A stretch of 64,000 bases of DNA, taken from NCBI GenBank assembly GCA_020845575.1, contig JADLFL010000040.1:62001-126000 (forward strand). Direction: 5' to 3'. Made by a program: the position numbers and the translations under genes. This DNA comes from Acidobacteriota bacterium (GTDB lineage: Bacteria > Acidobacteriota > Vicinamibacteria > Vicinamibacterales > Vicinamibacteraceae). This document shows positions 1 to 64,000 of this stretch, piece by piece. The notes below the pieces were generated by a model that was given only the letters and a program-made list of their open reading frames with translations, was not told the origin of the DNA and ran no database searches. Numbering within the stretch: the first letter of the stretch is position 1; every line of letters starts with the position of its first letter.

Positions 1-672
1 GGCCATCTTGCGCAGCGCACCGTCGGGCCGCGTCCTGATGCCCTGCATCATCGACTGCAGCCCGATTCCGTAAATCATCACTTCCTCGTCGCGCGCGCGG
101 CGCAGCACCTCGCCCTGGCCGCCGCGGCTCGCCGTGTCGGCGCCGTCGGTGAACGCGAGGATCACCTTGCGTCCTTCGATGTCCTTCAGTTCGTCGAGGC
201 TGAAGAGAATCGCGTCGAACAGGCGCGTCGGGTTGCCGAACTGCATGTCGCGGATCGACGCGATCAGCATGTCGCGGTCGTTGCTGAAGTCGCTGAGGAA
301 GGCGATCTTGTCGTTGAAATAGCCGATGCGGGCCTTGTCTTCGGGCAGCAGCCGGATCACGAACTGTTCGGCCGCCTGCTTCAGCAACTCCAGCGTCATC
401 GTCATGCTGCCGCTGGAGTCGAGCATGACGGCGACGGTCACCGGCTGGATCTGGTTGTCGAAGATGCCGATCGGCACCTTGACCTTCTCGTCGTAGATTT
501 CGAAGTCCGACTGCTCGAGGCCCGGCACGAGGCGCTTGTTCGCGTCGGTGACGGTGACGTACACAGGCACGTTCTGCGCACCGATGCGGAACGTCGGCTG
601 CTGCGCACCGAGCCGGCTGGCGACGCCGAGAGACAATGGGACCGAGAACAGCACATCGCGCCGGGTGAGCAT
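1..672 (-). CDS. VWA domain protein, acidobacterial VWFA-related family (partial, C-terminus off window)
   Basis: Reading the minus strand from the ATG at 672 gives 224 codons that stay open to the window edge, so the C-terminus is missing. The protein starts with a twin-arginine-like signal (MLTRRDVLFSVPLSLGVASR) ending near LGAQQ. A beta-rich stretch (about residues 30-70) precedes a von Willebrand factor A domain. The MIDAS motif DSSGS is at residues 85-89 and TDGAD (about 175-179) is the later metal-site loop. This arrangement matches the VWFA-related family that is greatly expanded in Acidobacteria and is secreted or periplasmic; ligands are unknown. Its start overlaps the divergent neighbour's most upstream ATG by 2 bases. 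Seen: motifs and frame. Inferred: export and family. Confidence 0.85.
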   Translation of the reverse strand, partial: MLTRRDVLFSVPLSLGVASRLGAQQPTFRIGAQNVPVYVTVTDANKRLVPGLEQSDFEIYDEKVKVPIGIFDNQIQPVTVAVMLDSSGSMTMTLELLKQAAEQFVIRLLPEDKARIGYFNDKIAFLSDFSNDRDMLIASIRDMQFGNPTRLFDAILFSLDELKDIEGRKVILAFTDGADTASRGGQGEVLRRARDEEVMIYGIGLQSMMQGIRTRPDGALRKMA

Positions 673-1636
673 GCGTACAAGCGTAGCAAAAGGATGCATG
701 GCCGTTGTCACGGGAGTGTGGTTCGCGCTGGCCGCTCCGGCGGCAGGCCAGAGCGGTGGCGGCCCGTCGCCGCGCGCGTCCCTCCGGGTCGAACCGTTGC
801 TGGGTCAGGCAGACCTCGCGCTCTGGCGTGTGCAGCCGGCGCAGGCTGAGGGGCTCGTGGACAGCCGCCTGCGCGTCGAGCAGGCTGGCCGTACGACCGA
901 GATCCCGCTCGATGGGTCGATCACCGCGCGGAGAGCACGCGCGATCGGTGCGGTCCGTCTCCTGCCCTCGACAGGCCGGGTGCTCCTGCACCTCGATCCC
1001 CATCACGATGCGTCGGGGCTCCTCGTCGTGGACCTCGTCGCTGGCGCGGTGGTGGATGCCGTCACGGCGCGCGACCTGGTGCCGTCGCCGGACGGACGGT
1101 ACTGGGCGTTCGAGGAGCACGCCGTGCGCAGCCAGGAGCAGTGGCCGCACACGGAAACGGTCTACGCCGTGTACGATGCCGCTGCGTCACCCGAAGCCAA
1201 CGCCAGGCCCTGTCCGACAGCCGACGACAGGTGTCGTGGCGAAGTGCTCTTCCTGCCGGACAGGCTCGCATTGTGTCGGCAGGTGGCGGTGGCGCGAGGC
1301 GGATCGTGCCTCACGGCGGATCGGCCGCCGCGACACGCGCGCCGTTCGCCGTTCGTCTGGCTGTCGAGCAGGGAACTGGCGTGGGTGGACGTGGATCTGG
1401 TGGCGCAGGAGGCAACGCTCGTCCTCGCCACGATGCACCCGGGCGCGCCGGCCACGATACGCGCGGTGAGGCTGGAGCGCTCGCGCGTGATCGAGGACGT
1501 GGATGTGCCACCCGTACGTGAGGCGTGGACGATCGAAACCATCACGCGCGACGACGATGCGTCGCGCGTGTGGCTGCAGTTCAGGAATCCCCTGCCGCAG
1601 GCGCCAGGACGGCGTCTCGGCGTTCGCATCTTCTGA
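671..1636 (+). CDS. Secreted protein of unknown function, possibly beta-propeller-like
   Basis: I do not recognise the family. From the ATG at 671 the product is 321 residues with an N-terminal signal peptide ending near APAAGQS. A second ATG at 698 is preceded by AAAGGA and would give a shorter but still plausible signal peptide, so the start is uncertain. The body has short beta-strand-like repeats and one SPDGRYWAF motif of the kind seen in TolB/WD-type propeller blades, plus several cysteines around residues 180-220. It is divergent from the VWA gene and is followed after 13 bases by the amidohydrolase, with which it may form an operon. Export is inferred from the signal sequence; no catalytic motif was found. 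Confidence 0.6.
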   Translation: MRTSVAKGCMAVVTGVWFALAAPAAGQSGGGPSPRASLRVEPLLGQADLALWRVQPAQAEGLVDSRLRVEQAGRTTEIPLDGSITARRARAIGAVRLLPSTGRVLLHLDPHHDASGLLVVDLVAGAVVDAVTARDLVPSPDGRYWAFEEHAVRSQEQWPHTETVYAVYDAAASPEANARPCPTADDRCRGEVLFLPDRLALCRQVAVARGGSCLTADRPPRHARRSPFVWLSSRELAWVDVDLVAQEATLVLATMHPGAPATIRAVRLERSRVIEDVDVPPVREAWTIETITRDDDASRVWLQFRNPLPQAPGRRLGVRIF

Positions 1637-1649
1637 GAGGTTCGTCGCG

Positions 1650-3161
1650 ATGGTTCGAGGATGGCTCACCCGGCACGCGTGGCTGCTCGTGGCAGTCACG
1701 GTGGTGTTCGGTTCGTCGGTGCTGGCGTTGTCGGCGCAGGTCAGGTCGGGCGGCAAGGATACGGCGGTTCACGCGCGCAAGCCGTCGCGGCTGCTGATTC
1801 GGAAGGCGATGGTGATCTACGGCAACGGCAAGCCGCCGTATGGGCCGATGGACATCCTCGTGCAGGACGGCGTGATCGCGCGCGTCGCGCCGAACCTCCC
1901 CGTGGAGGCCGACGCCGTGATCGATGCGACGGGCAAGTACGTGATGCCCGGTCTCGTCGACACGCACATGCACTGGCACGACGAGCGCGCCGGCATCCCG
2001 ATGTCGATCCAGTACGAGCGCAACCTGTATCTCGCCAATGGCGTGACGCTCACGCGCGAGAACGGCGGCAACTTCGCCAAGAGCAAGCAGTGGCAGGCCG
2101 AGTCGGCCGCCGATCGGATCATCGCGCCGCGCATGCAGGTGTACTGGGTGGTGGCGCGTGGCGACGGCACGACCGAGTCCATCCGCGCCAACGTGCGCGA
2201 GGCGAAGGCGCGCGGCGCCGATGGTCTGAAGATCTTCGGCATGGATCGCGATCAGGTCGAAGCGACCATGTCGGAGGCCAAGGCGCAGGGACTCAAGACG
2301 ACCACGCACATCGCCGTCGAAGAAGTCACGGCCGTCGATTTCGCGGAACTCGGCGTCGATTCGATCGAGCACTTCTACGGCGTCGCCGACGCCGCGATCG
2401 ACGGCGTGCAGCACTTCCCGCCGGAGATGAACTACAGCGACGAGCTGTTGCGGTTCTCGAAGGCCGGCGAACTGTACGCGCAGGCCGACCCGAAGAAGCT
2501 CGAACAGGTGATCGACCTGATGGTGGCCAGGAAGGTGGCGTGGAGTCCGACGCTCTCGATCTACGAAGCGAGCCGCGACGTCATCAAGGCGCAGAACCTG
2601 CCCTGGTACAAGGAGTATCTCCACCCGGCGCTGCACGCGTTCTTCGAGCCGAATCTTGCCAACCACGGGTCGTACTTCACCGGCTGGACCAACACCATGG
2701 AGGTCCGCTGGAAGCAGCAGTACCGCATCTGGATGGACGCACTGCGCTCGTTCGGCACCAAGGGCGGCGTCATCACGACCGGAGACGATGCGGGGTTCAT
2801 TCATTCGCTGTATGGCTTCGGTCTGGTGCGCGAGCTGGAACTGCACGAGGAGGCCGGCTTCCATCCGCTCGACGTCATCAAGCACGGCACCGTCAACGGC
2901 GCGACGCTGCTCGGCATGGGCGACAAGGTGGGACGGATTCGTCAGGGATTCCTTGCCGATCTCCTCGTCGTGAACGGCAATCCGCTCGAGAACCTGCGCG
3001 TGCTGAACCCTTACGGGATCGACGTGATGAAGGACGGACGCATGACGCGCGGCGGCGGGATCGAGTGGACGATCAAGAACGGCATCCCGTATCACGTCCC
3101 CACCCTCATGCAGGAAGTGAAGACCATCGTCGAGACTGACAAGAAGAAGCTGGGGAAGTGA
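1650..3161 (+). CDS. Exported amidohydrolase (imidazolonepropionase/prolidase-like)
   Basis: The product is 503 residues. The start at 1650 has GAGAGG about 10 bases upstream and gives an N-terminal membrane/signal segment (residues 10-29). Metal-dependent amidohydrolase features follow: a beta-sandwich start near residue 45, the HxH zinc pair at H106/H108 in DTHMH, later histidines in THIAVE and IEHFYG, and the catalytic-type Asp in TGDDAG. The C-terminal sandwich strand contains GRIRQGFLADLLVVNGNPL, typical of the family. Substrates of relatives include X-Pro dipeptides, imidazolonepropionate and xenobiotic amides, so the substrate cannot be assigned. It converges with the GT-C gene, 15 bases away. 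Confidence 0.85.
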   Translation: MVRGWLTRHAWLLVAVTVVFGSSVLALSAQVRSGGKDTAVHARKPSRLLIRKAMVIYGNGKPPYGPMDILVQDGVIARVAPNLPVEADAVIDATGKYVMPGLVDTHMHWHDERAGIPMSIQYERNLYLANGVTLTRENGGNFAKSKQWQAESAADRIIAPRMQVYWVVARGDGTTESIRANVREAKARGADGLKIFGMDRDQVEATMSEAKAQGLKTTTHIAVEEVTAVDFAELGVDSIEHFYGVADAAIDGVQHFPPEMNYSDELLRFSKAGELYAQADPKKLEQVIDLMVARKVAWSPTLSIYEASRDVIKAQNLPWYKEYLHPALHAFFEPNLANHGSYFTGWTNTMEVRWKQQYRIWMDALRSFGTKGGVITTGDDAGFIHSLYGFGLVRELELHEEAGFHPLDVIKHGTVNGATLLGMGDKVGRIRQGFLADLLVVNGNPLENLRVLNPYGIDVMKDGRMTRGGGIEWTIKNGIPYHVPTLMQEVKTIVETDKKKLGK

Positions 3162-3176
3162 ACCGGCTGAACTCGG

Positions 3177-4994
3177 TCAGTCGAGGTGCCACTGGCGGGC
3201 GATGTCGCGTCTGACCCACAGCTCGTACGGCTGGCCGTATCGTCGTCCGAGGCTCTCGCGTCGCCACAGGAAGCGCCAGAGCGCGCCGGGATCGGGGCGC
3301 GACAGCCACGGCAGCCATGTGCCCCACGTGGTGAAGCGCACTTCGGTGGGCAGGTGCGTATCGGCGAGTGACGCATGCGTCCCCGCGGGCGACGTTCGCC
3401 GCGCCGGCACGAACACGAATGGCAATGTCTTGCGATCGCCGGCATCGACTGCCTGCACCGCCCCGTCGAGCGCCCGCAGGTACCACCGCGCGGGCCATGC
3501 TGCCGATTTCATCACGCCGATGCACGGCTGCCCCCGCGAGACCAGCGTCGGACAGTCGCGCGCGAGGCGCGCCATCAGCGCATGTGTCTCCGCGGCGTAC
3601 TCCATCTGCACGAGTGGTTCGGCGGGATCGCTGCGCGTCCAGGTCGTTGCGCACACGGCACCCCAGACGGTGACGCTGCCAAGGGCCACGAGGCAGAGAC
3701 GCCATCCGATGCGCAGACGTGGCCATGCCCCGGCAAGCGCCGGTGCGGCCAGCATCATCCACGGCAGTGCGACGTGGACCGACAGCCACGGGACCTTCTC
3801 ACCGGCATAGGCATAGAGCAGCGTCTGGGTGAGAGCCAGCCATGTCCACCACGCCCCGGCCTCGTCATCGACGCGCACGCGTGCCCGCGCGGCCCACCAG
3901 AGCAGGACGACCAACAGCGGCAGCAGCGCGAGGTGCGCAGGATGTGCGTGGGTGATGCGGTACACGGTGTCGCGGACGGGCCATGCCGCGATGCCGATCG
4001 CCACGCCGGCGATCGAGGCGAGCGTCGCGTCACGCGCCACCGTCCGAGGTGCGGTCCACACCGATCGGCCGACGGCCAGCGCCGCGCCGGCCACGAGCAG
4101 TGGTTCGTAGAGCAGGAGCAGGGCGGCGTAGTAGTGGAAGGGACCACGCAGTCTCGGCTGCCTGTCGATCCCGATCCAGTGCGTCAGTCCGTCCACCGTC
4201 GCGGCGCGGATGGTCAGCCACGTGGCGTCCCAGCCCGACGCCGACGTCCTGTGTGCCCACCACGTCGTCACGAAGAGCGCCACGACGATCGCCACCATCG
4301 CTGCCGCGACCGTGACAATCGTGGCCCGGGCGGGTGTGGAGAGGGTAGGGCCGGCTCTCCGAGCCAGGCCGAGGTCAGGGGCCGATCGACCTTCCGTGCG
4401 ATACACCGCTGCACGAACGACCGGCCATGCGGCAAGTGCGCCCACCAGGAACAGCGCGTTCAGCTTGGTGCACCAGGCTGCGGCCAACGCGATGCCGATG
4501 ATCCACAGCGCGCGATCGACCTTCGCCGTCGACCAGTACCACCGGCCCCACGCCATGCTGGCCGTGGCCAGGAGGATGAGCGTGTCGTGTCCGTCGAAGC
4601 GCGAGTAGTACAGCCACGACGGCGATGCCACGACGAGGCCGCCGAGGACCATTGCCGAAGCGCGCCCGTGTTCGCGAGCGGTCAGTGCCACCAGGGCCAG
4701 TGCCGCGCCGATACCCGCCATCGCGGGAACGAGTCGCGCCACCCACAGGTCGCTCCCGAGCAGGCGCATGACACCCGCCTGGAGATGGTAGAGCAGCGGG
4801 CCGTGATAGACCGGCGAGGCGCGATACCAGCCTTCGAACGCCAGCATCTCGGAGAGCCACTGGTGGGTCATCTCGTCCTGATGCGGCAGGCGGACGCCGA
4901 GACCGGCGAGTCGCGTCACGGCGAGCGCGGCCAGCACCGCGAGCAGCAGGGGCCACGTGCGCGTCGCCGTCGCGCGTGTCGACTCAACGCACAC
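3177..4994 (-). CDS. TIGR03663-family GT-C (Agl23-like) membrane protein
   Basis: A polytopic membrane protein of about 605 residues. A GTG at 4994 overlaps the upstream stop by 11 bases and is the preferred start, because upstream in-frame sequence lies over the DUF2298 gene and looks like a shadow. An acidic catalytic-type motif in the first periplasmic loop (LPHQDEMTHQWLSEML) and the segment YHGPLLYHLQAG, followed by about ten membrane helices, match the TIGR03663/ArnT-PMT-like GT-C family. These enzymes transfer sugars from polyprenyl-phosphate donors. A dispersed hairpin repeat (4344-4370) is embedded in frame and encodes LARRAGPTL in a loop. It is the last gene of the minus-strand unit with DUF2298 and the peptide gene. 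The acceptor is unknown. Confidence 0.75.
   Translation of the reverse strand: MCVESTRATATRTWPLLLAVLAALAVTRLAGLGVRLPHQDEMTHQWLSEMLAFEGWYRASPVYHGPLLYHLQAGVMRLLGSDLWVARLVPAMAGIGAALALVALTAREHGRASAMVLGGLVVASPSWLYYSRFDGHDTLILLATASMAWGRWYWSTAKVDRALWIIGIALAAAWCTKLNALFLVGALAAWPVVRAAVYRTEGRSAPDLGLARRAGPTLSTPARATIVTVAAAMVAIVVALFVTTWWAHRTSASGWDATWLTIRAATVDGLTHWIGIDRQPRLRGPFHYYAALLLLYEPLLVAGAALAVGRSVWTAPRTVARDATLASIAGVAIGIAAWPVRDTVYRITHAHPAHLALLPLLVVLLWWAARARVRVDDEAGAWWTWLALTQTLLYAYAGEKVPWLSVHVALPWMMLAAPALAGAWPRLRIGWRLCLVALGSVTVWGAVCATTWTRSDPAEPLVQMEYAAETHALMARLARDCPTLVSRGQPCIGVMKSAAWPARWYLRALDGAVQAVDAGDRKTLPFVFVPARRTSPAGTHASLADTHLPTEVRFTTWGTWLPWLSRPDPGALWRFLWRRESLGRRYGQPYELWVRRDIARQWHLD
4344..4370. repeat. 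Dispersed REP-like hairpin, copy inside GT-C gene
   Basis: The plus strand carries GGTAGGGCCGGCTCTCCGAGCC followed by AGGCC, an imperfect hairpin with arms GGCTC and GAGCC around TCC. The same unit occurs at 11709-11734 and, in inverse orientation, at 52262-52288. Here it lies inside an open reading frame without breaking it. Confidence 0.75.
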
Positions 4995-7065
4995 GCCAGA
5001 CCTCGGTGCCGTGACTGTCCACCACGCGATCGGCGACAGGCGCGAAGCGCGACGAATCGAGCCCGGGATGGTGCCGTCGCTCCGGGGCGCCGACGATGAC
5101 GAGGGTGACGCCGGCCTCTCGCACCAGACGACCCACGTCTGCCGGATCGCCTGCGTAGAGACCCGCCAGCACACGACGTCGATGCTCGAGGACCGCCCTC
5201 CAGGCCGGTCCTCGGCGCCACAAGGCCTCGTGGCCGCCCCACCCGAGCAGCGACTGACGGCCCGTCAGCGACGCGATGCGCCCGGCGTAGCTGTATGCGT
5301 CAGCAGATGCTTCCGCAATGACGGCGTCGGCCGGTTCGGTCATCCAGACATGGCGGATGGCATCGGCGTCGCCGGGATGGTGCAGCGCGATGCCGGCAAG
5401 GCCGTCGAACGTGCGCACCGGCTCTCGCCGGCTCCAGAGGATCCCGATGGTCGACAGCGCTGACAGTACGGCCACGCACGCCAGTCCACCGAGGACACAC
5501 CGTGTCACCAGCCGCGTCCGGTGCGCACCTGCCGTCCAGAGTGCCGCGACGACGGCCGGCAACGCGAGGGCCGCCAGCACCATGGCGTGCAGGTGCCATT
5601 TGAAGACCGTGTTGACGCGACGCAACTGCCAGCCGTACACGTCGTCCACCCAGACACACTCGGCGATGAGCACGAGCGACAGTGCCGACAGCGCGAACGC
5701 CGTCGGCACGCGCCCGACATGGTCGCGCGCCAGGTACACCTGTCCCATGACCAGCACGATGATCCCCCGCACGCCCCACGGTGGCCAGCACAGCGCGCAG
5801 ACGATGGCGGCGACCCACGCAAGCGCGAGGACGCGGCGCCAGTCGCCGGTCAGCAGCAGGAGCATCACCAGTGGCGCGCACCACGTGGCGAGCACCAGCG
5901 CGAGCGCGCCGGGCGGACTGCCGTCCGGTTCGACGCCCCATCGCATCGCCGGCGGATCGACCGTCATCATCACCGGCCACGCCAGCATCGTCACGACTGC
6001 CGCCGCGCACACCGTGGCTGCCACGACGTCGGCCATGGGCCAGCGCCGCATCAGCAGGGCGGTCCAGAGCACGGCAACCAGCATCGGCAGGACGTCCCAC
6101 GTCGACGTGAGCGCTGACGCCGTGGCGAGCATCGCAAGCGTCACCACGACCGGTACGCGGACCATTCGATCGCGCCTGTCGTGACCGATCTCGTAGAGCC
6201 GGATCAGCAATCCGGCGATGGTCACCAGCAGCGGCAGGGCGAGGACGTGGCCGTGCAGGTCACCCCACGTCAGGCTGAACAGCGGAAACTCGTTGATGGT
6301 GCCGGGGATGACTCGTGTGGCCTCCGCCACCGACGGTGGCCGCCCCGTGGTCACCAGGGACGCCACCGGTGCCCATGAACCGGCGGCGACGATGGCCGTG
6401 ACGGCAATCCATGCGTACCTGGGGCGTACACGCGACCCGACGGACCAGGCCGCACACGCGACCTGGGCTGGCAGCGAGACCACGATCAGGTTGTAGGCGA
6501 TCCATGGTGGATGGCCGGCGAGCGCAGCGACCGCGGCCCACCAGGCGTGACCGGCATGGTGGTAGTTGACGAAGTATCCCGCGAGCCATGGATCGCCGGG
6601 GGGAATGCGTGCCTGACCGAGCACGGCCGCCAGCAGCGCGTGATCCATCGGGCGTTCGGCCCCGATGATGGTGGGCGACCACGCGCGGACGCACGCGGCG
6701 ATCCCGAGTGTGAGGAGAAACAGCGCGTCGACGCGCAGACATGTCCGCATCGACGGCCACGCGGCGTCACGTGTCTGCCATGTCGTCAGCGTGGCCGCGA
6801 GTGCCAGCAGGCCCGACACGATGACCGCGGTGCGGCCATCGACTCGCGCACCCATGCCGGCGGCGACCCAGATCCCGGCACCGAGCAGGAACGGACCGAG
6901 GACTTTGGCGAGGCCATAGCCCTGGTCGACCCACGCGCGTAGCAATGGGCGAACCAGCAGGAACCCGGCGAGGCCGAGCAGCCACAGGATGACCGCCCAT
7001 GACGCGAGTGCCACCAGGGTCGCGTCGTGCGCCGGGAGAACGTTGACGGCCGCCATGGCGGCCAT
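4984..7065 (-). CDS. DUF2298 (YYY family) polytopic membrane protein
   Basis: About 693 residues with many hydrophobic segments, likely more than a dozen helices. The block ERPMDHALLAAVLGQ, then PPGDPWLAGYFVNYHHAGHA, is the hallmark of the DUF2298/chlor_Arch_YYY family, which resembles GT-C glycosyltransferases and is often found next to TIGR03663 proteins, as here. The function is not established; a role in polyprenyl-sugar transfer across the membrane is an inference. The start is ATG 7065 or the GTG just before it at 7068, which begins one base after the stop of the peptide gene, so translation is probably coupled. Its stop overlaps the GT-C start. Confidence 0.8.
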   Translation of the reverse strand: MAAMAAVNVLPAHDATLVALASWAVILWLLGLAGFLLVRPLLRAWVDQGYGLAKVLGPFLLGAGIWVAAGMGARVDGRTAVIVSGLLALAATLTTWQTRDAAWPSMRTCLRVDALFLLTLGIAACVRAWSPTIIGAERPMDHALLAAVLGQARIPPGDPWLAGYFVNYHHAGHAWWAAVAALAGHPPWIAYNLIVVSLPAQVACAAWSVGSRVRPRYAWIAVTAIVAAGSWAPVASLVTTGRPPSVAEATRVIPGTINEFPLFSLTWGDLHGHVLALPLLVTIAGLLIRLYEIGHDRRDRMVRVPVVVTLAMLATASALTSTWDVLPMLVAVLWTALLMRRWPMADVVAATVCAAAVVTMLAWPVMMTVDPPAMRWGVEPDGSPPGALALVLATWCAPLVMLLLLTGDWRRVLALAWVAAIVCALCWPPWGVRGIIVLVMGQVYLARDHVGRVPTAFALSALSLVLIAECVWVDDVYGWQLRRVNTVFKWHLHAMVLAALALPAVVAALWTAGAHRTRLVTRCVLGGLACVAVLSALSTIGILWSRREPVRTFDGLAGIALHHPGDADAIRHVWMTEPADAVIAEASADAYSYAGRIASLTGRQSLLGWGGHEALWRRGPAWRAVLEHRRRVLAGLYAGDPADVGRLVREAGVTLVIVGAPERRHHPGLDSSRFAPVADRVVDSHGTEVWRVR

Positions 7066-7069
7066 CACG

Positions 7070-7207
7070 CTAGAACTCGTCGAACTCGGTGAGTTGCGAC
7101 CCGGGCACTGTCGTCGGGCCCTGACGTGTCATGGGCGCGACTTTGCCCTGCTCGACGAGACGGGGTGCGACATAGGGCTTACGGACGGTGGCAGTCTGAT
7201 TCGACAT
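7070..7207 (-). CDS. 45-residue peptide with lasso-type RiPP leader
   Basis: The start is fixed by a strong ribosome site AGAAGGA eight bases before ATG 7207; a longer in-frame extension to 7309 lacks such a site. The peptide reads MSNQTATVRKPYVAPRLVEQ, then GKVAPMTRQ, then GPTTVPGSQLTEFDEF. It carries every position of the lasso-peptide leader signature Y-x2-P-x-L-x3-G-x5-T-x: Y12, P15, L17, G21, T27. These leaders are bound by PqqD-like recognition domains, and such a gene lies at 11177. By analogy the leader would end at residue 28, leaving a 17-residue core starting with Gln29 and ending in EFDEF. That core has no Asp/Glu at core position 7, 8 or 9, so a classical lasso ring is unlikely. 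It sits between a kinase-like gene and DUF2298. Confidence 0.75.
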   Translation of the reverse strand: MSNQTATVRKPYVAPRLVEQGKVAPMTRQGPTTVPGSQLTEFDEF

Positions 7208-7275
7208 CACGAATGTCCTTCTGCGGAAGCGGGCGATTCGCCCGTAAGCATAGACAAGCTCTGCCGGGCTGTCAC
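7208..7275 (-). promoter_or_regulatory. Putative promoter, hairpin and RBS before the peptide gene
   Basis: On the minus strand GTGACA (7270-7275) is followed after exactly 17 bases by TATGCT (7247-7252), a good sigma-70-like pair. The near-palindrome GGGCGATTCGCCC (7231-7243, arms of six around one base) lies where transcription would begin. AGAAGGA then precedes ATG 7207. Together these suggest that the peptide can be transcribed separately from the upstream kinase-like gene. Judged by eye only. Confidence 0.45.
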
Positions 7276-7305
7276 CTGTTTCTGCGATTCGCGAGTCCCG
7301 AAAAA

Positions 7306-8205
7306 TCACCGTACATTCCGAGCGTAGTCGGCCAGGATGCTTACGGCGGACACCAGACTGTCAGACCCCGATGGGCGAGCCAGGCGGGCCACCGGGTGGC
7401 GCTCCGCAAGTGTGGCGCACTGGCGCAGCGCCGCGGCGGCGTGTGCCGGCCCGAACGCCGTGCGACAGAACGCGTGCTCGACGAGCAGCAGGGCAGCCTC
7501 GACGGGTGCAACGCGATCGAGGGACAGCGACTCGCCCCAGGTCAGCGCGACGCACCCGCCAAGAGGCCGTCGATCGTGCGACGAGCAATTGACAGCGGTC
7601 GCGTGGACGGACTTGTCGGAGGATGTCCATCGTGGTGCCGTGCCGAGCGAGACGAGGGGCGCCGTTGCGAGACGAACGAGGGCCGCGACCGGTCGTACGA
7701 GCACCTCGCCGTCATCGGTGCAGTCGACCACTGCGAGATCGTCGGACAGCACGGCATGACCTGCTACCGCGCAGGCGGCCGCCGTCGTCGACTTGCCCAT
7801 GCCGGAATCACCGAGCAGCACCACCGCTCGATCGTCGACCGCGATGACAGCGCCGTGCAGCACGAGGTGTCCCTGCTGCATGAGTGCGAGCGCCAGTGCC
7901 GGGCCGAGCACCTGCTGCGACACATCGCCGTCGCTGACCCCGGCCTCGGGCCAGGCGATCACGCGGCATCCGTGTTCGACGATGAACCGGCCGACACCTG
8001 GCGCGGCGAATCGTACGCGACTGGAGTCGGCGGTGCGGCCTGCACCGTCGGCCGGACATGGCAGTCCCAGACGCCAGCCGTCTTCGACGACGAGCGTCGC
8101 GGCGGCGGTGGTTGGTGACGCGAGCGCGGCTTCCGGCAGGACGAAGTCGGAGATGATGTTCAGCCCGGCCAGATGGTACCGGTGGGGAGACGCGTGCGCG
8201 GTCAC
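7306..8205 (-). CDS. HPr kinase-like protein (HprK-related P-loop kinase)
   Basis: 299 residues from a GTG start. The N-terminal half is not HPr-kinase-like in detail. The C-terminal half has HLVLHGAVIAV, then a Walker A loop GDSGMGKST at residues 132-140, then HAVLSDDLAVVD (about 150-161), the order seen in HprK and in kinases of lasso-peptide clusters that phosphorylate precursor peptides. The gene lies 98 bases upstream of the lasso-leader peptide on the same strand and is divergent from the FAD enzyme gene across 66 bases. In known systems the kinase modifies a C-terminal Ser; the peptide here ends in Phe, so the target residue is open. Family assignment rests on the P-loop/SDD pattern and context. 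Confidence 0.75.
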   Translation of the reverse strand: MTAHASPHRYHLAGLNIISDFVLPEAALASPTTAAATLVVEDGWRLGLPCPADGAGRTADSSRVRFAAPGVGRFIVEHGCRVIAWPEAGVSDGDVSQQVLGPALALALMQQGHLVLHGAVIAVDDRAVVLLGDSGMGKSTTAAACAVAGHAVLSDDLAVVDCTDDGEVLVRPVAALVRLATAPLVSLGTAPRWTSSDKSVHATAVNCSSHDRRPLGGCVALTWGESLSLDRVAPVEAALLLVEHAFCRTAFGPAHAAAALRQCATLAERHPVARLARPSGSDSLVSAVSILADYARNVR

Positions 8206-8271
8206 GAGAGGACAGTCTGTCGCGTCCGCCGCTGCCGTTCAACCCTCGCTGTCCGGTAGACTCTGCCGGCG
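8206..8271. promoter_or_regulatory. Short divergent intergenic region of the peptide/glycosyl locus
   Basis: Only 66 bases separate two divergent GTG starts (8205 minus, 8272 plus), so both promoters must lie here or inside the genes. TAGACT at 8257-8262 is a possible plus-strand -10 box, but no convincing -35 box at normal spacing was found. Neither start has a clear Shine-Dalgarno sequence. Confidence 0.3.
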
Positions 8272-9666
8272 GTGCGTACCTCTCCACCAGCGCGTGAACG
8301 CCACTCCGTCGTAGGACGCCTTGTCGTCATCGGCGCCGGACCGACGGGACTCGGCGCGGCGCTCGCCTGCATCGAGCACGGCCACCCGGATGTCGTGGTG
8401 TTCGAGGCCGAGGATGGTCCCGGTGGGCTGGCCGGCAGCGTGATCGATGACGAGGGCTTCACGTGGGACCTCGGCGGTCACGTGCAGTTCAGTCATTACG
8501 AGCGCTACGACCGACTGCTCGATCGCGCGCTGGGCGACGCCTGGCTGCACCACACGCGAACCGCCGCCATCCGTGTGCTCGGCCACGACGTGCCGTATCC
8601 GTTCCAGCATCATCTCGAGGCGCTGCCTCCGCGCGAGCGTCAGTGGGCCGCCGAGACGCTGGCCGCTGCGACAGGCAGACCCGTCGACGACAGCTTCGCC
8701 GCGTGGATGGACGCGACCTTCGGTGAAGGGATCTGCGCCCTGTTCCTCAGACCGTACAACCGGAAGGTCTGGCAGCATCCCCTCGAGGACATGAGTGCGG
8801 CCTGGCTCGGGGAACGCGTGGCGCGACCCCGCGCGGAGGATGACGCGCCGCGTTCGGACTGGGGACCCAACGCCACGTTCCGCTATCCCGTACGCGGCGG
8901 GACCGGTGCCATCTGGAAGGGAGTAGCCCGGCTGTTGCCGGACACCATCGTGCGCACCGGATGTCGCGTCGTGGGTATCGATCCCGAGGGCCGGCGGATC
9001 ACGCTTGCCGATGGGGAAGTCGTACCTTACGACACGCTGCTCGGCACGATGCCGCTCGATGCGCTCGTCGCCTGCCTGCCAGACTCGTCGCCAGCGGTGA
9101 AGGCCGCAGCGGCGCGACTCGTGGCCAACACCGTGGAACTGGTCGGCGTGGGCGTGGGTCTGCCCGCCGACGAGGCGATGCGCCGCCGTACCTGGATGTA
9201 TTTCCCGGAGGCCGACAGTCCCTACTATCGCGTGACGGTGTTGTCCAACTACGCCGCGTCCAACGCGCCCGACGCCGCTTCGTACTCCCTGCTGACCGAG
9301 AGCGCACATCCTCGTGCCGAGCGTGTGGATCGCGATGCGTTGGTCGAGGCGACATGCCGCGCGCTCGAGCGAGACGGGTTGCTGCCGCGCGGTGCGCCGA
9401 TCCGATCCCTGTGGCACCGCACGCTGGCGCACGGGTATCCCGTGCCGACGCGCGGGCGTGACGATGCACTCGCCACGCTCCACGCGGCCCTCGCGCCGTT
9501 CGGGATCCATACTCGCGGGCGCTTCGGCGGATGGAAGTACGAAGTCTCGAACCAGGACCACAGTCTCATGCAGGGGATGGAGTTCGTCGAACACTGGCTG
9601 CACGGTGTGCCGGAGATGACGTACCACAGCCCCGCCGACGCGAATCGCACCTACCATCGTGGCTGA
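8272..9666 (+). CDS. FAD/NAD(P)-binding oxidoreductase, UDP-galactopyranose mutase/protoporphyrinogen oxidase-like
   Basis: 464 residues, GTG start. The N-terminal Rossmann motif VVIGAGPTGLG (about residues 18-28) with an acidic strand end (VVVFEAEDGPGG) binds FAD. The block FLRPYNRKVWQHPLEDM and the later GGWKYEVSNQDHSLMQGMEF are typical of amine-oxidase-type proteins related to UDP-galactopyranose mutase that occur in glycan clusters. The reaction could be a sugar-nucleotide isomerisation or an oxidation; the sequence alone does not decide. Its end overlaps the start of the tandem GT2 gene by 8 bases, so the two are translationally coupled. Confidence 0.75.
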   Translation: MRTSPPARERHSVVGRLVVIGAGPTGLGAALACIEHGHPDVVVFEAEDGPGGLAGSVIDDEGFTWDLGGHVQFSHYERYDRLLDRALGDAWLHHTRTAAIRVLGHDVPYPFQHHLEALPPRERQWAAETLAAATGRPVDDSFAAWMDATFGEGICALFLRPYNRKVWQHPLEDMSAAWLGERVARPRAEDDAPRSDWGPNATFRYPVRGGTGAIWKGVARLLPDTIVRTGCRVVGIDPEGRRITLADGEVVPYDTLLGTMPLDALVACLPDSSPAVKAAAARLVANTVELVGVGVGLPADEAMRRRTWMYFPEADSPYYRVTVLSNYAASNAPDAASYSLLTESAHPRAERVDRDALVEATCRALERDGLLPRGAPIRSLWHRTLAHGYPVPTRGRDDALATLHAALAPFGIHTRGRFGGWKYEVSNQDHSLMQGMEFVEHWLHGVPEMTYHSPADANRTYHRG

Positions 9667-11143
9667 CCCGATCGCGATCAGCGTCGTCATTCCGGCACGC
9701 AACGAAGCCGCGGCGATCTCCGGCGTGATCGAGGACTGCCGCGCGTTCGCGCGGGCGGCGGGAATACGGCACGAGATCGTGGTCGTCGACGATGCGAGTG
9801 ACGACGAGACGGCGCGCCTGGTGGAAGAGGCTGCGCGGCATGGTGACGTTCGCCTGATACGCCAAGCCACGCGTCGCGGCATCGCCGAGACGTCGCACGC
9901 CGGGCTGCTCGCGGCCCGGCACGACGTGATCTGCTACCTGGATGGTGACGGGCAGTTCACGGCCGCGGCATTCCGACCGTTGCTCGATCGCCTGGCCGAC
10001 GCCGATCTCGTGGTCGGGTGGCGGCAGGCGCGTGTCGAACGCGGGCCGCGCACATGGGGCAGCCGTGTGTACAACGCCGCGACCCGCCTGGCGGGTGTGT
10101 CGGTTCACGACGTCAACTGCGGTTTCCGTGTGTTGCGGCGTTCCGCGTTCGCGAACGTGGCCGAGGCCGTCCAGTCGCGATCGTCGTTCTATTTCGCCGA
10201 GCTCACGCTGCTCATCCAGGCCACCGGAGGACGTGTCGTTGAAGTGACCGTCCCTCATCGGGCCCGCGTCGGTGGCCGGCCGTCGGGTGCGAGTCCATCG
10301 GTTGTCGTGAGGCAGTTCGTCGATCTCGTGCGCTACATGTGGCGGAGAGAGCGAACTGGTGAGACGCTGCGCGAGCCGCAGCCAGAGAGCACCGCCGTCG
10401 CAGGGGACGCGGCATCTCCGAGTACCGGCGCCGAGGTCGATGTGTCGCTGGTCGTGCCGGTCTACAACGAGGGCGGCACGATCGAGACATCGCTTGCAGA
10501 GTGGCTGGTTGTCCTGGCCGACAAGGGACTGCGTGCGGAATGCGTCGTCGTCGACGACGGCTCGACGGACGGGACGACTGATGTCCTGCGCGCGCTCGCC
10601 GCACGCGATCCGCGAATTCACGTACATCGTCAGGCCAACACCGGACACGGGGCCGCGCTGCTGACGGCCTATCGGCGCGCGCGTGGCCCATGGGTCGTGC
10701 AGATCGATGGCGATGACGAGATCGGCGCGTCGTCGTTCGAGGCGCTCTGGGTGGCACGCACGCCTGGTGGAATGGTGCTTGGTTGTCGTGCTGCTCGCGA
10801 ACGTGCACGCGCGCGTCGCGTTGTCTCCCGTGCAGCGGCCACGTGGTTCCGGTGGGCGACGGGCGCCACGGCGCACGACGTGAACGTGCCTTTTCGTGTG
10901 CTGCCCCGCGAACGACTGGACGAGTTCCTCTCTGTCGTGCCAGACGGGCTCGTGGCTCCGAACCTCGCCCTGAGCATCCTTGCCGGCGTTCGTGGCTGGG
11001 ATCTTCGCGAGGTACCCGTCGTCGAGCGCGCGCGCCTGACGACACGTCAGGGACTCGGTGGTCGACGGCTGTGGATGACTGTGTGTCGCGCGGCGTGCGA
11101 GAGCCTGGCCTTCCGCGTGCGCCTCGGGCGTCACTCGCCATGA
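9659..11143 (+). CDS. Fused tandem family-2 glycosyltransferase
   Basis: 494 residues, GTG start overlapping the previous stop. Two complete GT2 domains are joined: domain 1 (about residues 5-235) has VVIPARNEAA, VVVDDAS, and a DGDG metal site; domain 2 (about 262-490) has LVVPVYNEGG, VVVDDGSTDGT and DGDDE. Each has a downstream NCGFRVL or VNVPFRVL block like dolichol-phosphate/undecaprenyl-phosphate sugar synthases. No membrane helix is obvious, so it is probably cytosolic or peripheral. A plausible job is making polyprenyl-phosphate sugars for the two GT-C-like proteins transcribed divergently, an inference from family pairing. Fusion of two such domains in one chain is uncommon. PqqD follows after 33 bases. 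Confidence 0.85.
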   Translation: MADPIAISVVIPARNEAAAISGVIEDCRAFARAAGIRHEIVVVDDASDDETARLVEEAARHGDVRLIRQATRRGIAETSHAGLLAARHDVICYLDGDGQFTAAAFRPLLDRLADADLVVGWRQARVERGPRTWGSRVYNAATRLAGVSVHDVNCGFRVLRRSAFANVAEAVQSRSSFYFAELTLLIQATGGRVVEVTVPHRARVGGRPSGASPSVVVRQFVDLVRYMWRRERTGETLREPQPESTAVAGDAASPSTGAEVDVSLVVPVYNEGGTIETSLAEWLVVLADKGLRAECVVVDDGSTDGTTDVLRALAARDPRIHVHRQANTGHGAALLTAYRRARGPWVVQIDGDDEIGASSFEALWVARTPGGMVLGCRAARERARARRVVSRAAATWFRWATGATAHDVNVPFRVLPRERLDEFLSVVPDGLVAPNLALSILAGVRGWDLREVPVVERARLTTRQGLGGRRLWMTVCRAACESLAFRVRLGRHSP

Positions 11144-11176
11144 CGTATCCTCGTCACGTCATCCACGCCGGACGCC

Positions 11177-11494
11177 ATGTCAGATCTGCTGCCTTCCACC
11201 CGCTTTGCCACGCGAACCGACGTCCTCAGCTCGCGCGTCGGCGACACCGGTGTGATGCTGCTCGATCCCGCCGCGTCGATGTACCTGGGCACTCATGGGG
11301 TGGGCGCGTTGATCTGGCAACGTCTCGCGGCGGGGCCGCAGACGATGGCGCAGTTGTGCGAGGCCGTCGAGGCCGAGTACGACGTCGATGCCGAGACCTG
11401 CCGCGGCGACGTGAAGACGTTCCTCGCCGACCTGCTCGATAGGAACCTGATCGCGCGTGTGGACGATGGCGCAGTCGCATCGCGTGACGCCTGA
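11177..11494 (+). CDS. PqqD-like peptide-binding protein (RiPP recognition element)
   Basis: 105 residues. The pattern of a short beta hairpin (LSSRVGDTGVMLLDP), then GVGALIWQRLAAGPQTMAQL, then a helical pair with the EVxxFLxxLxxRxLI-like end VKTFLADLLDRNLIARV matches PqqD and the lasso B1 proteins. PqqD proteins form a winged helix-turn-helix-like fold that binds the leader of a precursor peptide and delivers it to modifying enzymes. Here the likely partner is the lasso-leader peptide at 7070-7207. It ends the plus-strand unit with the FAD enzyme and tandem GT2. No B2 protease or cyclase gene follows. Confidence 0.8.
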   Translation: MSDLLPSTRFATRTDVLSSRVGDTGVMLLDPAASMYLGTHGVGALIWQRLAAGPQTMAQLCEAVEAEYDVDAETCRGDVKTFLADLLDRNLIARVDDGAVASRDA

Positions 11495-11660
11495 ACGCGG
11501 CGTATGCCCGCTGACATCAGCCCGGGACCTTCGACTCTCCGGCGTGCCGCGACCCATCGCGTCCATCATCGCTCTGGCGACATGCCGCCCGCCCGCAACA
11601 CCGACGCGTGATGTCCGTGCGTGTACGTGACCATGCTCGTCTCCAGAGGCGTGCAGGGCC

Positions 11661-12077
11661 TCACCTGTCGGTCGAGCGCGGAGGGCCGACCCTACCGCCG
11701 GCGCCAGGGGTAGGGCCGGCTCTCCGAGCCGGCCTCTGGCCGAGTTCCTGCTTGATGGGGTCCCAGTAGTCGCGGCGCCAGCGCTCTTCGGTGCGCGGGA
11801 TGAGGGCCTTGGGTACGCCGCGGTGGGTGAGCGTCAGTTCGGTGCCGGTGTTCACGGGACGCAGGGTGAACGCGGCCATGGAGAAGACACCCTCGGGATA
11901 GTCGCCTTCGCGCCATGCGCGCACCACGCGCGTGTCCGGCGCCATGTCCACGACGATGCCCGAACCCTCGCCCATTCGGAAGCGCTGGCCGACGGCGTCG
12001 GAGTCGCTGACGAGGTGCTTGTAGACCTCAGCCGGCTCGGCGCGGAATGTCACCGTCTGTTTGATCGTCTTGCACAT
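11661..12077 (-). CDS. SRPBCC/AHSA1-like small protein with repeat-encoded C-terminus
   Basis: 138 residues from ATG 12077, which has AAGGA seven bases upstream. Residues 1-115 show the START/Bet v1-like pattern of SRPBCC proteins: a strand VTFRAEPAEVYKHLVSD, then VVDMAPDTRVVRAWRE, then a beta segment FTLRPVNTGTELTLTHRGVP and a C-terminal helix. Such folds bind hydrophobic ligands; the ligand is unknown. From about residue 116 (RPARRAGPTPGAGG) the sequence is encoded by the dispersed hairpin repeat at 11682-11735, so the normal C-terminus has probably been replaced or extended. It is transcribed away from the dihydroorotase gene. Confidence 0.75.
   Translation of the reverse strand: MCKTIKQTVTFRAEPAEVYKHLVSDSDAVGQRFRMGEGSGIVVDMAPDTRVVRAWREGDYPEGVFSMAAFTLRPVNTGTELTLTHRGVPKALIPRTEERWRRDYWDPIKQELGQRPARRAGPTPGAGGRVGPPRSTDR
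11682..11735. repeat. Head-to-head pair of dispersed REP-like hairpins
   Basis: GGAGGGCCGACCCTACC (about 11682-11698) faces GGTAGGGCCGGCTCTCC (from 11709), separated by GCCGGCGCCA. The right copy continues as a perfect hairpin GGCCGGCTC-TCC-GAGCCGGCC. Paired inverted copies like this resemble bacterial interspersed mosaic elements. The pair lies inside the end of the SRPBCC reading frame. Confidence 0.75.
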
Positions 12078-12153
12078 GGGAGCATCCTTGCAGATATCGG
12101 GGTGAACGGGGAGAACCCGCCTCGCGCATGGTAGCGTCTCCGGCAGACCAGCG

Positions 12154-13506
12154 ATGCACGAGACCTACGACCTGCTCATCACCGGCGGCACCGTGGCCAA
12201 CCATGACGGCGTGTTCGGCCGCGACATCGGCGTATGCGCGGGCCGCATCGCCGCCATCGGCAATCTCGGCGGCGCTCATGCCGGCGAGCGGATCGACGCC
12301 ACGGGGCTGACGATCCTGCCGGGCGTCATCGACACGCAGGTGCACTTCCGCGAGCCGGGCCTCGACCACAAGGAGGATCTCGAATCGGGCTCGCGCGCCG
12401 CCGTCATGGGTGGCGTCACCGCCGTCTTCGAGATGCCCAACACCAACCCGCCCACCGTCTCACCCGAGGCGCTGGCAGACAAGGTCGGGCGTGCCACCAA
12501 TCGCATGCACTGCGACTTCGCCTTCTGGGTCGGCGGTACGCACGAGAATGCGAAAGACGTCGCCGAGCTGGAGCGACTGCCCGGAGCGGCAGGCATCAAG
12601 GTGTTCATGGGGTCGTCAACGGGCTCGCTCCTCGTCGAGGACGATGCGGGCGTCACCGAGATCCTGAGGCGCACGCGCCGCCGCGCGGCCTTCCACTCCG
12701 AAGACGAGGCCATGCTGCGTGAGCGCATGGGGCTGAGAGTGCCCGGTGATCCCTCGTCGCACCCCGTGTGGCGATCGGCAGACGTGGCACTTGCCTGCAC
12801 CAGACGGCTCATCGGCATCGCCCGTGCTACCGGCGCGCGCGTCCACGTGCTGCACGTGTCGACGGCCGACGAAATGGCCTGGCTCCGCGATCACAAGGAC
12901 TACGCGTCGATCGAGGTGACGCCGCACCATCTCACGCTCGTCGCGCCCGAGTGCTACGCGAGCCTCGGTACCTTCGCGCAGATGAACCCGCCGGTGCGCG
13001 ACGCGTCGCATCGCGATGGCGTCTGGCGGGGGATCGCCGACGGCACCGCCGACATCCTCGGCTCGGACCACGCGCCGCACACAGTGGAGGAGAAGCATCA
13101 CGCCTATCCGGCGAGCCATTCGGGCATGACAGGCGTGCAGACGCTGGTGCCGATCATGCTCGACCACGTTGCGGCAGGGCGCCTGACGCTGGCCCGCCTG
13201 GTCGACATGACGAGCGCCGGGCCGGCACGCCTTTTCGGCATCGCCGGCAAGGGGCGGATCGCCGTTGGCTACGACGCCGATTTCACCATCGTCGACATGA
13301 AGCGGCGCGAGGTCATCACCAACCGCTGGATTGCATCGAAGAGCCAGTGGACGCCGTACGACGGCATGGCAGTCACGGGATGGCCCGTCGGAACCATCGT
13401 GCGGGGCAGGCGCGTGATGTGGGACGGCGAGTTGGCGGGCCCGTCCGGCGGCGCGGCCGTGCGCTTCGCGGAGACGCTGGCGCACGCCCCCGCGGCGATC
13501 AGCTGA
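12154..13506 (+). CDS. pyrC: Dihydroorotase (class I type)
   Basis: 450 residues. Dihydroorotase cyclises N-carbamoyl-aspartate to dihydroorotate in pyrimidine synthesis. Metal and active-site motifs are in order: DTQVHFREPG (60-69), the carbamylated-lysine region AGIKVFMGSS (about 149-158), HSEDE, HVLHVST, and DILGSDHAPH with the catalytic Asp. The first His of the usual HxH pair is Gln (Q62), a variant I recall from one branch of bacterial dihydroorotases with the pattern DxQVHFREPG. No other pyr gene is nearby. The stop overlaps the convergent small membrane gene by 8 bases. Close relatives include allantoinase and hydantoinase, but KVFMGSS and HFREPG favour dihydroorotase. Confidence 0.88.
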   Translation: MHETYDLLITGGTVANHDGVFGRDIGVCAGRIAAIGNLGGAHAGERIDATGLTILPGVIDTQVHFREPGLDHKEDLESGSRAAVMGGVTAVFEMPNTNPPTVSPEALADKVGRATNRMHCDFAFWVGGTHENAKDVAELERLPGAAGIKVFMGSSTGSLLVEDDAGVTEILRRTRRRAAFHSEDEAMLRERMGLRVPGDPSSHPVWRSADVALACTRRLIGIARATGARVHVLHVSTADEMAWLRDHKDYASIEVTPHHLTLVAPECYASLGTFAQMNPPVRDASHRDGVWRGIADGTADILGSDHAPHTVEEKHHAYPASHSGMTGVQTLVPIMLDHVAAGRLTLARLVDMTSAGPARLFGIAGKGRIAVGYDADFTIVDMKRREVITNRWIASKSQWTPYDGMAVTGWPVGTIVRGRRVMWDGELAGPSGGAAVRFAETLAHAPAAIS

Positions 13507-13687
13507 ACAGCGCGTAGACGATCATCTGCGTGACCGCGACAAACGATGCCCAGAAGCGGACGTTGCTGTACCACGGCGTCGGCTCGCGCAGGCTTGGCGT
13601 GAGCCGTGGCGCGACGACGAGGATCACGTACAGCGCGAGCGCGTAGAACGCGATGACGAGGAGTGCACCCGGTTCGATTGGCATCAT
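13499..13687 (-). CDS. Small two-helix membrane protein downstream of SSS symporter
   Basis: 62 residues starting MMPIEPGALLVIAFYALALY, with one N-terminal and one C-terminal hydrophobic segment separated by a polar loop (RLTPSLREPTPWYSN). The ATG overlaps the stop of the upstream symporter gene (ATGA-type junction), so the two are translationally coupled and probably work together. I do not recognise a named family; small partner subunits are known for some sodium/solute symporters, so an accessory role is an inference. Confidence 0.65.
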   Translation of the reverse strand: MMPIEPGALLVIAFYALALYVILVVAPRLTPSLREPTPWYSNVRFWASFVAVTQMIVYALFS

Positions 13688-15255
13688 CGCACCCAGCAGA
13701 CGAGGCCTCGCAGCTCGTCCTCGGACTTGGCCGGCGTCATGAGGCTGACCACCAGCAGCGCCACCGACGCGGCAACGAACGACCAGAACGCCGTCCAGAG
13801 GTAGAGATATCCGAGCGTACTCATCGCCGCCGCGGTGCCGACACCGGCGAGCATGCCGGCCACGCCGCCGGCCGCCGTGGCGCGACGGGTGATCATGCCG
13901 AAGAGCACTAGCGAGAACAGCGCGCCCTGGAAGAACGAGAGGAACGTCTGGAACGCCTCGAACACCGAGCCGAAGTGCGTCTTGACCTGATAGCTGACGA
14001 GGGCCCCGACGGCGAGCATGAGGATGACGAGCAAGCGCCCGGCCCGCAGGCACTCAGTGTCTGAGGCGTGCGGCCTGATGAACGGCCTGTAGATGTCGGT
14101 CACGATGAGCGTCGACGCCGAGTTCACGTACGCCTCGAGGTTGGCCATCACCCCGGCGATGAACGCACCCGTCAGCAGGCCGAGCGCGCCCGGCGGCACG
14201 AGGCGTTCGATCATCAGCGGGAGCACGCGATTGGCATCGTAGCCGGGCCCTGGTGCGCCGAGTTCGTCACCGTACAGCGCGATGGCGAGCAGTCCCGGCA
14301 GCACGAGCAGGACCGGGAAGACCAGCTTGATCACGGCCGCGAAGACGTAGGAGGCGCGCGCGTGGGCCTCGTCCTTCACGCCGAGCGAGCGCTGCACGAT
14401 CGCCTGGTTGCCCACCCAGTACGCCGGCCCCAGCACGAGACCGAGGCCGAGGATGAGCGCCGGCCACGGGTAGGTATCGTGTGAGGCGGACGGCAGGAGC
14501 TTGAAGTGCTCCGCCGTCCAGGTGTGCGCCGACACCTTCTCGAACATCATGCCGACGCCGCCCACTTCGCGGAGCCCGATGTAGCACAGCAGGCTCGCGC
14601 CGGCGATGAGCACGATGCACGACAGCACGTCGGTGAACGCCACGGCCTTGAGGCCGCCCGACGTCGTGAAGATCCCGACGAACACCGTCGTGAGTCCGAC
14701 GGAGAACCAGAACGACCAGCCCAGCAGCCCTTCGAACATCGCCGCGGCGCTCACGAGGATCGTGGCCACCGTGCCGATCATGAACAGCGACCAGATGACG
14801 GCGAAGAACGTACGGACCGAGAGGTTGTAGCGGCGGCCCAGGTACTCGGGAATCGTCGACACGCCCGAGCCCCAGAACAGCGGCATGAAGAGGAACGCCG
14901 CGATGAGGACCGGGAAGGTACACGCGACGAAGTCGAAGTTCATCATCACGACGCCGTACCGATAGGCGTCGCCGGCCAGGCCGATCATGTCCTTCGCGCC
15001 GATGTCGGACACGACGAGCGACATCCCCGCCGCCCACCACGGCAGCGATCGCCCCGCCAGGAAGTAGTCGCCGCTCGTACGGATGCCGCGACTGGCCCAC
15101 AGGCCGATCGCGGTCACCGCGAGCAGGTAGAGCACGATCAGGGCGATGTCGATGGTCGAGAGCTGAATCGCACGCACGGCGACAGATGATACTGCGTGCG
15201 GTGAAACCTGGACGACTGGCGCGACGGCCCCGCCCGAGTCCGGCGAGACGAGCAT
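13684..15255 (-). CDS. Sodium/solute symporter (SSS/SGLT family)
   Basis: About 523 residues from ATG 15255; a TTG at 15267 and a GTG at 15177 are alternative starts, and the GTG would begin just before the first helix. The chain has about thirteen hydrophobic segments and SSS hallmarks: GDYFLAGRSLPWWAAGMSLVVSDIG in the first helices, then GGLKAVAFTDVLS in the middle. This family couples Na+ entry to uptake of sugars, amino acids or other small solutes; the substrate cannot be read from sequence. It is co-transcribed with the 62-residue membrane protein, and divergent from the Phd/PIN toxin-antitoxin pair. Confidence 0.88.
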   Translation of the reverse strand: MLVSPDSGGAVAPVVQVSPHAVSSVAVRAIQLSTIDIALIVLYLLAVTAIGLWASRGIRTSGDYFLAGRSLPWWAAGMSLVVSDIGAKDMIGLAGDAYRYGVVMMNFDFVACTFPVLIAAFLFMPLFWGSGVSTIPEYLGRRYNLSVRTFFAVIWSLFMIGTVATILVSAAAMFEGLLGWSFWFSVGLTTVFVGIFTTSGGLKAVAFTDVLSCIVLIAGASLLCYIGLREVGGVGMMFEKVSAHTWTAEHFKLLPSASHDTYPWPALILGLGLVLGPAYWVGNQAIVQRSLGVKDEAHARASYVFAAVIKLVFPVLLVLPGLLAIALYGDELGAPGPGYDANRVLPLMIERLVPPGALGLLTGAFIAGVMANLEAYVNSASTLIVTDIYRPFIRPHASDTECLRAGRLLVILMLAVGALVSYQVKTHFGSVFEAFQTFLSFFQGALFSLVLFGMITRRATAAGGVAGMLAGVGTAAAMSTLGYLYLWTAFWSFVAASVALLVVSLMTPAKSEDELRGLVCWVR

Positions 15256-15285
15256 CCCTGCCGACAACCGCAGTCGCCGTCAGTT

Positions 15286-15314
15286 TTGACTAGTCTGACC
15301 AGATCATCTAGCCT
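15286..15314 (+). promoter_or_regulatory. Promoter/operator of the toxin-antitoxin pair, possibly leaderless
   Basis: TTGACT (15286-15291) and TAGCCT (15309-15314) are 17 bases apart. The perfect palindrome GACTAGTC (15288-15295) and the inverted repeat TCTGACCAGA just after it overlap this promoter, as expected for autorepression by a Phd-type antitoxin. Only seven bases lie between the -10 box and ATG 15322, which suggests a leaderless or nearly leaderless transcript. Confidence 0.5.
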
Positions 15315-15321
15315 GAGCTAC

Positions 15322-15588
15322 ATGAGCGAAGAACCGGTGTGGCAGCTGCACGAGGCGAAGGCACGCTTCAGCGAAGTGTTCCGGCGCGTTCGGACCGAGG
15401 GTCCGCAGCGTGTCGTCCGGCACCGTGGCGAGGCCGTGATCATCGTCGCGGCCGAGGCGTACGAGCGGGACATGGCCCGGGCGGATCAGCCGGCATCGCT
15501 CGTCGACTTCTTCAGGGACGCGCCGACAGGCGGGCGTTCGCTGGACATCTCGCGCAAGCGTGACGCGACCAGAACCATCCGATGGTAG
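15322..15588 (+). CDS. Phd/YefM-type antitoxin
   Basis: 88 residues from ATG 15322 (a longer frame upstream runs through the promoter). The N-terminal VWQLHEAKARFSEVFRRV and the next segment, GPQRVVRHRGEAVIIVAAEAY, are the Phd/YefM DNA-binding fold; the C-terminal tail (SLVDFFRDAP) should bind the toxin. It neutralises the PIN-domain toxin whose ATG overlaps its stop by 7 bases and probably represses its own promoter through the palindromes upstream. Family and arrangement are clear; toxin binding is inferred from known Phd-toxin pairs. Confidence 0.85.
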   Translation: MSEEPVWQLHEAKARFSEVFRRVRTEGPQRVVRHRGEAVIIVAAEAYERDMARADQPASLVDFFRDAPTGGRSLDISRKRDATRTIRW

Positions 15589-16034
15589 GCGGCCAGGCGG
15601 GTTTCCTGCTCGACACCAACGTGGTGTCGGAACTCATGAAGCCCCGGCCGAGCGCGAGGGTCGTGGCGTGGGTCGCGGCGACACCGGAACCCTTGCTGTA
15701 CCTGAGCGCCATCACCATCGGAGAGGTGCGTCGCGGTATCGATCTGCTCGACGAAGCAGACCCGAGGCGGGGTGCTCTCCAGAGCTGGCTGAATCACGAC
15801 GTGCGGTTGCGGTTCGCTGGCCGCATCCTGTCGTTCGATGAGGGTGTCGCCGAACGATGGGGACAGGTCGAAGCCCTTGCAAGGAAGCGGCGTGTAACCC
15901 TGCCGACCATCGACGCGCAACTGGCGGCAACGGCCCTGCATCATGGCTTGACCTTCGTGACCCGGAACGTCACGGACGTCGTGGCCACGGGCGTGCCCGT
16001 GTTCAACCCTTGGCCGAAGCGCGACGACGCGTGA
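15582..16034 (+). CDS. PIN-domain toxin (VapC-like ribonuclease)
   Basis: 150 residues. PIN-domain toxins are Mg2+-dependent RNases that usually cut tRNA or rRNA. Acidic catalytic positions are visible: D11 in LLDTNVVSELMKP, E48 in ITIGEVRRGI, D111 in LPTIDAQLAATA, and the TRN motif (FVTRNVTDV) near the C-terminus. Length is normal for VapC. It pairs with a Phd/YefM rather than a VapB antitoxin, a common combination. It is followed on the opposite strand by a truncated Doc toxin, so this gap has collected toxin genes. Confidence 0.88.
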   Translation: MVGGQAGFLLDTNVVSELMKPRPSARVVAWVAATPEPLLYLSAITIGEVRRGIDLLDEADPRRGALQSWLNHDVRLRFAGRILSFDEGVAERWGQVEALARKRRVTLPTIDAQLAATALHHGLTFVTRNVTDVVATGVPVFNPWPKRDDA

Positions 16035-16043
16035 CGCGATCGC

Positions 16044-16332
16044 TCAGATCGCCCTCTGACCATCCGGCACCGTGTGGTCGGCGAAGAACGCTGCCGCGCC
16101 GTCCTCGCCGATCTCGCCGGCGGCAACGCCCATGGTGAACGCGTAGAGCGTGCCGTCATCGGCCGTCGACTCGTGGCCGTTCAGCAGCAGGAAGGTGACG
16201 GCGGCGACGATGGCGGTGCGCTTGTTGCCATCCACGAACGCGTGATTCCGCGCGAGGCCGAACATGTACGCGGCGGCCAGTTCATGCACGGTTGGCGTGC
16301 CGTAGTGAGCCTTCTGCTCCGGGCGAGCGAGT
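16044..16332 (-). pseudogene. 5'-truncated Doc (Fic-fold) toxin remnant
   Basis: The frame carries the Fic/Doc core HAFVDGNKRTA and a normal Doc C-terminus (FLLLNGHES to the stop at 16044). The matching upstream part begins only at STELARPEQKAHYGTPTVHE, immediately preceded by an in-frame stop that lies across the end of the aldehyde dehydrogenase gene. The first 40 or so residues of a usual Doc, including the conserved Glu/Gly-rich N-terminus, are absent, and no Phd gene precedes it. Doc phosphorylates EF-Tu in known systems; here the protein is probably dead, although a shorter product could start at the GTG at 16289. Confidence 0.75.
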
Positions 16333-17778
16333 TCAGTACTTCACGTACACCGTCTTCAGCGTCGTGTAGAAGTCGATCGCCTCGGGGCCCTGTTCGCGGG
16401 GGCCGAGCGAGCTGGCCTTGGAGCCGCCGAAGGCGACCTGGTACTCCACGCCGGCTGACGGCAGGTTGACCATCACCATCCCGGCGTCGACGCGCTGCGC
16501 GAACTGCAGCGCGTGCGACAGGGAGTGCGTGCAGATGGCGGCCGACAGCCCGAAGCGCACGTCGTTGGCCAGCGCCAGCGCGTGTTCGAAGTCGTCGGCG
16601 GGCAGGATCGCCACCACAGGCCCGAACACCTCGTCCTGCGCGATCCCCATCGCCGGCGTCACATCGTCGAGCACGGTCGGCGCGACGAAGTGGCCGCGCG
16701 CGAGCATGCCGTCGGTGAGTCGTGTTCCGCCGGTGCGCACGCGTGCCCCGGCTTCCGCGGCCGCGGCGACCTCGCGCACGACGCGGTCGGCGTGCCGTGC
16801 GTCGATGCTCGGGCCGACGTCCACGCCAGCCGCGTTTCCAGGTCCGACGGTCATCGCGCGCGCCTTCGCCACGAGCGCGTCCGCGAAGGCACCGGCCACC
16901 GACCGCTCGACAATCGCGCGCGACGTCGCGGTACACCGCTGGCCCGTTGCGCCGAACGCCGCGTTGAGGACGATGGCGGCCGCCTCGTCGAGGTCGGCAT
17001 CGGCAAGCACGATCGTCGGGTTCTTCCCGCCCATCTCGAGTTGCACGCGCGCGCGCCGCCGGCCGCATGTTTCGGCGACGGCCGATCCCGTCGTCTCGGA
17101 CCCCGTGAACGAGATCGCGCGCACCTGCTCGTGTGCCACGAGCGCCTTGCCCGCTTCGCCGGCTCCGTTGACGACGTTGAGGACGCCTGCCGGGAGACCG
17201 GCCTCGACGAGGATCTCGGCGAGGCGCGTGGCGCACAGCGGCGCGAGCTCCGACGGCTTGAGCACGACGGCGTTGCCGCTCACGAGCGCCGGGCACGCCT
17301 TCCACGCGGGAATGGCGATGGGGAAGTTCCACGGCGTGATCGCACCCACGACGCCGAGCGGCGCGCGCAGCGTGTGCACGAACACGCGATCGCGCTCCGA
17401 CGGAATCACGCGACCGAACAGACGCGCGCCTTCACCGCCGTAGTAGCGCAGGATGTTGATGGTCCTGCCGACCTCGCCGCGCGCCTCGGGCAGCGTCTTG
17501 CCCTCCTCGCGCGTCATCGTGCGCGTGATGTCGTCCGCACGCGACTCCAGGATCGTGGCCGCGCGATACAACACGTCGCCGCGCTTTGGCGCCGGTATCG
17601 CCGCCCATCCCGGCTGCGCGGCTCGCGCCGCGTCGACGGCGAGGGCGACATCCGCCGCCGACGATTCGGGAAACGTCCCGACGAGGTCCTCGGTGTCGGC
17701 GGGATTGCGATTCTCGAAGGTCCGTCCGGAGACGGACGCACGCCACTCGCCGGCGATCAGGTTCAGATGGGCGGACAC
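16333..17778 (-). CDS. Aldehyde dehydrogenase (2,5-dioxovalerate/succinate-semialdehyde type)
   Basis: 481 residues, full length. NAD(P)+-dependent oxidation of an aldehyde to the acid. The catalytic Cys is in GQRCTATSR and the general base Glu in QLEMGGKNP; the cofactor loop FTGSETTG and the PWNFPIAIPAWK motif are intact. The overall pattern resembles alpha-ketoglutaric semialdehyde and succinate semialdehyde dehydrogenases, but the exact substrate is not fixed by sequence. The stop lies at the break point of the Doc remnant. It is divergent from the HAD phosphatase across 54 bases. Confidence 0.9.
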   Translation of the reverse strand: MSAHLNLIAGEWRASVSGRTFENRNPADTEDLVGTFPESSAADVALAVDAARAAQPGWAAIPAPKRGDVLYRAATILESRADDITRTMTREEGKTLPEARGEVGRTINILRYYGGEGARLFGRVIPSERDRVFVHTLRAPLGVVGAITPWNFPIAIPAWKACPALVSGNAVVLKPSELAPLCATRLAEILVEAGLPAGVLNVVNGAGEAGKALVAHEQVRAISFTGSETTGSAVAETCGRRRARVQLEMGGKNPTIVLADADLDEAAAIVLNAAFGATGQRCTATSRAIVERSVAGAFADALVAKARAMTVGPGNAAGVDVGPSIDARHADRVVREVAAAAEAGARVRTGGTRLTDGMLARGHFVAPTVLDDVTPAMGIAQDEVFGPVVAILPADDFEHALALANDVRFGLSAAICTHSLSHALQFAQRVDAGMVMVNLPSAGVEYQVAFGGSKASSLGPREQGPEAIDFYTTLKTVYVKY

Positions 17779-17832
17779 GCGAACAGCTTACCCGACGTCC
17801 TCTCGTCCACCGGTCCGCGATACGCTCGTCGC

Positions 17833-18642
17833 GTGCGCCTGATCGTCACCGACCTCGACGGGACGTTGATCGACCATCACACGTACTCGGCTGATGCCGC
17901 CCTCCCGGCTCTCGCCGCCGCACGGGCCCGGCGCGCGCCGGTGGTGCCGTGCAGCAGCAAGACGCTCGCCGAGATGCGTGTGCTCGCGACGCAGCTCGCC
18001 CTGCAGCCGGCGCCCCTCATCGTCGAGAACGGTAGTGCGATCTGGTTCCCGGACACCTGGACGTGCGTTCCCGAAGCGGCCGAGCCGTGGGAGTCGGGTG
18101 GCCGTGTGCTCGTGCTGGGCGTGCGCGCCGGCGCGCTGCGCCCGTTGCTGACTGCAGTGGCCACCTCGGTGGGCGCCGATCTTCGTGGCTTCTCCGCGAT
18201 GACCGATGTGGAGGTCGCAGATCGCACGGGTCTGTCACTCGACACGGCGGCGCTGGCTCGCGCGCGCGACTTCTCGGAGCCCTTCGTGTGCGTCGAAGGT
18301 GATGTCGAACTCGCGCGACTGAACGACGCGGCTCGCACACGCGGTGCGCGCGTGACACGCGGCGGACGGTTCTTCCATCTCACGGGGCTGTCGGACAAGG
18401 GCGAGGCCGTGAACGTCCTGCGAACGACGTGCGGGCCCGGCGCCCGTCTCCTGGGCCTCGGCGACGCACCGAACGACATCTCGCTGTTGCTCGCAACCGA
18501 CGACGCGGCGATCGTGCCGCGGCCGTCACATGGTCCGCACCCTGACCTGGTGGCGGCGCTGCCGGCCGCGATCATCGCTCCCGCGCCCGGGCCTGCCGGC
18601 TGGAACGACGTGGTCCTCGCGTGGCTGTCGCGTGACGTGTGA
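17833..18642 (+). CDS. HAD phosphatase, mannosyl/glucosyl-3-phosphoglycerate phosphatase type
   Basis: 269 residues from a GTG whose product starts RLIVTDLDGTLIDHH, the HAD nucleophile motif. Later motifs are the Ser-containing motif II (VVPCSSKT), a Lys in the cap-following region and GLGDAPNDISLL, the metal-binding motif IV. Length and cap type fit the mannosyl-3-phosphoglycerate phosphatase family. It converges with a glucosyl-3-phosphoglycerate synthase-like gene one base away; together they would make glucosylglycerate or mannosylglycerate, a compatible solute. The sugar identity is inferred from the neighbour. Confidence 0.85.
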   Translation: MRLIVTDLDGTLIDHHTYSADAALPALAAARARRAPVVPCSSKTLAEMRVLATQLALQPAPLIVENGSAIWFPDTWTCVPEAAEPWESGGRVLVLGVRAGALRPLLTAVATSVGADLRGFSAMTDVEVADRTGLSLDTAALARARDFSEPFVCVEGDVELARLNDAARTRGARVTRGGRFFHLTGLSDKGEAVNVLRTTCGPGARLLGLGDAPNDISLLLATDDAAIVPRPSHGPHPDLVAALPAAIIAPAPGPAGWNDVVLAWLSRDV

Positions 18643-18643
18643 C

Positions 18644-19858
18644 TTACGCGTTGTCTGCGCGCACCGCGTCGCGCAGATCCTCGAAGATGGTCGACTGCGC
18701 GGCCACCACGCGGTTCCAGCTCGGGATGAGCGGGATGCCGAGCGGATCGTCGAGGAACTGCCGGCTCGCGATCTGCACGGCCTGAACGAACGCCCCGACC
18801 GCCGTTTCCTCGGCGTGCCTGTCGAAATCGAGGCCGTTGAGCATGGCGTCGTGATGGAACCGCGTGAGCGTATCCTCGGCGGTTCGGACGTACGCCGCCT
18901 GCAGCGTCCGGAACGTGCCGCTCGACAGCTCGATGCCCTCCGCGGCCAATTGACGGAACAGCGACTTGCAGATGTCGATCGTCATCTTCATGAGGCCCGC
19001 GGAGGGGTCGCCGCTCGACACCTGCTGGTGCTTGTGGTCGTACCGGTCCGCGATCCCCACCTGGCAGATCCGGTTGAGCGACGTGTTGCGATAGACCTCG
19101 CCCAGCATGCCCACTTCGAGACCCCAGTCACCGGGGATGCGCACGGCGCGCACCAGGTCGACGTCCATCGCGAACTCGCCGGCCAGGACGTACCTGAAGC
19201 TGTCCATGTACGCGAGCAGCGGCTGCGCACCCAGGATCTTCGTGAGGCTCCTGATGAGCGGCGTCATCAACAACCTGGTGACGCGCCCGTGCATGCGGTT
19301 GGCGCCGATCCTCGGATAGAACCCCTTGGCGAACATGTATCCCATCGTGGGGTTGGTCACCGGGTAGCAGAGACGCGCCAGCATCGACCTGTCGTAGGTG
19401 ACGATGTCGCTGTCGTGCAGGGCGATCACCTGGCAGTCGGCTTCGCCGATGATCGACCCGTACGTCATCCAGCACGATCGCCCCTTGCCCTGTTCGCCGA
19501 TCGGCAGGTCGTTCGCGAGGATTTCGCGATAGAGTGCCTGAAGGCGCGGGCCGTCGTGCCACACGACGGTGACGGGCGTGGAGACCTTGTCGAACGCGCG
19601 CCTGGCGGTGTCGAACTGGGCGCGATCGGCGCGATCGAGGGACACGACGATGCGCTTGAGGTACGGGACCTGCGCGAGCTCCGCGATGATGCCGGGCATC
19701 GCCGGGCCTTCGAACTCGGAGAACAGGGCCGGCAGGAGCAGGGCCGTCGGCCGCTGGCGTCCGTGCGTCACGAGCTCCGCCTCGAGCCGTTCGAGGGCCT
19801 CCGGCATCCCGAGGTTGTGCATCGTCGTGAAGACGCCGACCTGATAGAAGTCGCTCAT
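18644..19858 (-). CDS. gpgS: Glucosyl-3-phosphoglycerate synthase-like glycosyltransferase (GT81)
   Basis: 404 residues. The enzyme joins a nucleotide sugar to 3-phosphoglycerate, the first step of glucosylglycerate synthesis. The metal-binding motif LHDSDIVTYDRSMLARL and the following block NPTMGYMFAKGFYPRI, plus RMHGRVTRLLMTPLI and GDWGLEVGMLGEVY, are characteristic of the GpgS/MgS group. The phosphatase for its product is the convergent neighbour. It is divergent from the CusF-SCO1 gene. Products of such pathways protect against salt stress or nitrogen shortage; this role is from family knowledge. The symbol is given by similarity; mannosyl specificity cannot be excluded. Confidence 0.8.
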   Translation of the reverse strand: MSDFYQVGVFTTMHNLGMPEALERLEAELVTHGRQRPTALLLPALFSEFEGPAMPGIIAELAQVPYLKRIVVSLDRADRAQFDTARRAFDKVSTPVTVVWHDGPRLQALYREILANDLPIGEQGKGRSCWMTYGSIIGEADCQVIALHDSDIVTYDRSMLARLCYPVTNPTMGYMFAKGFYPRIGANRMHGRVTRLLMTPLIRSLTKILGAQPLLAYMDSFRYVLAGEFAMDVDLVRAVRIPGDWGLEVGMLGEVYRNTSLNRICQVGIADRYDHKHQQVSSGDPSAGLMKMTIDICKSLFRQLAAEGIELSSGTFRTLQAAYVRTAEDTLTRFHHDAMLNGLDFDRHAEETAVGAFVQAVQIASRQFLDDPLGIPLIPSWNRVVAAQSTIFEDLRDAVRADNA

Positions 19859-19919
19859 CCTTCATCTTTACGTGCCGGCACCGCACCGGCGCAAGCAGAA
19901 ACTGTTCTGGAGTCCCTTC

Positions 19920-20825
19920 GTGATTTGTAAGTGTGTTCTAACCCTATGCCTCGTGACCGGCGCGATCGGCACGCTCGGCTGCGGCGGATCGTCGGCCCCG
20001 TCGTTCGACGCCGGGCCGTCGGCGGCGCGTCATCCCCTCGCTGGCGTGGTTCGTGGCGTGAATCGCGCGGAGCGCCGCGTCACCGTCGCGCACGAGGCCA
20101 TCCCGGGCTTCATGGACGCCATGACGATGGAGTTCGTGGTGAAGGAGGCGTGGGCGCTCGACGCGGCGGGGGCAGGGGACCGGCTCACCGCCACGCTCGT
20201 CGTCGACGGCGCCCGGTCGTGGATCGAGGGCGTGTCGTTGAGCAAGGCGACGTCTGGAGACTCGACAGCAGGCGATGCGGTCGGGCCTGCGCCGGGGACG
20301 CCGCTGCCCGATGCCCCGCTGCGCGACCAACACGGTCGCCGCGTGGTCGCATCGGACTTCTCGGGCCGTGCCCTCGTCCTCACGTTCATCTATACACACT
20401 GTCCGCTGCCCGACTTCTGCCCGTTGATGATGCGTCGCCTCGACGAGGTCGCGTCGCGCCTGCGGAAGGATGGACGCCGCGACGACGTGCAGATGGTGGC
20501 GATCTCCATCGACCCGGCGCGAGACACGCCGGAGGTGCTCGATGCGTACGGTCGGGCGCATATCACCGGCGAGGGCGCCGATCCGTTCCACAGGTGGTCG
20601 CTGCTGACCGGCACGCCTGACGACGTCGCCGTGTGGGCGCGCTTCTTCGCGCTCCATTTCGAGCCAGACGGCACCGAGATCACCCACGGCCTCAGGACGG
20701 CTGTCGTCGACAGCGAGGGCAAGGTGGTCGCCGTCTTCCGCGGGAACGACTGGACGGTGGAGCAGGTGGTGACACTTCTCACGCCGGCAACCGGCAACGG
20801 GCAACCGGCAACCGGTCAGCGCTGA
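19920..20825 (+). CDS. CusF-SCO1/SenC fusion copper lipoprotein
   Basis: About 301 residues from GTG 19920, which has TGGAG seven bases upstream; a GTG at 19872 would add 16 residues. A lipoprotein-like signal ends at LGCGG. Residues about 40-110 (PLAGVVRGVNRAERRVTVAHE through IPGFMDAMTMEF) match the CusF-type copper-binding domain; residues about 130-285 are a thioredoxin-like SCO1 domain with the copper cysteines in THCPLPDFCP and the His in THGLRT. SCO1 proteins deliver copper to cytochrome oxidase. The last residues (TPATGNGQPATGQR) are encoded by a heptamer repeat array (20784-20815), so the tail is probably acquired. Confidence 0.85.
   Translation: MICKCVLTLCLVTGAIGTLGCGGSSAPSFDAGPSAARHPLAGVVRGVNRAERRVTVAHEAIPGFMDAMTMEFVVKEAWALDAAGAGDRLTATLVVDGARSWIEGVSLSKATSGDSTAGDAVGPAPGTPLPDAPLRDQHGRRVVASDFSGRALVLTFIYTHCPLPDFCPLMMRRLDEVASRLRKDGRRDDVQMVAISIDPARDTPEVLDAYGRAHITGEGADPFHRWSLLTGTPDDVAVWARFFALHFEPDGTEITHGLRTAVVDSEGKVVAVFRGNDWTVEQVVTLLTPATGNGQPATGQR
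20784..20815. repeat. CGGCAAC heptamer repeat array at gene end
   Basis: Four imperfect units of the heptamer CGGCAAC run through the last codons of the SCO1 gene. The same heptamer, in either orientation, recurs at 23041-23100, 32310-32333, 37088-37115 and 37167-37199. Confidence 0.8.
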
Positions 20826-20826
20826 T

Positions 20827-20913
20827 GTCGGCAGGTAGCTCCGGCTCTCCGCCCTTCGGCAGGCTCAGGGCGACCTGAGCGGAGTCGAAGGTCGAGCCCG
20901 GCCCCCTGCCGAC
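20827..20913. repeat. Nested palindromic repeat (two repeat families)
   Basis: The outer arms GTCGGCAGG (20827-20835) and CCTGCCGAC (20905-20913) bracket a copy of the GGTAG..CCGGCTCTCCG..CGAGCCCGGCC hairpin. Its loop is interrupted by a 40-base unit (20852-20891) beginning CCCTTCGGCAGGCTCAGG and ending CTGAGCGGAGTCGAAGG, itself palindromic. One repeat seems to have inserted into another. Confidence 0.7.
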
Positions 20914-20964
20914 CATCCGCGCGCGTTCGGTGTCTAAGCCTCCAGACAGTTCACAGGAGGCTCC

Positions 20965-22941
20965 ATGCTTCGTCCTCTCCTGGCTGCGGGCGCGATCACG
21001 GGATGCGTGGTCGCGGGATACGCAGCCGTGCCGCCCGGCGTGTCTTCACCTGTTGCGAAAGCGACATCTTTCTCATCGACGGATGTGCAGGGGCCGTCTC
21101 AGCGGCTCACGGTCGCCGGCGCCCGTCTCACCGGCGAAGTCCGCGACGTCCAGGGCCGACCGCTCGCTGGCGCCGTCGTCGACGCCGCCGAGAGGAACGG
21201 CGCCTGGCGTGCGTTGGCGCTTACCGATTCGTCCGGCCGCTTCGTGCTCGACGGCGTGCCGCGCGGCGAGATCACGCTGACGGTCAGGTTCGGCGACATC
21301 GAATCGGTGCAGGCCGTCGATACGGCGAAGACGACTTCCGTCGTCGTGCGGATCACGTCGGACGAGAGGGCGGACTACGGCGCCATCGGGAAGGTCGTGG
21401 GCGGGCTCCCACCACCAGCGGTGGCGCCGTTCCCCACACAGCGTACCGCCGCAGAAGCCGTCGCCATGGGCCGGATCCGTCATGTGCCGCCCATGGATCC
21501 GCAGCCCCCGTCGATGGACGCGTACGCCCGCGTCGACGCGTCGGGCTTCCGCCGCACCGCCGATCATCCGCTGTCCACGTTCAGCGTGGACGTCGACACC
21601 GCGTCCTACAGCAACAGCCGACGCTTCCTGATGGAAGGCCGGCTGCCTCCGCCGGACGCGGTCCGTGTCGAGGAGTGGATCAACTACTTCACGTATGCCT
21701 ATCCCGCTCCGAAGAGCGGCGATGCGTTTGCCGTGAGTACCGCGCTCGCGGCATGCCCGTGGAACCGCGAGCACCAGTTGCTGCGCGTGACCGTCCACGG
21801 ACGCGAAGTACCGCTCGACGAGCACGCGCCGAAGAACCTCGTGTTCCTCGTCGACGTGTCGGGTTCGATGATGTCGCGCGACAAGCTGCCTCTCGTGCGC
21901 ACGTCCTTACGGATGCTTGCCGACCAGATGACCGACGGCGACCGCCTCGCGCTCGTGGTCTACGCGGGCGACACGCGCGTCGTGCTGCCGTCGACGCGCG
22001 GCAGCGAGAAGGCGCGCATCCACGCGGCGATCGAGGCGCTGCAGGCCGGCGGCTCGACAAATGGTGCGAGCGGCATCCAGCTCGCCTACGAAGAGGCGCG
22101 AAAGGGCTTCGTCAAGGGCGGCGTGAACCGGGTGGTGCTCGCCACCGACGGCGACTTCAACGTCGGGACGACCAGCATGGGCGACCTGACGCGGCTCATC
22201 GAGAAGCAGCGCGACAGCGGCGTGTTCCTGTCAGTGCTGGGCGTGGGGCGCGGAAACCTCAAGGACAGCACCCTCGAAGCGCTCGCCGATCGCGGCAACG
22301 GTAACTACGCGTACATCGACTCGTTGCAGGAAGCGCGCCGCGTGCTCGTGGAGCAGGTGGGCGCAACGCTCGTGACGATCGCCAAGGACGTGAAGCTGCA
22401 GGTGGAGTTCAACCCGACGCACGTCGGCGCGTATCGGCTGATCGGCTACGAGAACCGCGCGCTGAATACCGAGGACTTCGCAGACGACGCGAAGGATGCG
22501 GGGGAAATCGGTGCGGGGCACACGGTCACGGCGCTCTACGAGATCGTTCCGCGCGGACGCGAGAACGGCGTCGTCAGCGCGACACCGCTGCGCTATCAGA
22601 CGACGACACCGGCGCCGGGCAAGGGCGGCGACGAACTGGCCACCGTCAGCGTGCGGCACAAGAAGCCCGACGGCGCGACGAGCGCGCTGCAGTCGCACGC
22701 GGTGAAGGCGAAGGTCGGAGAGGCAGACGCCGACACGGCGTTCGCGTCGGCCGTCGCGGAAGTGGCGCTGGTGCTGCGAAACGATTCGCTGGCGACGGGA
22801 GCATCCCTGGCCGCCGCCATCGAACGCGCAACGGCCGCTCGCGGCACCGACCCCGGCGGCTGGCGCGCCGAATTCATCCGCCTCGCCGGCCTTGCCCGGA
22901 GCCTGAAAGATCTGCAGAAACCCTCGCCGTCCGACCAGTAG
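20965..22941 (+). CDS. YfbK-type VWA protein with carboxypeptidase-regulatory-like domain
   Basis: 658 residues; ATG 20965 follows a perfect AGGAGG (20955-20960). A signal peptide is followed by a carboxypeptidase-regulatory-like beta domain (about residues 50-110, LTGEVRDVQGRPLAGAVVDA), a linker, the YfbK N-terminal block (FSVDVDTASYSNSRRFL, then WINYFTYAYP), a VWA domain with MIDAS DVSGSM near residue 296 and TDGDFNVG near 394, and a DUF3520-like C-terminus. YfbK-like proteins are periplasmic or cell-surface proteins of unclear function. The good ribosome site suggests high expression. Confidence 0.9.
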   Translation: MLRPLLAAGAITGCVVAGYAAVPPGVSSPVAKATSFSSTDVQGPSQRLTVAGARLTGEVRDVQGRPLAGAVVDAAERNGAWRALALTDSSGRFVLDGVPRGEITLTVRFGDIESVQAVDTAKTTSVVVRITSDERADYGAIGKVVGGLPPPAVAPFPTQRTAAEAVAMGRIRHVPPMDPQPPSMDAYARVDASGFRRTADHPLSTFSVDVDTASYSNSRRFLMEGRLPPPDAVRVEEWINYFTYAYPAPKSGDAFAVSTALAACPWNREHQLLRVTVHGREVPLDEHAPKNLVFLVDVSGSMMSRDKLPLVRTSLRMLADQMTDGDRLALVVYAGDTRVVLPSTRGSEKARIHAAIEALQAGGSTNGASGIQLAYEEARKGFVKGGVNRVVLATDGDFNVGTTSMGDLTRLIEKQRDSGVFLSVLGVGRGNLKDSTLEALADRGNGNYAYIDSLQEARRVLVEQVGATLVTIAKDVKLQVEFNPTHVGAYRLIGYENRALNTEDFADDAKDAGEIGAGHTVTALYEIVPRGRENGVVSATPLRYQTTTPAPGKGGDELATVSVRHKKPDGATSALQSHAVKAKVGEADADTAFASAVAEVALVLRNDSLATGASLAAAIERATAARGTDPGGWRAEFIRLAGLARSLKDLQKPSPSDQ

Positions 22942-22985
22942 CGGGCGCAGACGAAGGGGCTTCCGCCTCGCTCCATCAACGCTGT

Positions 22986-23006
22986 CCGCCGGATGAAATC
23001 CGGCGG
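22986..23006. repeat. Perfect hairpin CCGCCGGAT-GAA-ATCCGGCGG
   Basis: A 9-bp stem with a GAA loop, 45 bases after the stop of the VWA gene and convergent with the kinase gene end. It could act as a terminator, but it has no T-tract and looks like a dispersed intergenic palindrome. Confidence 0.6.
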
Positions 23007-23040
23007 CTACACCAGCGTGGTAGCGCCTGCCGTCCGCTAT

Positions 23041-23100
23041 CCGGTGCCCGGCGCCCGCTGCCCGGTTGCCGGCGCCCGGTGTCCGGTTGCCGGTTGCCCG
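23041..23100. repeat. Degenerate heptamer array (CCCGGTTG/CCCGGCGC type)
   Basis: About eight degenerate units of the seven-base type GCCCGGT/GCCGGTT fill the space before the kinase stop codon. Same family as the arrays at 20784, 32200, 32310 and 37088. Confidence 0.65.
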
Positions 23101-23104
23101 TCTG

Positions 23105-24859
23105 TTACTGATGCCGCTCGACGTGGACGCCGCGGGCGGCGAGCGTGGTGAGGAGTTGCTCGTACGTCTTCGAGTTCATGCGCAGGACGACGGGCGTGAT
23201 GCCGATTTCGAGGGTGAGCCAGTGGCTCGGGCCGCGACGGAACGAGAAGCGGCCCGGCTTCTTCGTGGTGTAGGACGCGCGTGCGATCGAGTCGTAGGCA
23301 ATCGAGCGCTTGGCGTTGTTGTCCTCGTCGACCACCACCACGCGGCGTGAGTCGAGGCGCACCTTCACGTCGATCTCCTCGTCCTCATCGTCGATGCGAT
23401 CGATGAGGATCATGCCCTTGAACTCCACGGTGGGTCCGCGCGCGGGTGCTGGTGTCGCGGGCGCTGGCGCCGGCGGCGGTGTTGCCTCCGCAACCGTGTC
23501 CTCCGGCTCGGACGCCTGTCGCTCCGCTGGAGCGACGGGCCGCGTGTCGCGCGGGCGCGATGCCTCAGGAGGAGGCGTGCCATGCGCCACGGCGGCGGGT
23601 GGGGGCGGACCACCACTCACTGGTCGTGACGAAGCCGCGGGCGCTTCCATCGCCGGCGCGCGGGCGGCAGGTACTGCTGCTGTCGTGTCCGTGAGCGGTG
23701 CGCCTGGTGCCGTCCCGGCATCCGCTGTGGACACAGGAGCAGACGTCTCGACGCCGGTCTGCGGCGTCGCAACGCGCGATCGCCCGAACGCGAACCACCC
23801 CAGCGTGACGCCCGCGACAAGCAGCACCGGCACCGCCAGCGCGAGCACGCCGGGGCCGCGCCGCCGGATGGGCGGCGGCACGGGGATCGTCGCACCCGCC
23901 TGCGTTGTCGATGTCTGGCCCGTCGTGGAGACCTGTCCCGTGGACGAGGGCACGGCGACCGACCCCGACCACGCGGCGGCTGCCGGGTCGACGGCAGCCA
24001 GTCCTTCTGCTGGTGGCGCCTCGGGCAACGGCGGTGGCGACACAGCTTCGGCGACGGCCTGGTGCAGTTCCAGGCGCATCTGCGCGGCGCTGGGCGTGCG
24101 CTCGTCGCGATGGCGCGCGAGCGCCCGCACGAGCAGCGGTGCGAACGGGGCAGCCTGCGGGGGCAGCATCGCGGCCACGTCGGGAGTCGGGCCCTCGATG
24201 ATTTCCCTGAGCAGGCCCGCCGTTGTCGTGGCGCGATGCGGCCGGCGTCCGGCGAGCATCTGGCACAGCACCACCCCGAACGCGTAGACGTCGACCCGGC
24301 CGTCGATGGGCTCGTCGAGCACCTGCTCCGGCGCCATGTACGTGAGCGTGCCGACGGCCTGTCCGGTCCTGGTCAGGCCGTCCATGCCGGCGATGCGCGC
24401 GATGCCGAAATCGAGCAACCGCGCGCGATTGCGCTCGTCGATGAGGATGTTGGCGGGCTTGATGTCGCGGTGCACCACGCCGAGCTGGTGCGCGTAGTCG
24501 AGCGCGTCGAGCACCTGCGACGCCCATTCGACGGCTTGCGGCACGTCCACCGCCGCATGCCGTTCGAGCCACCGCAGCAGGGCCTCCCCTTTCACGTACT
24601 CGGTGACCATGTAGAGCACGCCATCGTGCTCGGAGAAGCCGTACAGCCTGAGAATGTGCGGGTGATCGAGGCGCGAGAGGATCTGGGCTTCGCTGCGGAA
24701 CCGCTCCGTGGCGGTGCCCTCGGAGTGGACGTCGCCGCGCAGGACCTTGATCGCCACCTGACGGCCGAGCATCTCGTCGGTCGCCAGATAGACCGCACCC
24801 ATCCCGCCCTGGCCGAGGAGTGCGTCGATGCGGTATTGCCCGAGCCGTGTGCCGATCAT
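23105..24859 (-). CDS. Membrane Ser/Thr protein kinase (PknB-like) with C-terminal sensor region
   Basis: 584 residues from ATG 24859; upstream in-frame sequence has no support. The kinase domain (1-275) is complete: glycine loop GQGGMG (16-21), K38, E57, HRD at 130-132 with N137, DFG at 150-152, and APE. A proline/alanine/threonine linker leads to one membrane helix (about 370-390, [21 protein letters not shown]), a second low-complexity Pro/Ala region and a C-terminal domain of about 110 residues with an acidic run ([14 protein letters not shown]). The outer part probably senses an unknown signal. Substrates are unknown. It is divergent from the TIM-barrel gene, whose start is 167 bases away. 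Confidence 0.9.
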
Positions 24860-25026
24860 CTCTCGTGCATGCGTGCTGGCCAGACCGTCCCCGCCTGCGG
24901 CAGGTCCGGCTCGCGGGTGGAACCGTCGTTTCCGGGTGGCGGGCCCGGCGCTCCAAGCCCGGCCGCAGTATAGCTTTGACAGGCCGCCACAGCCGTGGCG
25001 AAATAGCGCCCATTCCGGAGTCATCC

Positions 25027-25935
25027 ATGCTCAAGAGACGCGATTTCCTCAGAACCGCCACGGCGGCCGGCGCCGCGCTGGCCATCACCGACCTCGCCCT
25101 GGCCCGCGTGGCCCCCGAAAAGGGCCGCTTCGCCATCTCGCTCGCCGAGTGGTCGCTGCATCGTGCGCTGCGCAAGCAGGAGTTCACGAACCTGGATTTC
25201 CCGCGCCTCGCCAAGGAGCAGTACGGCGTCACGGGGCTCGAGTACGTCAACCAGTTCTTCAAGGACAAGGCCAGGGACGCGGCCTACCTCGCGGACCTGA
25301 AGTCGCGTGCCGAGGGGTTCGGCCTGAAGAACGTGCTCATCATGATCGACGGCGAGGGCATGCTCGGCGCGCCCGACGCCGCCGTGCGCACCACTGCGGT
25401 CGAGAACCACAAGCCGTGGATCGATGCGGCAAGAACACTCGGCTGTCATGCGATCCGCGTCAATGCCGCGAGCCAGGGCGAATTCGCCGAGCAGCAGAAG
25501 CTCGCCGCAGACGGCCTCCGCCGCGTGGGCGAGTACGGGGCGACGCAGGGCATCAGCGTCATCGTGGAGAACCACGGCGGGCTGTCGAGCAACGGCGAGT
25601 GGCTGGCCGGCGTGATGAAGCTGGTGGGCATGCCGGGCGTGGGCACGCTGCCGGACTTCGGCAACTTCCGCGTCAGCCGCGACATCGAGTACGACCGCTA
25701 CAAGGGCGTTGCCGAACTGATGCCGTACGCCAAGGGCGTGAGCGCGAAGACGCACGACTTCGACGCGCAGGGCAACGAGACGCAGATCGACTATCGGCGG
25801 ATGCTCGACATCGTCATCGCGTCGCCGTATCGCGGCTTCATCGGCATCGAATACGAAGGCAACACCCTTGGCGAGCCCGAGGGCATCAAGGCCACCAGGG
25901 CGCTCCTGGAACGCCACCTGCAGGGATATCTGTGA
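25027..25935 (+). CDS. Tat-exported TIM-barrel protein (sugar phosphate isomerase/epimerase family)
   Basis: 302 residues; ATG 25027 has GGAG six bases upstream. The N-terminus [19 protein letters not shown] is a twin-arginine signal, so the protein is folded before export. The body has xylose-isomerase-like TIM-barrel features: [46 protein letters not shown] with a conserved Glu-His, and FIGIEYEGN near the end. The reaction is not known; relatives isomerise or epimerise sugars. Its stop overlaps the GTG start of the M14 peptidase (GTGA), so the two are probably made together. Confidence 0.85.
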
Positions 25936-28652
25936 TCGCACGCTTCTCCGCCGCCATCCTGGCCGTCGCCCTCTCGGGGGCGATGGCCTCGCCCTCCTTT
26001 GCGCAGACGCCGGCGCAGCAGCCGGCCCCGATGCCGTTCGCGCCCGGCGTGCGGTACGACGCCTCGATTCCGACGCTGCAGCAGGTGCTCGGCTACGCAC
26101 CAGGCGAGGCGATCACGCCGCCGGATCGCGTGGTGGCCTACCTGGAGGCACTGGCGAAGGCGGCCCCGACGCGGACCCGCCTGATCGAGTACGGCCGCAC
26201 ATGGGAGGGGCGTCCGCTCGTGGTGCTGATCGTGGCGTCTGCAGAGCGCATGGCGCAGCTCGACGCGGTGCAGCGCGGGCTGCAGCGCCTCGCCGACCCG
26301 CGCGTGCTCGCCGCGGGCGAGGGAGAAGCCCTCGTCGATTCACTGCCGGTGGCGGTGTGGCTGATGCACGCCGTGCACGGCAACGAGATCTCCTCGGTGG
26401 ACGCGGCACTGCTCGAGGCGTACCACCTGCTCGCCGCGCAGGACGACCCGCAGGTCACGCAGATCCTGCGCGAGACGCTGGTCCTGATCGATCCGCTCGA
26501 GAACCCCGACGGTCGTGCGCGGTTTGTGGCTTCCAACACGCAGGCATCCGGACCGTGGCCGGACCCGGAGCCATTCTCTGCCGAGCACAATGAACCGTGG
26601 CCGGGTGGTCGCGCGAATCACTACCTGTTCGACATGAACCGCGACTGGTTCGCGCAGTCTCAGTCGGAAACGCGTGGGCGCACGAAGTTCTTCCTGCAGT
26701 GGTATCCGCAGGTGGTGGTGGACCTGCACGAGATGGGCGGCGATTCGAGCTACTACTTCGCGCCGCCGGCCGACCCGCTCAACCCGCACATCACGCCGCG
26801 GCAGGTTCACTGGTTCAACGCCATCGGGAAGGCCAACGCCGCGCGGTTCGACGAGCGCGGGTTTGCCTACTTCAATCGCGAGGTGTTCGACTCGTTCTTC
26901 CCGGGATACGGCGAGTCGTGGCCGATCTTCCACGGGTCGATCGGCATGACCTACGAGATGGCGTCCTCGCGCGGTCTCGTGTGGCGGCGCACCGACGGCG
27001 ACGAGCTGACCTATCGCGACGGCGTGCTGCGCCACTTCACGTCGGCCATCACCACGCTGCACACGTCAGCGGTCAACCGGCAGGCACTGCTGCGCGACTT
27101 CCTCGAGTATCGCCGCAGCGCGATCGCGGAAGGGGAGAAGGGACGGACCCGCGCATGGCTCGTGCCCGTGGGGCCCGACCCGGCGCGCGCGCACCGGTTC
27201 GCGACGCTGCTGCGCGATCAGGGCTTCGATGTCCTCCAGTCGGCCGATGCGATCACCGTCGGCAGGCGCACGCTCGCCGCCGGCACGTACGTGGTGCCTG
27301 CCGCGCAGCCTGGCGGGCGCCTGCTCCAGAACCTGCTCGATCCCGCGATCGCGCAGCCTGAGGCCTTCGTGAAGGAGCAGGATCGCCGTCGGCGCAAGCG
27401 GCTGCCGGATCAGATGTACGACGTCACGGGCTGGCACCTGCCGTCGGCGTACGCGGTCGACGTGGTCTCCTTCGACAGGCCCGTCTCCACGCTGCGGACC
27501 ACGGCCGTCGTGGCGCCGCAGGCGGTCTCGCTTCCTGCCGCGAAGGTGGGCTACGTGCTGCCGTGGGGGCTCGGCACCGCGCGTCTCATGGTGGCCGCGC
27601 AGGCGGCCGGCCTGCGCGCGCGGTTCGCGGACGAGAGCTTCACGCTCGGCGGACGCACGTATCCGCCGGGGACGGCGCTGTTCCGCACGGCCGAGAATCC
27701 GGGCGACCTGCCCGCCACGTTGTCGCGACTCGTGACCGAGCACCACGCGGACGTCGTCGCGCTCGACTCGGCATTCACGGAAACAGGCATCTCGCTCGGC
27801 AGCAACCTCGTGGTGCCCCTGAAGACGCCGCGCGTGCTGATGGCCTGGGACTCGCCCGTGTCGTCGCAGAGCGCCGGCTGGGCGCGTTACGTCCTCGAGC
27901 GCCGCTTCGGCCAGCGGGTCACGGTCGTGCGCATGAGCGCGATGGGGATGGCGGACCTGACGCGCTTCGACGTTCTCGTGCTCCCGTCGGGCAACTACAC
28001 GCAGGCGCTCACCGGGCCGAACCTGCAGCGCGTCAAGGACTGGGTGAGTGCGGGCGGCACGCTCGTGACGATCGCCGAGGCGACCCGGTGGGCCACGCGC
28101 GACGGCGTGAGCCTGCTCGACACCACGCCGGAACGGCGCGACGGCCGCCCCGAGTCGTCGGGCAGTGCGCCGGCTGCCGGCGGGCAGGGCAACAGCGGAA
28201 ACGCACGCCCGTCCGGCGGGAGCGCTCCCGCGACGGCGAGCGCAGAACCCGGCAAGCCGATAGACATCGAGAAGGCCACGCAGCCGCGCGACGAGGCGCC
28301 GGTGTCGACATCGGGCGCGCTGATGCGCACCAACGTCGATACCGAGCACTGGCTGGCCGCAGGTACGGGCTCCAGCCTGCACGTGATGGTCGAAGGCACC
28401 CGCGTGTTCTCTCCGATCACGCTCGACAAGGGGCGCAACGTGGCCACCTACGCGACGGGAGACGATGCGGTGATTGCGGGCCTGATGTGGCCCGAGGCGC
28501 GCACCCAACTCGGGAACAAGGCCGCCGTGATCGTGCAGCCGCGCGGCCGCGGACACGTGGTGGCGTTTGCCGAGGACCCCAACTTCCGCGCGTTCACGGA
28601 GGGTACGGAACTCCTCTTCATCAACGCGATCCTGCTCGGCCCGGCACACTGA
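25932..28652 (+). CDS. Secreted M14 zinc carboxypeptidase-like protein with GATase-like C-terminal domain
   Basis: 906 residues from GTG 25932. A signal peptide ends near PSFAQ. The N-terminal half is an M14 domain: [10 protein letters not shown] supplies the zinc His and Glu, DMNRDWF the substrate-binding Asn-Arg, and DLHEMGG a further His. Carboxypeptidases of this fold cleave C-terminal residues. The C-terminal part has a Rossmann-like segment ([12 protein letters not shown] to [11 protein letters not shown], about residues 630-700) similar to class-I glutamine amidotransferase domains, and a Gly/Ser/Pro-rich insert near 740-780. Two paralogues with the same architecture lie at 29401 and 54717. 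It is coupled to the TIM-barrel gene. Confidence 0.85.
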
Positions 28653-28665
28653 ATGCCGAATGCCG

Positions 28666-28846
28666 GGCTACAGAGGTTGTGAAGCCATCGCGTCTCGGCG
28701 CGGGTGGCGCCGGACGGGGTCGCCCCGCCCGCGCGCAGGCGCGTCAGTCGTACAAGGGCCGTTCGCGCCGAGGACGGGTGGGGCTGTCCGGCGACAGGAC
28801 CCGCGCCTTCCCGAATGCGCGCGATGGCTTCACAGCCTCTACAGCC
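28666..28846. mobile_element. MITE-like element with 27-bp terminal inverted repeats
   Basis: The left end (28666-28692, GGCTACAGAGG.. to ..CCATCGCG) and the right end (28820-28846) are inverted copies matching at 24 of 27 positions. A further inner pair GGCGCGGGT and ACCCGCGCC extends the stem. The 181-base element has no gene of its own. Its right end supplies the stop codon of the GNAT gene. No target-site duplication was confirmed. Confidence 0.55.
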
Positions 28847-29348
28847 GTCGCATGAAGACCAGCGCGACGGCGGGGCCGCCTTCCTCGCCGTGCGGGGCGT
28901 AGATGGGACGGTCGCCCGCGGCGACGAATCCGCACGCCTGGTAGAACCGGATCGCCCCCATGTTGCCCGGCATCACGGCCACATCGAGATGTCGGGCGCC
29001 GGCCACTCGCGCCTGCGCCACGCTGTGGGCCACGAGCGCGCGGCCCACGCCCTCCCGCTGGTGCGGCGGATCGACGTGCAGCGTGTACAGCTCGCAGGCC
29101 GACGCGTCGTGCGCGCTCCGTCCGGTGCCTGCCGCGCCGACCACCTGTTGATCGCATTCGGCCACCGCGAACCCGAACCAGCCCTCCGCGGGGGCGACCT
29201 CGCGGCGCACGCGCGCGGGCGCATGGAAATGCGCGACCACCCGGGCGACGTACTCATCGGTGACCAGTCCCGCGTAGGCGCGGCTGGCCGCGCGAGTACA
29301 CACCGCAGCAATCGCCTCGGCATCGTCCTCGACGGCCTGTCTGATCAT
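28839..29348 (-). CDS. GNAT family N-acetyltransferase
   Basis: 169 residues from ATG 29348 (MIRQAVEDDAEAIAAVCTRA); an ATG at 29360 is an alternative. The acetyl-CoA-binding motif is the QREGVGRALV segment preceded by LYTLHVDPPH, and NMGAIRFYQACGFV is the C-terminal motif. GNAT enzymes acetylate amines; the substrate is unknown. Its final codons and stop overlap the right inverted repeat of the MITE-like element. It is divergent from the second M14 peptidase. Confidence 0.85.
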   Translation of the reverse strand: MIRQAVEDDAEAIAAVCTRAASRAYAGLVTDEYVARVVAHFHAPARVRREVAPAEGWFGFAVAECDQQVVGAAGTGRSAHDASACELYTLHVDPPHQREGVGRALVAHSVAQARVAGARHLDVAVMPGNMGAIRFYQACGFVAAGDRPIYAPHGEEGGPAVALVFMRRL

Positions 29349-29400
29349 CACGCCCCGCATGCCACTGGTATGATGCGCCTGCTTTCCGACCGTCACGCCC

Positions 29401-32190
29401 ATGCCCATGCCATCGTCCCTGCCTTTCGGCTGTAGCTCGCGCGCGGTGCGCGCGTCGTTCCTGACCGGTCTCGCCCTGGGGACCCTCGTCATCGGCACTG
29501 CCGCGTACGCGCGTGCAGCCGATCCGGGTCAGCCGGCGGGCATCGTCGTCCCCGCCGCGCAGAAGGTCACGTCACCGAAGGAGCAGTTCGGCTTCGCGAT
29601 CGGCGATGACTACCAGCTTGCGACGTACGAGCAGCTCAGCGCCTACTGGCGCAAGCTCGACGCCGAGTCCGACCGCCTGACCGTCGTCGACATCGGCAGG
29701 ACGGCCGAGGGCCGTACGCAGCTGATGGGCATCGTGACGTCACCGGAGAACCACCGCAGGCTGGATCGGCTCAAGACGATCGCGCGGCGGCTGGCGCTGG
29801 CCGAGGACGTCGTCACGGAGGCCGATGCGCGTGCCCTCGCGACGGAAGGCAAGGCGGTCGTGTGGATCGACGGCGGCCTGCACGCCAACGAGACGCTCGG
29901 CGCGCAGCAGCTCATCGAGACGATGTACCAGTTCGTGAGCGGCAACGACGCCGAGACGCTGCGCATCCTCGACCAGGTCGTCATCCTCTTCGTGCACGCC
30001 AATCCCGATGGGCACGACCTCGTGGCCAACTGGTACCTGCGCGAGCGCGATCCCCTGAAGCGGTCGCTCGACGACCTGCCGCGCCTGTACCAGAAGTACG
30101 CCGGACACGACAACAACCGCGATTCGTACATGACCGCGCTCGCCGAGACGTCCAACATGAGCCGTCAGCTCTTCCGCGAGTGGTTCCCGCAGATCATGTA
30201 CAACCACCACCAGACGGGCCCGATCGGCACGGTGATGTTCGCGCCGCCGTTCCGCGATCCGTTCAACTACGTCTTCGATCCGCTGATCCCCACGAGCATC
30301 GATCTCGTCGGCGCGGCGATGCACACGCGGTTCGCGGCGGAGGCCAAGCCCGGGGTCACGACGCGTCGCGGCGCCAACTATTCCACGTGGTGGAACGGCG
30401 GCCTGCGCACCACCGTGTACTTCCACAACATGGTGGGCCTGCTCACCGAGACCATCGGCAACCCGACGCCGATGGAGATCCCGTTCCGGCCCGAGCGTCA
30501 ACTGGCGAGCACCGATCTCCCGTATCCGATCGAGCCGCAGACGTGGCACATGCGCCAGAGCGTCGACTACTCGGTGACCGCCAATCGCGCCGTGCTCGAC
30601 GTGGCCGCGCGCTATCGCGAACAGTTCCTCTTCAACATCTGGCGCATGGGCCGCAACTCGATCGAGCGCGGCCAGCGCGACACGTGGACGACGTATCCGA
30701 GGCGCGTGCAGAAGGTGCGTGAAGCGGTTGGTGCGAACGCCGCGCCCGCGCGTGGCGCGCGCGGCATGGCGAGTCCGCCGCGCGTGTTGTTCGACTCCGT
30801 GCTGCGCGACCCCGCGCTGCGTGACGCGCGCGCCTACGTCCTGCCGTCGGATCAGCCCGACTTCCAGACGGCGATCGCGTTCGTCAATACGCTGATCCGC
30901 GCGGGCATCACCGTACATCGCGCGGGCAGCCCGTTCTCCGCGCAGGGGAAGACGTATCCGGCGGGTTCGCTCATCGTGAAGACGGCGCAGGCATTCAGGC
31001 CGCACGTGCTCGACATGTTCGAGCCGCAGGATCACCCCGACGACTTCCAGTATCCCGGCGGTCCGCCCATCCCGCCCTACGACAGCGCGGGCTGGACGCT
31101 CGCCTTCCAGATGGGCGTGCAGTTCGATCGCCTGCTCGACGGACTCGACGGATCGTTCGAGCGCGTGGCCGACGAGCTCACGATTCCCGCGGGCACCGTG
31201 ACAGGGCCCCCCAACGCGACGACGTACGTGTTCTCGCACGCGAGCAACCAGGCGTTCCGTGCCGTCAATCGGCTGCTGGCTGCGGGCGACAGGGTCGAAC
31301 GCCTGCCCGACGGCCAGTTCCGCGTGTCGGCGACCCGCCAGACGCGCGCGCGGCTGTCGGACATCGCCACGGCGACGGGCGTCTCGTTCGAAGGCCGCAC
31401 CGGCGCGGCCACGCCAGCGGGGCACGTGTTGAAGCGCGTGCGGCTGGCGCTCTGGGATCGCTACGGCGGATCGATGCCGTCCGGCTGGCTGCGCCTCGTG
31501 CTCGAACAGTTCGAGTTCCCGTACGAGGTCGTGTACGTCCCGCAGATTGACGCCGGCGAGCTGAAGACAAAGTTCGACGTACTGATCCTGCCCGACGGCG
31601 CGATCCCCGATCCGGCGCGCGGTGGCTTCGTGCCTCGTGCGCCGCGCGTCGAGGCCATCCCCGAGGAGTTCCGATCGCGCATCGGATCGTTCTCGACGAC
31701 CACCACGCTGCCACAACTGCGCGCGTTCCTCGAGGGTGGCGGGCAGGTGCTGTCGATCGGCGGCTCGACGTCGCTTGCGACACACCTCGGCCTGCCGGTA
31801 GGCAACAAGCTCGTCGACGGCGCCGGTGCGCCGCTCGCCGACGAGCAGTACTACGTGCCGGGATCGGTGCTCCGCGTGAAGGTGGACACGGCGCACGCGC
31901 TGTCGCAGGGTCTGCGCGCAGACACCGACGTGTACTTCGACAACAGCCCGGTGTTCACGCTGCCGGCCGACGCGCAGGCCAGGGGACTCACGCCGATCGC
32001 GTGGTTCGATTCGGCCACGCCGCTTCGCAGTGGATGGGCGTGGGGCCAGCAGCACCTGCAAGGTGGCGTCGCGATCGCCGAAGCCAGGGTCGGCGCGGGC
32101 CGCCTCGTGCTCTTCGGCCCGGAGATCACGTTCCGCTCCCAGCCGCACGGCACGTTCAAATTCCTCTTCAACGGGATTTTGCGACAGTAG
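29401..32190 (+). CDS. Secreted M14-family metallopeptidase-like protein (paralogue 2)
   Basis: 929 residues; the signal peptide ends near AYARA. The zinc motif LHANETLGAQ gives His and Glu, ANPDGHDL and the GHDNNRDSY block follow, and YNHHQTGPIG carries the later histidines. The C-terminal half again contains a Rossmann-like segment (RLALWDRYGGSMPSGW, then FDVLILPDGAI) and a final beta domain (AIAEARVGAGRLVLFGPEI). Same architecture as the genes at 25932 and 54717, but with clear sequence divergence. Likely periplasmic or secreted; substrate unknown. Heptamer repeats begin nine bases after its stop. Confidence 0.85.
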   Translation: MPMPSSLPFGCSSRAVRASFLTGLALGTLVIGTAAYARAADPGQPAGIVVPAAQKVTSPKEQFGFAIGDDYQLATYEQLSAYWRKLDAESDRLTVVDIGRTAEGRTQLMGIVTSPENHRRLDRLKTIARRLALAEDVVTEADARALATEGKAVVWIDGGLHANETLGAQQLIETMYQFVSGNDAETLRILDQVVILFVHANPDGHDLVANWYLRERDPLKRSLDDLPRLYQKYAGHDNNRDSYMTALAETSNMSRQLFREWFPQIMYNHHQTGPIGTVMFAPPFRDPFNYVFDPLIPTSIDLVGAAMHTRFAAEAKPGVTTRRGANYSTWWNGGLRTTVYFHNMVGLLTETIGNPTPMEIPFRPERQLASTDLPYPIEPQTWHMRQSVDYSVTANRAVLDVAARYREQFLFNIWRMGRNSIERGQRDTWTTYPRRVQKVREAVGANAAPARGARGMASPPRVLFDSVLRDPALRDARAYVLPSDQPDFQTAIAFVNTLIRAGITVHRAGSPFSAQGKTYPAGSLIVKTAQAFRPHVLDMFEPQDHPDDFQYPGGPPIPPYDSAGWTLAFQMGVQFDRLLDGLDGSFERVADELTIPAGTVTGPPNATTYVFSHASNQAFRAVNRLLAAGDRVERLPDGQFRVSATRQTRARLSDIATATGVSFEGRTGAATPAGHVLKRVRLALWDRYGGSMPSGWLRLVLEQFEFPYEVVYVPQIDAGELKTKFDVLILPDGAIPDPARGGFVPRAPRVEAIPEEFRSRIGSFSTTTTLPQLRAFLEGGGQVLSIGGSTSLATHLGLPVGNKLVDGAGAPLADEQYYVPGSVLRVKVDTAHALSQGLRADTDVYFDNSPVFTLPADAQARGLTPIAWFDSATPLRSGWAWGQQHLQGGVAIAEARVGAGRLVLFGPEITFRSQPHGTFKFLFNGILRQ

Positions 32191-32199
32191 AATCCTGTC

Positions 32200-32241
32200 G
32201 GGCACCGGGCACCGGGCACCGGGCACCGGGCACCGGGCACC
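32200..32241. repeat. Six perfect GGGCACC heptamers
   Basis: Six exact tandem copies of GGGCACC start 10 bases after the M14 stop codon. A perfect array of this length is a candidate for copy-number variation between strains. Confidence 0.9.
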
Positions 32242-32281
32242 GGTCTGACGGTCGTAGGGGCACCCCTTGTGGGTGGCAGCA

Positions 32282-32333
32282 CCACGGGCTGAAGCCCGTG
32301 GCATCCATTCCGGTTGCCGGTTGTCGGGTTGCC
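32282..32333. repeat. Perfect hairpin plus GTTGCCG heptamers
   Basis: CCACGGGCT-GA-AGCCCGTGG (32282-32301) is a perfect 9-bp-stem palindrome of the GGGCTGAAGCCC type. It is followed by three degenerate GTTGCCG units (32310-32333). It sits between convergent genes and might also terminate transcription. Confidence 0.75.
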
Positions 32334-32355
32334 GACTGGCCCGTCCACCCCCGTG

Positions 32356-34245
32356 CTACATCGTGTGATGTGGGGGTGGCGGCAGGACCGGGAACGGGCC
32401 CGGCCCATCGGTGTCGCGCCTGACGCGCGGGCGCTGCTTGTCCTGATACATGTGCACGTCGGCCGTGGCGAGGAGCGCCTCTGCCGACTCGCCGTCTGCG
32501 GGGAAGACGGCGGCGCCGATGCTGACGGTCACAGAGAAGGTGCGACCGTCCGGCAGACGCATGGTGTGGGCGGCGATCCGTGCCTGGAGATCGCGAAGGC
32601 GCTCTTCCGCTTCCTTGCGCCGGCAGTCGGCGAGAACCACGACGAACTCGTCTCCGCCGTAGCGCGCGCAGACGTCGTACGGACGCACGGCCTGGCGCAG
32701 CACCGTCGCGAGTTCTCGGAGCGCGGCATCGCCGACCTGGTGCCCGTCCCTGTCGTTGAGCGACTTGAAGTCGTCCACGTCGAGGAGCAACAGTGCGAGC
32801 CGCGACGCCTGTCGTCCGGCGCGCGCGAGCTCCTGCGTGAGGTGCATCCACAGGAAGCGCGTGTTCGGCAGGTCCGTCAGCGGATCGGTGAGCGCTTCGG
32901 CCTGCGCGCGCGACAACTGCAGCGCGTGACTCAGTGCGGGCCCGGCCTGCCGCGCCACCATCTCGAGCAGCCGGCACTCGTCGGCCGTGTAGCACTCCGG
33001 CGTCACGTGGTAGACGGCCAGTGCACCCACCAGATCGTTCCGCTCACCGAGGAGCGGGCACACGATCGACGATCGGAGTCGCGTGGTCTCGTGCGTCGTC
33101 CCGGCGATGTACGCCTGCGGATCCACGTTGGCCACCGCGCGCTTGTCGCGCACCGCCTGACCGAATACTCCCGCGTCGACGCCGACGCGCACCGCGGAGA
33201 GCAGCTCGGCGTCGAAGCCCTCGGCAAAGACCGCCGTGAAGGCGCGCGACGCGCTGTCATAGAGATACAGCGCCACGCTCGAGTACGGGATCACGCGACG
33301 GAGTTCGCGCGCGAGCAGTCGCGCCGTGCCGTCCACGCCGAGACCAGCCGAGATGCCCTGCGAGATCTCGAAGAGCGCGGCGTCTTCGCGGTGGGCGGAG
33401 ACGATCGACACGAGCGACGACCCGGTGGGCACCTCGCGCGCGGCGCCATCGAGCGTGGGCAGGAGCGCGATGAACCGATCCACGAGTTGCGGGTCCAGCG
33501 ACCTGCCGGCTTCCTCGCGCAGGACGGCCATGGCGGCCTCACCGGTCAGCCGTTCGCGATACGGCCTGTCGCTCACGAGCGCGTCGTAGTGATCGACAAC
33601 GGCCAGCACGCGCGCGCCGACTGGAATCGCATCCTGCTGCAGCCCCTCCGGATAGCCCTTGCCGTCCCATCGTTCGTGGTGCGCGCGGACGAACGCGGCG
33701 ACAGCATCCGGCAGCGGCAGGCCCGCGATCAGGTCGGCACTCACTTGCGGATGGATGCGGATCTTGTGGAACTCCTCGACCGAGAGGGGTCCTGGCTTGG
33801 ACAGGATGTGCGCCGGAACCGCGAGCTGGCCCACGTCGATCAAGAGGGCGGCTGTCCGCAGGGCTTCGACGTCGGCCGACGGCAGGCGGCTCGCTTCCGC
33901 CAGCGCCACGGCCCACGATCGACGTCGGTGCAGGCGTCGTCCGGAGGGATCGTGCTTGGTGTCGATGGCGCCAGCGAGCGTCTCCACGAGTGCCGCCGAT
34001 GCCGTGTCGTGCGCGTCGCTCCGACCCGTGTCGCGCCGCCCCGTGGCGGTGGCGCCGGACCCGAGGCTCGCCAGGCCCGCGCCCAGGGCCACACCAAGGA
34101 CGAACGCCCCTGTGACGGTCCATCCGGCGGCGACCAGCAGCACGCCACCGAGGACGCACGCGGCCGTCACGGGCCGAAACAGGGCGGGATCGAGGACGCG
34201 AGACACGGAATCGTCAAGTATGGCGCGCTTCGATCGCGCCCGCAA
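32356..34245 (-). CDS. HD-GYP-like (degenerate) / GAF / GGDEF signalling protein
   Basis: 629 residues; the start is uncertain (TTG 34245; GTG 34206 possible). Two N-terminal membrane helices (about 25-60) are followed by an HD-GYP-like domain, a GAF domain (about 270-430) and a GGDEF domain (about 450-605). The GGDEF signature RYGGDEF is intact, so diguanylate cyclase activity is expected. In the HD-GYP part the GYP motif HHERWDGKGYP is intact, but the metal-binding HD pair reads LLIDVGQLAVP, with Ile in place of the His. The phosphodiesterase is therefore probably inactive and the domain may be a c-di-GMP sensor. Confidence 0.85.
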   Translation of the reverse strand: MRARSKRAILDDSVSRVLDPALFRPVTAACVLGGVLLVAAGWTVTGAFVLGVALGAGLASLGSGATATGRRDTGRSDAHDTASAALVETLAGAIDTKHDPSGRRLHRRRSWAVALAEASRLPSADVEALRTAALLIDVGQLAVPAHILSKPGPLSVEEFHKIRIHPQVSADLIAGLPLPDAVAAFVRAHHERWDGKGYPEGLQQDAIPVGARVLAVVDHYDALVSDRPYRERLTGEAAMAVLREEAGRSLDPQLVDRFIALLPTLDGAAREVPTGSSLVSIVSAHREDAALFEISQGISAGLGVDGTARLLARELRRVIPYSSVALYLYDSASRAFTAVFAEGFDAELLSAVRVGVDAGVFGQAVRDKRAVANVDPQAYIAGTTHETTRLRSSIVCPLLGERNDLVGALAVYHVTPECYTADECRLLEMVARQAGPALSHALQLSRAQAEALTDPLTDLPNTRFLWMHLTQELARAGRQASRLALLLLDVDDFKSLNDRDGHQVGDAALRELATVLRQAVRPYDVCARYGGDEFVVVLADCRRKEAEERLRDLQARIAAHTMRLPDGRTFSVTVSIGAAVFPADGESAEALLATADVHMYQDKQRPRVRRDTDGPGPFPVLPPPPHHTM

Positions 34246-34291
34246 TGCACGGGTCTTGACGCGCCGGGGGGCCGGTGGCAGTGTTGAATGG

Positions 34292-34660
34292 ATGGTCGTG
34301 ACGCTGGCGACCCGGCTTCGGGCGTTGTGGCTGCTGTGTCTGCTGGTCGTTGGACCCGCCGGCCCGCTGGGCCTGATCCTCTCCGGTCATGCCGCCGGCG
34401 AGAACACGCACGTCCTCAGCATCGTCCACGATCCTGCCGACCATGGCATCGCACCCGGTGCGCTGCCCGAGGGTAAGCAGGAAGAGCCGTGCCTGTTCTG
34501 TCAGGCGGCCTCGTCACTGAGCATCGGGTGCCTCGAATCGGCCGCGACATTCGTCGCGCCAGACAGGTCCGCAGTCAGCTGGATCGACTCGCAGGCCGCC
34601 GCGCCGCGCGCGGCCGTGCGATCCGGCCTTCCCGCCCGCGCACCACCCGCACACGCCTGA
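34292..34660 (+). CDS. DUF2946-like small exported protein
   Basis: 122 residues starting MVVTLATRLRALWLLCLLVV, with a membrane segment near residues 8-32, a His-containing region (LSIVHDPADHGI) and a CLFCQAA motif near residue 70. This layout resembles DUF2946 proteins, which often precede copper- or zinc-linked TonB receptors. It lies directly upstream of such a receptor. No enzyme motif. Function inferred from position only; a competing ATG at 34288 is in another frame. Confidence 0.55.
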   Translation: MVVTLATRLRALWLLCLLVVGPAGPLGLILSGHAAGENTHVLSIVHDPADHGIAPGALPEGKQEEPCLFCQAASSLSIGCLESAATFVAPDRSAVSWIDSQAAAPRAAVRSGLPARAPPAHA

Positions 34661-34800
34661 CCGGCATCGCGCCGACCGTTCGCGTCCTTCATCTCGAATA
34701 CCGGGTTCTGGTGCCGCGTCGCAGTCGCCGGCACCGGCGGGTCGCCATGGCGTACCCGCTTGCGGTGATCGTTCATCGCCCTGCGTGGAGTGTGCTCCTC

Positions 34801-37080
34801 ATGATGTGCTCTGGCATTGCTTCGGCTGCCGTGCGACGTCCGTGGACCGGTCGTGTCCTCGCGCTGTTGCTGGTCGTCTTCCTGTTTCCACGTCTCGCGT
34901 CAGCGCAGCCGTCACCACGCGAGGTGCGCGGCACCGTCGTTGCCGGCGAGACGAGGACGCCGCTGCCCGGCGTCACCATCACTCTCGAAGAGCGCGGGAC
35001 GGTCGTCGTCACGGACGAGAATGGCGCCTTCGTCCTGCCGGTTTCCGCGTCGGGCGTCATCCACGTCAGGGCGAGCGTGCAGGGGTTCCTGCCCGTGCGG
35101 CACGAGGTTGCGCTGACGGGCCCGGTGGCGCCACTGGAGTTCGTGCTGCAGGACGATCTCCACTACGCCGAGGCCATCACCGTGGGTCCGGCGCCACGCG
35201 ACCCCTTCGAGTCCTACCAGCCGACAACGGTGCTGTCGGGGCAGGAGCTGGATCTGAAGACCGACGGGTCGCTCGGTGCGCTGCTGAAGAACGAGCCCGG
35301 CGTGGCCGAGCGGTCGCTCGGCCCGGGGCCCTCGCGTCCTGTCATCCGAGGGCAGGACGGTGACCGCGTGCTGATCCTGCAGAACAGTCAGCGCACCGCG
35401 GACCTCTCCAGCCAGTCCGGCGATCATGGCGTGCCGATCAATCCGGCCGCGGCGACGCAGGTCGAAGTGGTGCGCGGTCCCGCGACGCTGCTCTATGGGC
35501 CCAACGCCATCGGCGGTCTCGTCAACGTCATCTCGAATCAGATTCCGACAGCACCAGTGACGCGCGTGACGGGCGCCACGCAGGTGGATGTGGCGAGCAA
35601 CGCCAGCCAGGCGAGCGTGGCCGGTGACCTCACGGTCGGCAACGGCGCGTGGGCGATGAACATCGGCGCGTCTGGCCGTCGCGCAGGCGAGTACGACACG
35701 CCCGAGGGCAAGGTCGACAACACGCAGTCGCGCGCGGCGTTTGCCAACATCGGCGTGTCGCGCACTTCGGAGCACGCCTACCTCGGGGCCGGTGTGCAGA
35801 TCGACGACACGAAGTACGGCGTGCCCGTGATCGAAGGCGGCGAGATCTCGCTCACGCCGCGGCGGCAGGTGTACGGCGTGCGCGGCGAAGCGCGCAATCT
35901 CGACGGGCTGTTCTCGTCTGTGCGCGGCTCCGTGTCGTATCACCGCTATCGCCACGACGAGCTCGAAGGTTCCGAAGTGGGCACGAGCTTCGAGAACGAC
36001 ATGGTCGACGTCGACGTGCGCGCCATGCATCGTCCCGTGGGTCGATTGACGGGCACCGTGGGTGTGTCGGGCTACGCGCGGCAGTTCTCGGCCGATGGCG
36101 CGGAAGCGCTGTCGCCGCCCGTCGACCAGAAGGTGCTCTCGGCCTTCAGCTATCAGGAGCTGTCGTGGTCGCACGCCACGGTGCAGTTCGGCGCACGGTT
36201 CGATCGCGCAGACTACCAGCCCGAGGGTGGCCTCCGGCCGCGCACGTTCAACAACGTGTCGTTCTCACTGGGGTCGCTGGTGCGCCCCACCGAGCAGAGC
36301 ACGCTGGCGGTGAGCTTCGCGCGCGCGGCGCGCAATCCGGCACTGGAAGAGCTCTACTTCCACGGACTGCACGCCGGCAACTTCTCGTTCGAGGTCGGCA
36401 ACGACGACCTGCGCTCGGAGATCGCGTACGGGCTCGACGTCTCCTATCGCGTGCGTCTGAAGCGCGTGTCGGCCGAGGTCACGTACTTCAACAACACGGT
36501 GAACGACTACATCTTCCGCAGCCCGCTCGGCGAAGAGGCGTACGAGGCGCGGTTCGGCGGTGGTGACGATCACGACCATGACCACGATCATGACGATGAT
36601 CACGGCGGGCATGGACATGACGAGGAGCTTCCGATCGTCGAGTTCGTGGGTCGCGACGCGCGACTGCAGGGCGTGGAAGCGCACGCCGACATCGACCTCG
36701 GCGCGGGGCTGCACCTCGAACTCGGTCTCGACTCGGTGCGCGGGACGCTGCGCGATTCAGGCGACCCGCTGCCGCGCGTCCCGCCGGTGCGCATCATCGG
36801 TGGCCTGCAGTACCACCGCAACGCGTGGCAGGTCGGCGGCCAGGTGCTGACCGCACGCGCGCAGCGCCGCACGTTCGACATCGAGACACCCACGGACGGC
36901 TACACCACGCTCCGCCTGTTCGGCGCGTACTCGGTGCAGGCAGGCAGGCTGCTGCACACCGTCTCGGCGCGCTTCGACAACGCCACCGACGTGCTGTACC
37001 GGAACCACCTCAGTCTCGTGAAGGACATCGTCCCCGAGATGGGCCGAAACGCGAGGGTGGTGTGGAGCGTGAAGTTCTGA
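34801..37080 (+). CDS. TonB-dependent receptor with His/Asp-rich loop (metal uptake type)
   Basis: 759 residues from ATG 34801 (an upstream ATG at 34747 is possible). After the signal peptide (ending LASAQ) comes a carboxypeptidase-regulatory-like domain (about 40-120, VRGTVVAGETRTPLPGVTI), a plug domain (about 135-240, PTTVLSGQELDL, LYGPNAIGGLVNV) and a 22-strand-type barrel ending in a C-terminal phenylalanine (VWSVKF). Near residue 585 an extracellular loop holds a run of alternating His and Asp (DDHDHDHDHDDDHGGHGHDE). ZnuD-like zinc receptors have similar loops, so Zn2+ or another divalent metal is the likely ligand. Preceded by the DUF2946-like gene. Confidence 0.85.
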   Translation: MMCSGIASAAVRRPWTGRVLALLLVVFLFPRLASAQPSPREVRGTVVAGETRTPLPGVTITLEERGTVVVTDENGAFVLPVSASGVIHVRASVQGFLPVRHEVALTGPVAPLEFVLQDDLHYAEAITVGPAPRDPFESYQPTTVLSGQELDLKTDGSLGALLKNEPGVAERSLGPGPSRPVIRGQDGDRVLILQNSQRTADLSSQSGDHGVPINPAAATQVEVVRGPATLLYGPNAIGGLVNVISNQIPTAPVTRVTGATQVDVASNASQASVAGDLTVGNGAWAMNIGASGRRAGEYDTPEGKVDNTQSRAAFANIGVSRTSEHAYLGAGVQIDDTKYGVPVIEGGEISLTPRRQVYGVRGEARNLDGLFSSVRGSVSYHRYRHDELEGSEVGTSFENDMVDVDVRAMHRPVGRLTGTVGVSGYARQFSADGAEALSPPVDQKVLSAFSYQELSWSHATVQFGARFDRADYQPEGGLRPRTFNNVSFSLGSLVRPTEQSTLAVSFARAARNPALEELYFHGLHAGNFSFEVGNDDLRSEIAYGLDVSYRVRLKRVSAEVTYFNNTVNDYIFRSPLGEEAYEARFGGGDDHDHDHDHDDDHGGHGHDEELPIVEFVGRDARLQGVEAHADIDLGAGLHLELGLDSVRGTLRDSGDPLPRVPPVRIIGGLQYHRNAWQVGGQVLTARAQRRTFDIETPTDGYTTLRLFGAYSVQAGRLLHTVSARFDNATDVLYRNHLSLVKDIVPEMGRNARVVWSVKF

Positions 37081-37087
37081 ACGTCAT

Positions 37088-37199
37088 CGGCAACCGGCAA
37101 CCGGCAACCGGCAACCGGACACGGCACGCCGGGTAGCGGGGACCGAAGACGCATGTCCCCGACTGACCGGTTGCCCGTTGCCGATTACCGGTTGCCGGA
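37088..37199. repeat. Inverted pair of heptamer arrays between convergent genes
   Basis: Four perfect CGGCAAC heptamers (37088-37115) face a degenerate GTTGCCG array (37167-37199). The two arrays are inverted and could form a long stem between the convergent receptor and cobalamin adenosyltransferase genes. Confidence 0.8.
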
Positions 37200-37763
37200 T
37201 TACAACCGGCTGTCCCAGAGTGGTTCGGCGACGCCGCAGGTGTGGTTCTCGTAGCGAGCCATGACGAACAGCGCATCCGACAGGCGATTCAGGTAAGCCA
37301 CGACGTACGCACCAATCGTCTCCTGGCGTCCGAGCGCGATGACCTCGCGCTCGGCGCGCCGGCAGATCGTGCGCGCCACGTGCAGGTGCGCCGCGCCGCG
37401 CGCACCGCCGGGCAGCACGAAGTTCTCGAGCGGGCCGACCACCTCATTGAGCTCGTCCATCAGGCCTTCGAGCGCATCGACGTGCCGTTGCGCGATTTGC
37501 GGGAGCGCGAAGCGCGTCTTGTCCTCTTCGAGGAAGCACAGGTCGGAGCCGAGGTGGAACAGCTCGTTCTGGATCATGGGCAGCACCGCGGCCAGTCGTG
37601 GTACGAGCCCCCCGGCCAGCGCGACGCCAAGCACCGAGTTCAACTCGTCGACGGCGCCATACGCCGCCACGCGCAACGAGTCCTTCGCCACCCGCTGCCC
37701 ACCTCCGAGTCCCGTCGTCCCATCGTCTCCCTTGCGCGTGTAGATGCGTGTCAGTCGGGGCAT
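37200..37763 (-). CDS. pduO: PduO-type cob(I)alamin adenosyltransferase
   Basis: 187 residues from ATG 37763. The enzyme transfers the adenosyl group of ATP to cob(I)alamin, making coenzyme B12. The N-terminal ATP-binding motif [20 protein letters not shown] is intact, as are [18 protein letters not shown] and [14 protein letters not shown] near the C-terminus. Length is normal for the stand-alone family. It is divergent from gluQ across about 110 bases. No other B12 gene is nearby, so it probably serves salvage or a B12-dependent enzyme elsewhere. Confidence 0.93.
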
Positions 37764-37872
37764 GAGGACGATCGTACGACGCGAGGGTTCCTTCCGCGCC
37801 CGGCCGGTCGCCTCCCACCGCTCGATGGTGTGTGATCGGTTGCCGGTCTGTCTTGCGCTGTATCGTGTCCTG

Positions 37873-38727
37873 ATGATCGTCGGTCGACTGGCGCCCACTC
37901 CGTCGGGGTTGCTGCACCTGGGGAACGTGTGTGCGTTCGGCGGCGCGTGGCTGTCGGCGCGCGCGGCCGGTGGACGGCTGTTGTTGCGAATCGAGGACGT
38001 GGACCGCGAGCGCGCGCGACCCGATGTGGAGCAGGCGCTGCGCGACGACATGACATGGCTCGGGCTCACGTGGGACGACGAGACCATGCGGCAGTCGCGG
38101 CGCGACTACGGGCAGGGGCTTGCGCGACTTGCGCCGCGGACGTATCGCTGCCGGTGTACGCGGGCGATGCGCGCAGCGCCGTTGCCGCTGGGCGCAGGAT
38201 GTCAGGGCCACTGCGCGGATCGCGACCACACCGACGGCGCGATCCGGTTTCGCCTGGAGCCTGGCGAGATGACGTTCGTCGACCGACGATGGGGGACGCA
38301 ACGAGCAGATCCGAGGGCGTTCGGCGATCCGGTCCTCGTGCGGAGCGACGGTCTCGTGTCGTACAACCTGGCCGTGGTGGCCGACGATGTCGCCGATGGT
38401 GTGAACGACGTGGTGCGAGGCAGCGACCTGCTGGCGTACACGGCCGTGCAGGTGCAGCTGTGGGAAGCCCTTGGCGCGCCGCCGCCGCGTTGGCTGCACA
38501 CGCCGCTCGTCCTCGGTGCCGATGGAAGGAAGCTCTCCAAATCGCACGGGTCTGCCCACGTGGGTGCGCTGCGCGACGCCGGCGCCACGCCGGCCGACGT
38601 GTGGGGTCTCGTCCTGCCCTGGCTTGGCGTATCGGACGCCACGTCGCTCGATGCGGCTCTCGACCGATGGAAGCCAACGGCGGGCCCACTCGGACCTGTG
38701 GAATGCCGAATGACGAATGCCGAATGA
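37873..38727 (+). CDS. gluQ: Glutamyl-Q tRNA(Asp) synthetase
   Basis: 284 residues from ATG 37873. It is a truncated glutamyl-tRNA synthetase paralogue that attaches glutamate to the queuosine base of tRNA(Asp). The HIGH-like motif is [11 protein letters not shown], the KMSKS-like motif is KLSKS, and the Zn site CRCT...CQGHC is present; the anticodon-binding domain is absent, as in GluQ. The final residues (ECRMTNAE) are encoded by a GAATGCCGAATGACGAATGCC-type short repeat at 38701-38726, so the tail may be longer than ancestral. Confidence 0.9.
38701..38726. repeat. GAATGCC/GAATGAC short repeat at gluQ end
   Basis: GAATGCC, GAATGAC, GAATGCC, GAATGA follow one another. A related piece (GAATGCCGAATGCC) begins at 28651 right at the stop of the first M14 gene. 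The run is in frame with gluQ and sets its stop codon. Confidence 0.6.
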
Positions 38728-38768
38728 CGGCCGCGACGTCTCGGCGTACAGGCCCGACCGTGTGTGGG

Positions 38769-40127
38769 TCAACGCGCGGCGACGGGCACGCCGCGTTTGG
38801 TCACGCCGTCGACGCCTTCGATGGTCTTGATCGACGGCGCGGGCATGCTCTGCTGCAGACGCGCCGCGGCAGCTTCGGCGCCGCGCATCACGCGCAGGAT
38901 GTTGCCGCTCGCGATCTTCGCGAGGTCCTCGTCGGAGTACCCTCGCCGCGCGAGTTCGGCAAACAGCGCCGGATACGTGCTCACGTTCTCGAGCCCCTGC
39001 ACGACCGACGTGATGCCGTCGAAGTCGCCGCCGACGCCGATGTGGTCGATGCCCGCCACCTTGCGGATGTGATCGATGTGGTCGGCCACCTGCACGAGCG
39101 TCGCGCGCGGCGCGGGATTGGCCTGCTTCCACGCGTCGATCCCGGCCTGCGCGGCGGCTGCGTTGCCGCCGTGCTGCGCCTGCAGCAACTGCGTCTGCGT
39201 CTGGAGGCGTGCGCCGTAGTCGGCGACGTCCTGCGAGACGAATCCCGGCACGAACGTCGCCATCACGATACCGCCGTTGCCGGTCAGCGACTGCAGGACC
39301 GCATCGGGCACGTTGCGCGGCACGTCGCAGAGTGCGCGCGCGTTGGAGTGCGAGAAGATGACCGGCGCCTGCGACACCCGGATCGCGGCAGCCATCGTGT
39401 CCGGCGACGTGTGGCTCAGGTCCACCAGCATGCCGAGACGATTCATCTCGCGGACGACCTCTGCACCGAACGCAGACAGCCCGCCGATCTTCGGGTTCGC
39501 GGCCGTCGACTCCGCCCACGGCGTGTTGCGCGAGTGCGTCAGCGTCATGTACCCGGCGCCGATGCGGTGCAGCATGCGGAGCGTCGCGAGCGAGCTGTCG
39601 ATCGAGTGGCCGCCTTCGACGCCCATCAGCGACGCAAGCCGACCGTCGCGCATCGCCCGCTCCGCTTCGTCTGCCGTGCGCACCAGCGTGAACACCGCGG
39701 GGTAGCGCCGCGCCATCTCGACAACGGCGTCCATCTGCTCGAGCGTCGCGCTCACGGCGGCGTCGCCCTGCAGATCGGCAGGCACGTACACCGACCAGAA
39801 CTGCGCGCCGACGTGTCCCGTGCGCAGGCGCGGGATGTCGGTCATGAGTTGCGGCTGCGACTGCGCGACGTCGATGCGATCGAAGTCGTACGCCACGCGC
39901 TGCCGCATCTCCCACGGCAGGTCGTTGTGCCCGTCGAACACGGGCGACGCCTTCAGCACACGGTCCACGCGCGCGACCACGTCTCCGCCCTGTTCCGTGG
40001 CGGCATGCTCGGCCGACGGCGACGCCCCGCATCCGGCGGCGAGCGTGACCATGCACGCACACGCGCTTGCGGCGATCGCGTACGTGATTGACGACGGGAC
40101 GGAGCGGGGCGAGGAGGTGTGTGCCAT
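38769..40127 (-). CDS. Membrane dipeptidase (M19, renal dipeptidase family), lipoprotein
   Basis: 452 residues with a lipoprotein signal (lipobox LAAGC). Zinc-dependent dipeptidase: FDGHNDLPWE holds the first metal His-x-Asp, EGGHSID the bridging Glu, and the later histidines are in LVDLSHTS and IFSHSNARAL. GVGGDFDG is the C-terminal Asp. Substrates of the family are dipeptides, including D-amino-acid dipeptides. It probably works in the periplasm and fits the peptide-degrading profile of the window. The CoA transferase gene lies 13 bases upstream on the same strand, so an operon is possible. Confidence 0.9.
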   Translation of the reverse strand: MAHTSSPRSVPSSITYAIAASACACMVTLAAGCGASPSAEHAATEQGGDVVARVDRVLKASPVFDGHNDLPWEMRQRVAYDFDRIDVAQSQPQLMTDIPRLRTGHVGAQFWSVYVPADLQGDAAVSATLEQMDAVVEMARRYPAVFTLVRTADEAERAMRDGRLASLMGVEGGHSIDSSLATLRMLHRIGAGYMTLTHSRNTPWAESTAANPKIGGLSAFGAEVVREMNRLGMLVDLSHTSPDTMAAAIRVSQAPVIFSHSNARALCDVPRNVPDAVLQSLTGNGGIVMATFVPGFVSQDVADYGARLQTQTQLLQAQHGGNAAAAQAGIDAWKQANPAPRATLVQVADHIDHIRKVAGIDHIGVGGDFDGITSVVQGLENVSTYPALFAELARRGYSDEDLAKIASGNILRVMRGAEAAAARLQQSMPAPSIKTIEGVDGVTKRGVPVAAR

Positions 40128-40140
40128 GGGAGTTCGCGGG

Positions 40141-41427
40141 TCAGACGCGACGGATGTCGGCGAGCGTGCGCCGCAGTTCGGCGCGGAAGTCGGGGTGCGC
40201 GATGCTGACGAGCATCTCGCCCCGTTCGCGGATCGATGCGCCGTGCAGGTTGACGGCGCCGTACTCGGTGACCACCCAGTGGACGTGCCCGCGCGTGGTC
40301 ACCACGCCGGCGCCAGGCTTCAGCGAACCGACGATGCGGGAGAGCGTGCCCCTGGCGGCGGTGGACGGCAGCGCGATGATCGGTTTGCCGCCCGGTGAGA
40401 GCGCGGCGCCGCGGATGAAATCCATCTGTCCGCCGATGCCCGAGAATATCCGGTAGCCGATCGAGTCGGCGCAGACCTGGCCCGTGAGGTCGATCTCGAT
40501 CGCCGAGTTGATCGCCACCACGCGCGGGTTGCGCCGGATCTGCGCCGTGTCGTTCGTGCGGTCGCACGGGTGGAACTCCACCTGCGGGTTGTCGTCCACG
40601 AAATCGAACAGGCGCCGCGTGCCGTTGACAAACGACGTCACGGTGCGGTTGGGATGGACCACCTTGTGCCGGTTGGTGATGACGCCGTTCAGCTGAAGAT
40701 CGACGAGACCATCCGAGAACATCTCGGTGTGGACGCCGAGGTCCACCTTGTTGCCCAGGCGGCGCAGGACGGCGTCGGGGATGCCGCCGATGCCCATCTG
40801 CAGCGTCGAGCCGTCTTCCACGAGATCCGCGACGAGCGCCCCGATCGCGGCCTCGACGTCCGTTTCGGCGGCCGTCGCGTGTTCGTGCAGCGGCCGATCG
40901 TTGGCGATGAACGCGTCGAGCCGGCTCACCGGCACGACCACGTTGCCTCGCGTGCGCGGCATCTGCGTGTTCACTTCCGCGATGACGAGCGCGGCCGTGT
41001 CGGCAGCGGCGCGCGCGGCATCGACGGACGTGCCGAGCGTACACAGGCCGTGGCGATCCGGCCGCGACAGCGTGAGCAGCGCGGCATCGAGCTTCACGCG
41101 CCCGTGCTGGAACAGCCCCGGGATGTCCGAGAGGAAGATCGGCACGTAGTCCGCGCGGCCGTCGGCGATCGGCCCCCGCAGGGGCGCGCCCGTGAACAGC
41201 GAGACGGACCGGAAGCGGCCTTCCTGTCCGGCGTCGGCGAACGGGGCGGGCCCTGCCGTGTGCAGGTGGTAGACGGTGACACCTTCGAGATCGGTGCGCC
41301 GCGCGAGCGCTTCGAGGAGCGTGGTCGGCGTGGCCGCCGCGCCGTGAACGAACAGCTTCATCCCGCTGCGAATGCCGGCCACGGCATCGTCTGCAGCCAC
41401 GGCACGCGAGGACCAGTCCGAAGTCAT
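40141..41427 (-). CDS. Acetyl-CoA hydrolase/4-hydroxybutyrate CoA-transferase family protein
   Basis: 428 residues. Two Rossmann-like CoA-transferase halves; the catalytic Glu is in HTEMFSDG (about residue 234), with the glycine-rich QMGIGGIPDAV before it and the GxGG motif in SGIGGQMDFIRGA. These enzymes move CoA between acetyl-CoA and short acids (4-hydroxybutyrate, butyrate) by a glutamyl-CoA intermediate. The exact acid is not determined. It is 13 bases upstream of the M19 dipeptidase gene and divergent from the M20 gene across 71 bases. Confidence 0.88.
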   Translation of the reverse strand: MTSDWSSRAVAADDAVAGIRSGMKLFVHGAAATPTTLLEALARRTDLEGVTVYHLHTAGPAPFADAGQEGRFRSVSLFTGAPLRGPIADGRADYVPIFLSDIPGLFQHGRVKLDAALLTLSRPDRHGLCTLGTSVDAARAAADTAALVIAEVNTQMPRTRGNVVVPVSRLDAFIANDRPLHEHATAAETDVEAAIGALVADLVEDGSTLQMGIGGIPDAVLRRLGNKVDLGVHTEMFSDGLVDLQLNGVITNRHKVVHPNRTVTSFVNGTRRLFDFVDDNPQVEFHPCDRTNDTAQIRRNPRVVAINSAIEIDLTGQVCADSIGYRIFSGIGGQMDFIRGAALSPGGKPIIALPSTAARGTLSRIVGSLKPGAGVVTTRGHVHWVVTEYGAVNLHGASIRERGEMLVSIAHPDFRAELRRTLADIRRV

Positions 41428-41498
41428 GACACGTATTCTGGATCACCGGCGCGGGGAGCGCTGCCGCATCGGGGAATCGACGCGATAGGATTGGCGGC

Positions 41499-42788
41499 AT
41501 GACAGTGCGTTCCCTCATGGCGGTGGCATGCTGCGCGGTCCTTCCGGCCGTTGCGTCGGCACAGGACATCAGCGTGCCCGCGGCGGTGCGGCAGAAGGTG
41601 GCGGCGCAGGCCGCGGCACTCACGCCACGACTCGTCGAGACGCGGCGCGACATCCATCGGCATCCGGAACTCGGCTTCCGCGAGACGCGCACGGCGGCGC
41701 TCGTCGTGGAGCGCCTGCGCGCACTGGGGTTCGACCAGGTGCGCGAGCGCGTGGGCGTCACGGGCGTGGTGGGCGTGCTGAAGGGCGGCAAGCCCGGCAA
41801 GGTCGTCGGTATCCGCGCCGACATGGACGCGCTGCCGATTCCCGAGCTGATCGACGTCCCGTACAAGTCGACGGTCCCCAACGTGAAGCACGCGTGCGGG
41901 CACGACGCGCACGTGTCGATCGGGCTCGGCGTGGCCGAAGTGCTGGCCGGGATGCGTGCGGAACTCCCGGGCACGGTCGTGTTCCTCTTCCAGCCGGCGG
42001 AGGAAGGCGACCCGGACGGCGGCAAGTCGGGCGCCGAACGCATGCTCGACGATGGCGTCTTCGCAGGCCCGTCTCCGGCGGCAGTGTTCGGGCTCCACGT
42101 GATGCCCACGCTGCAGGTGGGCACGCTCGGCGTCAACGTTGGTGCCGCGATGGCGAGCAGCAATCGCTTCACGCTGACGATCACGGGCAAGAAGACGCAC
42201 GCCGCCTATCCGCACACCGGCATCGATCCGATCCCGATTGCCGCGCAGGTCGTCAACGCGCTGCAGACCATCCCGAGCCGGATGAACAACGCCGTCGAGC
42301 CGATCGTGATCTCGGTCGGGACCATCGATGGCGGCAATCGCTTCAACATCATCGCCGACAGCGTCACGCTCACGGGCACGGTCCGCACGCTCAGCAAGGG
42401 CGGCCCTGAGCGCGTGAAGGCGCTGATGGAGCGCACGATCAAGGGCGTGACCGATGCGTCAGGCGCCACGTACACGTTCGAATTCCCGAACGGCAACCCC
42501 GTGACGTTCAACGAGGAGACGCTGGCCAGCGCGAGCCTGCCAGTCCTCGCCGATGCGGTCGGCGGCCGCGATCGCATCATCGCCCCGCCGCCCCAGATGG
42601 GTGCCGAGGACTTCGCCCTCTACCAGCAGCGCATCCCCGGCCTGTTCTTCTTCCTCGGCGTCGCCAACCCGCAGAAGAACATCACCGCGATGATCCACAC
42701 CGAGTACTTCGACATCGACGAAGACGCGCTCCCGATCGGCGTCCGCGCCCTCGCCGGCGCCGCGCTGGATTTTCTCTACAGGAAGTAG
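41499..42788 (+). CDS. Secreted M20 amidohydrolase (hippurate hydrolase/IAA-amino-acid hydrolase-like)
   Basis: 429 residues; signal peptide ends VASAQ. M20D metal motifs are present: RRDIHRHPELG, GIRADMDALPI, HACGHDAHV (Cys, His and Asp ligands), FQPAEEGD with the catalytic Glu, and FGLHVMP. A dimerisation domain (SSNRFTLTITGKKTHAA) interrupts the catalytic domain as usual. Typical substrates are N-acyl amino acids. The signal peptide makes it periplasmic, unlike many relatives. Its stop is followed by a permease-like remnant. Confidence 0.9.
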   Translation: MTVRSLMAVACCAVLPAVASAQDISVPAAVRQKVAAQAAALTPRLVETRRDIHRHPELGFRETRTAALVVERLRALGFDQVRERVGVTGVVGVLKGGKPGKVVGIRADMDALPIPELIDVPYKSTVPNVKHACGHDAHVSIGLGVAEVLAGMRAELPGTVVFLFQPAEEGDPDGGKSGAERMLDDGVFAGPSPAAVFGLHVMPTLQVGTLGVNVGAAMASSNRFTLTITGKKTHAAYPHTGIDPIPIAAQVVNALQTIPSRMNNAVEPIVISVGTIDGGNRFNIIADSVTLTGTVRTLSKGGPERVKALMERTIKGVTDASGATYTFEFPNGNPVTFNEETLASASLPVLADAVGGRDRIIAPPPQMGAEDFALYQQRIPGLFFFLGVANPQKNITAMIHTEYFDIDEDALPIGVRALAGAALDFLYRK

Positions 42789-42820
42789 GCGGCCGACAGC
42801 GGCCGCTGTTCCGGATGGAG

Positions 42821-42842
42821 CGAACGGGCTTCAGGCCGTTCG
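42821..42842. repeat. Hairpin CGAACGG...CCGTTCG after M20 gene
   Basis: A seven-base inverted repeat around GCTTCAGG, of the same general ..GGCTTCAGGCC.. type as hairpins at 32282 and 50565. It could be a terminator or a dispersed palindrome. Confidence 0.5.
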
Positions 42843-42854
42843 GGGCGAGCCAGG

Positions 42855-42938
42855 GTGGCGGTCGGCCTGCTGGCCGCCTGGCTCCCCGCACGCCGCGCCA
42901 CGCGCATCAATCCGTCGGTCGCGCTGAGAGCGGAGTAG
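42855..42938 (+). pseudogene. C-terminal remnant of a MacB/FtsX-type (ADOP-like) permease
   Basis: Read from 42855, the frame gives VAVGLLAAWLPARRATRIN followed by PSVALRAE and a stop (28 codons). This is the characteristic end of FtsX/MacB-type ABC permeases, especially the duplicated orphan permeases of Acidobacteria. No permease body precedes it; upstream are a repeat hairpin and the M20 gene. It is therefore the leftover of a deleted gene. Assignment rests on one short but typical motif. Confidence 0.6.
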
Positions 42939-42942
42939 CTCC

Positions 42943-43275
42943 CTATGGCCGCTCGGTTGCGCCGTCGACTCGAAGCGTGCCGCGCATGGTGGGGTGGTAC
43001 GTGCAGACGTAGTCGACCGTGCCGCGCGTCTCGAGCGTGAGCGTCCACGATGCGTCCGGCGCGAGCAGGCCCGAGTCGAACGTATCGCCCCGACCCGTGG
43101 CCGTGTGCGGCATGAAGTCCTTGTTCACCCACACCACGCGGTCGCCGACGTGTGCGGTGACGACCGCGGGTGTGAAGGTCGACCCCTCGATCGTCACCGT
43201 GTGTACGACGGGTTCCGGCATCGCGCGGCACGATCCTGCAGACAGGAGCAGGGCCGACACCACGATGATTCGCAC
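42943..43275 (-). CDS. Cupredoxin-domain lipoprotein (plastocyanin/azurin-like)
   Basis: 110 residues from a GTG; signal with a lipobox-like SAGSC. The beta-sandwich core VTIEGSTFTPAVVTAHVGD leads to the copper ligands His in FMPHTATG and the Cys-His-Met set in YVCTYHPTMRG. It should bind one type-1 copper and carry electrons or copper in the periplasm. Two bases separate its start from the stop of the DUF4142 gene, and the ECF sigma gene lies further upstream on the same strand. Confidence 0.9.
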   Translation of the reverse strand: MRIIVVSALLLSAGSCRAMPEPVVHTVTIEGSTFTPAVVTAHVGDRVVWVNKDFMPHTATGRGDTFDSGLLAPDASWTLTLETRGTVDYVCTYHPTMRGTLRVDGATERP

Positions 43276-43277
43276 GG

Positions 43278-43796
43278 CTATCGCTCCAGTGCCGCCTGCA
43301 CCTGCTTCGCGCGTTCGAGGTGCGCCACGAACGCCGGTCTGACCTTGACGAGCAGCGCCGCGAGATCCGCGTTCTTCGCGTTGGGCACGAGCGTCTTGTC
43401 CACCGCGTCGAGCACGGCCTGGTGATAGGCCACTTCCTGCGCGATGTACGCGCGATCGAACGCCGCGCCGCTGAGTGCGCGCAGACGGGCCAGGTTCTTG
43501 TCGCCCCCGTCCTTCAGGCTGCGGCTCGTCGGGTTGTCTTCAGGCGTGACCTTCAGGCGCGTCACCAGTTCGACCGCGGCCTTGTTGACGCCCGCATGAT
43601 CGGTTTCCATCATCCTGCCGAACGCCTTCACGTCGGCGTGCGTGCCACGCGCGGCGGCCAGCGCGCCCGCATCGATGTCCACCTGGTTGGCCGTGACGAC
43701 GATGGAGGCGATCTGTGCGTCAGTGGGGGCCTGCGCCAAAGCCACGGCCGGGACGAGCGCGAGGGCGCTCGCCAGTACGAATGTCGACGATCTCAT
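43278..43796 (-). CDS. DUF4142 (ferritin-like helical) exported protein
   Basis: 172 residues from ATG 43796 with GGAG seven bases upstream. Signal peptide ends VALAQ. The body is a four-helix DUF4142 domain: TANQVDIDAGALAAARGTHA, then VKAFGRMMETDHAGVN with conserved Met/His, and a final pair of helices around AYIAQEVAYHQAVLDAVD. Its function is unknown; metal binding or stress protection is suggested by the ferritin-like fold. It forms a unit with the cupredoxin and follows the ECF sigma gene by about 120 bases. Confidence 0.88.
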   Translation of the reverse strand: MRSSTFVLASALALVPAVALAQAPTDAQIASIVVTANQVDIDAGALAAARGTHADVKAFGRMMETDHAGVNKAAVELVTRLKVTPEDNPTSRSLKDGGDKNLARLRALSGAAFDRAYIAQEVAYHQAVLDAVDKTLVPNAKNADLAALLVKVRPAFVAHLERAKQVQAALER

Positions 43797-43916
43797 CTGC
43801 AGTCTCCGGAATGAACGGCAGAGCACCGCAGCGCGGGAGTGCGCCGTGCGTGTGCCCTGCCTTCCGATCGATTGGATGCGCGCAACGGTGCCGCGTTCCC
43901 GTGTCGCGTCCGGCGC

Positions 43917-44660
43917 TCAGCGTGCGTTGTCTGGCGCGGATGATTCACTGCCCTGCGCCGCATCGGATGCAAGCCGAGCGAGGACGGTGACGACAATGCG
44001 GTCGCATCGCGCGCCGGCGAATCCGAAAATGCCGGCGGAGGCCACGTCCATGTCGCGCTCGAGCGCGGCGCGGAGCAACGCGCGCGCGCGGAACAGCCGC
44101 GTGCGCACGGTGCCGACGGGCAGCGACAGCGCGTCGGCGACCTCCTGGCTCGTCATCTCCTCGACGTCGCGCATGACGAAGACCGCGCGGAACGTCGCCG
44201 GCAGTTCGTCGATCCGCCGTTCGAGCAGCCGCCGAATCTCCGTCCGAAGAACGTAGCCGTCGGACGCCTCCGCAGCACTGGTCATCGCGCTTGTGTCTCC
44301 TGCGCGACCCTCGGGCGTGGCTGGCGTGAACGGCACGAGCACGGGGTGGGTGCGCTGCTTTCGCAGGCGCATCAAGGCCGTGTTCACGACGATACGGGTC
44401 AGCCACGTGGAGACCCGGGCGTCGCCACGAAAGCCGTCGGCATGCCTGTACGCCTCGATGTAGGCATCCTGCAGCACCTCCTCCGCGTCCGCATCGTCCT
44501 TGACGATCGCGCGGGCCGTACGGAAGAGACGCTGATTGTGCCGGCGCATGAGCGTCTCGAACGCCCCGTGATCGCCACCGGCAAGGCGCGCCAGCAGCGC
44601 CGCGTCCGGTTCGGTCGACTGGCTCGATGTCGCGTCGTTCTGGTGAATGGCCGGATTCAT
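43917..44660 (-). CDS. ECF-type RNA polymerase sigma factor
   Basis: 247 residues. Region 2 (about 25-95: HNQRLFRTARAIVKDDADAE, EVLQDAYIEAYRH) and region 4 (about 145-205: RDVEEMTSQEVADALSLPVG followed by TVRTRLFRARALLR) are intact. The C-terminal 40 residues are extra and may hold a regulatory or metal-sensing part. It probably controls itself and the DUF4142/cupredoxin genes; GGAAC on the minus strand at 44705-44709 is a possible ECF -35 element but the -10 is unclear. No anti-sigma factor gene is adjacent, unless the C-terminal tail serves that role. Confidence 0.9.
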   Translation of the reverse strand: MNPAIHQNDATSSQSTEPDAALLARLAGGDHGAFETLMRRHNQRLFRTARAIVKDDADAEEVLQDAYIEAYRHADGFRGDARVSTWLTRIVVNTALMRLRKQRTHPVLVPFTPATPEGRAGDTSAMTSAAEASDGYVLRTEIRRLLERRIDELPATFRAVFVMRDVEEMTSQEVADALSLPVGTVRTRLFRARALLRAALERDMDVASAGIFGFAGARCDRIVVTVLARLASDAAQGSESSAPDNAR

Positions 44661-44877
44661 CGGCGAGGCTCCCCTACAGAGTAGATGCCGATGCCCTGTC
44701 CGGCGTTCCCGGGACCGTCGAACAGGCTGATACGCCCGGACCCTGCGCCTGTCGCCGATTCGTCAATTGGTCGGCCGACCGACAGCGCATCGGGCGACGC
44801 ACGCCTGATTTTCCGCACAAATTCGCGTGGGCGGACGGCGCGGGGCCGGTATCAACGTTGCGTCACCGTAGACGCGC

Positions 44878-47800
44878 ATGCCGGCCACGCCCGCCTCGTC
44901 CGCCCACCGCGAAAATGTCGAGCGACTCGGCAGGTGGCTCGATATCGAGCTCGCGGGGCGAGGCCTCCCGCCGCTCCTCGTCTTGGTCGGGCTCGGCGAT
45001 GGTGCGGTCCTCGACGCGATCGGCCAGCGCGCGCCAGACACGCGCGTGCTCGCGCTCGAGCCCGACCCGCGCCGCGCGCGTGCGTTCCTGGACGACACCG
45101 AATGGCAGGACTGGCGAACGAGCGGACGTCTTGTCTACCTTGCCGACCCCGACTACGCCGGCGCCGACCAGGCGTGGCGGATCTTCCCGCCGGGCATGAC
45201 GGTTCCTGTGGTGCTGCTGCACCCGGACGCGACGCCCACCGAGGGTCTGGCTCGCGCAGCGCAGCGCCTCAAGCAGATCGTCTTCGGTGTCACGGCCAAC
45301 GCCGACGCCCGCCGTCGTTTCGCGCCCCGATATCTCGTCAACGCGATTCGCAACCTGCCGGCCATCGTCGCCGGCAGTGACGTCAGGCACCTGACCGACG
45401 CCTATCGCGGCATGCCGGCGATCGTCGCGGGCGCAGGCCCATCCCTCGACGCGGCGATTCGCACGCTGCGCACCATGCCGAACCGTGGTGTGCTCATCGC
45501 GTCCGACACGGCGCTGCGGCCGTTGCTCGCGGCCGGCATCGCGCCGACGCTCGCCGTCGCGCTCGACCCGAGTACGGAGAACGCGCGTCATCTGCTGACG
45601 CTGCCCGAGTGCCGGGACACCTGGCTCGTGAGCGAAGCAGCGCTCGACAGGGACGCCACATCCGTGTTCGACGGTCGGACGTTCTGGTTTCGCGCATCGA
45701 ACCACCATCCCGGTCCGTGGTTGCGCGAGCTCGGCGTCGACATGGAACAGCTCGAAGTCTGGGGTTCCGTGCTCACGGGTGCTTTTCAGGTCGCCTGCCT
45801 CGCCGGGTGCGACCCCATCGTCTTCGTCGGCGCCGATCTGTCGTTCACCGACGATCGCCCGTACGCGCGTGGCACGACGCACGAACTCGCGTGGGCCGAG
45901 GCGACCGCGGCGGGTATCCCGCTGCGGAATGCATGGCGGACGATCGTCGAGGCAGGCCAACTCACGCCCGACCTGCGCGGCGACATGACGCGCGCGACGC
46001 CCGCGTTACTGTCGTTTCGCGATTGGATGGTGGCGCACGCGGCTCGGAGTGGCAGACGTATCGTCAATGCCTCCGGTGCCGGCATTTTCTTCGGAGACGG
46101 CATCGAACAGGCACCTCTCGGGGATGTGCTGTCGGACGTCGTATCGGTGCCGCCCGGGTCGGCGGTCGCGCGTCGATGGTCCGGCGTCAGGCCCACCGCG
46201 ATCGCCGCGCAGGTGCGCAAGGTTCGCGCGACGCTGACCGCGGGCACTCCAGCGCCACTCCTGGCGGCGTGGCGCGAATTCAGCGGGGATGGCTTCGACG
46301 CCACGACCGTCGGCGTGGCGCTGGACGATGCGGCACAAGGACTCGAGAGACGTCGCCACGCACCTGTCAGATCGGTCCTCGACCCGTGGGCGCGACAGGA
46401 CATGGCTGCGACACTGCTCGCGCTGGTGCAGAGACTGCCAGAGGCGATCGGCAGCAAACCGGCCGGCCTGCTGGGCCCGCTGGCCGTGGCACAGCCTGGC
46501 GAAGTGACGACGCGACTCACCGACGAGGAGCGCGCCGACGTCCTTCTGCGCGCGTGGGACCTGCTGGCGCGGATCTGTGACGTTACGCTTCACGAAGCCG
46601 ACGATCTGGCGCTGCGCGACGTGAACGCCATCGGACTCGTGGGAGTCGGCGCGTCCTACGATTGGCCGTCCGACGTACGCTGGAACGTGGCCGTGTTCGA
46701 GGGACTGCTCGGCGACGTGTGGTCATCGGTGTCACGGCAGGCGACCCCGGCGCCCTCGATCCGCCTGTTGCCGGGCCTCGACGCCGCGGATCGCTCGCCG
46801 CGCCCGAACGCTGCGTGTGCGTGCGCGTTGCTGACGCTGGAGTGGCTGCGTTGTTCGGGGGTTGCGCCCGAGACGTGCGCGATGATCGCGGAATCGCTGC
46901 GTGCTGATGCCGCGTCGATCGCCTCTGACGGTCCGGCGTCCGTGAGACATGGTGCGGCCCTCGCGGTCGAGACGATCCGGCATCACGTCACTGGCGCACC
47001 GGATCTCCGCCTGTCGTTCGGCGGGCCAGTCGCATCGTTGTTGCACGCAGGCACGCTATCGGCCGACGTGCCGACGGACATGCCCGCGCGATTCACGTGT
47101 GACGCGTCTGGCGCGTTGCGATTGGCGGGACCTGACCTGTCCGCCATGGCCCGAACGGCGAGGCCGGGAGGTGCTGGCCCGCATCTCGAGTGTGGCGACG
47201 GACGCGTCGTGCGTCCGCGCCTCGTCACGCGCGACGGACGGACAGACGCCTGGTTCGTCGGGTATGGCGTTGCGGACGGCGTGGTCTGTGTCTCCCAGCA
47301 CCAGCGCGAGAGCGTCCTGGTCGATGCCGACGGTCATGTGCGGCCGCACCGTGCATGGCCGCGGCCGATCAATCAGGAGTGCCGCTTCGGCGAGGATGGC
47401 GTGCTCGCGTGGGGCAGCGGATTCGCGTTGCCGACGGCATTGACGCCGCCCTACGTCATGTACCGCCGGCATGCTGCTGACCAGGTGACGATCGAGGAGT
47501 TGCCGTTCAGGCCCGCGTTCGGCACGTGGTGGCGAGGACGGATGTACTGGAGTGTCTTCTCGCGGCGCGATCCGTGGCGCGGTCTCGTGTCGTGGGCGCC
47601 GGACGAGGGCATGCGTGTGGAGCAGCCCGATCTGGTGGCGTGGGCCATCCTTCCGCGCGATGAGGTGCTCGAGATCCAGCCGTGCGACTTCTCGCCTCGC
47701 CTGGGATGGCGGCGCCGGCTTCAGACAACGGGCTGGAGACTTCGCCAGGACCGCACGCTCGAACCCCTCGCGCTCGGCCCTTACGGTTCAGCCGCATCGA

Positions 47801-47997
47801 TCGCGACGGCAGGTCTGTGGACGGCGATCGCCCATCCCGACATCGACACCATCAGGCTCGAGTCGACGGACGGCCGTTCGCGCGCGCTCACCTGTCCCAG
47901 CCCGCTCGGCATCGCGTGGGCGGATTCGTCGTTGCTGGTCAGCACACTGTCATGTGATCTGCTGCTGTTCGACGGTCTGCTCGACTCGCTGGTGTGA
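44878..47997 (+). CDS. MAF/DUF115 protein fused to a large C-terminal domain
   Basis: 1039 residues. Residues 1-150 look like a Rossmann-type N-terminal domain (LLVLVGLGDGAVLDAIG, VLALEPDPRRAR). Residues about 175-400 are the DUF115/MptE-like core: MPAIVAGAGPSLDAAIRTL, GVLIASDTALRPLLAAGIAP, LAVALDPS and VFVGADLSF. In motility-associated proteins this domain transfers nonulosonic acids to flagellin. Residues about 430-1039 match no family I know, with many short beta strands and Trp/Arg-rich loops late on. No flagellar gene is present; the neighbours are a capsule-type glycosyltransferase and a methyltransferase. The stop overlaps the convergent gene by 59 bases. Confidence 0.75.
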   Translation: MPATPASSAHRENVERLGRWLDIELAGRGLPPLLVLVGLGDGAVLDAIGQRAPDTRVLALEPDPRRARAFLDDTEWQDWRTSGRLVYLADPDYAGADQAWRIFPPGMTVPVVLLHPDATPTEGLARAAQRLKQIVFGVTANADARRRFAPRYLVNAIRNLPAIVAGSDVRHLTDAYRGMPAIVAGAGPSLDAAIRTLRTMPNRGVLIASDTALRPLLAAGIAPTLAVALDPSTENARHLLTLPECRDTWLVSEAALDRDATSVFDGRTFWFRASNHHPGPWLRELGVDMEQLEVWGSVLTGAFQVACLAGCDPIVFVGADLSFTDDRPYARGTTHELAWAEATAAGIPLRNAWRTIVEAGQLTPDLRGDMTRATPALLSFRDWMVAHAARSGRRIVNASGAGIFFGDGIEQAPLGDVLSDVVSVPPGSAVARRWSGVRPTAIAAQVRKVRATLTAGTPAPLLAAWREFSGDGFDATTVGVALDDAAQGLERRRHAPVRSVLDPWARQDMAATLLALVQRLPEAIGSKPAGLLGPLAVAQPGEVTTRLTDEERADVLLRAWDLLARICDVTLHEADDLALRDVNAIGLVGVGASYDWPSDVRWNVAVFEGLLGDVWSSVSRQATPAPSIRLLPGLDAADRSPRPNAACACALLTLEWLRCSGVAPETCAMIAESLRADAASIASDGPASVRHGAALAVETIRHHVTGAPDLRLSFGGPVASLLHAGTLSADVPTDMPARFTCDASGALRLAGPDLSAMARTARPGGAGPHLECGDGRVVRPRLVTRDGRTDAWFVGYGVADGVVCVSQHQRESVLVDADGHVRPHRAWPRPINQECRFGEDGVLAWGSGFALPTALTPPYVMYRRHAADQVTIEELPFRPAFGTWWRGRMYWSVFSRRDPWRGLVSWAPDEGMRVEQPDLVAWAILPRDEVLEIQPCDFSPRLGWRRRLQTTGWRLRQDRTLEPLALGPYGSAASIATAGLWTAIAHPDIDTIRLESTDGRSRALTCPSPLGIAWADSSLLVSTLSCDLLLFDGLLDSLV

Positions 47998-49753
47998 CGA
48001 CGGGTGCTGCAGGTTGCGCGAGATCGCGTGATGTCTCGACCAGCACGTTGCAATCCAGGACGGTGAAGTCCTCGGCCGCCGCGCCGGCCGCCACGAGCAT
48101 CGGCACGATCTCGTGGGCGGCCATGCTCGCCACCAGCACGAAGACGTCCTGCTGCGCACCGCACACGGTCGCTGCCGGGAGCAGTGGCAGCCCCGCGACG
48201 TGCGTGACATCCGGCATCGACGACACGAACGCGTCGACGGTGACGCCGATGCGTTCCAGCAGGCGATGCGCGATGCGCCCTGCGTCGCCGGCCCCCCAGA
48301 TCATCAACCGCCGCCCTCGTCCGGCCTCGGCACGAGCGTGCAGCAACTGAAGCCGAAGAGCCTGCGCACGCCACCAGGCGCCCCACCGGGCGTCTCCCGG
48401 CTCGAGCCCGGCGCCGCGAGGCGCGAGCGCGGACAGGCGCTGGTGCATGGGCGCGCGCGTCTGGTTCCGATGCGGCGTGACCCTCGCGAACCGGGCGATG
48501 CGCTCGGCCAGCGTGCCGGCGCCCGGCATGCCGTGGCCCTCCATCTCCGGCTCGTACGTGTAGAGACACGTCGAGAGCAGGAACGCCAGGGCCTCGCGCC
48601 ATATGTGCTGTCGCGCATCGTTGTCGCCGGCGACCAGCCACGCATCGACGACGCTCTGGCCCTTGGCCAGGTCCGTCACTTCGTGCGCCGCACCGCGACC
48701 ACCGAGCAGCCAGCCGCCCATCGAGAGCACCGGGCGCTCGCGTGCCAGCGCTTCGTACAGCACCGTGGAGTTCACGGCCGCCACGCGATCGGACACGGCG
48801 AGTGCGTCGTCGATGGACACGTCGGCGCGCCACTGCCCGCGGATGCCGCTGTGGGCGAGCGCGCGTGTGAACGCCGCGCTTCTCGGGCACTTCGGATGCT
48901 GCTTGCCGAGCACGTACACGTCGGCGTGACCGCCGAGCCGAGCCAGCAACCACCGGAATGCGGCCTCGTTGGTGGGGAAGTGCGGCGAGAACATGTACTG
49001 CTGCGTGTCGCCATCGATCTGGCTGGCGAACAGCACCACGCGCGCGTCGAGCGGGATGCCGAGTTCGCGCCTGAGCGCGCGCGCGTCACCGTCGCGCGAG
49101 TCGGGCTGCTCCCACCACGTGTGGCGACCGGCGGCGATCCGGGCGATCGCCGCGGTCGCGCACGACCGCCACCGGTCGTCGTCGACGGCCCACGAGCCGC
49201 GACGCACGACGGCGCTGTCTGTCGAGAGCCCACGCTCGTCGACAAAGAGCGCCTGCGCCATCGGGGCACGCTCGACGTACAGCACGGGCACGCGGGCCCT
49301 GTGGCACGCGGCGTCGAGGATGACGTCCACCACGTGATGGCCGTTCCAGTTCAGGACGACCGCCGGTTCGAACGCCGCGATCGTGCGGACCCAGTGGTCG
49401 GCGATGGCTTCGAGGGCCTGGCGGCGATGTCGTGCGACCGCGGGGAGGATCGCCGGGCTGGCGCAGACCTCCTCGCGCGCGAGCAGGGCATCAGGGTCGA
49501 GTGTCAGGTCGTCGAGCGTGGCGGCGGGCCCTGTCGACGGTTCGGGCCAATACGTGTCGACGGGCGGCGGCATCCGCACGAACGTCACGCCGAGATCCGG
49601 AGGTGGCGCGACGAACAGCATCAACACCAGGTGCAGATCGTCGCGTTGCAGGGCGTCTCGCAGCCGGCGGTAGAACGCCATCTCGCACGCGTCGAAGGTG
49701 GCAGCCGCCACGAAGAGCACCGTGCGCCCCGGCCCGAGCGCGTCGACAGTCAT
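47939..49753 (-). CDS. Capsule-type glycosyltransferase-like protein with NAD-binding-like C-terminus
   Basis: 604 residues from ATG 49753. The middle part (VLYVERAPMAQALFVDERG, WWEQPDSRDGDAR, LFASQIDGDTQQYMFS, VYVLGKQHPKC, AVNSTVLYEALARERPVL) resembles KpsS/LipB-like capsule (Kdo-transferase) proteins. The last part (about 480-570, MIWGAGDAGRIAHRLLERIG) is a Rossmann segment like those of sugar-binding C-terminal methyltransferase domains. It likely acts on a polysaccharide or lipid-linked glycan. Tail-to-tail overlap of 59 bases with the MAF gene. Confidence 0.65.
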   Translation of the reverse strand: MTVDALGPGRTVLFVAAATFDACEMAFYRRLRDALQRDDLHLVLMLFVAPPPDLGVTFVRMPPPVDTYWPEPSTGPAATLDDLTLDPDALLAREEVCASPAILPAVARHRRQALEAIADHWVRTIAAFEPAVVLNWNGHHVVDVILDAACHRARVPVLYVERAPMAQALFVDERGLSTDSAVVRRGSWAVDDDRWRSCATAAIARIAAGRHTWWEQPDSRDGDARALRRELGIPLDARVVLFASQIDGDTQQYMFSPHFPTNEAAFRWLLARLGGHADVYVLGKQHPKCPRSAAFTRALAHSGIRGQWRADVSIDDALAVSDRVAAVNSTVLYEALARERPVLSMGGWLLGGRGAAHEVTDLAKGQSVVDAWLVAGDNDARQHIWREALAFLLSTCLYTYEPEMEGHGMPGAGTLAERIARFARVTPHRNQTRAPMHQRLSALAPRGAGLEPGDARWGAWWRAQALRLQLLHARAEAGRGRRLMIWGAGDAGRIAHRLLERIGVTVDAFVSSMPDVTHVAGLPLLPAATVCGAQQDVFVLVASMAAHEIVPMLVAAGAAAEDFTVLDCNVLVETSRDLAQPAAPVVTPASRADRRTAADHMTVC

Positions 49754-49972
49754 GTGATTGCGCGATGCACATCGCGATCCACCTGTCGCGCCCGCGTGTC
49801 GGCGATGATGTCCACGCGCACGACGGTCCTTGCGCGGCCACGGCTGCCGGCTGACCGGCCGTTCGGTCGCGTGGCCGACACTGCCGGACTGCTCGTCGAG
49901 CCGCCTTCACACGGGAATTCGCCGGATCGGCGATGAGCCGCCGGGCATCCGTCTTGCTCCGACTGAAGCTCC

Positions 49973-50557
49973 GTGGAGACCATGCCGCCCGTCCGCACGA
50001 CGAACCCCACTCGCACCTGCGAGTACTACCAGCACATCCACGAGCAGAACGAGGCGTATCAGACCAACAACTGGCTGCTCGACGAGCTCGAACGGATCGA
50101 CGCGTTCGGTGCCACGACGGTGCTCGAACTCGCGTGCGGGAACGGCAGGTTCCTCGATCGTGCGGCCGCACGCTTCACTCACGTGTACGGGTGCGACTGG
50201 GCCGTGTCGCCGCTCGTGGCCCCGGTGCTCGCGGCGCACGCCAACGTCACGTTCTTCAGGACCGACCTCTATCGCGAGTCACCGCCGTGCCACGCGGACC
50301 TGGTGGTCAGTGCGGACTTCCTCGAACACATCTCGCCGGATGCGATAGACGAGGTGCTCCGCCGCATCGATACGCTCGGCCCGAGTGCGTTCCACAAGAT
50401 CGCCTGCTACGACGATGGCCACAGCCACCTGACCATCCTGTCGCCCGACGAATGGCTGGTCCGCCTGCACGCCATCGACGCGGACTACAGACTGGAACGC
50501 GTCGAAGACCGGCACGGCGATCCAACCCGCCAGATCGCCGTATTCAGCAGAGGATGA
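49973..50557 (+). CDS. SAM-dependent methyltransferase
   Basis: 194 residues from GTG 49973, or 191 from ATG 49982. A class-I methyltransferase fold is visible: motif I LELACGNGRFLDRAA (about residues 50-64), an acidic strand end in HVYGCDWAVSP, and motif III DLVVSADFLEHIS with the Asp-Glu-His. Substrates could be a sugar of the adjoining glycan genes; this is an inference from position. Length is short for the family but complete. Dispersed hairpins follow immediately after the stop. Confidence 0.8.
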   Translation: METMPPVRTTNPTRTCEYYQHIHEQNEAYQTNNWLLDELERIDAFGATTVLELACGNGRFLDRAAARFTHVYGCDWAVSPLVAPVLAAHANVTFFRTDLYRESPPCHADLVVSADFLEHISPDAIDEVLRRIDTLGPSAFHKIACYDDGHSHLTILSPDEWLVRLHAIDADYRLERVEDRHGDPTRQIAVFSRG

Positions 50558-50640
50558 CGAATGGGCTGAAGCCCCTTCGCTCCATCTGTCTCGACTGGAA
50601 GCCCGGTCACCTGGATTCAGATGGAGGCCAGGGGTTTCAA
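50558..50640. repeat. Imperfect inverted repeat pair (GGGCTGAAGCCC type)
   Basis: The first arm (starting GAATGGGCTGAAGCCCC, ending GCTCCATCTG) and the second (starting CAGATGGAGG, ending GGGGTTTCAACCCGTGG) are inverted over about 30 bases with several mismatches. They are convergent-gene intergenic palindromes and might terminate transcription from both sides. Confidence 0.6.
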
Positions 50641-50653
50641 CCCGTGGCGTGGG

Positions 50654-50799
50654 TCACCTGTCGCAGTGGTCGCACCCTGGCGCGGCCTTCGCCTTGCGCG
50701 CCGATGCCCGCGTCCCGACGACACCGAAGACGCGGCGGACGACGATGAAGGCGGCGGCCAGGGCGATGAGCGTGACGGCCACATCCTGCACGATGGGAC

Positions 50800-50803
<4 letters not shown>
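50654..50803 (-). CDS. Small FeoB-associated Cys-containing membrane protein
   Basis: 49 residues beginning at GTG 50803, which overlaps the feoB stop (GTGA). One membrane helix (VQDVAVTLIALAAAFIVVRR) is followed by a basic stretch and a C-terminal GCDHCDR. Proteins of this size and layout are commonly encoded after feoB and are thought to help the ferrous iron transporter. The Cys-x-x-Cys could bind iron or sense redox. The family call rests on this pattern and on position. Confidence 0.7.
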
Positions 50804-52842
<2,039 letters not shown>

Positions 52843-52843
52843 G

Positions 52844-53098
52844 TCAGGCGCCGGCGGGATCGGGCTCGACGAGGATGCCGTCGGCCACCGCGCGCGACAG
52901 CCCGATGCGCGTCGATCGCACCTGCACGATGCACGGGTCGCCGGCCTTGCAGAGCGTGAGCCGACTCGCTCGCGTGATGCCGAGCGCGCGCAGCAGATCG
53001 CTCGATCCCGCGTCGAGCTCAGTGCCGCGGAACCGTACGATTGCTCCTGGCGCGAGTGAGCTCAGTGGAACGGGTGTGGAGTCTGACGTGGCAGCCAT
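52844..53098 (-). CDS. feoA: FeoA-family protein
   Basis: 84 residues from ATG 53098; an ATG at 53116 would add six residues. SH3-like FeoA pattern: PLSSLAPGAIVRFRG, SSDLLRALGITRASRLTL, then PCIVQVRSTRIGLSRAVADGI, where IGLSR-AVADGI is the typical end. FeoA is needed for FeoB function and may bind its G domain. The stop is one base before feoB, so the two are co-translated. Confidence 0.9.
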   Translation of the reverse strand: MAATSDSTPVPLSSLAPGAIVRFRGTELDAGSSDLLRALGITRASRLTLCKAGDPCIVQVRSTRIGLSRAVADGILVEPDPAGA

Positions 53099-53156
53099 GG
53101 CGCCCTGCCGCGCCATCCTAGCACGCGCCTTTCGCACGCCGTAGAATCGTCTGACC

Positions 53157-53570
53157 ATGGCCAAGCCTCCTGTAGACGCCACCCTCACATGGACGCACGA
53201 TCTCGTCTTCGAGACGCAGGTGGCGGCCGTGCCCGGTCCCACGCTCGACGGCGATGCCGCTGTCGCCACGTCGCCCGTCCAGGCCCTCGCGCTCGCGCTC
53301 GGCGGCTGCATGGCGATCGATCTCGTGGTCATCCTGAAGAAGGGCCGCCACGATCTCCGCGGCCTCTCCCTGCATCTGGTGGGCACGCGAGACGATGGAC
53401 CGCCGGCCTACTTCACCAGCTACACCCTGCGGTTCACCGTCACGGGGGGCATCCCCGACGAGGCCATCCAGCGCGCGATCGATCTGTCGCGCGACAAGTA
53501 CTGCTCGGTGTGGCACAGCCTGCGGCAGGACACGCCGCTCGACGTGACGTTCACGCGCGTCGATGCCTGA
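53157..53570 (+). CDS. OsmC/Ohr family protein
   Basis: 137 residues. The two cysteines expected of the family are in LALGGCMAIDLVVIL and DKYCSVWHSL. Members detoxify organic hydroperoxides or are of unknown function. No signal peptide, so cytosolic. Its last codons overlap the start of the DUF1624 gene by eight bases. It is divergent from feoA, about 58 bases away. Confidence 0.88.
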   Translation: MAKPPVDATLTWTHDLVFETQVAAVPGPTLDGDAAVATSPVQALALALGGCMAIDLVVILKKGRHDLRGLSLHLVGTRDDGPPAYFTSYTLRFTVTGGIPDEAIQRAIDLSRDKYCSVWHSLRQDTPLDVTFTRVDA

Positions 53571-54678
53571 ACCCGTGGAAGCCGGCGGCGCCCCGGTGCC
53601 GCCGACGCGCACGCGCGCGGGCTACATCGACTGGATGCGGGGGCTGGCGGTCCTCGTCATGATCCTCGCGCACGTCATCGACGCGTGGACCGTGACAGGT
53701 CCCGCGCGGCAGACGCGCGGCTACTTCTGGTTCATGGTGATCGCCGGCATGGGCGCGCCGATGTTCCTCTGGCTCGCCGGTCTCGCGGTCCCACTGGCCG
53801 CGCACGCGAGGATGCGTCGCGGCGCGTCGGTCGCCGACGCGAGTCGCGCCCTGCAGCGGCGCGGCTGGGAGATCTTCGGGCTCGCGCTGCTGTTCCGCCT
53901 CCAGGCGTACGTGTTCAGCTCCGGCGCCTCGCTCGCCGGTCTGCTGAAGGTGGACATCCTGAACGTCATGGGCCTGTCGCTGGTCGCGGCGGGGTGGTGC
54001 TGGGGACGATGCCGCACGTCGGCGGGGCGCATCGCGTTGGCATCAGCGGTGATGGTTGCCGTTGTCGTGCTGTCGGCGCCACTGCGCGTGTGGCAGTGGC
54101 CTGGCCTGCTGCCGGACGCGATCGAGTGGTATCTGCGACCGGCACCCGCGCGTACCACGTTCACGCTGTTTCCGTGGAGCGCGTTCGTGTTCGCGGGGCT
54201 CGCGCTCGGCGAAGCGCTCGCGACCCTCGGGCGAGACGCGCACGCGCAGTGGCGGTTTCACGCCGCATGCGCATTCGGCGGTCTTGCCCTCGCCGGTGTG
54301 GCCTACCGGCTCTCGTACCTGCCGACGCTCGTTCCGGGCTCGGCGTTCTGGACCACCTCACCCGCCTTCTTCGCGATCAGGACAGGTGCGCTGATCGCCA
54401 CGCTCGGCATCCTCTACTTCGCGCTGAAGCCGGGCGGTCTCTGGGATCGCGTGACGATGCCGCGTGCGTGGAGCCCGATGGAGTTGTTCGGGCGGACGTC
54501 GCTGTTCGTGTACTGGGTACACGTCGAACTCGCGTACGGCATGCCGTCCAAGCCGCTGCACAAGGCCCTCTCGTTCGAGGGCGCGCTCGTGGCGTGCGCG
54601 CTCTTCACGGTGTTCATGCTGCTGCTCGCCATGGCCAAGACGAAGCTCTGGGACAGGCAGACACCGTGGCGCACGTAG
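53563..54678 (+). CDS. DUF1624 membrane acyltransferase (heparan-alpha-glucosaminide N-acetyltransferase-like)
   Basis: 371 residues with about ten hydrophobic segments. The N-terminal block RAGYIDWMRGLAVLVMILAHV contains the conserved His, and FLWLAGLAVPLAA follows, as in the DUF1624/acyltransferase-3-like family. Such proteins acylate sugars at the membrane. The acceptor is unknown. Translationally coupled to the OsmC gene by an eight-base overlap. Confidence 0.8.
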   Translation: MPEPVEAGGAPVPPTRTRAGYIDWMRGLAVLVMILAHVIDAWTVTGPARQTRGYFWFMVIAGMGAPMFLWLAGLAVPLAAHARMRRGASVADASRALQRRGWEIFGLALLFRLQAYVFSSGASLAGLLKVDILNVMGLSLVAAGWCWGRCRTSAGRIALASAVMVAVVVLSAPLRVWQWPGLLPDAIEWYLRPAPARTTFTLFPWSAFVFAGLALGEALATLGRDAHAQWRFHAACAFGGLALAGVAYRLSYLPTLVPGSAFWTTSPAFFAIRTGALIATLGILYFALKPGGLWDRVTMPRAWSPMELFGRTSLFVYWVHVELAYGMPSKPLHKALSFEGALVACALFTVFMLLLAMAKTKLWDRQTPWRT

Positions 54679-54680
54679 GG

Positions 54681-54710
54681 GCGGCCCTCCGGGCCGGCCG
54701 CCCCACGCGT
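54681..54710. terminator. Strong GC-rich hairpin between convergent genes
   Basis: GGGGCGGCC and GGCCGCCCC form a 9-bp stem around CTCCGGGCC, just after the stop of the acyltransferase gene and before the convergent M14 gene. No T-run follows. It may stop transcription from both sides or be a diverged copy of the dispersed GGTAGGGCCGGCTCTCC hairpin. Confidence 0.5.
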
Positions 54711-54716
54711 CCGGTG

Positions 54717-57476
54717 TCACCAGGCGGGGGCCGTGGCCGTGGCGGTCGGTAGTGTGCGCGCCGGGCGATCGTTCCAGAACAGCACCGCCGCGTTGAACAG
54801 CATCCCGAATTCGCCGTGGTTCTGCCACCTGTAACACGGGTTGGTGGCGAACGCGACGATGCGACCCTTGCCGACGGGCGTGTCGAGGATGGCGGCCCTG
54901 CGACGCGTTTCACTGGCGCCGCGCATCAGGCCGCTGAGCACACCCTCGTCGCCACCCGTGAACCGCATCAGTATCTGCCCCTCGTCTTCCTCGGGGACCT
55001 GGAACAGCGGTCCGTTCGCGTAGCGCACAGGCACCTCCTTGGAGGCATACCCGAAGAAGATCGGATGCTCGGGCTTCTGGATCTCCGCCCGGACGATGGG
55101 ACCCGGCGCGTAGAAACCGGCGCTCGGCCGTCCTGCCGTCACCGTCCGGAGCAGGCCGAATTCCGCGGGCATGTACGACGAGGCGCCGAGCGTGATGAGT
55201 ACGCCGCCGTCCTCGACGAACGCCTGCAGCGCGAGCACGCCTTCGAGACCCATGCCGCCGGAGATGTCGTCGGTCTCGCCATACGTCCCGAGCGAGGGGA
55301 ACTGCGCGTCCTTGCGATACGGCAGCGGACGACCCTTGCTCTCCACGTCGTACACCAGCGACTTCCCGGTGGTGGCCTGCGTGGGAATCAGGATGACGTC
55401 GTAGGACGACCGCAGCGATCCGCGGCGGATCCGTTCCTTGTAGATCAGGTCGTACGGGATGCCGAACTCGTCGAACGCGTGGCGCACCCAGCCCACTTCC
55501 TGCGTGCGACCCCACGTGGAGAACATCGCGAGTCGTGGGAGATCCACCGGTACCGTCGCCACGTCGGGCATCGTCGCCAGCGCCGTGGCGTCGAGGCCGA
55601 CGCGTGCGATCGCGTCGGTGAACGTACGTCCCGCGCTTGCGGGAATCAGGAATGAGCCGGCGGGAATGCTCCCATCGCCAAGCGTGAACGCCGACTGCGC
55701 CGCGCGGACGTCGACTGCCGATCCGAGCGCGAGGCGCAGGCGCAGCATGTCGTTCGAGCCGTGGTGAGCGACGAGCCAGCCTGCCGTCGCCGGTCCGCCC
55801 GCGACGCTGCCCGTCCGCGCCGTACTCGTCGCCGCCGTCATCGCGGCGTCGAAGATCGCCTTGTCGGCCGTGGGCTTCACGTCCACCTGCAGCATCAGCC
55901 CCATCGTCCAGCCCGTGTCGTCGTAGGTACGCAGCGACGGGTCGGGGAACGTCTGCTTCTCGAGCAGCGTCTTGACGAGGCGGCCGTACGGCTGGTCGCG
56001 TCGCACCACGAACGAGCCCGCCTGATACGTGCCGTCCGAGAGCGTGACGTCCCTGGTGAGCGTCGAGATCTCGATCCCCTGCCGTCGCAGCAGCGTGAGC
56101 AGCAGCTCGACGCGCGTGTGATCCTTCTGCCCCGCGGGCACGATGAAGGCGAACGGCGCGTCAGTGCGCCCCGACTCGAGGCTGTTGCGGCTCTTGCGAT
56201 AGAAGTTCTCGACGATCACCTCGGGGAACGCCGCCGCGTACTGCAGCGCCGAGAGGACGGCCGTCTGCATGTAGTTCGTGTTGTTGCGCATGGACCACAC
56301 GACTTCGCGGTAGGGCGGCAGCGGGCGATACCATTCCCGGCTCGTCTGCCCGGCACCCTGCGGCGGTGCCACCCGCCGCTTCATCGTCGTTGCCCCGCCG
56401 TTGCCGAACGTCTCGTACATGCGGACGAGCCCGTTGTGGTTGGACGACATGAACGCGAGATAGCCCGGCGACCACATGTCCACGAATCCGTGCGTCCACA
56501 CGCCGGGCATGCCGTACTTGGTGAGCTGCGCCATCTCGAAGTTGGCAAACATCGGCAGCTCGCCGTACACGATCGGATCGAGGTTCGGATTGTGCGGCGC
56601 CTGCCCGGAGAACGTGTACAGGAATGGCACCGACTCGTGCAGGTCGTGCATCACCGGCGGGTGCGTCTTCAGGTACCACTCCAGGTGCGCTCGCATCGTG
56701 ACCTGCGAGTAATTGATGTCGCGATTGTTGTCGTGGAAGATGTACTTCCCCCAGTACGGCGGTCCGTAGATGCGGTCCTTCTCCTCGGTGATGTCCACCA
56801 TGTGCTGCCGGTACCAGTCGATGTAACGGTCGCGGCCGTCAGGGTCGCTGGCCGGCGTGAAGCTGACGATCACGCGATCGCGGATCTGCCTGAACAGCGG
56901 GCCCTCGCTCGCCACGAGGCGATACGCCAGCTCCATCAGCATCTCGGGCGGTCCCGTCTCGCCGCTGTGCAGGCCCGCCATGAGGTGATACATCGGCGGC
57001 GTCGTGGCGATGAGGCGCTTTGCCTCGTCCTCGGACAGCCCCCGCGGATCGGCCAGACGCCCGAGGCTCGCGATGTGCGCGTCGAGCTGCTTCATCGTGG
57101 ACTCGCCGGCCACGTAGACCACCGTCACGTCGCGCCCCTCGTCGGTGGTGCCGATCGTCGTGACGCGGATCCGCGGAGACGCCTTCTCGAGCGCGCGATA
57201 GTAGGCAAGGGCCGCGTCCGTCTTCGTCAGGCGCTTCGGCGTGCCCACGTGATATCCGAGCACGTCCTTCGGCGTCGGGATGCCCTTCACGATCGGCAGC
57301 TGATCGACGAGCGGACTCAGGAACTCCGGCGACGTCGTCCACTCGCGGATGCTGCTGGCGAAGTCCGCGTCGAACGTCTCGCGAGGCGAGTGGACGGGCT
57401 GAGCGTGAGGCAGCGCGCCGGCCAGGGCGACCAAGCCGATGACGAGCGCCCAGGGGCGAAGTCTGGAAACACACAT
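54717..57476 (-). CDS. Secreted M14-family metallopeptidase-like protein (paralogue 3)
   Basis: 919 residues from ATG 57476. Signal peptide ends near PHAQP. M14 zinc motif LMAGLHSGETGPPE, ASDPDGRDR, the HDNNRDINYSQ block and DLHESVPFLYT are all present. The C-terminal part has the Rossmann-like segment RLAMFSTWGRTQEVGW followed by YDVILIPTQ, then LTLGASSYMP-type amidotransferase-like sequence. Same domain order as the genes at 25932 and 29401. TATAGT at 57484-57489 sits only seven bases before the ATG, suggesting a nearly leaderless start. Likely periplasmic peptide degradation; substrate unknown. Confidence 0.85.
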   Translation of the reverse strand: MCVSRLRPWALVIGLVALAGALPHAQPVHSPRETFDADFASSIREWTTSPEFLSPLVDQLPIVKGIPTPKDVLGYHVGTPKRLTKTDAALAYYRALEKASPRIRVTTIGTTDEGRDVTVVYVAGESTMKQLDAHIASLGRLADPRGLSEDEAKRLIATTPPMYHLMAGLHSGETGPPEMLMELAYRLVASEGPLFRQIRDRVIVSFTPASDPDGRDRYIDWYRQHMVDITEEKDRIYGPPYWGKYIFHDNNRDINYSQVTMRAHLEWYLKTHPPVMHDLHESVPFLYTFSGQAPHNPNLDPIVYGELPMFANFEMAQLTKYGMPGVWTHGFVDMWSPGYLAFMSSNHNGLVRMYETFGNGGATTMKRRVAPPQGAGQTSREWYRPLPPYREVVWSMRNNTNYMQTAVLSALQYAAAFPEVIVENFYRKSRNSLESGRTDAPFAFIVPAGQKDHTRVELLLTLLRRQGIEISTLTRDVTLSDGTYQAGSFVVRRDQPYGRLVKTLLEKQTFPDPSLRTYDDTGWTMGLMLQVDVKPTADKAIFDAAMTAATSTARTGSVAGGPATAGWLVAHHGSNDMLRLRLALGSAVDVRAAQSAFTLGDGSIPAGSFLIPASAGRTFTDAIARVGLDATALATMPDVATVPVDLPRLAMFSTWGRTQEVGWVRHAFDEFGIPYDLIYKERIRRGSLRSSYDVILIPTQATTGKSLVYDVESKGRPLPYRKDAQFPSLGTYGETDDISGGMGLEGVLALQAFVEDGGVLITLGASSYMPAEFGLLRTVTAGRPSAGFYAPGPIVRAEIQKPEHPIFFGYASKEVPVRYANGPLFQVPEEDEGQILMRFTGGDEGVLSGLMRGASETRRRAAILDTPVGKGRIVAFATNPCYRWQNHGEFGMLFNAAVLFWNDRPARTLPTATATAPAW

Positions 57477-57782
57477 GGCGCGCACTATACCGCCACCGAC
57501 TCCCGGACCGCCCGTTCGGCAGTCTGGTGCCACGTTCGTGATCGCGATGCCAGATTCGTGATCGGAGCGTCGTCGCACGCCCTCGATCGCCGCGGATTCG
57601 AGGAATTCCGGGCGAATGCATGCTGGCATGCCGGTTGCCCCATGGAAGGCGTCGACGGTCTGTTTGTGGCACGATGCCACAGTGCTGGGGAGCCAGAGCG
57701 TCGGCAGCAGGGGCTGCGCGATTCTGCGCGGCCTCTGCCCGTTCTCTCTCGTCCTCCTCTCCACCCACCCTGGCGAGGACGC
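57477..57782. promoter_or_regulatory. Divergent intergenic region with repeated operator-like motifs
   Basis: 306 bases between the divergent M14 and pxpA genes. A 17-base direct repeat (TGCCAcgTTCGTGATCG at 57528-57544 and TGCCAgaTTCGTGATCG at 57548-57564) has a 20-base period. A perfect inverted repeat TGTGGCA-CGA-TGCCACA lies at 57665-57681. TATAGT (57484-57489, minus) is a possible -10 box. These look like binding sites of one or more regulators. No gene was found here. Confidence 0.45.
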
Positions 57783-58538
57783 GTGAACCCCCGTCTCGAC
57801 ATCAACGCCGACCTCGGCGAACACGACGGTCCGCCAGACGATGCGGCGCTGGCGCTGGTGCGCGTGGTGACGTCGGTCAACGTGGCCTGCGGTGGACATG
57901 CCGGCGACGAGGACAGCATGCGGGGCACGGTGGCAGAAGCCGTGCGATGCGGCGTCACGATTGGCGCGCACCCGTCGTATCCGGATCGCGCCGGCTTCGG
58001 CCGGCGCGTCGTGCCGCTGTCGCCCGACGCGATTGCCGCGTGCGTGGCCGTGCAGGTTCGCGTGCTGTGTGACTGTGCGGCGCGCGAAGGTGGCGTGGTG
58101 CGCCACGTCAAGCCGCACGGCGCGCTCTACAACGTCGCGTGGGTGGACAGCGATGTCGCCGCGGCCATCGTCGCCGGCATCGACAGCGTCGATCCTGGCC
58201 TGGCACTGTATGCGCCGTACGGGTCGGCGCTCGCGCGCGCCGCCGCGTCGCACCGTGTGGTATACGAGGGCTTCCTCGACCGTGCGTACGAAGACGAGGG
58301 CACGCTCACGCCGCGAGACGTGGCGGGGGCCGTGCTGCACGACGCGGACGTGGCGTGCGCGCGGGCCGTCGAGTGGGCACGAACCGGCATCGTCACGACG
58401 CGCACGGGCCGCGCGCTCGCGCTGCCGATCGACACGTTGTGCGTCCACGGCGACACGGCGGGTGCGCTGGCGCTGGCGACGCGCACCCGTGCGGCCCTCG
58501 ACGCGGTCGGCGTTCACGTGATGCCATGGGACGCGTGA
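57783..58538 (+). CDS. pxpA: 5-oxoprolinase subunit PxpA (LamB/YcsF family)
   Basis: 251 residues from GTG 57783, with GAGG five bases upstream. The start INADLGEHDG, then NVACGGHAGDEDSM, GAHPSYPDRAGFGRR, and VRHVKPHGALYN are hallmark motifs of YcsF/PxpA, which opens 5-oxoproline with ATP together with PxpB and PxpC. No PxpB or PxpC gene is adjacent, so they must be elsewhere if the complex exists. The stop overlaps an upstream possible start of the S9 peptidase (TGATG). Confidence 0.88.
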   Translation: MNPRLDINADLGEHDGPPDDAALALVRVVTSVNVACGGHAGDEDSMRGTVAEAVRCGVTIGAHPSYPDRAGFGRRVVPLSPDAIAACVAVQVRVLCDCAAREGGVVRHVKPHGALYNVAWVDSDVAAAIVAGIDSVDPGLALYAPYGSALARAAASHRVVYEGFLDRAYEDEGTLTPRDVAGAVLHDADVACARAVEWARTGIVTTRTGRALALPIDTLCVHGDTAGALALATRTRAALDAVGVHVMPWDA

Positions 58539-58606
58539 TGGTTGCGCGCAGAGGGGACGCGCACACGGACGCGCAGGGCAGGATGAGAAACGAGGCTGAG
58601 ACGGGC

Positions 58607-60721
58607 ATGATGCAGCGGACGTGGCAACGGGTGCGACAGGCGGCGGTGTGGGTGGTGCTTGGCGGCGCGGTGGTGCATGCGCAGCCGCGTGGCCTGGCGC
58701 CTGCCGACTACTACAAGGAAGTGGTGGTCGAGGACGTCGCCGTGCGTCCGCAGGGCGACATGGTGGCGTTCACCGTGATGACGATCGTCGAGACGGACAA
58801 CGCGCGGCATCGCGAGATCTGGCTGCAGCCGCTCGTGCAGGGACGTCCGAGCGGCGATGCCTACCGTTTCACGTCGCCGACGGAGAACTCGACGAACCCG
58901 CGCTGGAGTCCCGACGGCGCGCTCCTGGCCTTCACGTCGCGTCGCGACAAGGACGAGAACACCGCGTGGTTCGCGCGCGTCGGCGGCGCGGGCGGCGAGG
59001 CGTTCCACATCGACGGTGTCGGCGCCGACCCGGTGTGGTCGCCCGACGGCAAGTGGATCGCGTACGTCAAGGCGCCGACGCGCGACAAGGACGGCGATGG
59101 CGTGGCCGACAAGAAGGAAGAGCGCGAGGGGTGGATCGCACCTGACGCCGTCTCGAAGACGCTCGACGCGAAGCGCTTCGACGGCCGCGTGGTGACGTCC
59201 ACGCGCTACAAGTCCAACGGCACGCTCCCCTGGATGCCGCACTACTCGACGCGCGACGTCGCGCAGATCTTCGTCGCGCCGGCCGCCGGCGGTGCGCCCG
59301 CGCAGGTCACGCGCCTGGCGTTCGCGCCGTCGCAGATCGGATGGTTGCCCGACAGCGAGACACTGATCTTCGCCGGCGACGATCAGCAGGACAACGAGCG
59401 CAACACCGAGCTCACGAGCGACCTGTTCGTCGTGAGCCGCACCGGTGGGGAGCCGCGCCGGCTCACCACGAATCCCGGCGCGGAACGCGCGCCGGCCGTG
59501 TCGCCGGGCGGCGACCGGCTCGCCTTCCTCCACCAGTCGCGCGCCGGCGCCGAGACGGATCTGATCGTCGTGGACCTCGCGCCGGACGGCAGCTTCCGTG
59601 GCACGCCACGCAATCTCACCGCCTCGTGGGACCGCGTGCCCGGCGCGCCGCGCTGGACACCCGACGGCCGCCGCCTGCGATTCGACGCCGAATCCAACGG
59701 CAACGCACACGTCTTCGAGGTGGCGGTCGACGGCACGCCGCGCGTGCGCGCGGTCACGACGGGCGACGTCCAGATCCGTGCGGCATCGGAGAGCCGCGAC
59801 GGCGCCGTGATGGCCTATCGACTCGACTCGCCGTTGTCGCCGGCGGAACTCTACGTCTCGGCCGGAGATGGCAGCGCGGCGCGCCAGGCCACGCGCTTCA
59901 ACGCGGCGTGGCTGGCAGGCGTCACGCTGCAGGCGCCAGAGCGCCTCACGTGGAAGGTGGCCGATGGCACCGAGATCGAAGGGTGGCTCGTGAAACCGAT
60001 CGGTTACGTACCAGGACGATCGTACCCGTTCGTCCTGAAGATCCACGGCGGGCCGCACACGCAGTACGGCAACACGTGGTTCTCGACGTTTCACATCCTG
60101 TCGGGATCCGGGTTCTTCGTGCTGTACCCCAATCCGCGTGGCTCGTCGGGCTATGGGCACGCCTTCACGTACGCGACGCGCGGCAAGTGGGGTGAACTCG
60201 ACAGCGAGGATTACCTGCGCGGCGTCGATGCCGTCCTCGCACGCTACCCGGACATCGATCCGAAGCGCCTCGGCGTGTCGGGCGGCAGCTACGGCGGCTT
60301 CATGAGCAACTGGCTCAGCGCCACAACGACGCGATTCTCCGCCGTCGTGACGAGCCGGTCGATCACCAACTGGGAGAGCTGGTACGGAACGTCGGATGCG
60401 CAACGGCTCACCGAGTACGAGTTCGGCGGTACGCCGTGGGAGGCGCGCGACGTCTACCGGCGGTTGTCGCCGATCTCCTACGTGGAGCGCGTGACCGCGC
60501 CGACGCTCATCATCAACGGCGAGAACGACTGGCGGACGCCGCCGGGCGATGGCGAGCAGTGGTTCATGGCGCTCAAGAAGCGCAACGTGCCCGTCGAACT
60601 CGTGAACTACCCGCGCTCGACGCACGACCTCTCGCGCACGGGCGAACCGTGGCTGCTGGTGGATCGCCTGGAGCGCATCCGCAGCTGGTTCGTGCACTGG
60701 CTCGCCGACGTCAAACGGTAG
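58607..60721 (+). CDS. Secreted S9 prolyl oligopeptidase-like peptidase
   Basis: 704 residues from ATG 58607 (signal MMQRTWQRVRQAAVWVVLGG, ending near VVHAQ); an ATG at 58538 overlapping the pxpA stop is an alternative. The N-terminal part is a beta-propeller with repeated WSPDG-type blades (about residues 80-420). The C-terminal alpha/beta hydrolase has the serine in GGSYGGFMSNW, the Asp in NGENDWRTP and the His in STHDLSR. It removes acyl-amino acids or dipeptides from peptides. It may be translated together with pxpA, in line with peptide and pyroglutamate recycling. Confidence 0.9.
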   Translation: MMQRTWQRVRQAAVWVVLGGAVVHAQPRGLAPADYYKEVVVEDVAVRPQGDMVAFTVMTIVETDNARHREIWLQPLVQGRPSGDAYRFTSPTENSTNPRWSPDGALLAFTSRRDKDENTAWFARVGGAGGEAFHIDGVGADPVWSPDGKWIAYVKAPTRDKDGDGVADKKEEREGWIAPDAVSKTLDAKRFDGRVVTSTRYKSNGTLPWMPHYSTRDVAQIFVAPAAGGAPAQVTRLAFAPSQIGWLPDSETLIFAGDDQQDNERNTELTSDLFVVSRTGGEPRRLTTNPGAERAPAVSPGGDRLAFLHQSRAGAETDLIVVDLAPDGSFRGTPRNLTASWDRVPGAPRWTPDGRRLRFDAESNGNAHVFEVAVDGTPRVRAVTTGDVQIRAASESRDGAVMAYRLDSPLSPAELYVSAGDGSAARQATRFNAAWLAGVTLQAPERLTWKVADGTEIEGWLVKPIGYVPGRSYPFVLKIHGGPHTQYGNTWFSTFHILSGSGFFVLYPNPRGSSGYGHAFTYATRGKWGELDSEDYLRGVDAVLARYPDIDPKRLGVSGGSYGGFMSNWLSATTTRFSAVVTSRSITNWESWYGTSDAQRLTEYEFGGTPWEARDVYRRLSPISYVERVTAPTLIINGENDWRTPPGDGEQWFMALKKRNVPVELVNYPRSTHDLSRTGEPWLLVDRLERIRSWFVHWLADVKR

Positions 60722-60733
60722 GTCGCATCGCCC

Positions 60734-60955
60734 CTACGCCCGTTCGACTCTGGTGACCTGATTGAGGAGGACGTGCAGGTTGACGCGGTCGCCCGGGTGC
60801 AGGCCTGCGTCGACGTCCTCCGCCCCTACACGCGCGACGTGCACGACCTCGGCCTCATCGTCGGCCTTCACGTAGTGGACGTCGTAGGAGACCTGCCCGT
60901 GGATGCTGACGGGCTGCACCTTCGTGAGTACGCCGATCTGGATGCCGCGAAGCAT
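60734..60955 (-). CDS. Small conserved protein of unknown function after argF
   Basis: 73 residues, ten bases downstream of argF on the same strand. It is rich in beta strands: IGVLTKVQPVSIHGQVSYDV, YVKADDEAEVVHVARVG, then LHPGDRVNLHVLLNQVT, suggesting a small OB- or SH3-like fold. I do not recognise the family. Operon position is the main evidence that it is real. Confidence 0.55.
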   Translation of the reverse strand: MLRGIQIGVLTKVQPVSIHGQVSYDVHYVKADDEAEVVHVARVGAEDVDAGLHPGDRVNLHVLLNQVTRVERA

Positions 60956-60965
60956 GCGTCTATTC

Positions 60966-61961
60966 TCACCCGCCCATGAGCAGCATGAGCAGGGCCTTCT
61001 GCGCGTGCAGGCGATTCTCTGCCTGATCGAAGATGATCGAGGCGGGCCCGTCCATCACCTCGTCGGTGGCCTCTTCGCCGCGATGCGCCGGCAGGCAGTG
61101 CATGAAGACGGCGTCGCCGGCGGCCTTCATGAGGGCGGCGTTCACCTGGAACGGCGCGAACACCTTGCGCCGGTGCTGCGCCTCGGCCTCCTGGCCCATC
61201 GACGTCCACGCATCCGTGTACACCGCCGACGTGCCGGCCACGGCGGCCTTCGCGTCGCGGAAGACCTCCAGCGTGGCGCCATGGCGCGCGAGCCCGCGCA
61301 GCTGTTCGTCGATCGCCGCGGGGAACTCGTAGTCGCGAGGCGCGGCGAGGCGGACGTGCATACCCAGCATCAGCGCGCCCTGCGCGAGCGACGTCGCGAC
61401 GTTGTTGCCGTCGCCGACGAAGGTGAGCGTGTGCCCCTTCAACTCGCCGAAGTGGTTGCGGAGCGTGAGCAGGTCGGCCAGTGCCTGACACGGGTGCTCC
61501 TCGTCGGTGAGCGCGTTGACCACGTGCAGCCGCGGGGCCGCCGTGGCGAACTCCACGAGGCGATCCTGCGCGAACGTGCGGATCACGACGCCGGACACCC
61601 AGCGTTCGAGGTTGCGCGCCACGTCGGCGATCGGTTCGCGTTCGCCCATCGCCACGTCCTGTGGCGGGGCGATCACGTCGCCGCCGAGTTCGCGCACGGC
61701 GATCTCGAACGTGCACCGCGTGCGCAGCGACGGCTTCTCGAAGAGCAGCGCCACGTGCTGGCCAGCGAGCGCCGTCGCGCCGAAACTCCTGATCCCGCGT
61801 GCCCGCTCCTGCTCGAGCAGCGCCGCTGCCTGCAGCACGTCGGCCAGTTCCGCCGGTGAGATGTCGGTGAGCGAGAGGAAGTGCTGCGTCCGCAGCGTTC
61901 GTATCGCCGCCGGCTTGCGTGAGCCCCGCGTTACCCGCGCCGTACGTGTCGTTCGAGCCAT
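60966..61961 (-). CDS. argF: Ornithine carbamoyltransferase
   Basis: 331 residues. It makes citrulline from ornithine and carbamoyl phosphate. The phosphate-binding SLRTRCTFE, the carbamoyl-site HPCQ (in DEEHPCQALADL) and the ornithine-site HCLPAHRGEE are intact. The first 30 residues are an Arg/Thr-rich extension before FLSLTDISPAEL. The ATG lies next to three copies of a 15-base repeat that contains an AGGA ribosome site. It is the fourth gene of the arg cluster, 67 bases after argJ. Confidence 0.93.
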   Translation of the reverse strand: MARTTRTARVTRGSRKPAAIRTLRTQHFLSLTDISPAELADVLQAAALLEQERARGIRSFGATALAGQHVALLFEKPSLRTRCTFEIAVRELGGDVIAPPQDVAMGEREPIADVARNLERWVSGVVIRTFAQDRLVEFATAAPRLHVVNALTDEEHPCQALADLLTLRNHFGELKGHTLTFVGDGNNVATSLAQGALMLGMHVRLAAPRDYEFPAAIDEQLRGLARHGATLEVFRDAKAAVAGTSAVYTDAWTSMGQEAEAQHRRKVFAPFQVNAALMKAAGDAVFMHCLPAHRGEEATDEVMDGPASIIFDQAENRLHAQKALLMLLMGG

Positions 61962-62006
61962 GTCCCTGGTCCTGACGTCCCTGGTCCTGACGTCCCCGGT
62001 CCTGCG
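61962..62006 (-). repeat. Three tandem 15-bp repeats carrying the argF ribosome site
   Basis: On the minus strand GTCAGGACCAGGGAC occurs twice exactly (61977-61991, 61962-61976), with a third diverged copy upstream (61992-62006). Each holds AGGACCAGGGAC, so the ribosome-binding region in front of ATG 61961 is present in three copies. No comparable repeat was seen before the other arg genes. Confidence 0.8.
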
Positions 62007-62028
62007 TGTGGTGTCCCGCGCCCTGTCG

Positions 62029-63237
62029 TCAGGTCCGATACTCCGCGTTGATCGTCACGTACTCGCGGCTCAGGTCGCAGGTCCACATCGTGGCTTCCTC
62101 GCCGCCGCCAGTGCCGAGGTCCACGCTCACGCTGATGTCCTTGTTCCGCAGGTACTCGGCGGCCTGCGGCGCGCGTTCGTCGAACGGACGCCCGCCCTCG
62201 AAGAGAACGACATCGCCGATGCGGACGGCTGCACCCTGGAGATCGAAGCCCACGCCTGCGCGTCCTGCCACGGCCACGAGACGACCCCAGTTCGGATCGC
62301 CGCCGTGGATGGCGGTCTTCACCAGCAGCGAGTTCGCGATGGCGCGTGCGGCCTGCTTCGCCTCGTCATACGTGCGCGCACCGGTGACGGTCACCGTCAC
62401 GAGCTTGGTCGCGCCCTCTCCGCCGCGCACGATCTCGGTGGCGAGGAAGCGCGCGACTTCGTAGAGCGCATCGGAGAGCAGCGGAGCCTCGGCTTCGCCG
62501 ATCGTCACGCCGCTGGCACCGTTGGCAAGCAGCGCCACGCAGTCGTTGGTGGAGCACTCGCCGTCGACGGTGATGGCGTTGAACGTGTGGTCGGTCACCT
62601 CCGCCAGCACGCGTTGCAGCAATGGCGCGGGCACTGCCGCATCGCACGTCAGCACGCCGAGCATCGTGGCCATGCGGGGCTCGATCATCCCCGAACCCTT
62701 GGAGATGCCGCCGACGCGGAACGTGCCCTTCGGGGTGGTCACCTCCACGGCCCGCTCCTTCGGGAACGGGTCGGTGGTCATGATCGCGTGCGCCGCGCGG
62801 GCATGGCCGTCGCGCGACAGGTCGTCTGTCGCGGCGATGATGCCCTGCGTCACGGTGCGCGGATCGAGCTGCACGCCGATCACGCCCGTGGACATCACGA
62901 GCACCTCCTCGAGGTCGCACTCCACCGCACGCGCCGTTTCGGCGGCCATGAGGTGCGCAACCTGGCGGCCCTGATCGCCCGTGCAGGCGTTGGCGCAGCC
63001 CGAGTTGATCACGACAGCGCGGGCGTGCCCGCCGGACGCGCGCAGGTGCTCGCGAGAGACGACGATCGGCGGCGCGACGGCCAGGTTCGTGGTGAACACG
63101 GCAGCGGCCGTCGCCGGCGTGTCAGACACGACGAGCGCGAGGTCGAGCCTCTCGGGATTGGCCTTGATGCCGCAGTGCACGCCGGCGGCCCGGAAGCCGG
63201 CCGGCGCGGTGATGCCACCTTCAATGGTCGTGATCAT
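62029..63237 (-). CDS. argJ: Bifunctional ornithine acetyltransferase/N-acetylglutamate synthase
   Basis: 402 residues from ATG 63237, which overlaps the stop of the upstream argA (ATGA). It recycles the acetyl group from N-acetylornithine to glutamate. The self-cleavage/nucleophile motif is the ATML in RMATMLGVLTCDA, preceded by GGISKGSGMIEP; NSGCANACTG and GGDPNWGRLV are further family motifs. The C-terminus ends in NAEYRT. Because a separate GNAT NAGS is encoded just upstream, argJ may mainly recycle acetyl groups. Confidence 0.95.
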   Translation of the reverse strand: MITTIEGGITAPAGFRAAGVHCGIKANPERLDLALVVSDTPATAAAVFTTNLAVAPPIVVSREHLRASGGHARAVVINSGCANACTGDQGRQVAHLMAAETARAVECDLEEVLVMSTGVIGVQLDPRTVTQGIIAATDDLSRDGHARAAHAIMTTDPFPKERAVEVTTPKGTFRVGGISKGSGMIEPRMATMLGVLTCDAAVPAPLLQRVLAEVTDHTFNAITVDGECSTNDCVALLANGASGVTIGEAEAPLLSDALYEVARFLATEIVRGGEGATKLVTVTVTGARTYDEAKQAARAIANSLLVKTAIHGGDPNWGRLVAVAGRAGVGFDLQGAAVRIGDVVLFEGGRPFDERAPQAAEYLRNKDISVSVDLGTGGGEEATMWTCDLSREYVTINAEYRT

Positions 63238-63839
63238 CGATGCAGGACGAGGACGGAGGACTCCGCGGTGCGGGGTTGAGCCGCGCGACGGCTGGTGCGC
63301 ACGGCAGACATGCTGCCGACCTGCGTGCCTCGCAGCGGCAGCGCGACGGCGTACTGCCCGCACGTCCGGAACTTCGGACACGCCACGCAGTCTGTCGCAA
63401 TCTTCTCGGGCAGCCACGTGTGCGGCACGATCGTGAAGCCGAGGCGCACGAAATGCGCGGCTTCGTGCGTGAACGCGCACAGCGTGCCGAACTGCTCACG
63501 GCGCGCCGTGGCGCCGAGCGACTCGATCAACGCCGGGCCGAGCCGCTTGCCGCGGTGCGCGGCGTCGATCACCAGCGAACGCACCTCGGCGACGGTGCCG
63601 CTCAGCGGCGCCAGTTCCGCGCAGCCGACGAGCGCATCGCCCGCCACGATCACGAGGAAGCGCTCGGCATGACGGCGCAGGTCGTCGAGCGTGCGCGGCA
63701 GCAGGTGTCCTTCCTCGAGGCTCGCCGTGATCAGGGCCAGCATCGCCTCGGCCTGCGCCGGCGTACCGCGCTGGATCGCGTACCCATCCGGCAACGCGTG
63801 TGCCGGCGCCACCTCGATGGGTGCCAGGGGGACGGGCAT
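63234..63839 (-). CDS. argA: GNAT-type N-acetylglutamate synthase
   Basis: 201 residues. A GNAT fold with acetyl-CoA motif HRGKRLGPALIESLG after VAEVRSLVIDAAH, followed by FVRLGFTIVPHTWLPEKI and a Cys-containing end (DCVACPKFRTCGQYAVAL). It is placed between argD and argJ, and family members of this short type make N-acetylglutamate. The last 35 residues after LPLRG are low-complexity. The start is one base after the argD stop. Confidence 0.85.
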   Translation of the reverse strand: MPVPLAPIEVAPAHALPDGYAIQRGTPAQAEAMLALITASLEEGHLLPRTLDDLRRHAERFLVIVAGDALVGCAELAPLSGTVAEVRSLVIDAAHRGKRLGPALIESLGATARREQFGTLCAFTHEAAHFVRLGFTIVPHTWLPEKIATDCVACPKFRTCGQYAVALPLRGTQVGSMSAVRTSRRAAQPRTAESSVLVLHR

Positions 63840-63840
63840 G

Positions 63841-64000
63841 TCAGGCTCCTTCGACGGCCGTGAGCGCGGCGTCGAGGCGCGAGATCGCCTCGGCGATCTC
63901 CGCTTCGGTGATCACGTATGGCGGCAGCAGGCGCACCACGCGCTCGGCCGTGCGATTCACGATCAATCCGCGTTCGAGCGCGGCGGGTACCACGGGAGCG
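63841..64000 (-). CDS. argD: Acetylornithine aminotransferase, C-terminus only (partial)
   Basis: The last 53 codons are visible: APVVPAALERGLIVNRTAER, then VVRLLPPYVITEAEIAEAIS, ending LTAVEGA. The sequence LLPPYVITEAEI is typical of the end of ArgD, the PLP-dependent enzyme that converts N-acetylglutamate semialdehyde to N-acetylornithine. Most of the gene lies beyond the window. It heads the visible arg operon argD-argA-argJ-argF. Confidence 0.85.
   Translation of the reverse strand, partial: APVVPAALERGLIVNRTAERVVRLLPPYVITEAEIAEAISRLDAALTAVEGA

Follow-up and report, generated by a model that had tools for sequence, protein, structure and literature searches.

Genomic neighbourhood of the precursor gene

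The window that we analysed comprises 64,000 nucleotides from a genome of the Acidobacteriota (G000), and the coordinates below refer to that whole stretch unless another contig or locus is named. The following features were recognised around the gene under study:

3177-5174, minus strand: Agl23-type (TIGR03663, PMT_2) membrane protein, GT-C-like, by family match
4984-7068, minus strand: DUF2298 / chlor_Arch_YYY membrane protein, GT-C-like, by family match and a low-confidence structure model
7070-7207, minus strand: precursor peptide gene of 45 aa, by its ORF translation (MSNQTATVRKPYVAPRLVEQGKVAPMTRQGPTTVPGSQLTEFDEF, then a stop), its homologues and its leader register
7216-7222, minus strand: Shine-Dalgarno-like AGAAGGA, 8 nt upstream of the precursor ATG, by sequence
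7306-8205, minus strand: HprK-like peptide kinase of 299 aa, by its His, GxxGxGKS and Asp-Asp residues (motif from PMC10368454)
8272-9666, plus strand: relative of UDP-galactopyranose mutase (UGM), eukaryotic type, by similarity to solved mutases
9659-11143, plus strand: double GT2 glycosyltransferase, by family match and solved relatives
11177-11494, plus strand: PqqD-type RiPP recognition element (RRE), relative of lasso B1 proteins, by family match and solved relatives

The minus-strand genes thus line up as kinase, precursor, DUF2298 protein and Agl23-type protein, with the flavoenzyme (the UGM relative), the double GT2 and the PqqD-type protein encoded divergently. The precursor ORF proved to be exactly that of the original prediction, with the residues it had named in place. 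Residues 1-28 constitute a lasso-type leader and residues 29-45, QGPTTVPGSQLTEFDEF, the predicted core: Y12, P15, L17, G21 and T27 occupy lasso-leader positions (YxxPxL; T at -2), and since the spacing of 15 between Y12 and T27 equals that between Y(-17) and T(-2) in the lasso leader register (Y-17, P-14, L-12, T-2; PMC10368454), the core is predicted to start at Q29. A PqqD-type B1 partner is encoded at the same locus. The AGAAGGA motif, the coding-type periodicity of the GC content (0.63/0.48/0.76 at the three codon positions) and the stop codon, located 1 nt ahead of the annotated GTG start of the DUF2298 gene, together argue that the ORF is more than accidental. It had no match among the NCBIfam models; one of its homologues scored above the cut-off of NF033521 (23.8 vs 19 bits).

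The structure model of the kinase has the HprK/PEPCK fold, and the protein keeps the catalytic residues listed for lasso-peptide kinases (PMC10368454). The closest relative of the PqqD protein among solved structures was the lasso protein TbiB1. The first half of the double GT2 resembles polyprenyl-phosphate sugar synthases (ArnC and the dolichol-phosphate mannose synthase DPM1). Profile names suggested an amine or protoporphyrinogen oxidase for the flavoenzyme, an assignment that we rejected because its best solved relatives are UDP-galactopyranose mutases (E about 1e-134). The AlphaFold model of the DUF2298 protein is of low confidence (mean pLDDT 51), so that its GT-C matches, to AftA and STT3, can be taken as supporting only. 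No B2 peptidase gene was found at the window locus. Further along, inspection by eye picked out three possible toxin-antitoxin genes. The ORF at 15286-15588 resembles a Phd antitoxin, that at 15582-16034 a PIN-domain toxin, and that at 16044-16289 (minus strand), with the motif HAFVDGNKRT, a Doc/Fic protein.

A small family of precursors and its second locus

A precursor profile was run over 162 genomes of the order and recovered six strong family members (66-81 bits), two in each of three genomes (G000, G042 and G011); the next-best matches (≤36 bits) were ordinary lasso-type precursors of other clusters. Precursors with the same leader in a similar gene order occur in two genera besides that of the window. 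In the alignment of the six, Y, P, G, T and one core Pro are invariant, the -1 residue after T is Q, R or E, core position 1 is Q in five, and the invariant Pro is followed by Ser or Thr in 5/6; the tail of several members ends in an acidic, aromatic motif. We found no report of this acidobacterial family in the open-access literature, to which the search was confined.

A search of the window's own genome located its sole B2 on another contig (C35), together with a second kinase, a second PqqD protein of the lasso type (the genome has two, one at each locus), a nucleotidyltransferase (NTP_transf_5) and a second precursor, which ends in RMTQ|QRPSAASEF and requires a TTG start. This B2 scored above the curated cut-off for lasso B2 proteins (NF033537), but is encoded away from the window locus. 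Beyond the two family members no further lasso-type precursor was found in the genome. The same split was seen in G042, with kinase, precursor, DUF2298 and UGM on one contig and kinase, precursor, PqqD, B2 and nucleotidyltransferase on another. G011 carries the whole cassette at one place: two tandem precursors, kinase, PqqD, B2, nucleotidyltransferase, Agl23, DUF2298 and UGM. An HprK-like kinase, a PqqD-type RRE and a lasso-type B2 were therefore present in each of the three genomes.

Ring acceptor and cyclase

Translation confirmed that core positions 7-9 are P, G and S, that acidic residues occur at core 13, 15 and 16 only, and that Ser37, Thr32, Thr33 and Thr40 lie in the core as potential sites of modification. 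The window core thus has no Asp or Glu where a lasso ring would close. As a control, 33 lasso-type precursors from the order and the phylum were numbered in the same way, from T/I/V(-2): 25 have Asp/Glu at core 7-9, vs one of the six family members (two-sided Fisher p = 0.011, for sequences that are not independent). Given the eight exceptions, the T(-2) register is good enough for the acceptor argument, yet not absolute. The original prediction would have been undermined by homologues with an acceptor at these positions or by a processing site elsewhere that restores the ring geometry. No such site was found, as all six precursors align with T at -2, and five of them have no acceptor. The exception is the C35 precursor, with Glu8 in a core of nine residues (QRPSAASEF) and no cyclase gene nearby; with only one residue after the Glu, this core is unlikely to thread.

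In four of the eight exceptions the kinase falls in the group nearest to the window clade, and the precursor is encoded beside an Asn synthetase, which for the one tested (L265) scored above the lasso-cyclase cut-off. These precursors of other Acidobacteriota, coded as one family (L258 9301-9468, plus strand; L259 10796-11056, L261 10351-10617 and L265 2651-2788, minus strand), have W-type leaders and their first acidic core residues at 11-17, and their products have either unusually large rings or are of another kind. Their Asn synthetases are a point against a cyclase-free reading of the window system, and, as an acceptor at 7-9 is missing from some cyclase-bearing relatives too, gene content carries more weight than the core taken by itself. 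None of the five loci of the clade (in G000, G042 and G011) contains a lasso cyclase, i.e. an Asn-synthetase homologue, and this missing cyclase is a stronger argument for another product than the core. The claim that a lasso-like leader precedes a non-lasso product is hence supported by both the homologues and their clusters.

These relatives also speak for a product that is still cyclised, as a lasso or a simple macrolactam, through an unusually large ring from Gln29 to Glu41, Asp43 or Glu44, with the cyclase gene lying at another place in the genome. We consider this very unlikely: besides the cyclase-free loci, the tail behind a ring of 13-16 residues would be 1-4 residues long in the window peptide, a single residue follows the Glu of the C35 precursor, and the four full-length Asn synthetases of G000, all on contigs other than those of the precursor loci, have the N-terminal MCG or LCG that carries the glutaminase Cys of ordinary Asn synthetases and look like glutamine-hydrolysing enzymes.

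Other kinase clusters of the phylum have no obvious Asn synthetase (L260, L263, L264 and L270) and were considered as further linear systems. L264 and L270 were rejected, because a gene with an MSGIFG/VSGIYG-type N-terminus looks like a cyclase that the motif scan had missed; at L260 and L263 kinase and B2 were matched, but no precursor could be recognised. A further point against the cyclase-free reading is a pair of unusual Asn-synthase-like genes on another contig of G042 (C227; L251, L253). These carry the motif SGGLDSR, and no N-terminal MCG was found in the open frame; the contig yielded no lasso-type precursor.

Co-inheritance of the cassette

The trees group together the five kinases of the clade loci (SH-aLRT 93), the four PqqD proteins (84) and the three B2 proteins (76/88), supports that are moderate. 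In the separate trees of UGM, DUF2298 and Agl23 the proteins from the three loci make up a starred clade, the window sequence pairing with that of G042 and G011 standing outside, although by their family codes G042 and G011 belong together and the window's genome to a different family. A DUF2298 protein scored above the cut-off in six of the 162 genomes of the order, including all three precursor genomes, where its gene adjoins the precursor each time (Fisher p = 2.9e-5, not corrected for kinship). The other four genomes of the window's genus have no match to the kinase, the precursor or DUF2298. The congruent branching and the patchy occurrence suggest that the peptide cassette probably moved or persisted as a unit.

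The rarity of the family, together with the absence of both B2 and cyclase from the window locus, could be read as decay, the cyclase and peptidase of a former lasso cluster having been lost. That the locus is such a remnant seems highly improbable, as the ORFs, the ribosome-binding site and the kinase residues are intact, the core pattern is common to three genera, B2 was kept in each of the three genomes, G011 even has its precursors in tandem, and the inheritance of the cassette is congruent.

The tight coupling to DUF2298 and Agl23 could also indicate that the peptide is an uncut regulator or protein partner of the glycan enzymes, controlled for instance by phosphorylation, and not secreted. 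The lack of B2 at the window locus, the acidic, aromatic tails and the fact that inspection of the ORFs near the window and C35 loci revealed no exporter agree with such a role. We nevertheless hold it to be unlikely, since B2 occurs in all three genomes, in G011 within the same locus, and the T(-2) ahead of the predicted cleavage site is invariant.

Comparison with known systems

The system appears to work most like the linear polyphosphorylated peptides (LPP; 2026) of the Bacillota. The lpp clusters (PMC13381572) combine, as in the window's genome, an HprK-like kinase, a discrete RRE that reads a YxxP leader and an NTP transferase (here at the C35 locus) with the absence of a cyclase, and they often occur near polysaccharide genes, as the window locus lies beside glycan genes. 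There are, however, several differences: the host is an acidobacterium; the leader matches the LPP motif YxxPxVLxHQxIxFETxxS only in part; a lasso-type B2 is found instead of the signal-peptidase-like LppS; and lpp clusters encode an MsbA-like exporter, while neither LppS-like nor MsbA-like genes were recognised by inspection of the ORFs around both loci. In LPP the phosphates are on Ser3, whereas the window peptide has Pro at core position 3, followed by Thr4 and Thr5. The phosphorylated lasso peptides paeninodin, pseudomycoidin and Bsf (PMC9266682, PMC10368454) share the YxxPxL and T(-2) leader, the kinase, the PqqD B1 and the B2, and some of their clusters also carry a nucleotidyltransferase; these systems have a cyclase and an Asp/Glu at the ring position, and the window system has neither.

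Several of the activities in question have been reported: BsfK, aided by its PqqD protein, phosphorylates core Ser3, after which the cognate B2 releases the core (PMC10368454), LppK phosphorylates a linear peptide in a cyclase-free system (PMC13381572), the modified site in BsfA and LppA being core position 3 (PMC10368454, PMC13381572), and PsmN puts hexoses on phosphorylated Ser (reviewed in PMC9266682).

Proposed product and mechanism

We consider it probable, by analogy to these systems, that the product of the window gene is processed by cyclase-free lasso-type machinery, under the guidance of its leader, to a linear phosphopeptide. The linearity of the product is the firmest part of this proposal and, judged from core and gene content, likely; phosphorylation of the peptide, for which we rely on the described kinases, is nearly as likely, and glycosylation is possible but somewhat doubtful. 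From the sequence, the homologues, the gene content, the cyclase-free clusters and the co-inheritance we infer the chemical steps that follow. The YxxPxL leader would be bound by the PqqD-type RRE, and the HprK-like kinase would phosphorylate a Ser or Thr near the start of the core, with Thr32 and Thr33, which follow the conserved Pro, as the most likely sites. The B2 cysteine peptidase encoded on C35 would then cleave after residue 28, in trans, as is assumed because B2 is missing from the window locus. As the cluster lacks a cyclase and the core an acceptor that could be used, no macrolactam would be formed and the peptide would stay linear; the new N-terminal Gln could, from general chemistry, close to pyroglutamate, in which case the amine needed for a ring would be gone. 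The Pro/Ser/Thr-rich core may finally be glycosylated; for this step the C35 nucleotidyltransferase is a candidate, as are the UGM, the GT2 and the two GT-C-like proteins of the window locus. The comparison is least secure where the phosphorylated residue (Thr4/5 vs Ser3) and the sugar step are concerned.

If the proposal is true, cyclase-free lasso machinery making linear phosphopeptides is not confined to the Bacillota and can retain the lasso B2 peptidase, and such peptides will be misassigned by genome mining wherever the leader alone decides on the name 'lasso'. Linear phosphopeptides themselves are known from the Bacillota; new here is, most likely, an acidobacterial branch of lasso-type machinery without cyclase and with B2.

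Association with glycan genes

The association with UDP-galactopyranose mutase and GT-C genes offers a concrete candidate for the purpose of such peptides. The lasso-type leader, RRE, kinase and peptidase could prepare the core, while UGM and the lipid-phosphate-sugar synthase could feed the GT-C enzymes; these would glycosylate the phosphorylated linear core, so that the RiPP-like peptide would be the acceptor of a membrane-made, galactofuranose-containing glycan. We regard this extension of the proposal as rather unlikely. The mutase and the membrane proteins (UGM, DUF2298, Agl23) were co-inherited with the peptide, but similar glycan genes occur without it in three other genomes of the order, and may therefore serve another purpose. 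A search of the contigs for UGM yielded one record with the peptide (L086, which matches the G042 contig), the remaining loci being without it. Among the glycan loci, L212 contains all four kinds of genes (UGM, DUF2298, Agl23 and GT2) and L210 and L211 contain subsets; none has a precursor, kinase or RRE match, and the peptide-linked copies of the glycan genes form their own clade. In the window's own genome a second, much longer DUF2298 protein of 1327 aa with a weak PMT match was observed (contig C16, L214 6855-10838), the gene of which adjoins sugar-related genes, without peptide genes.
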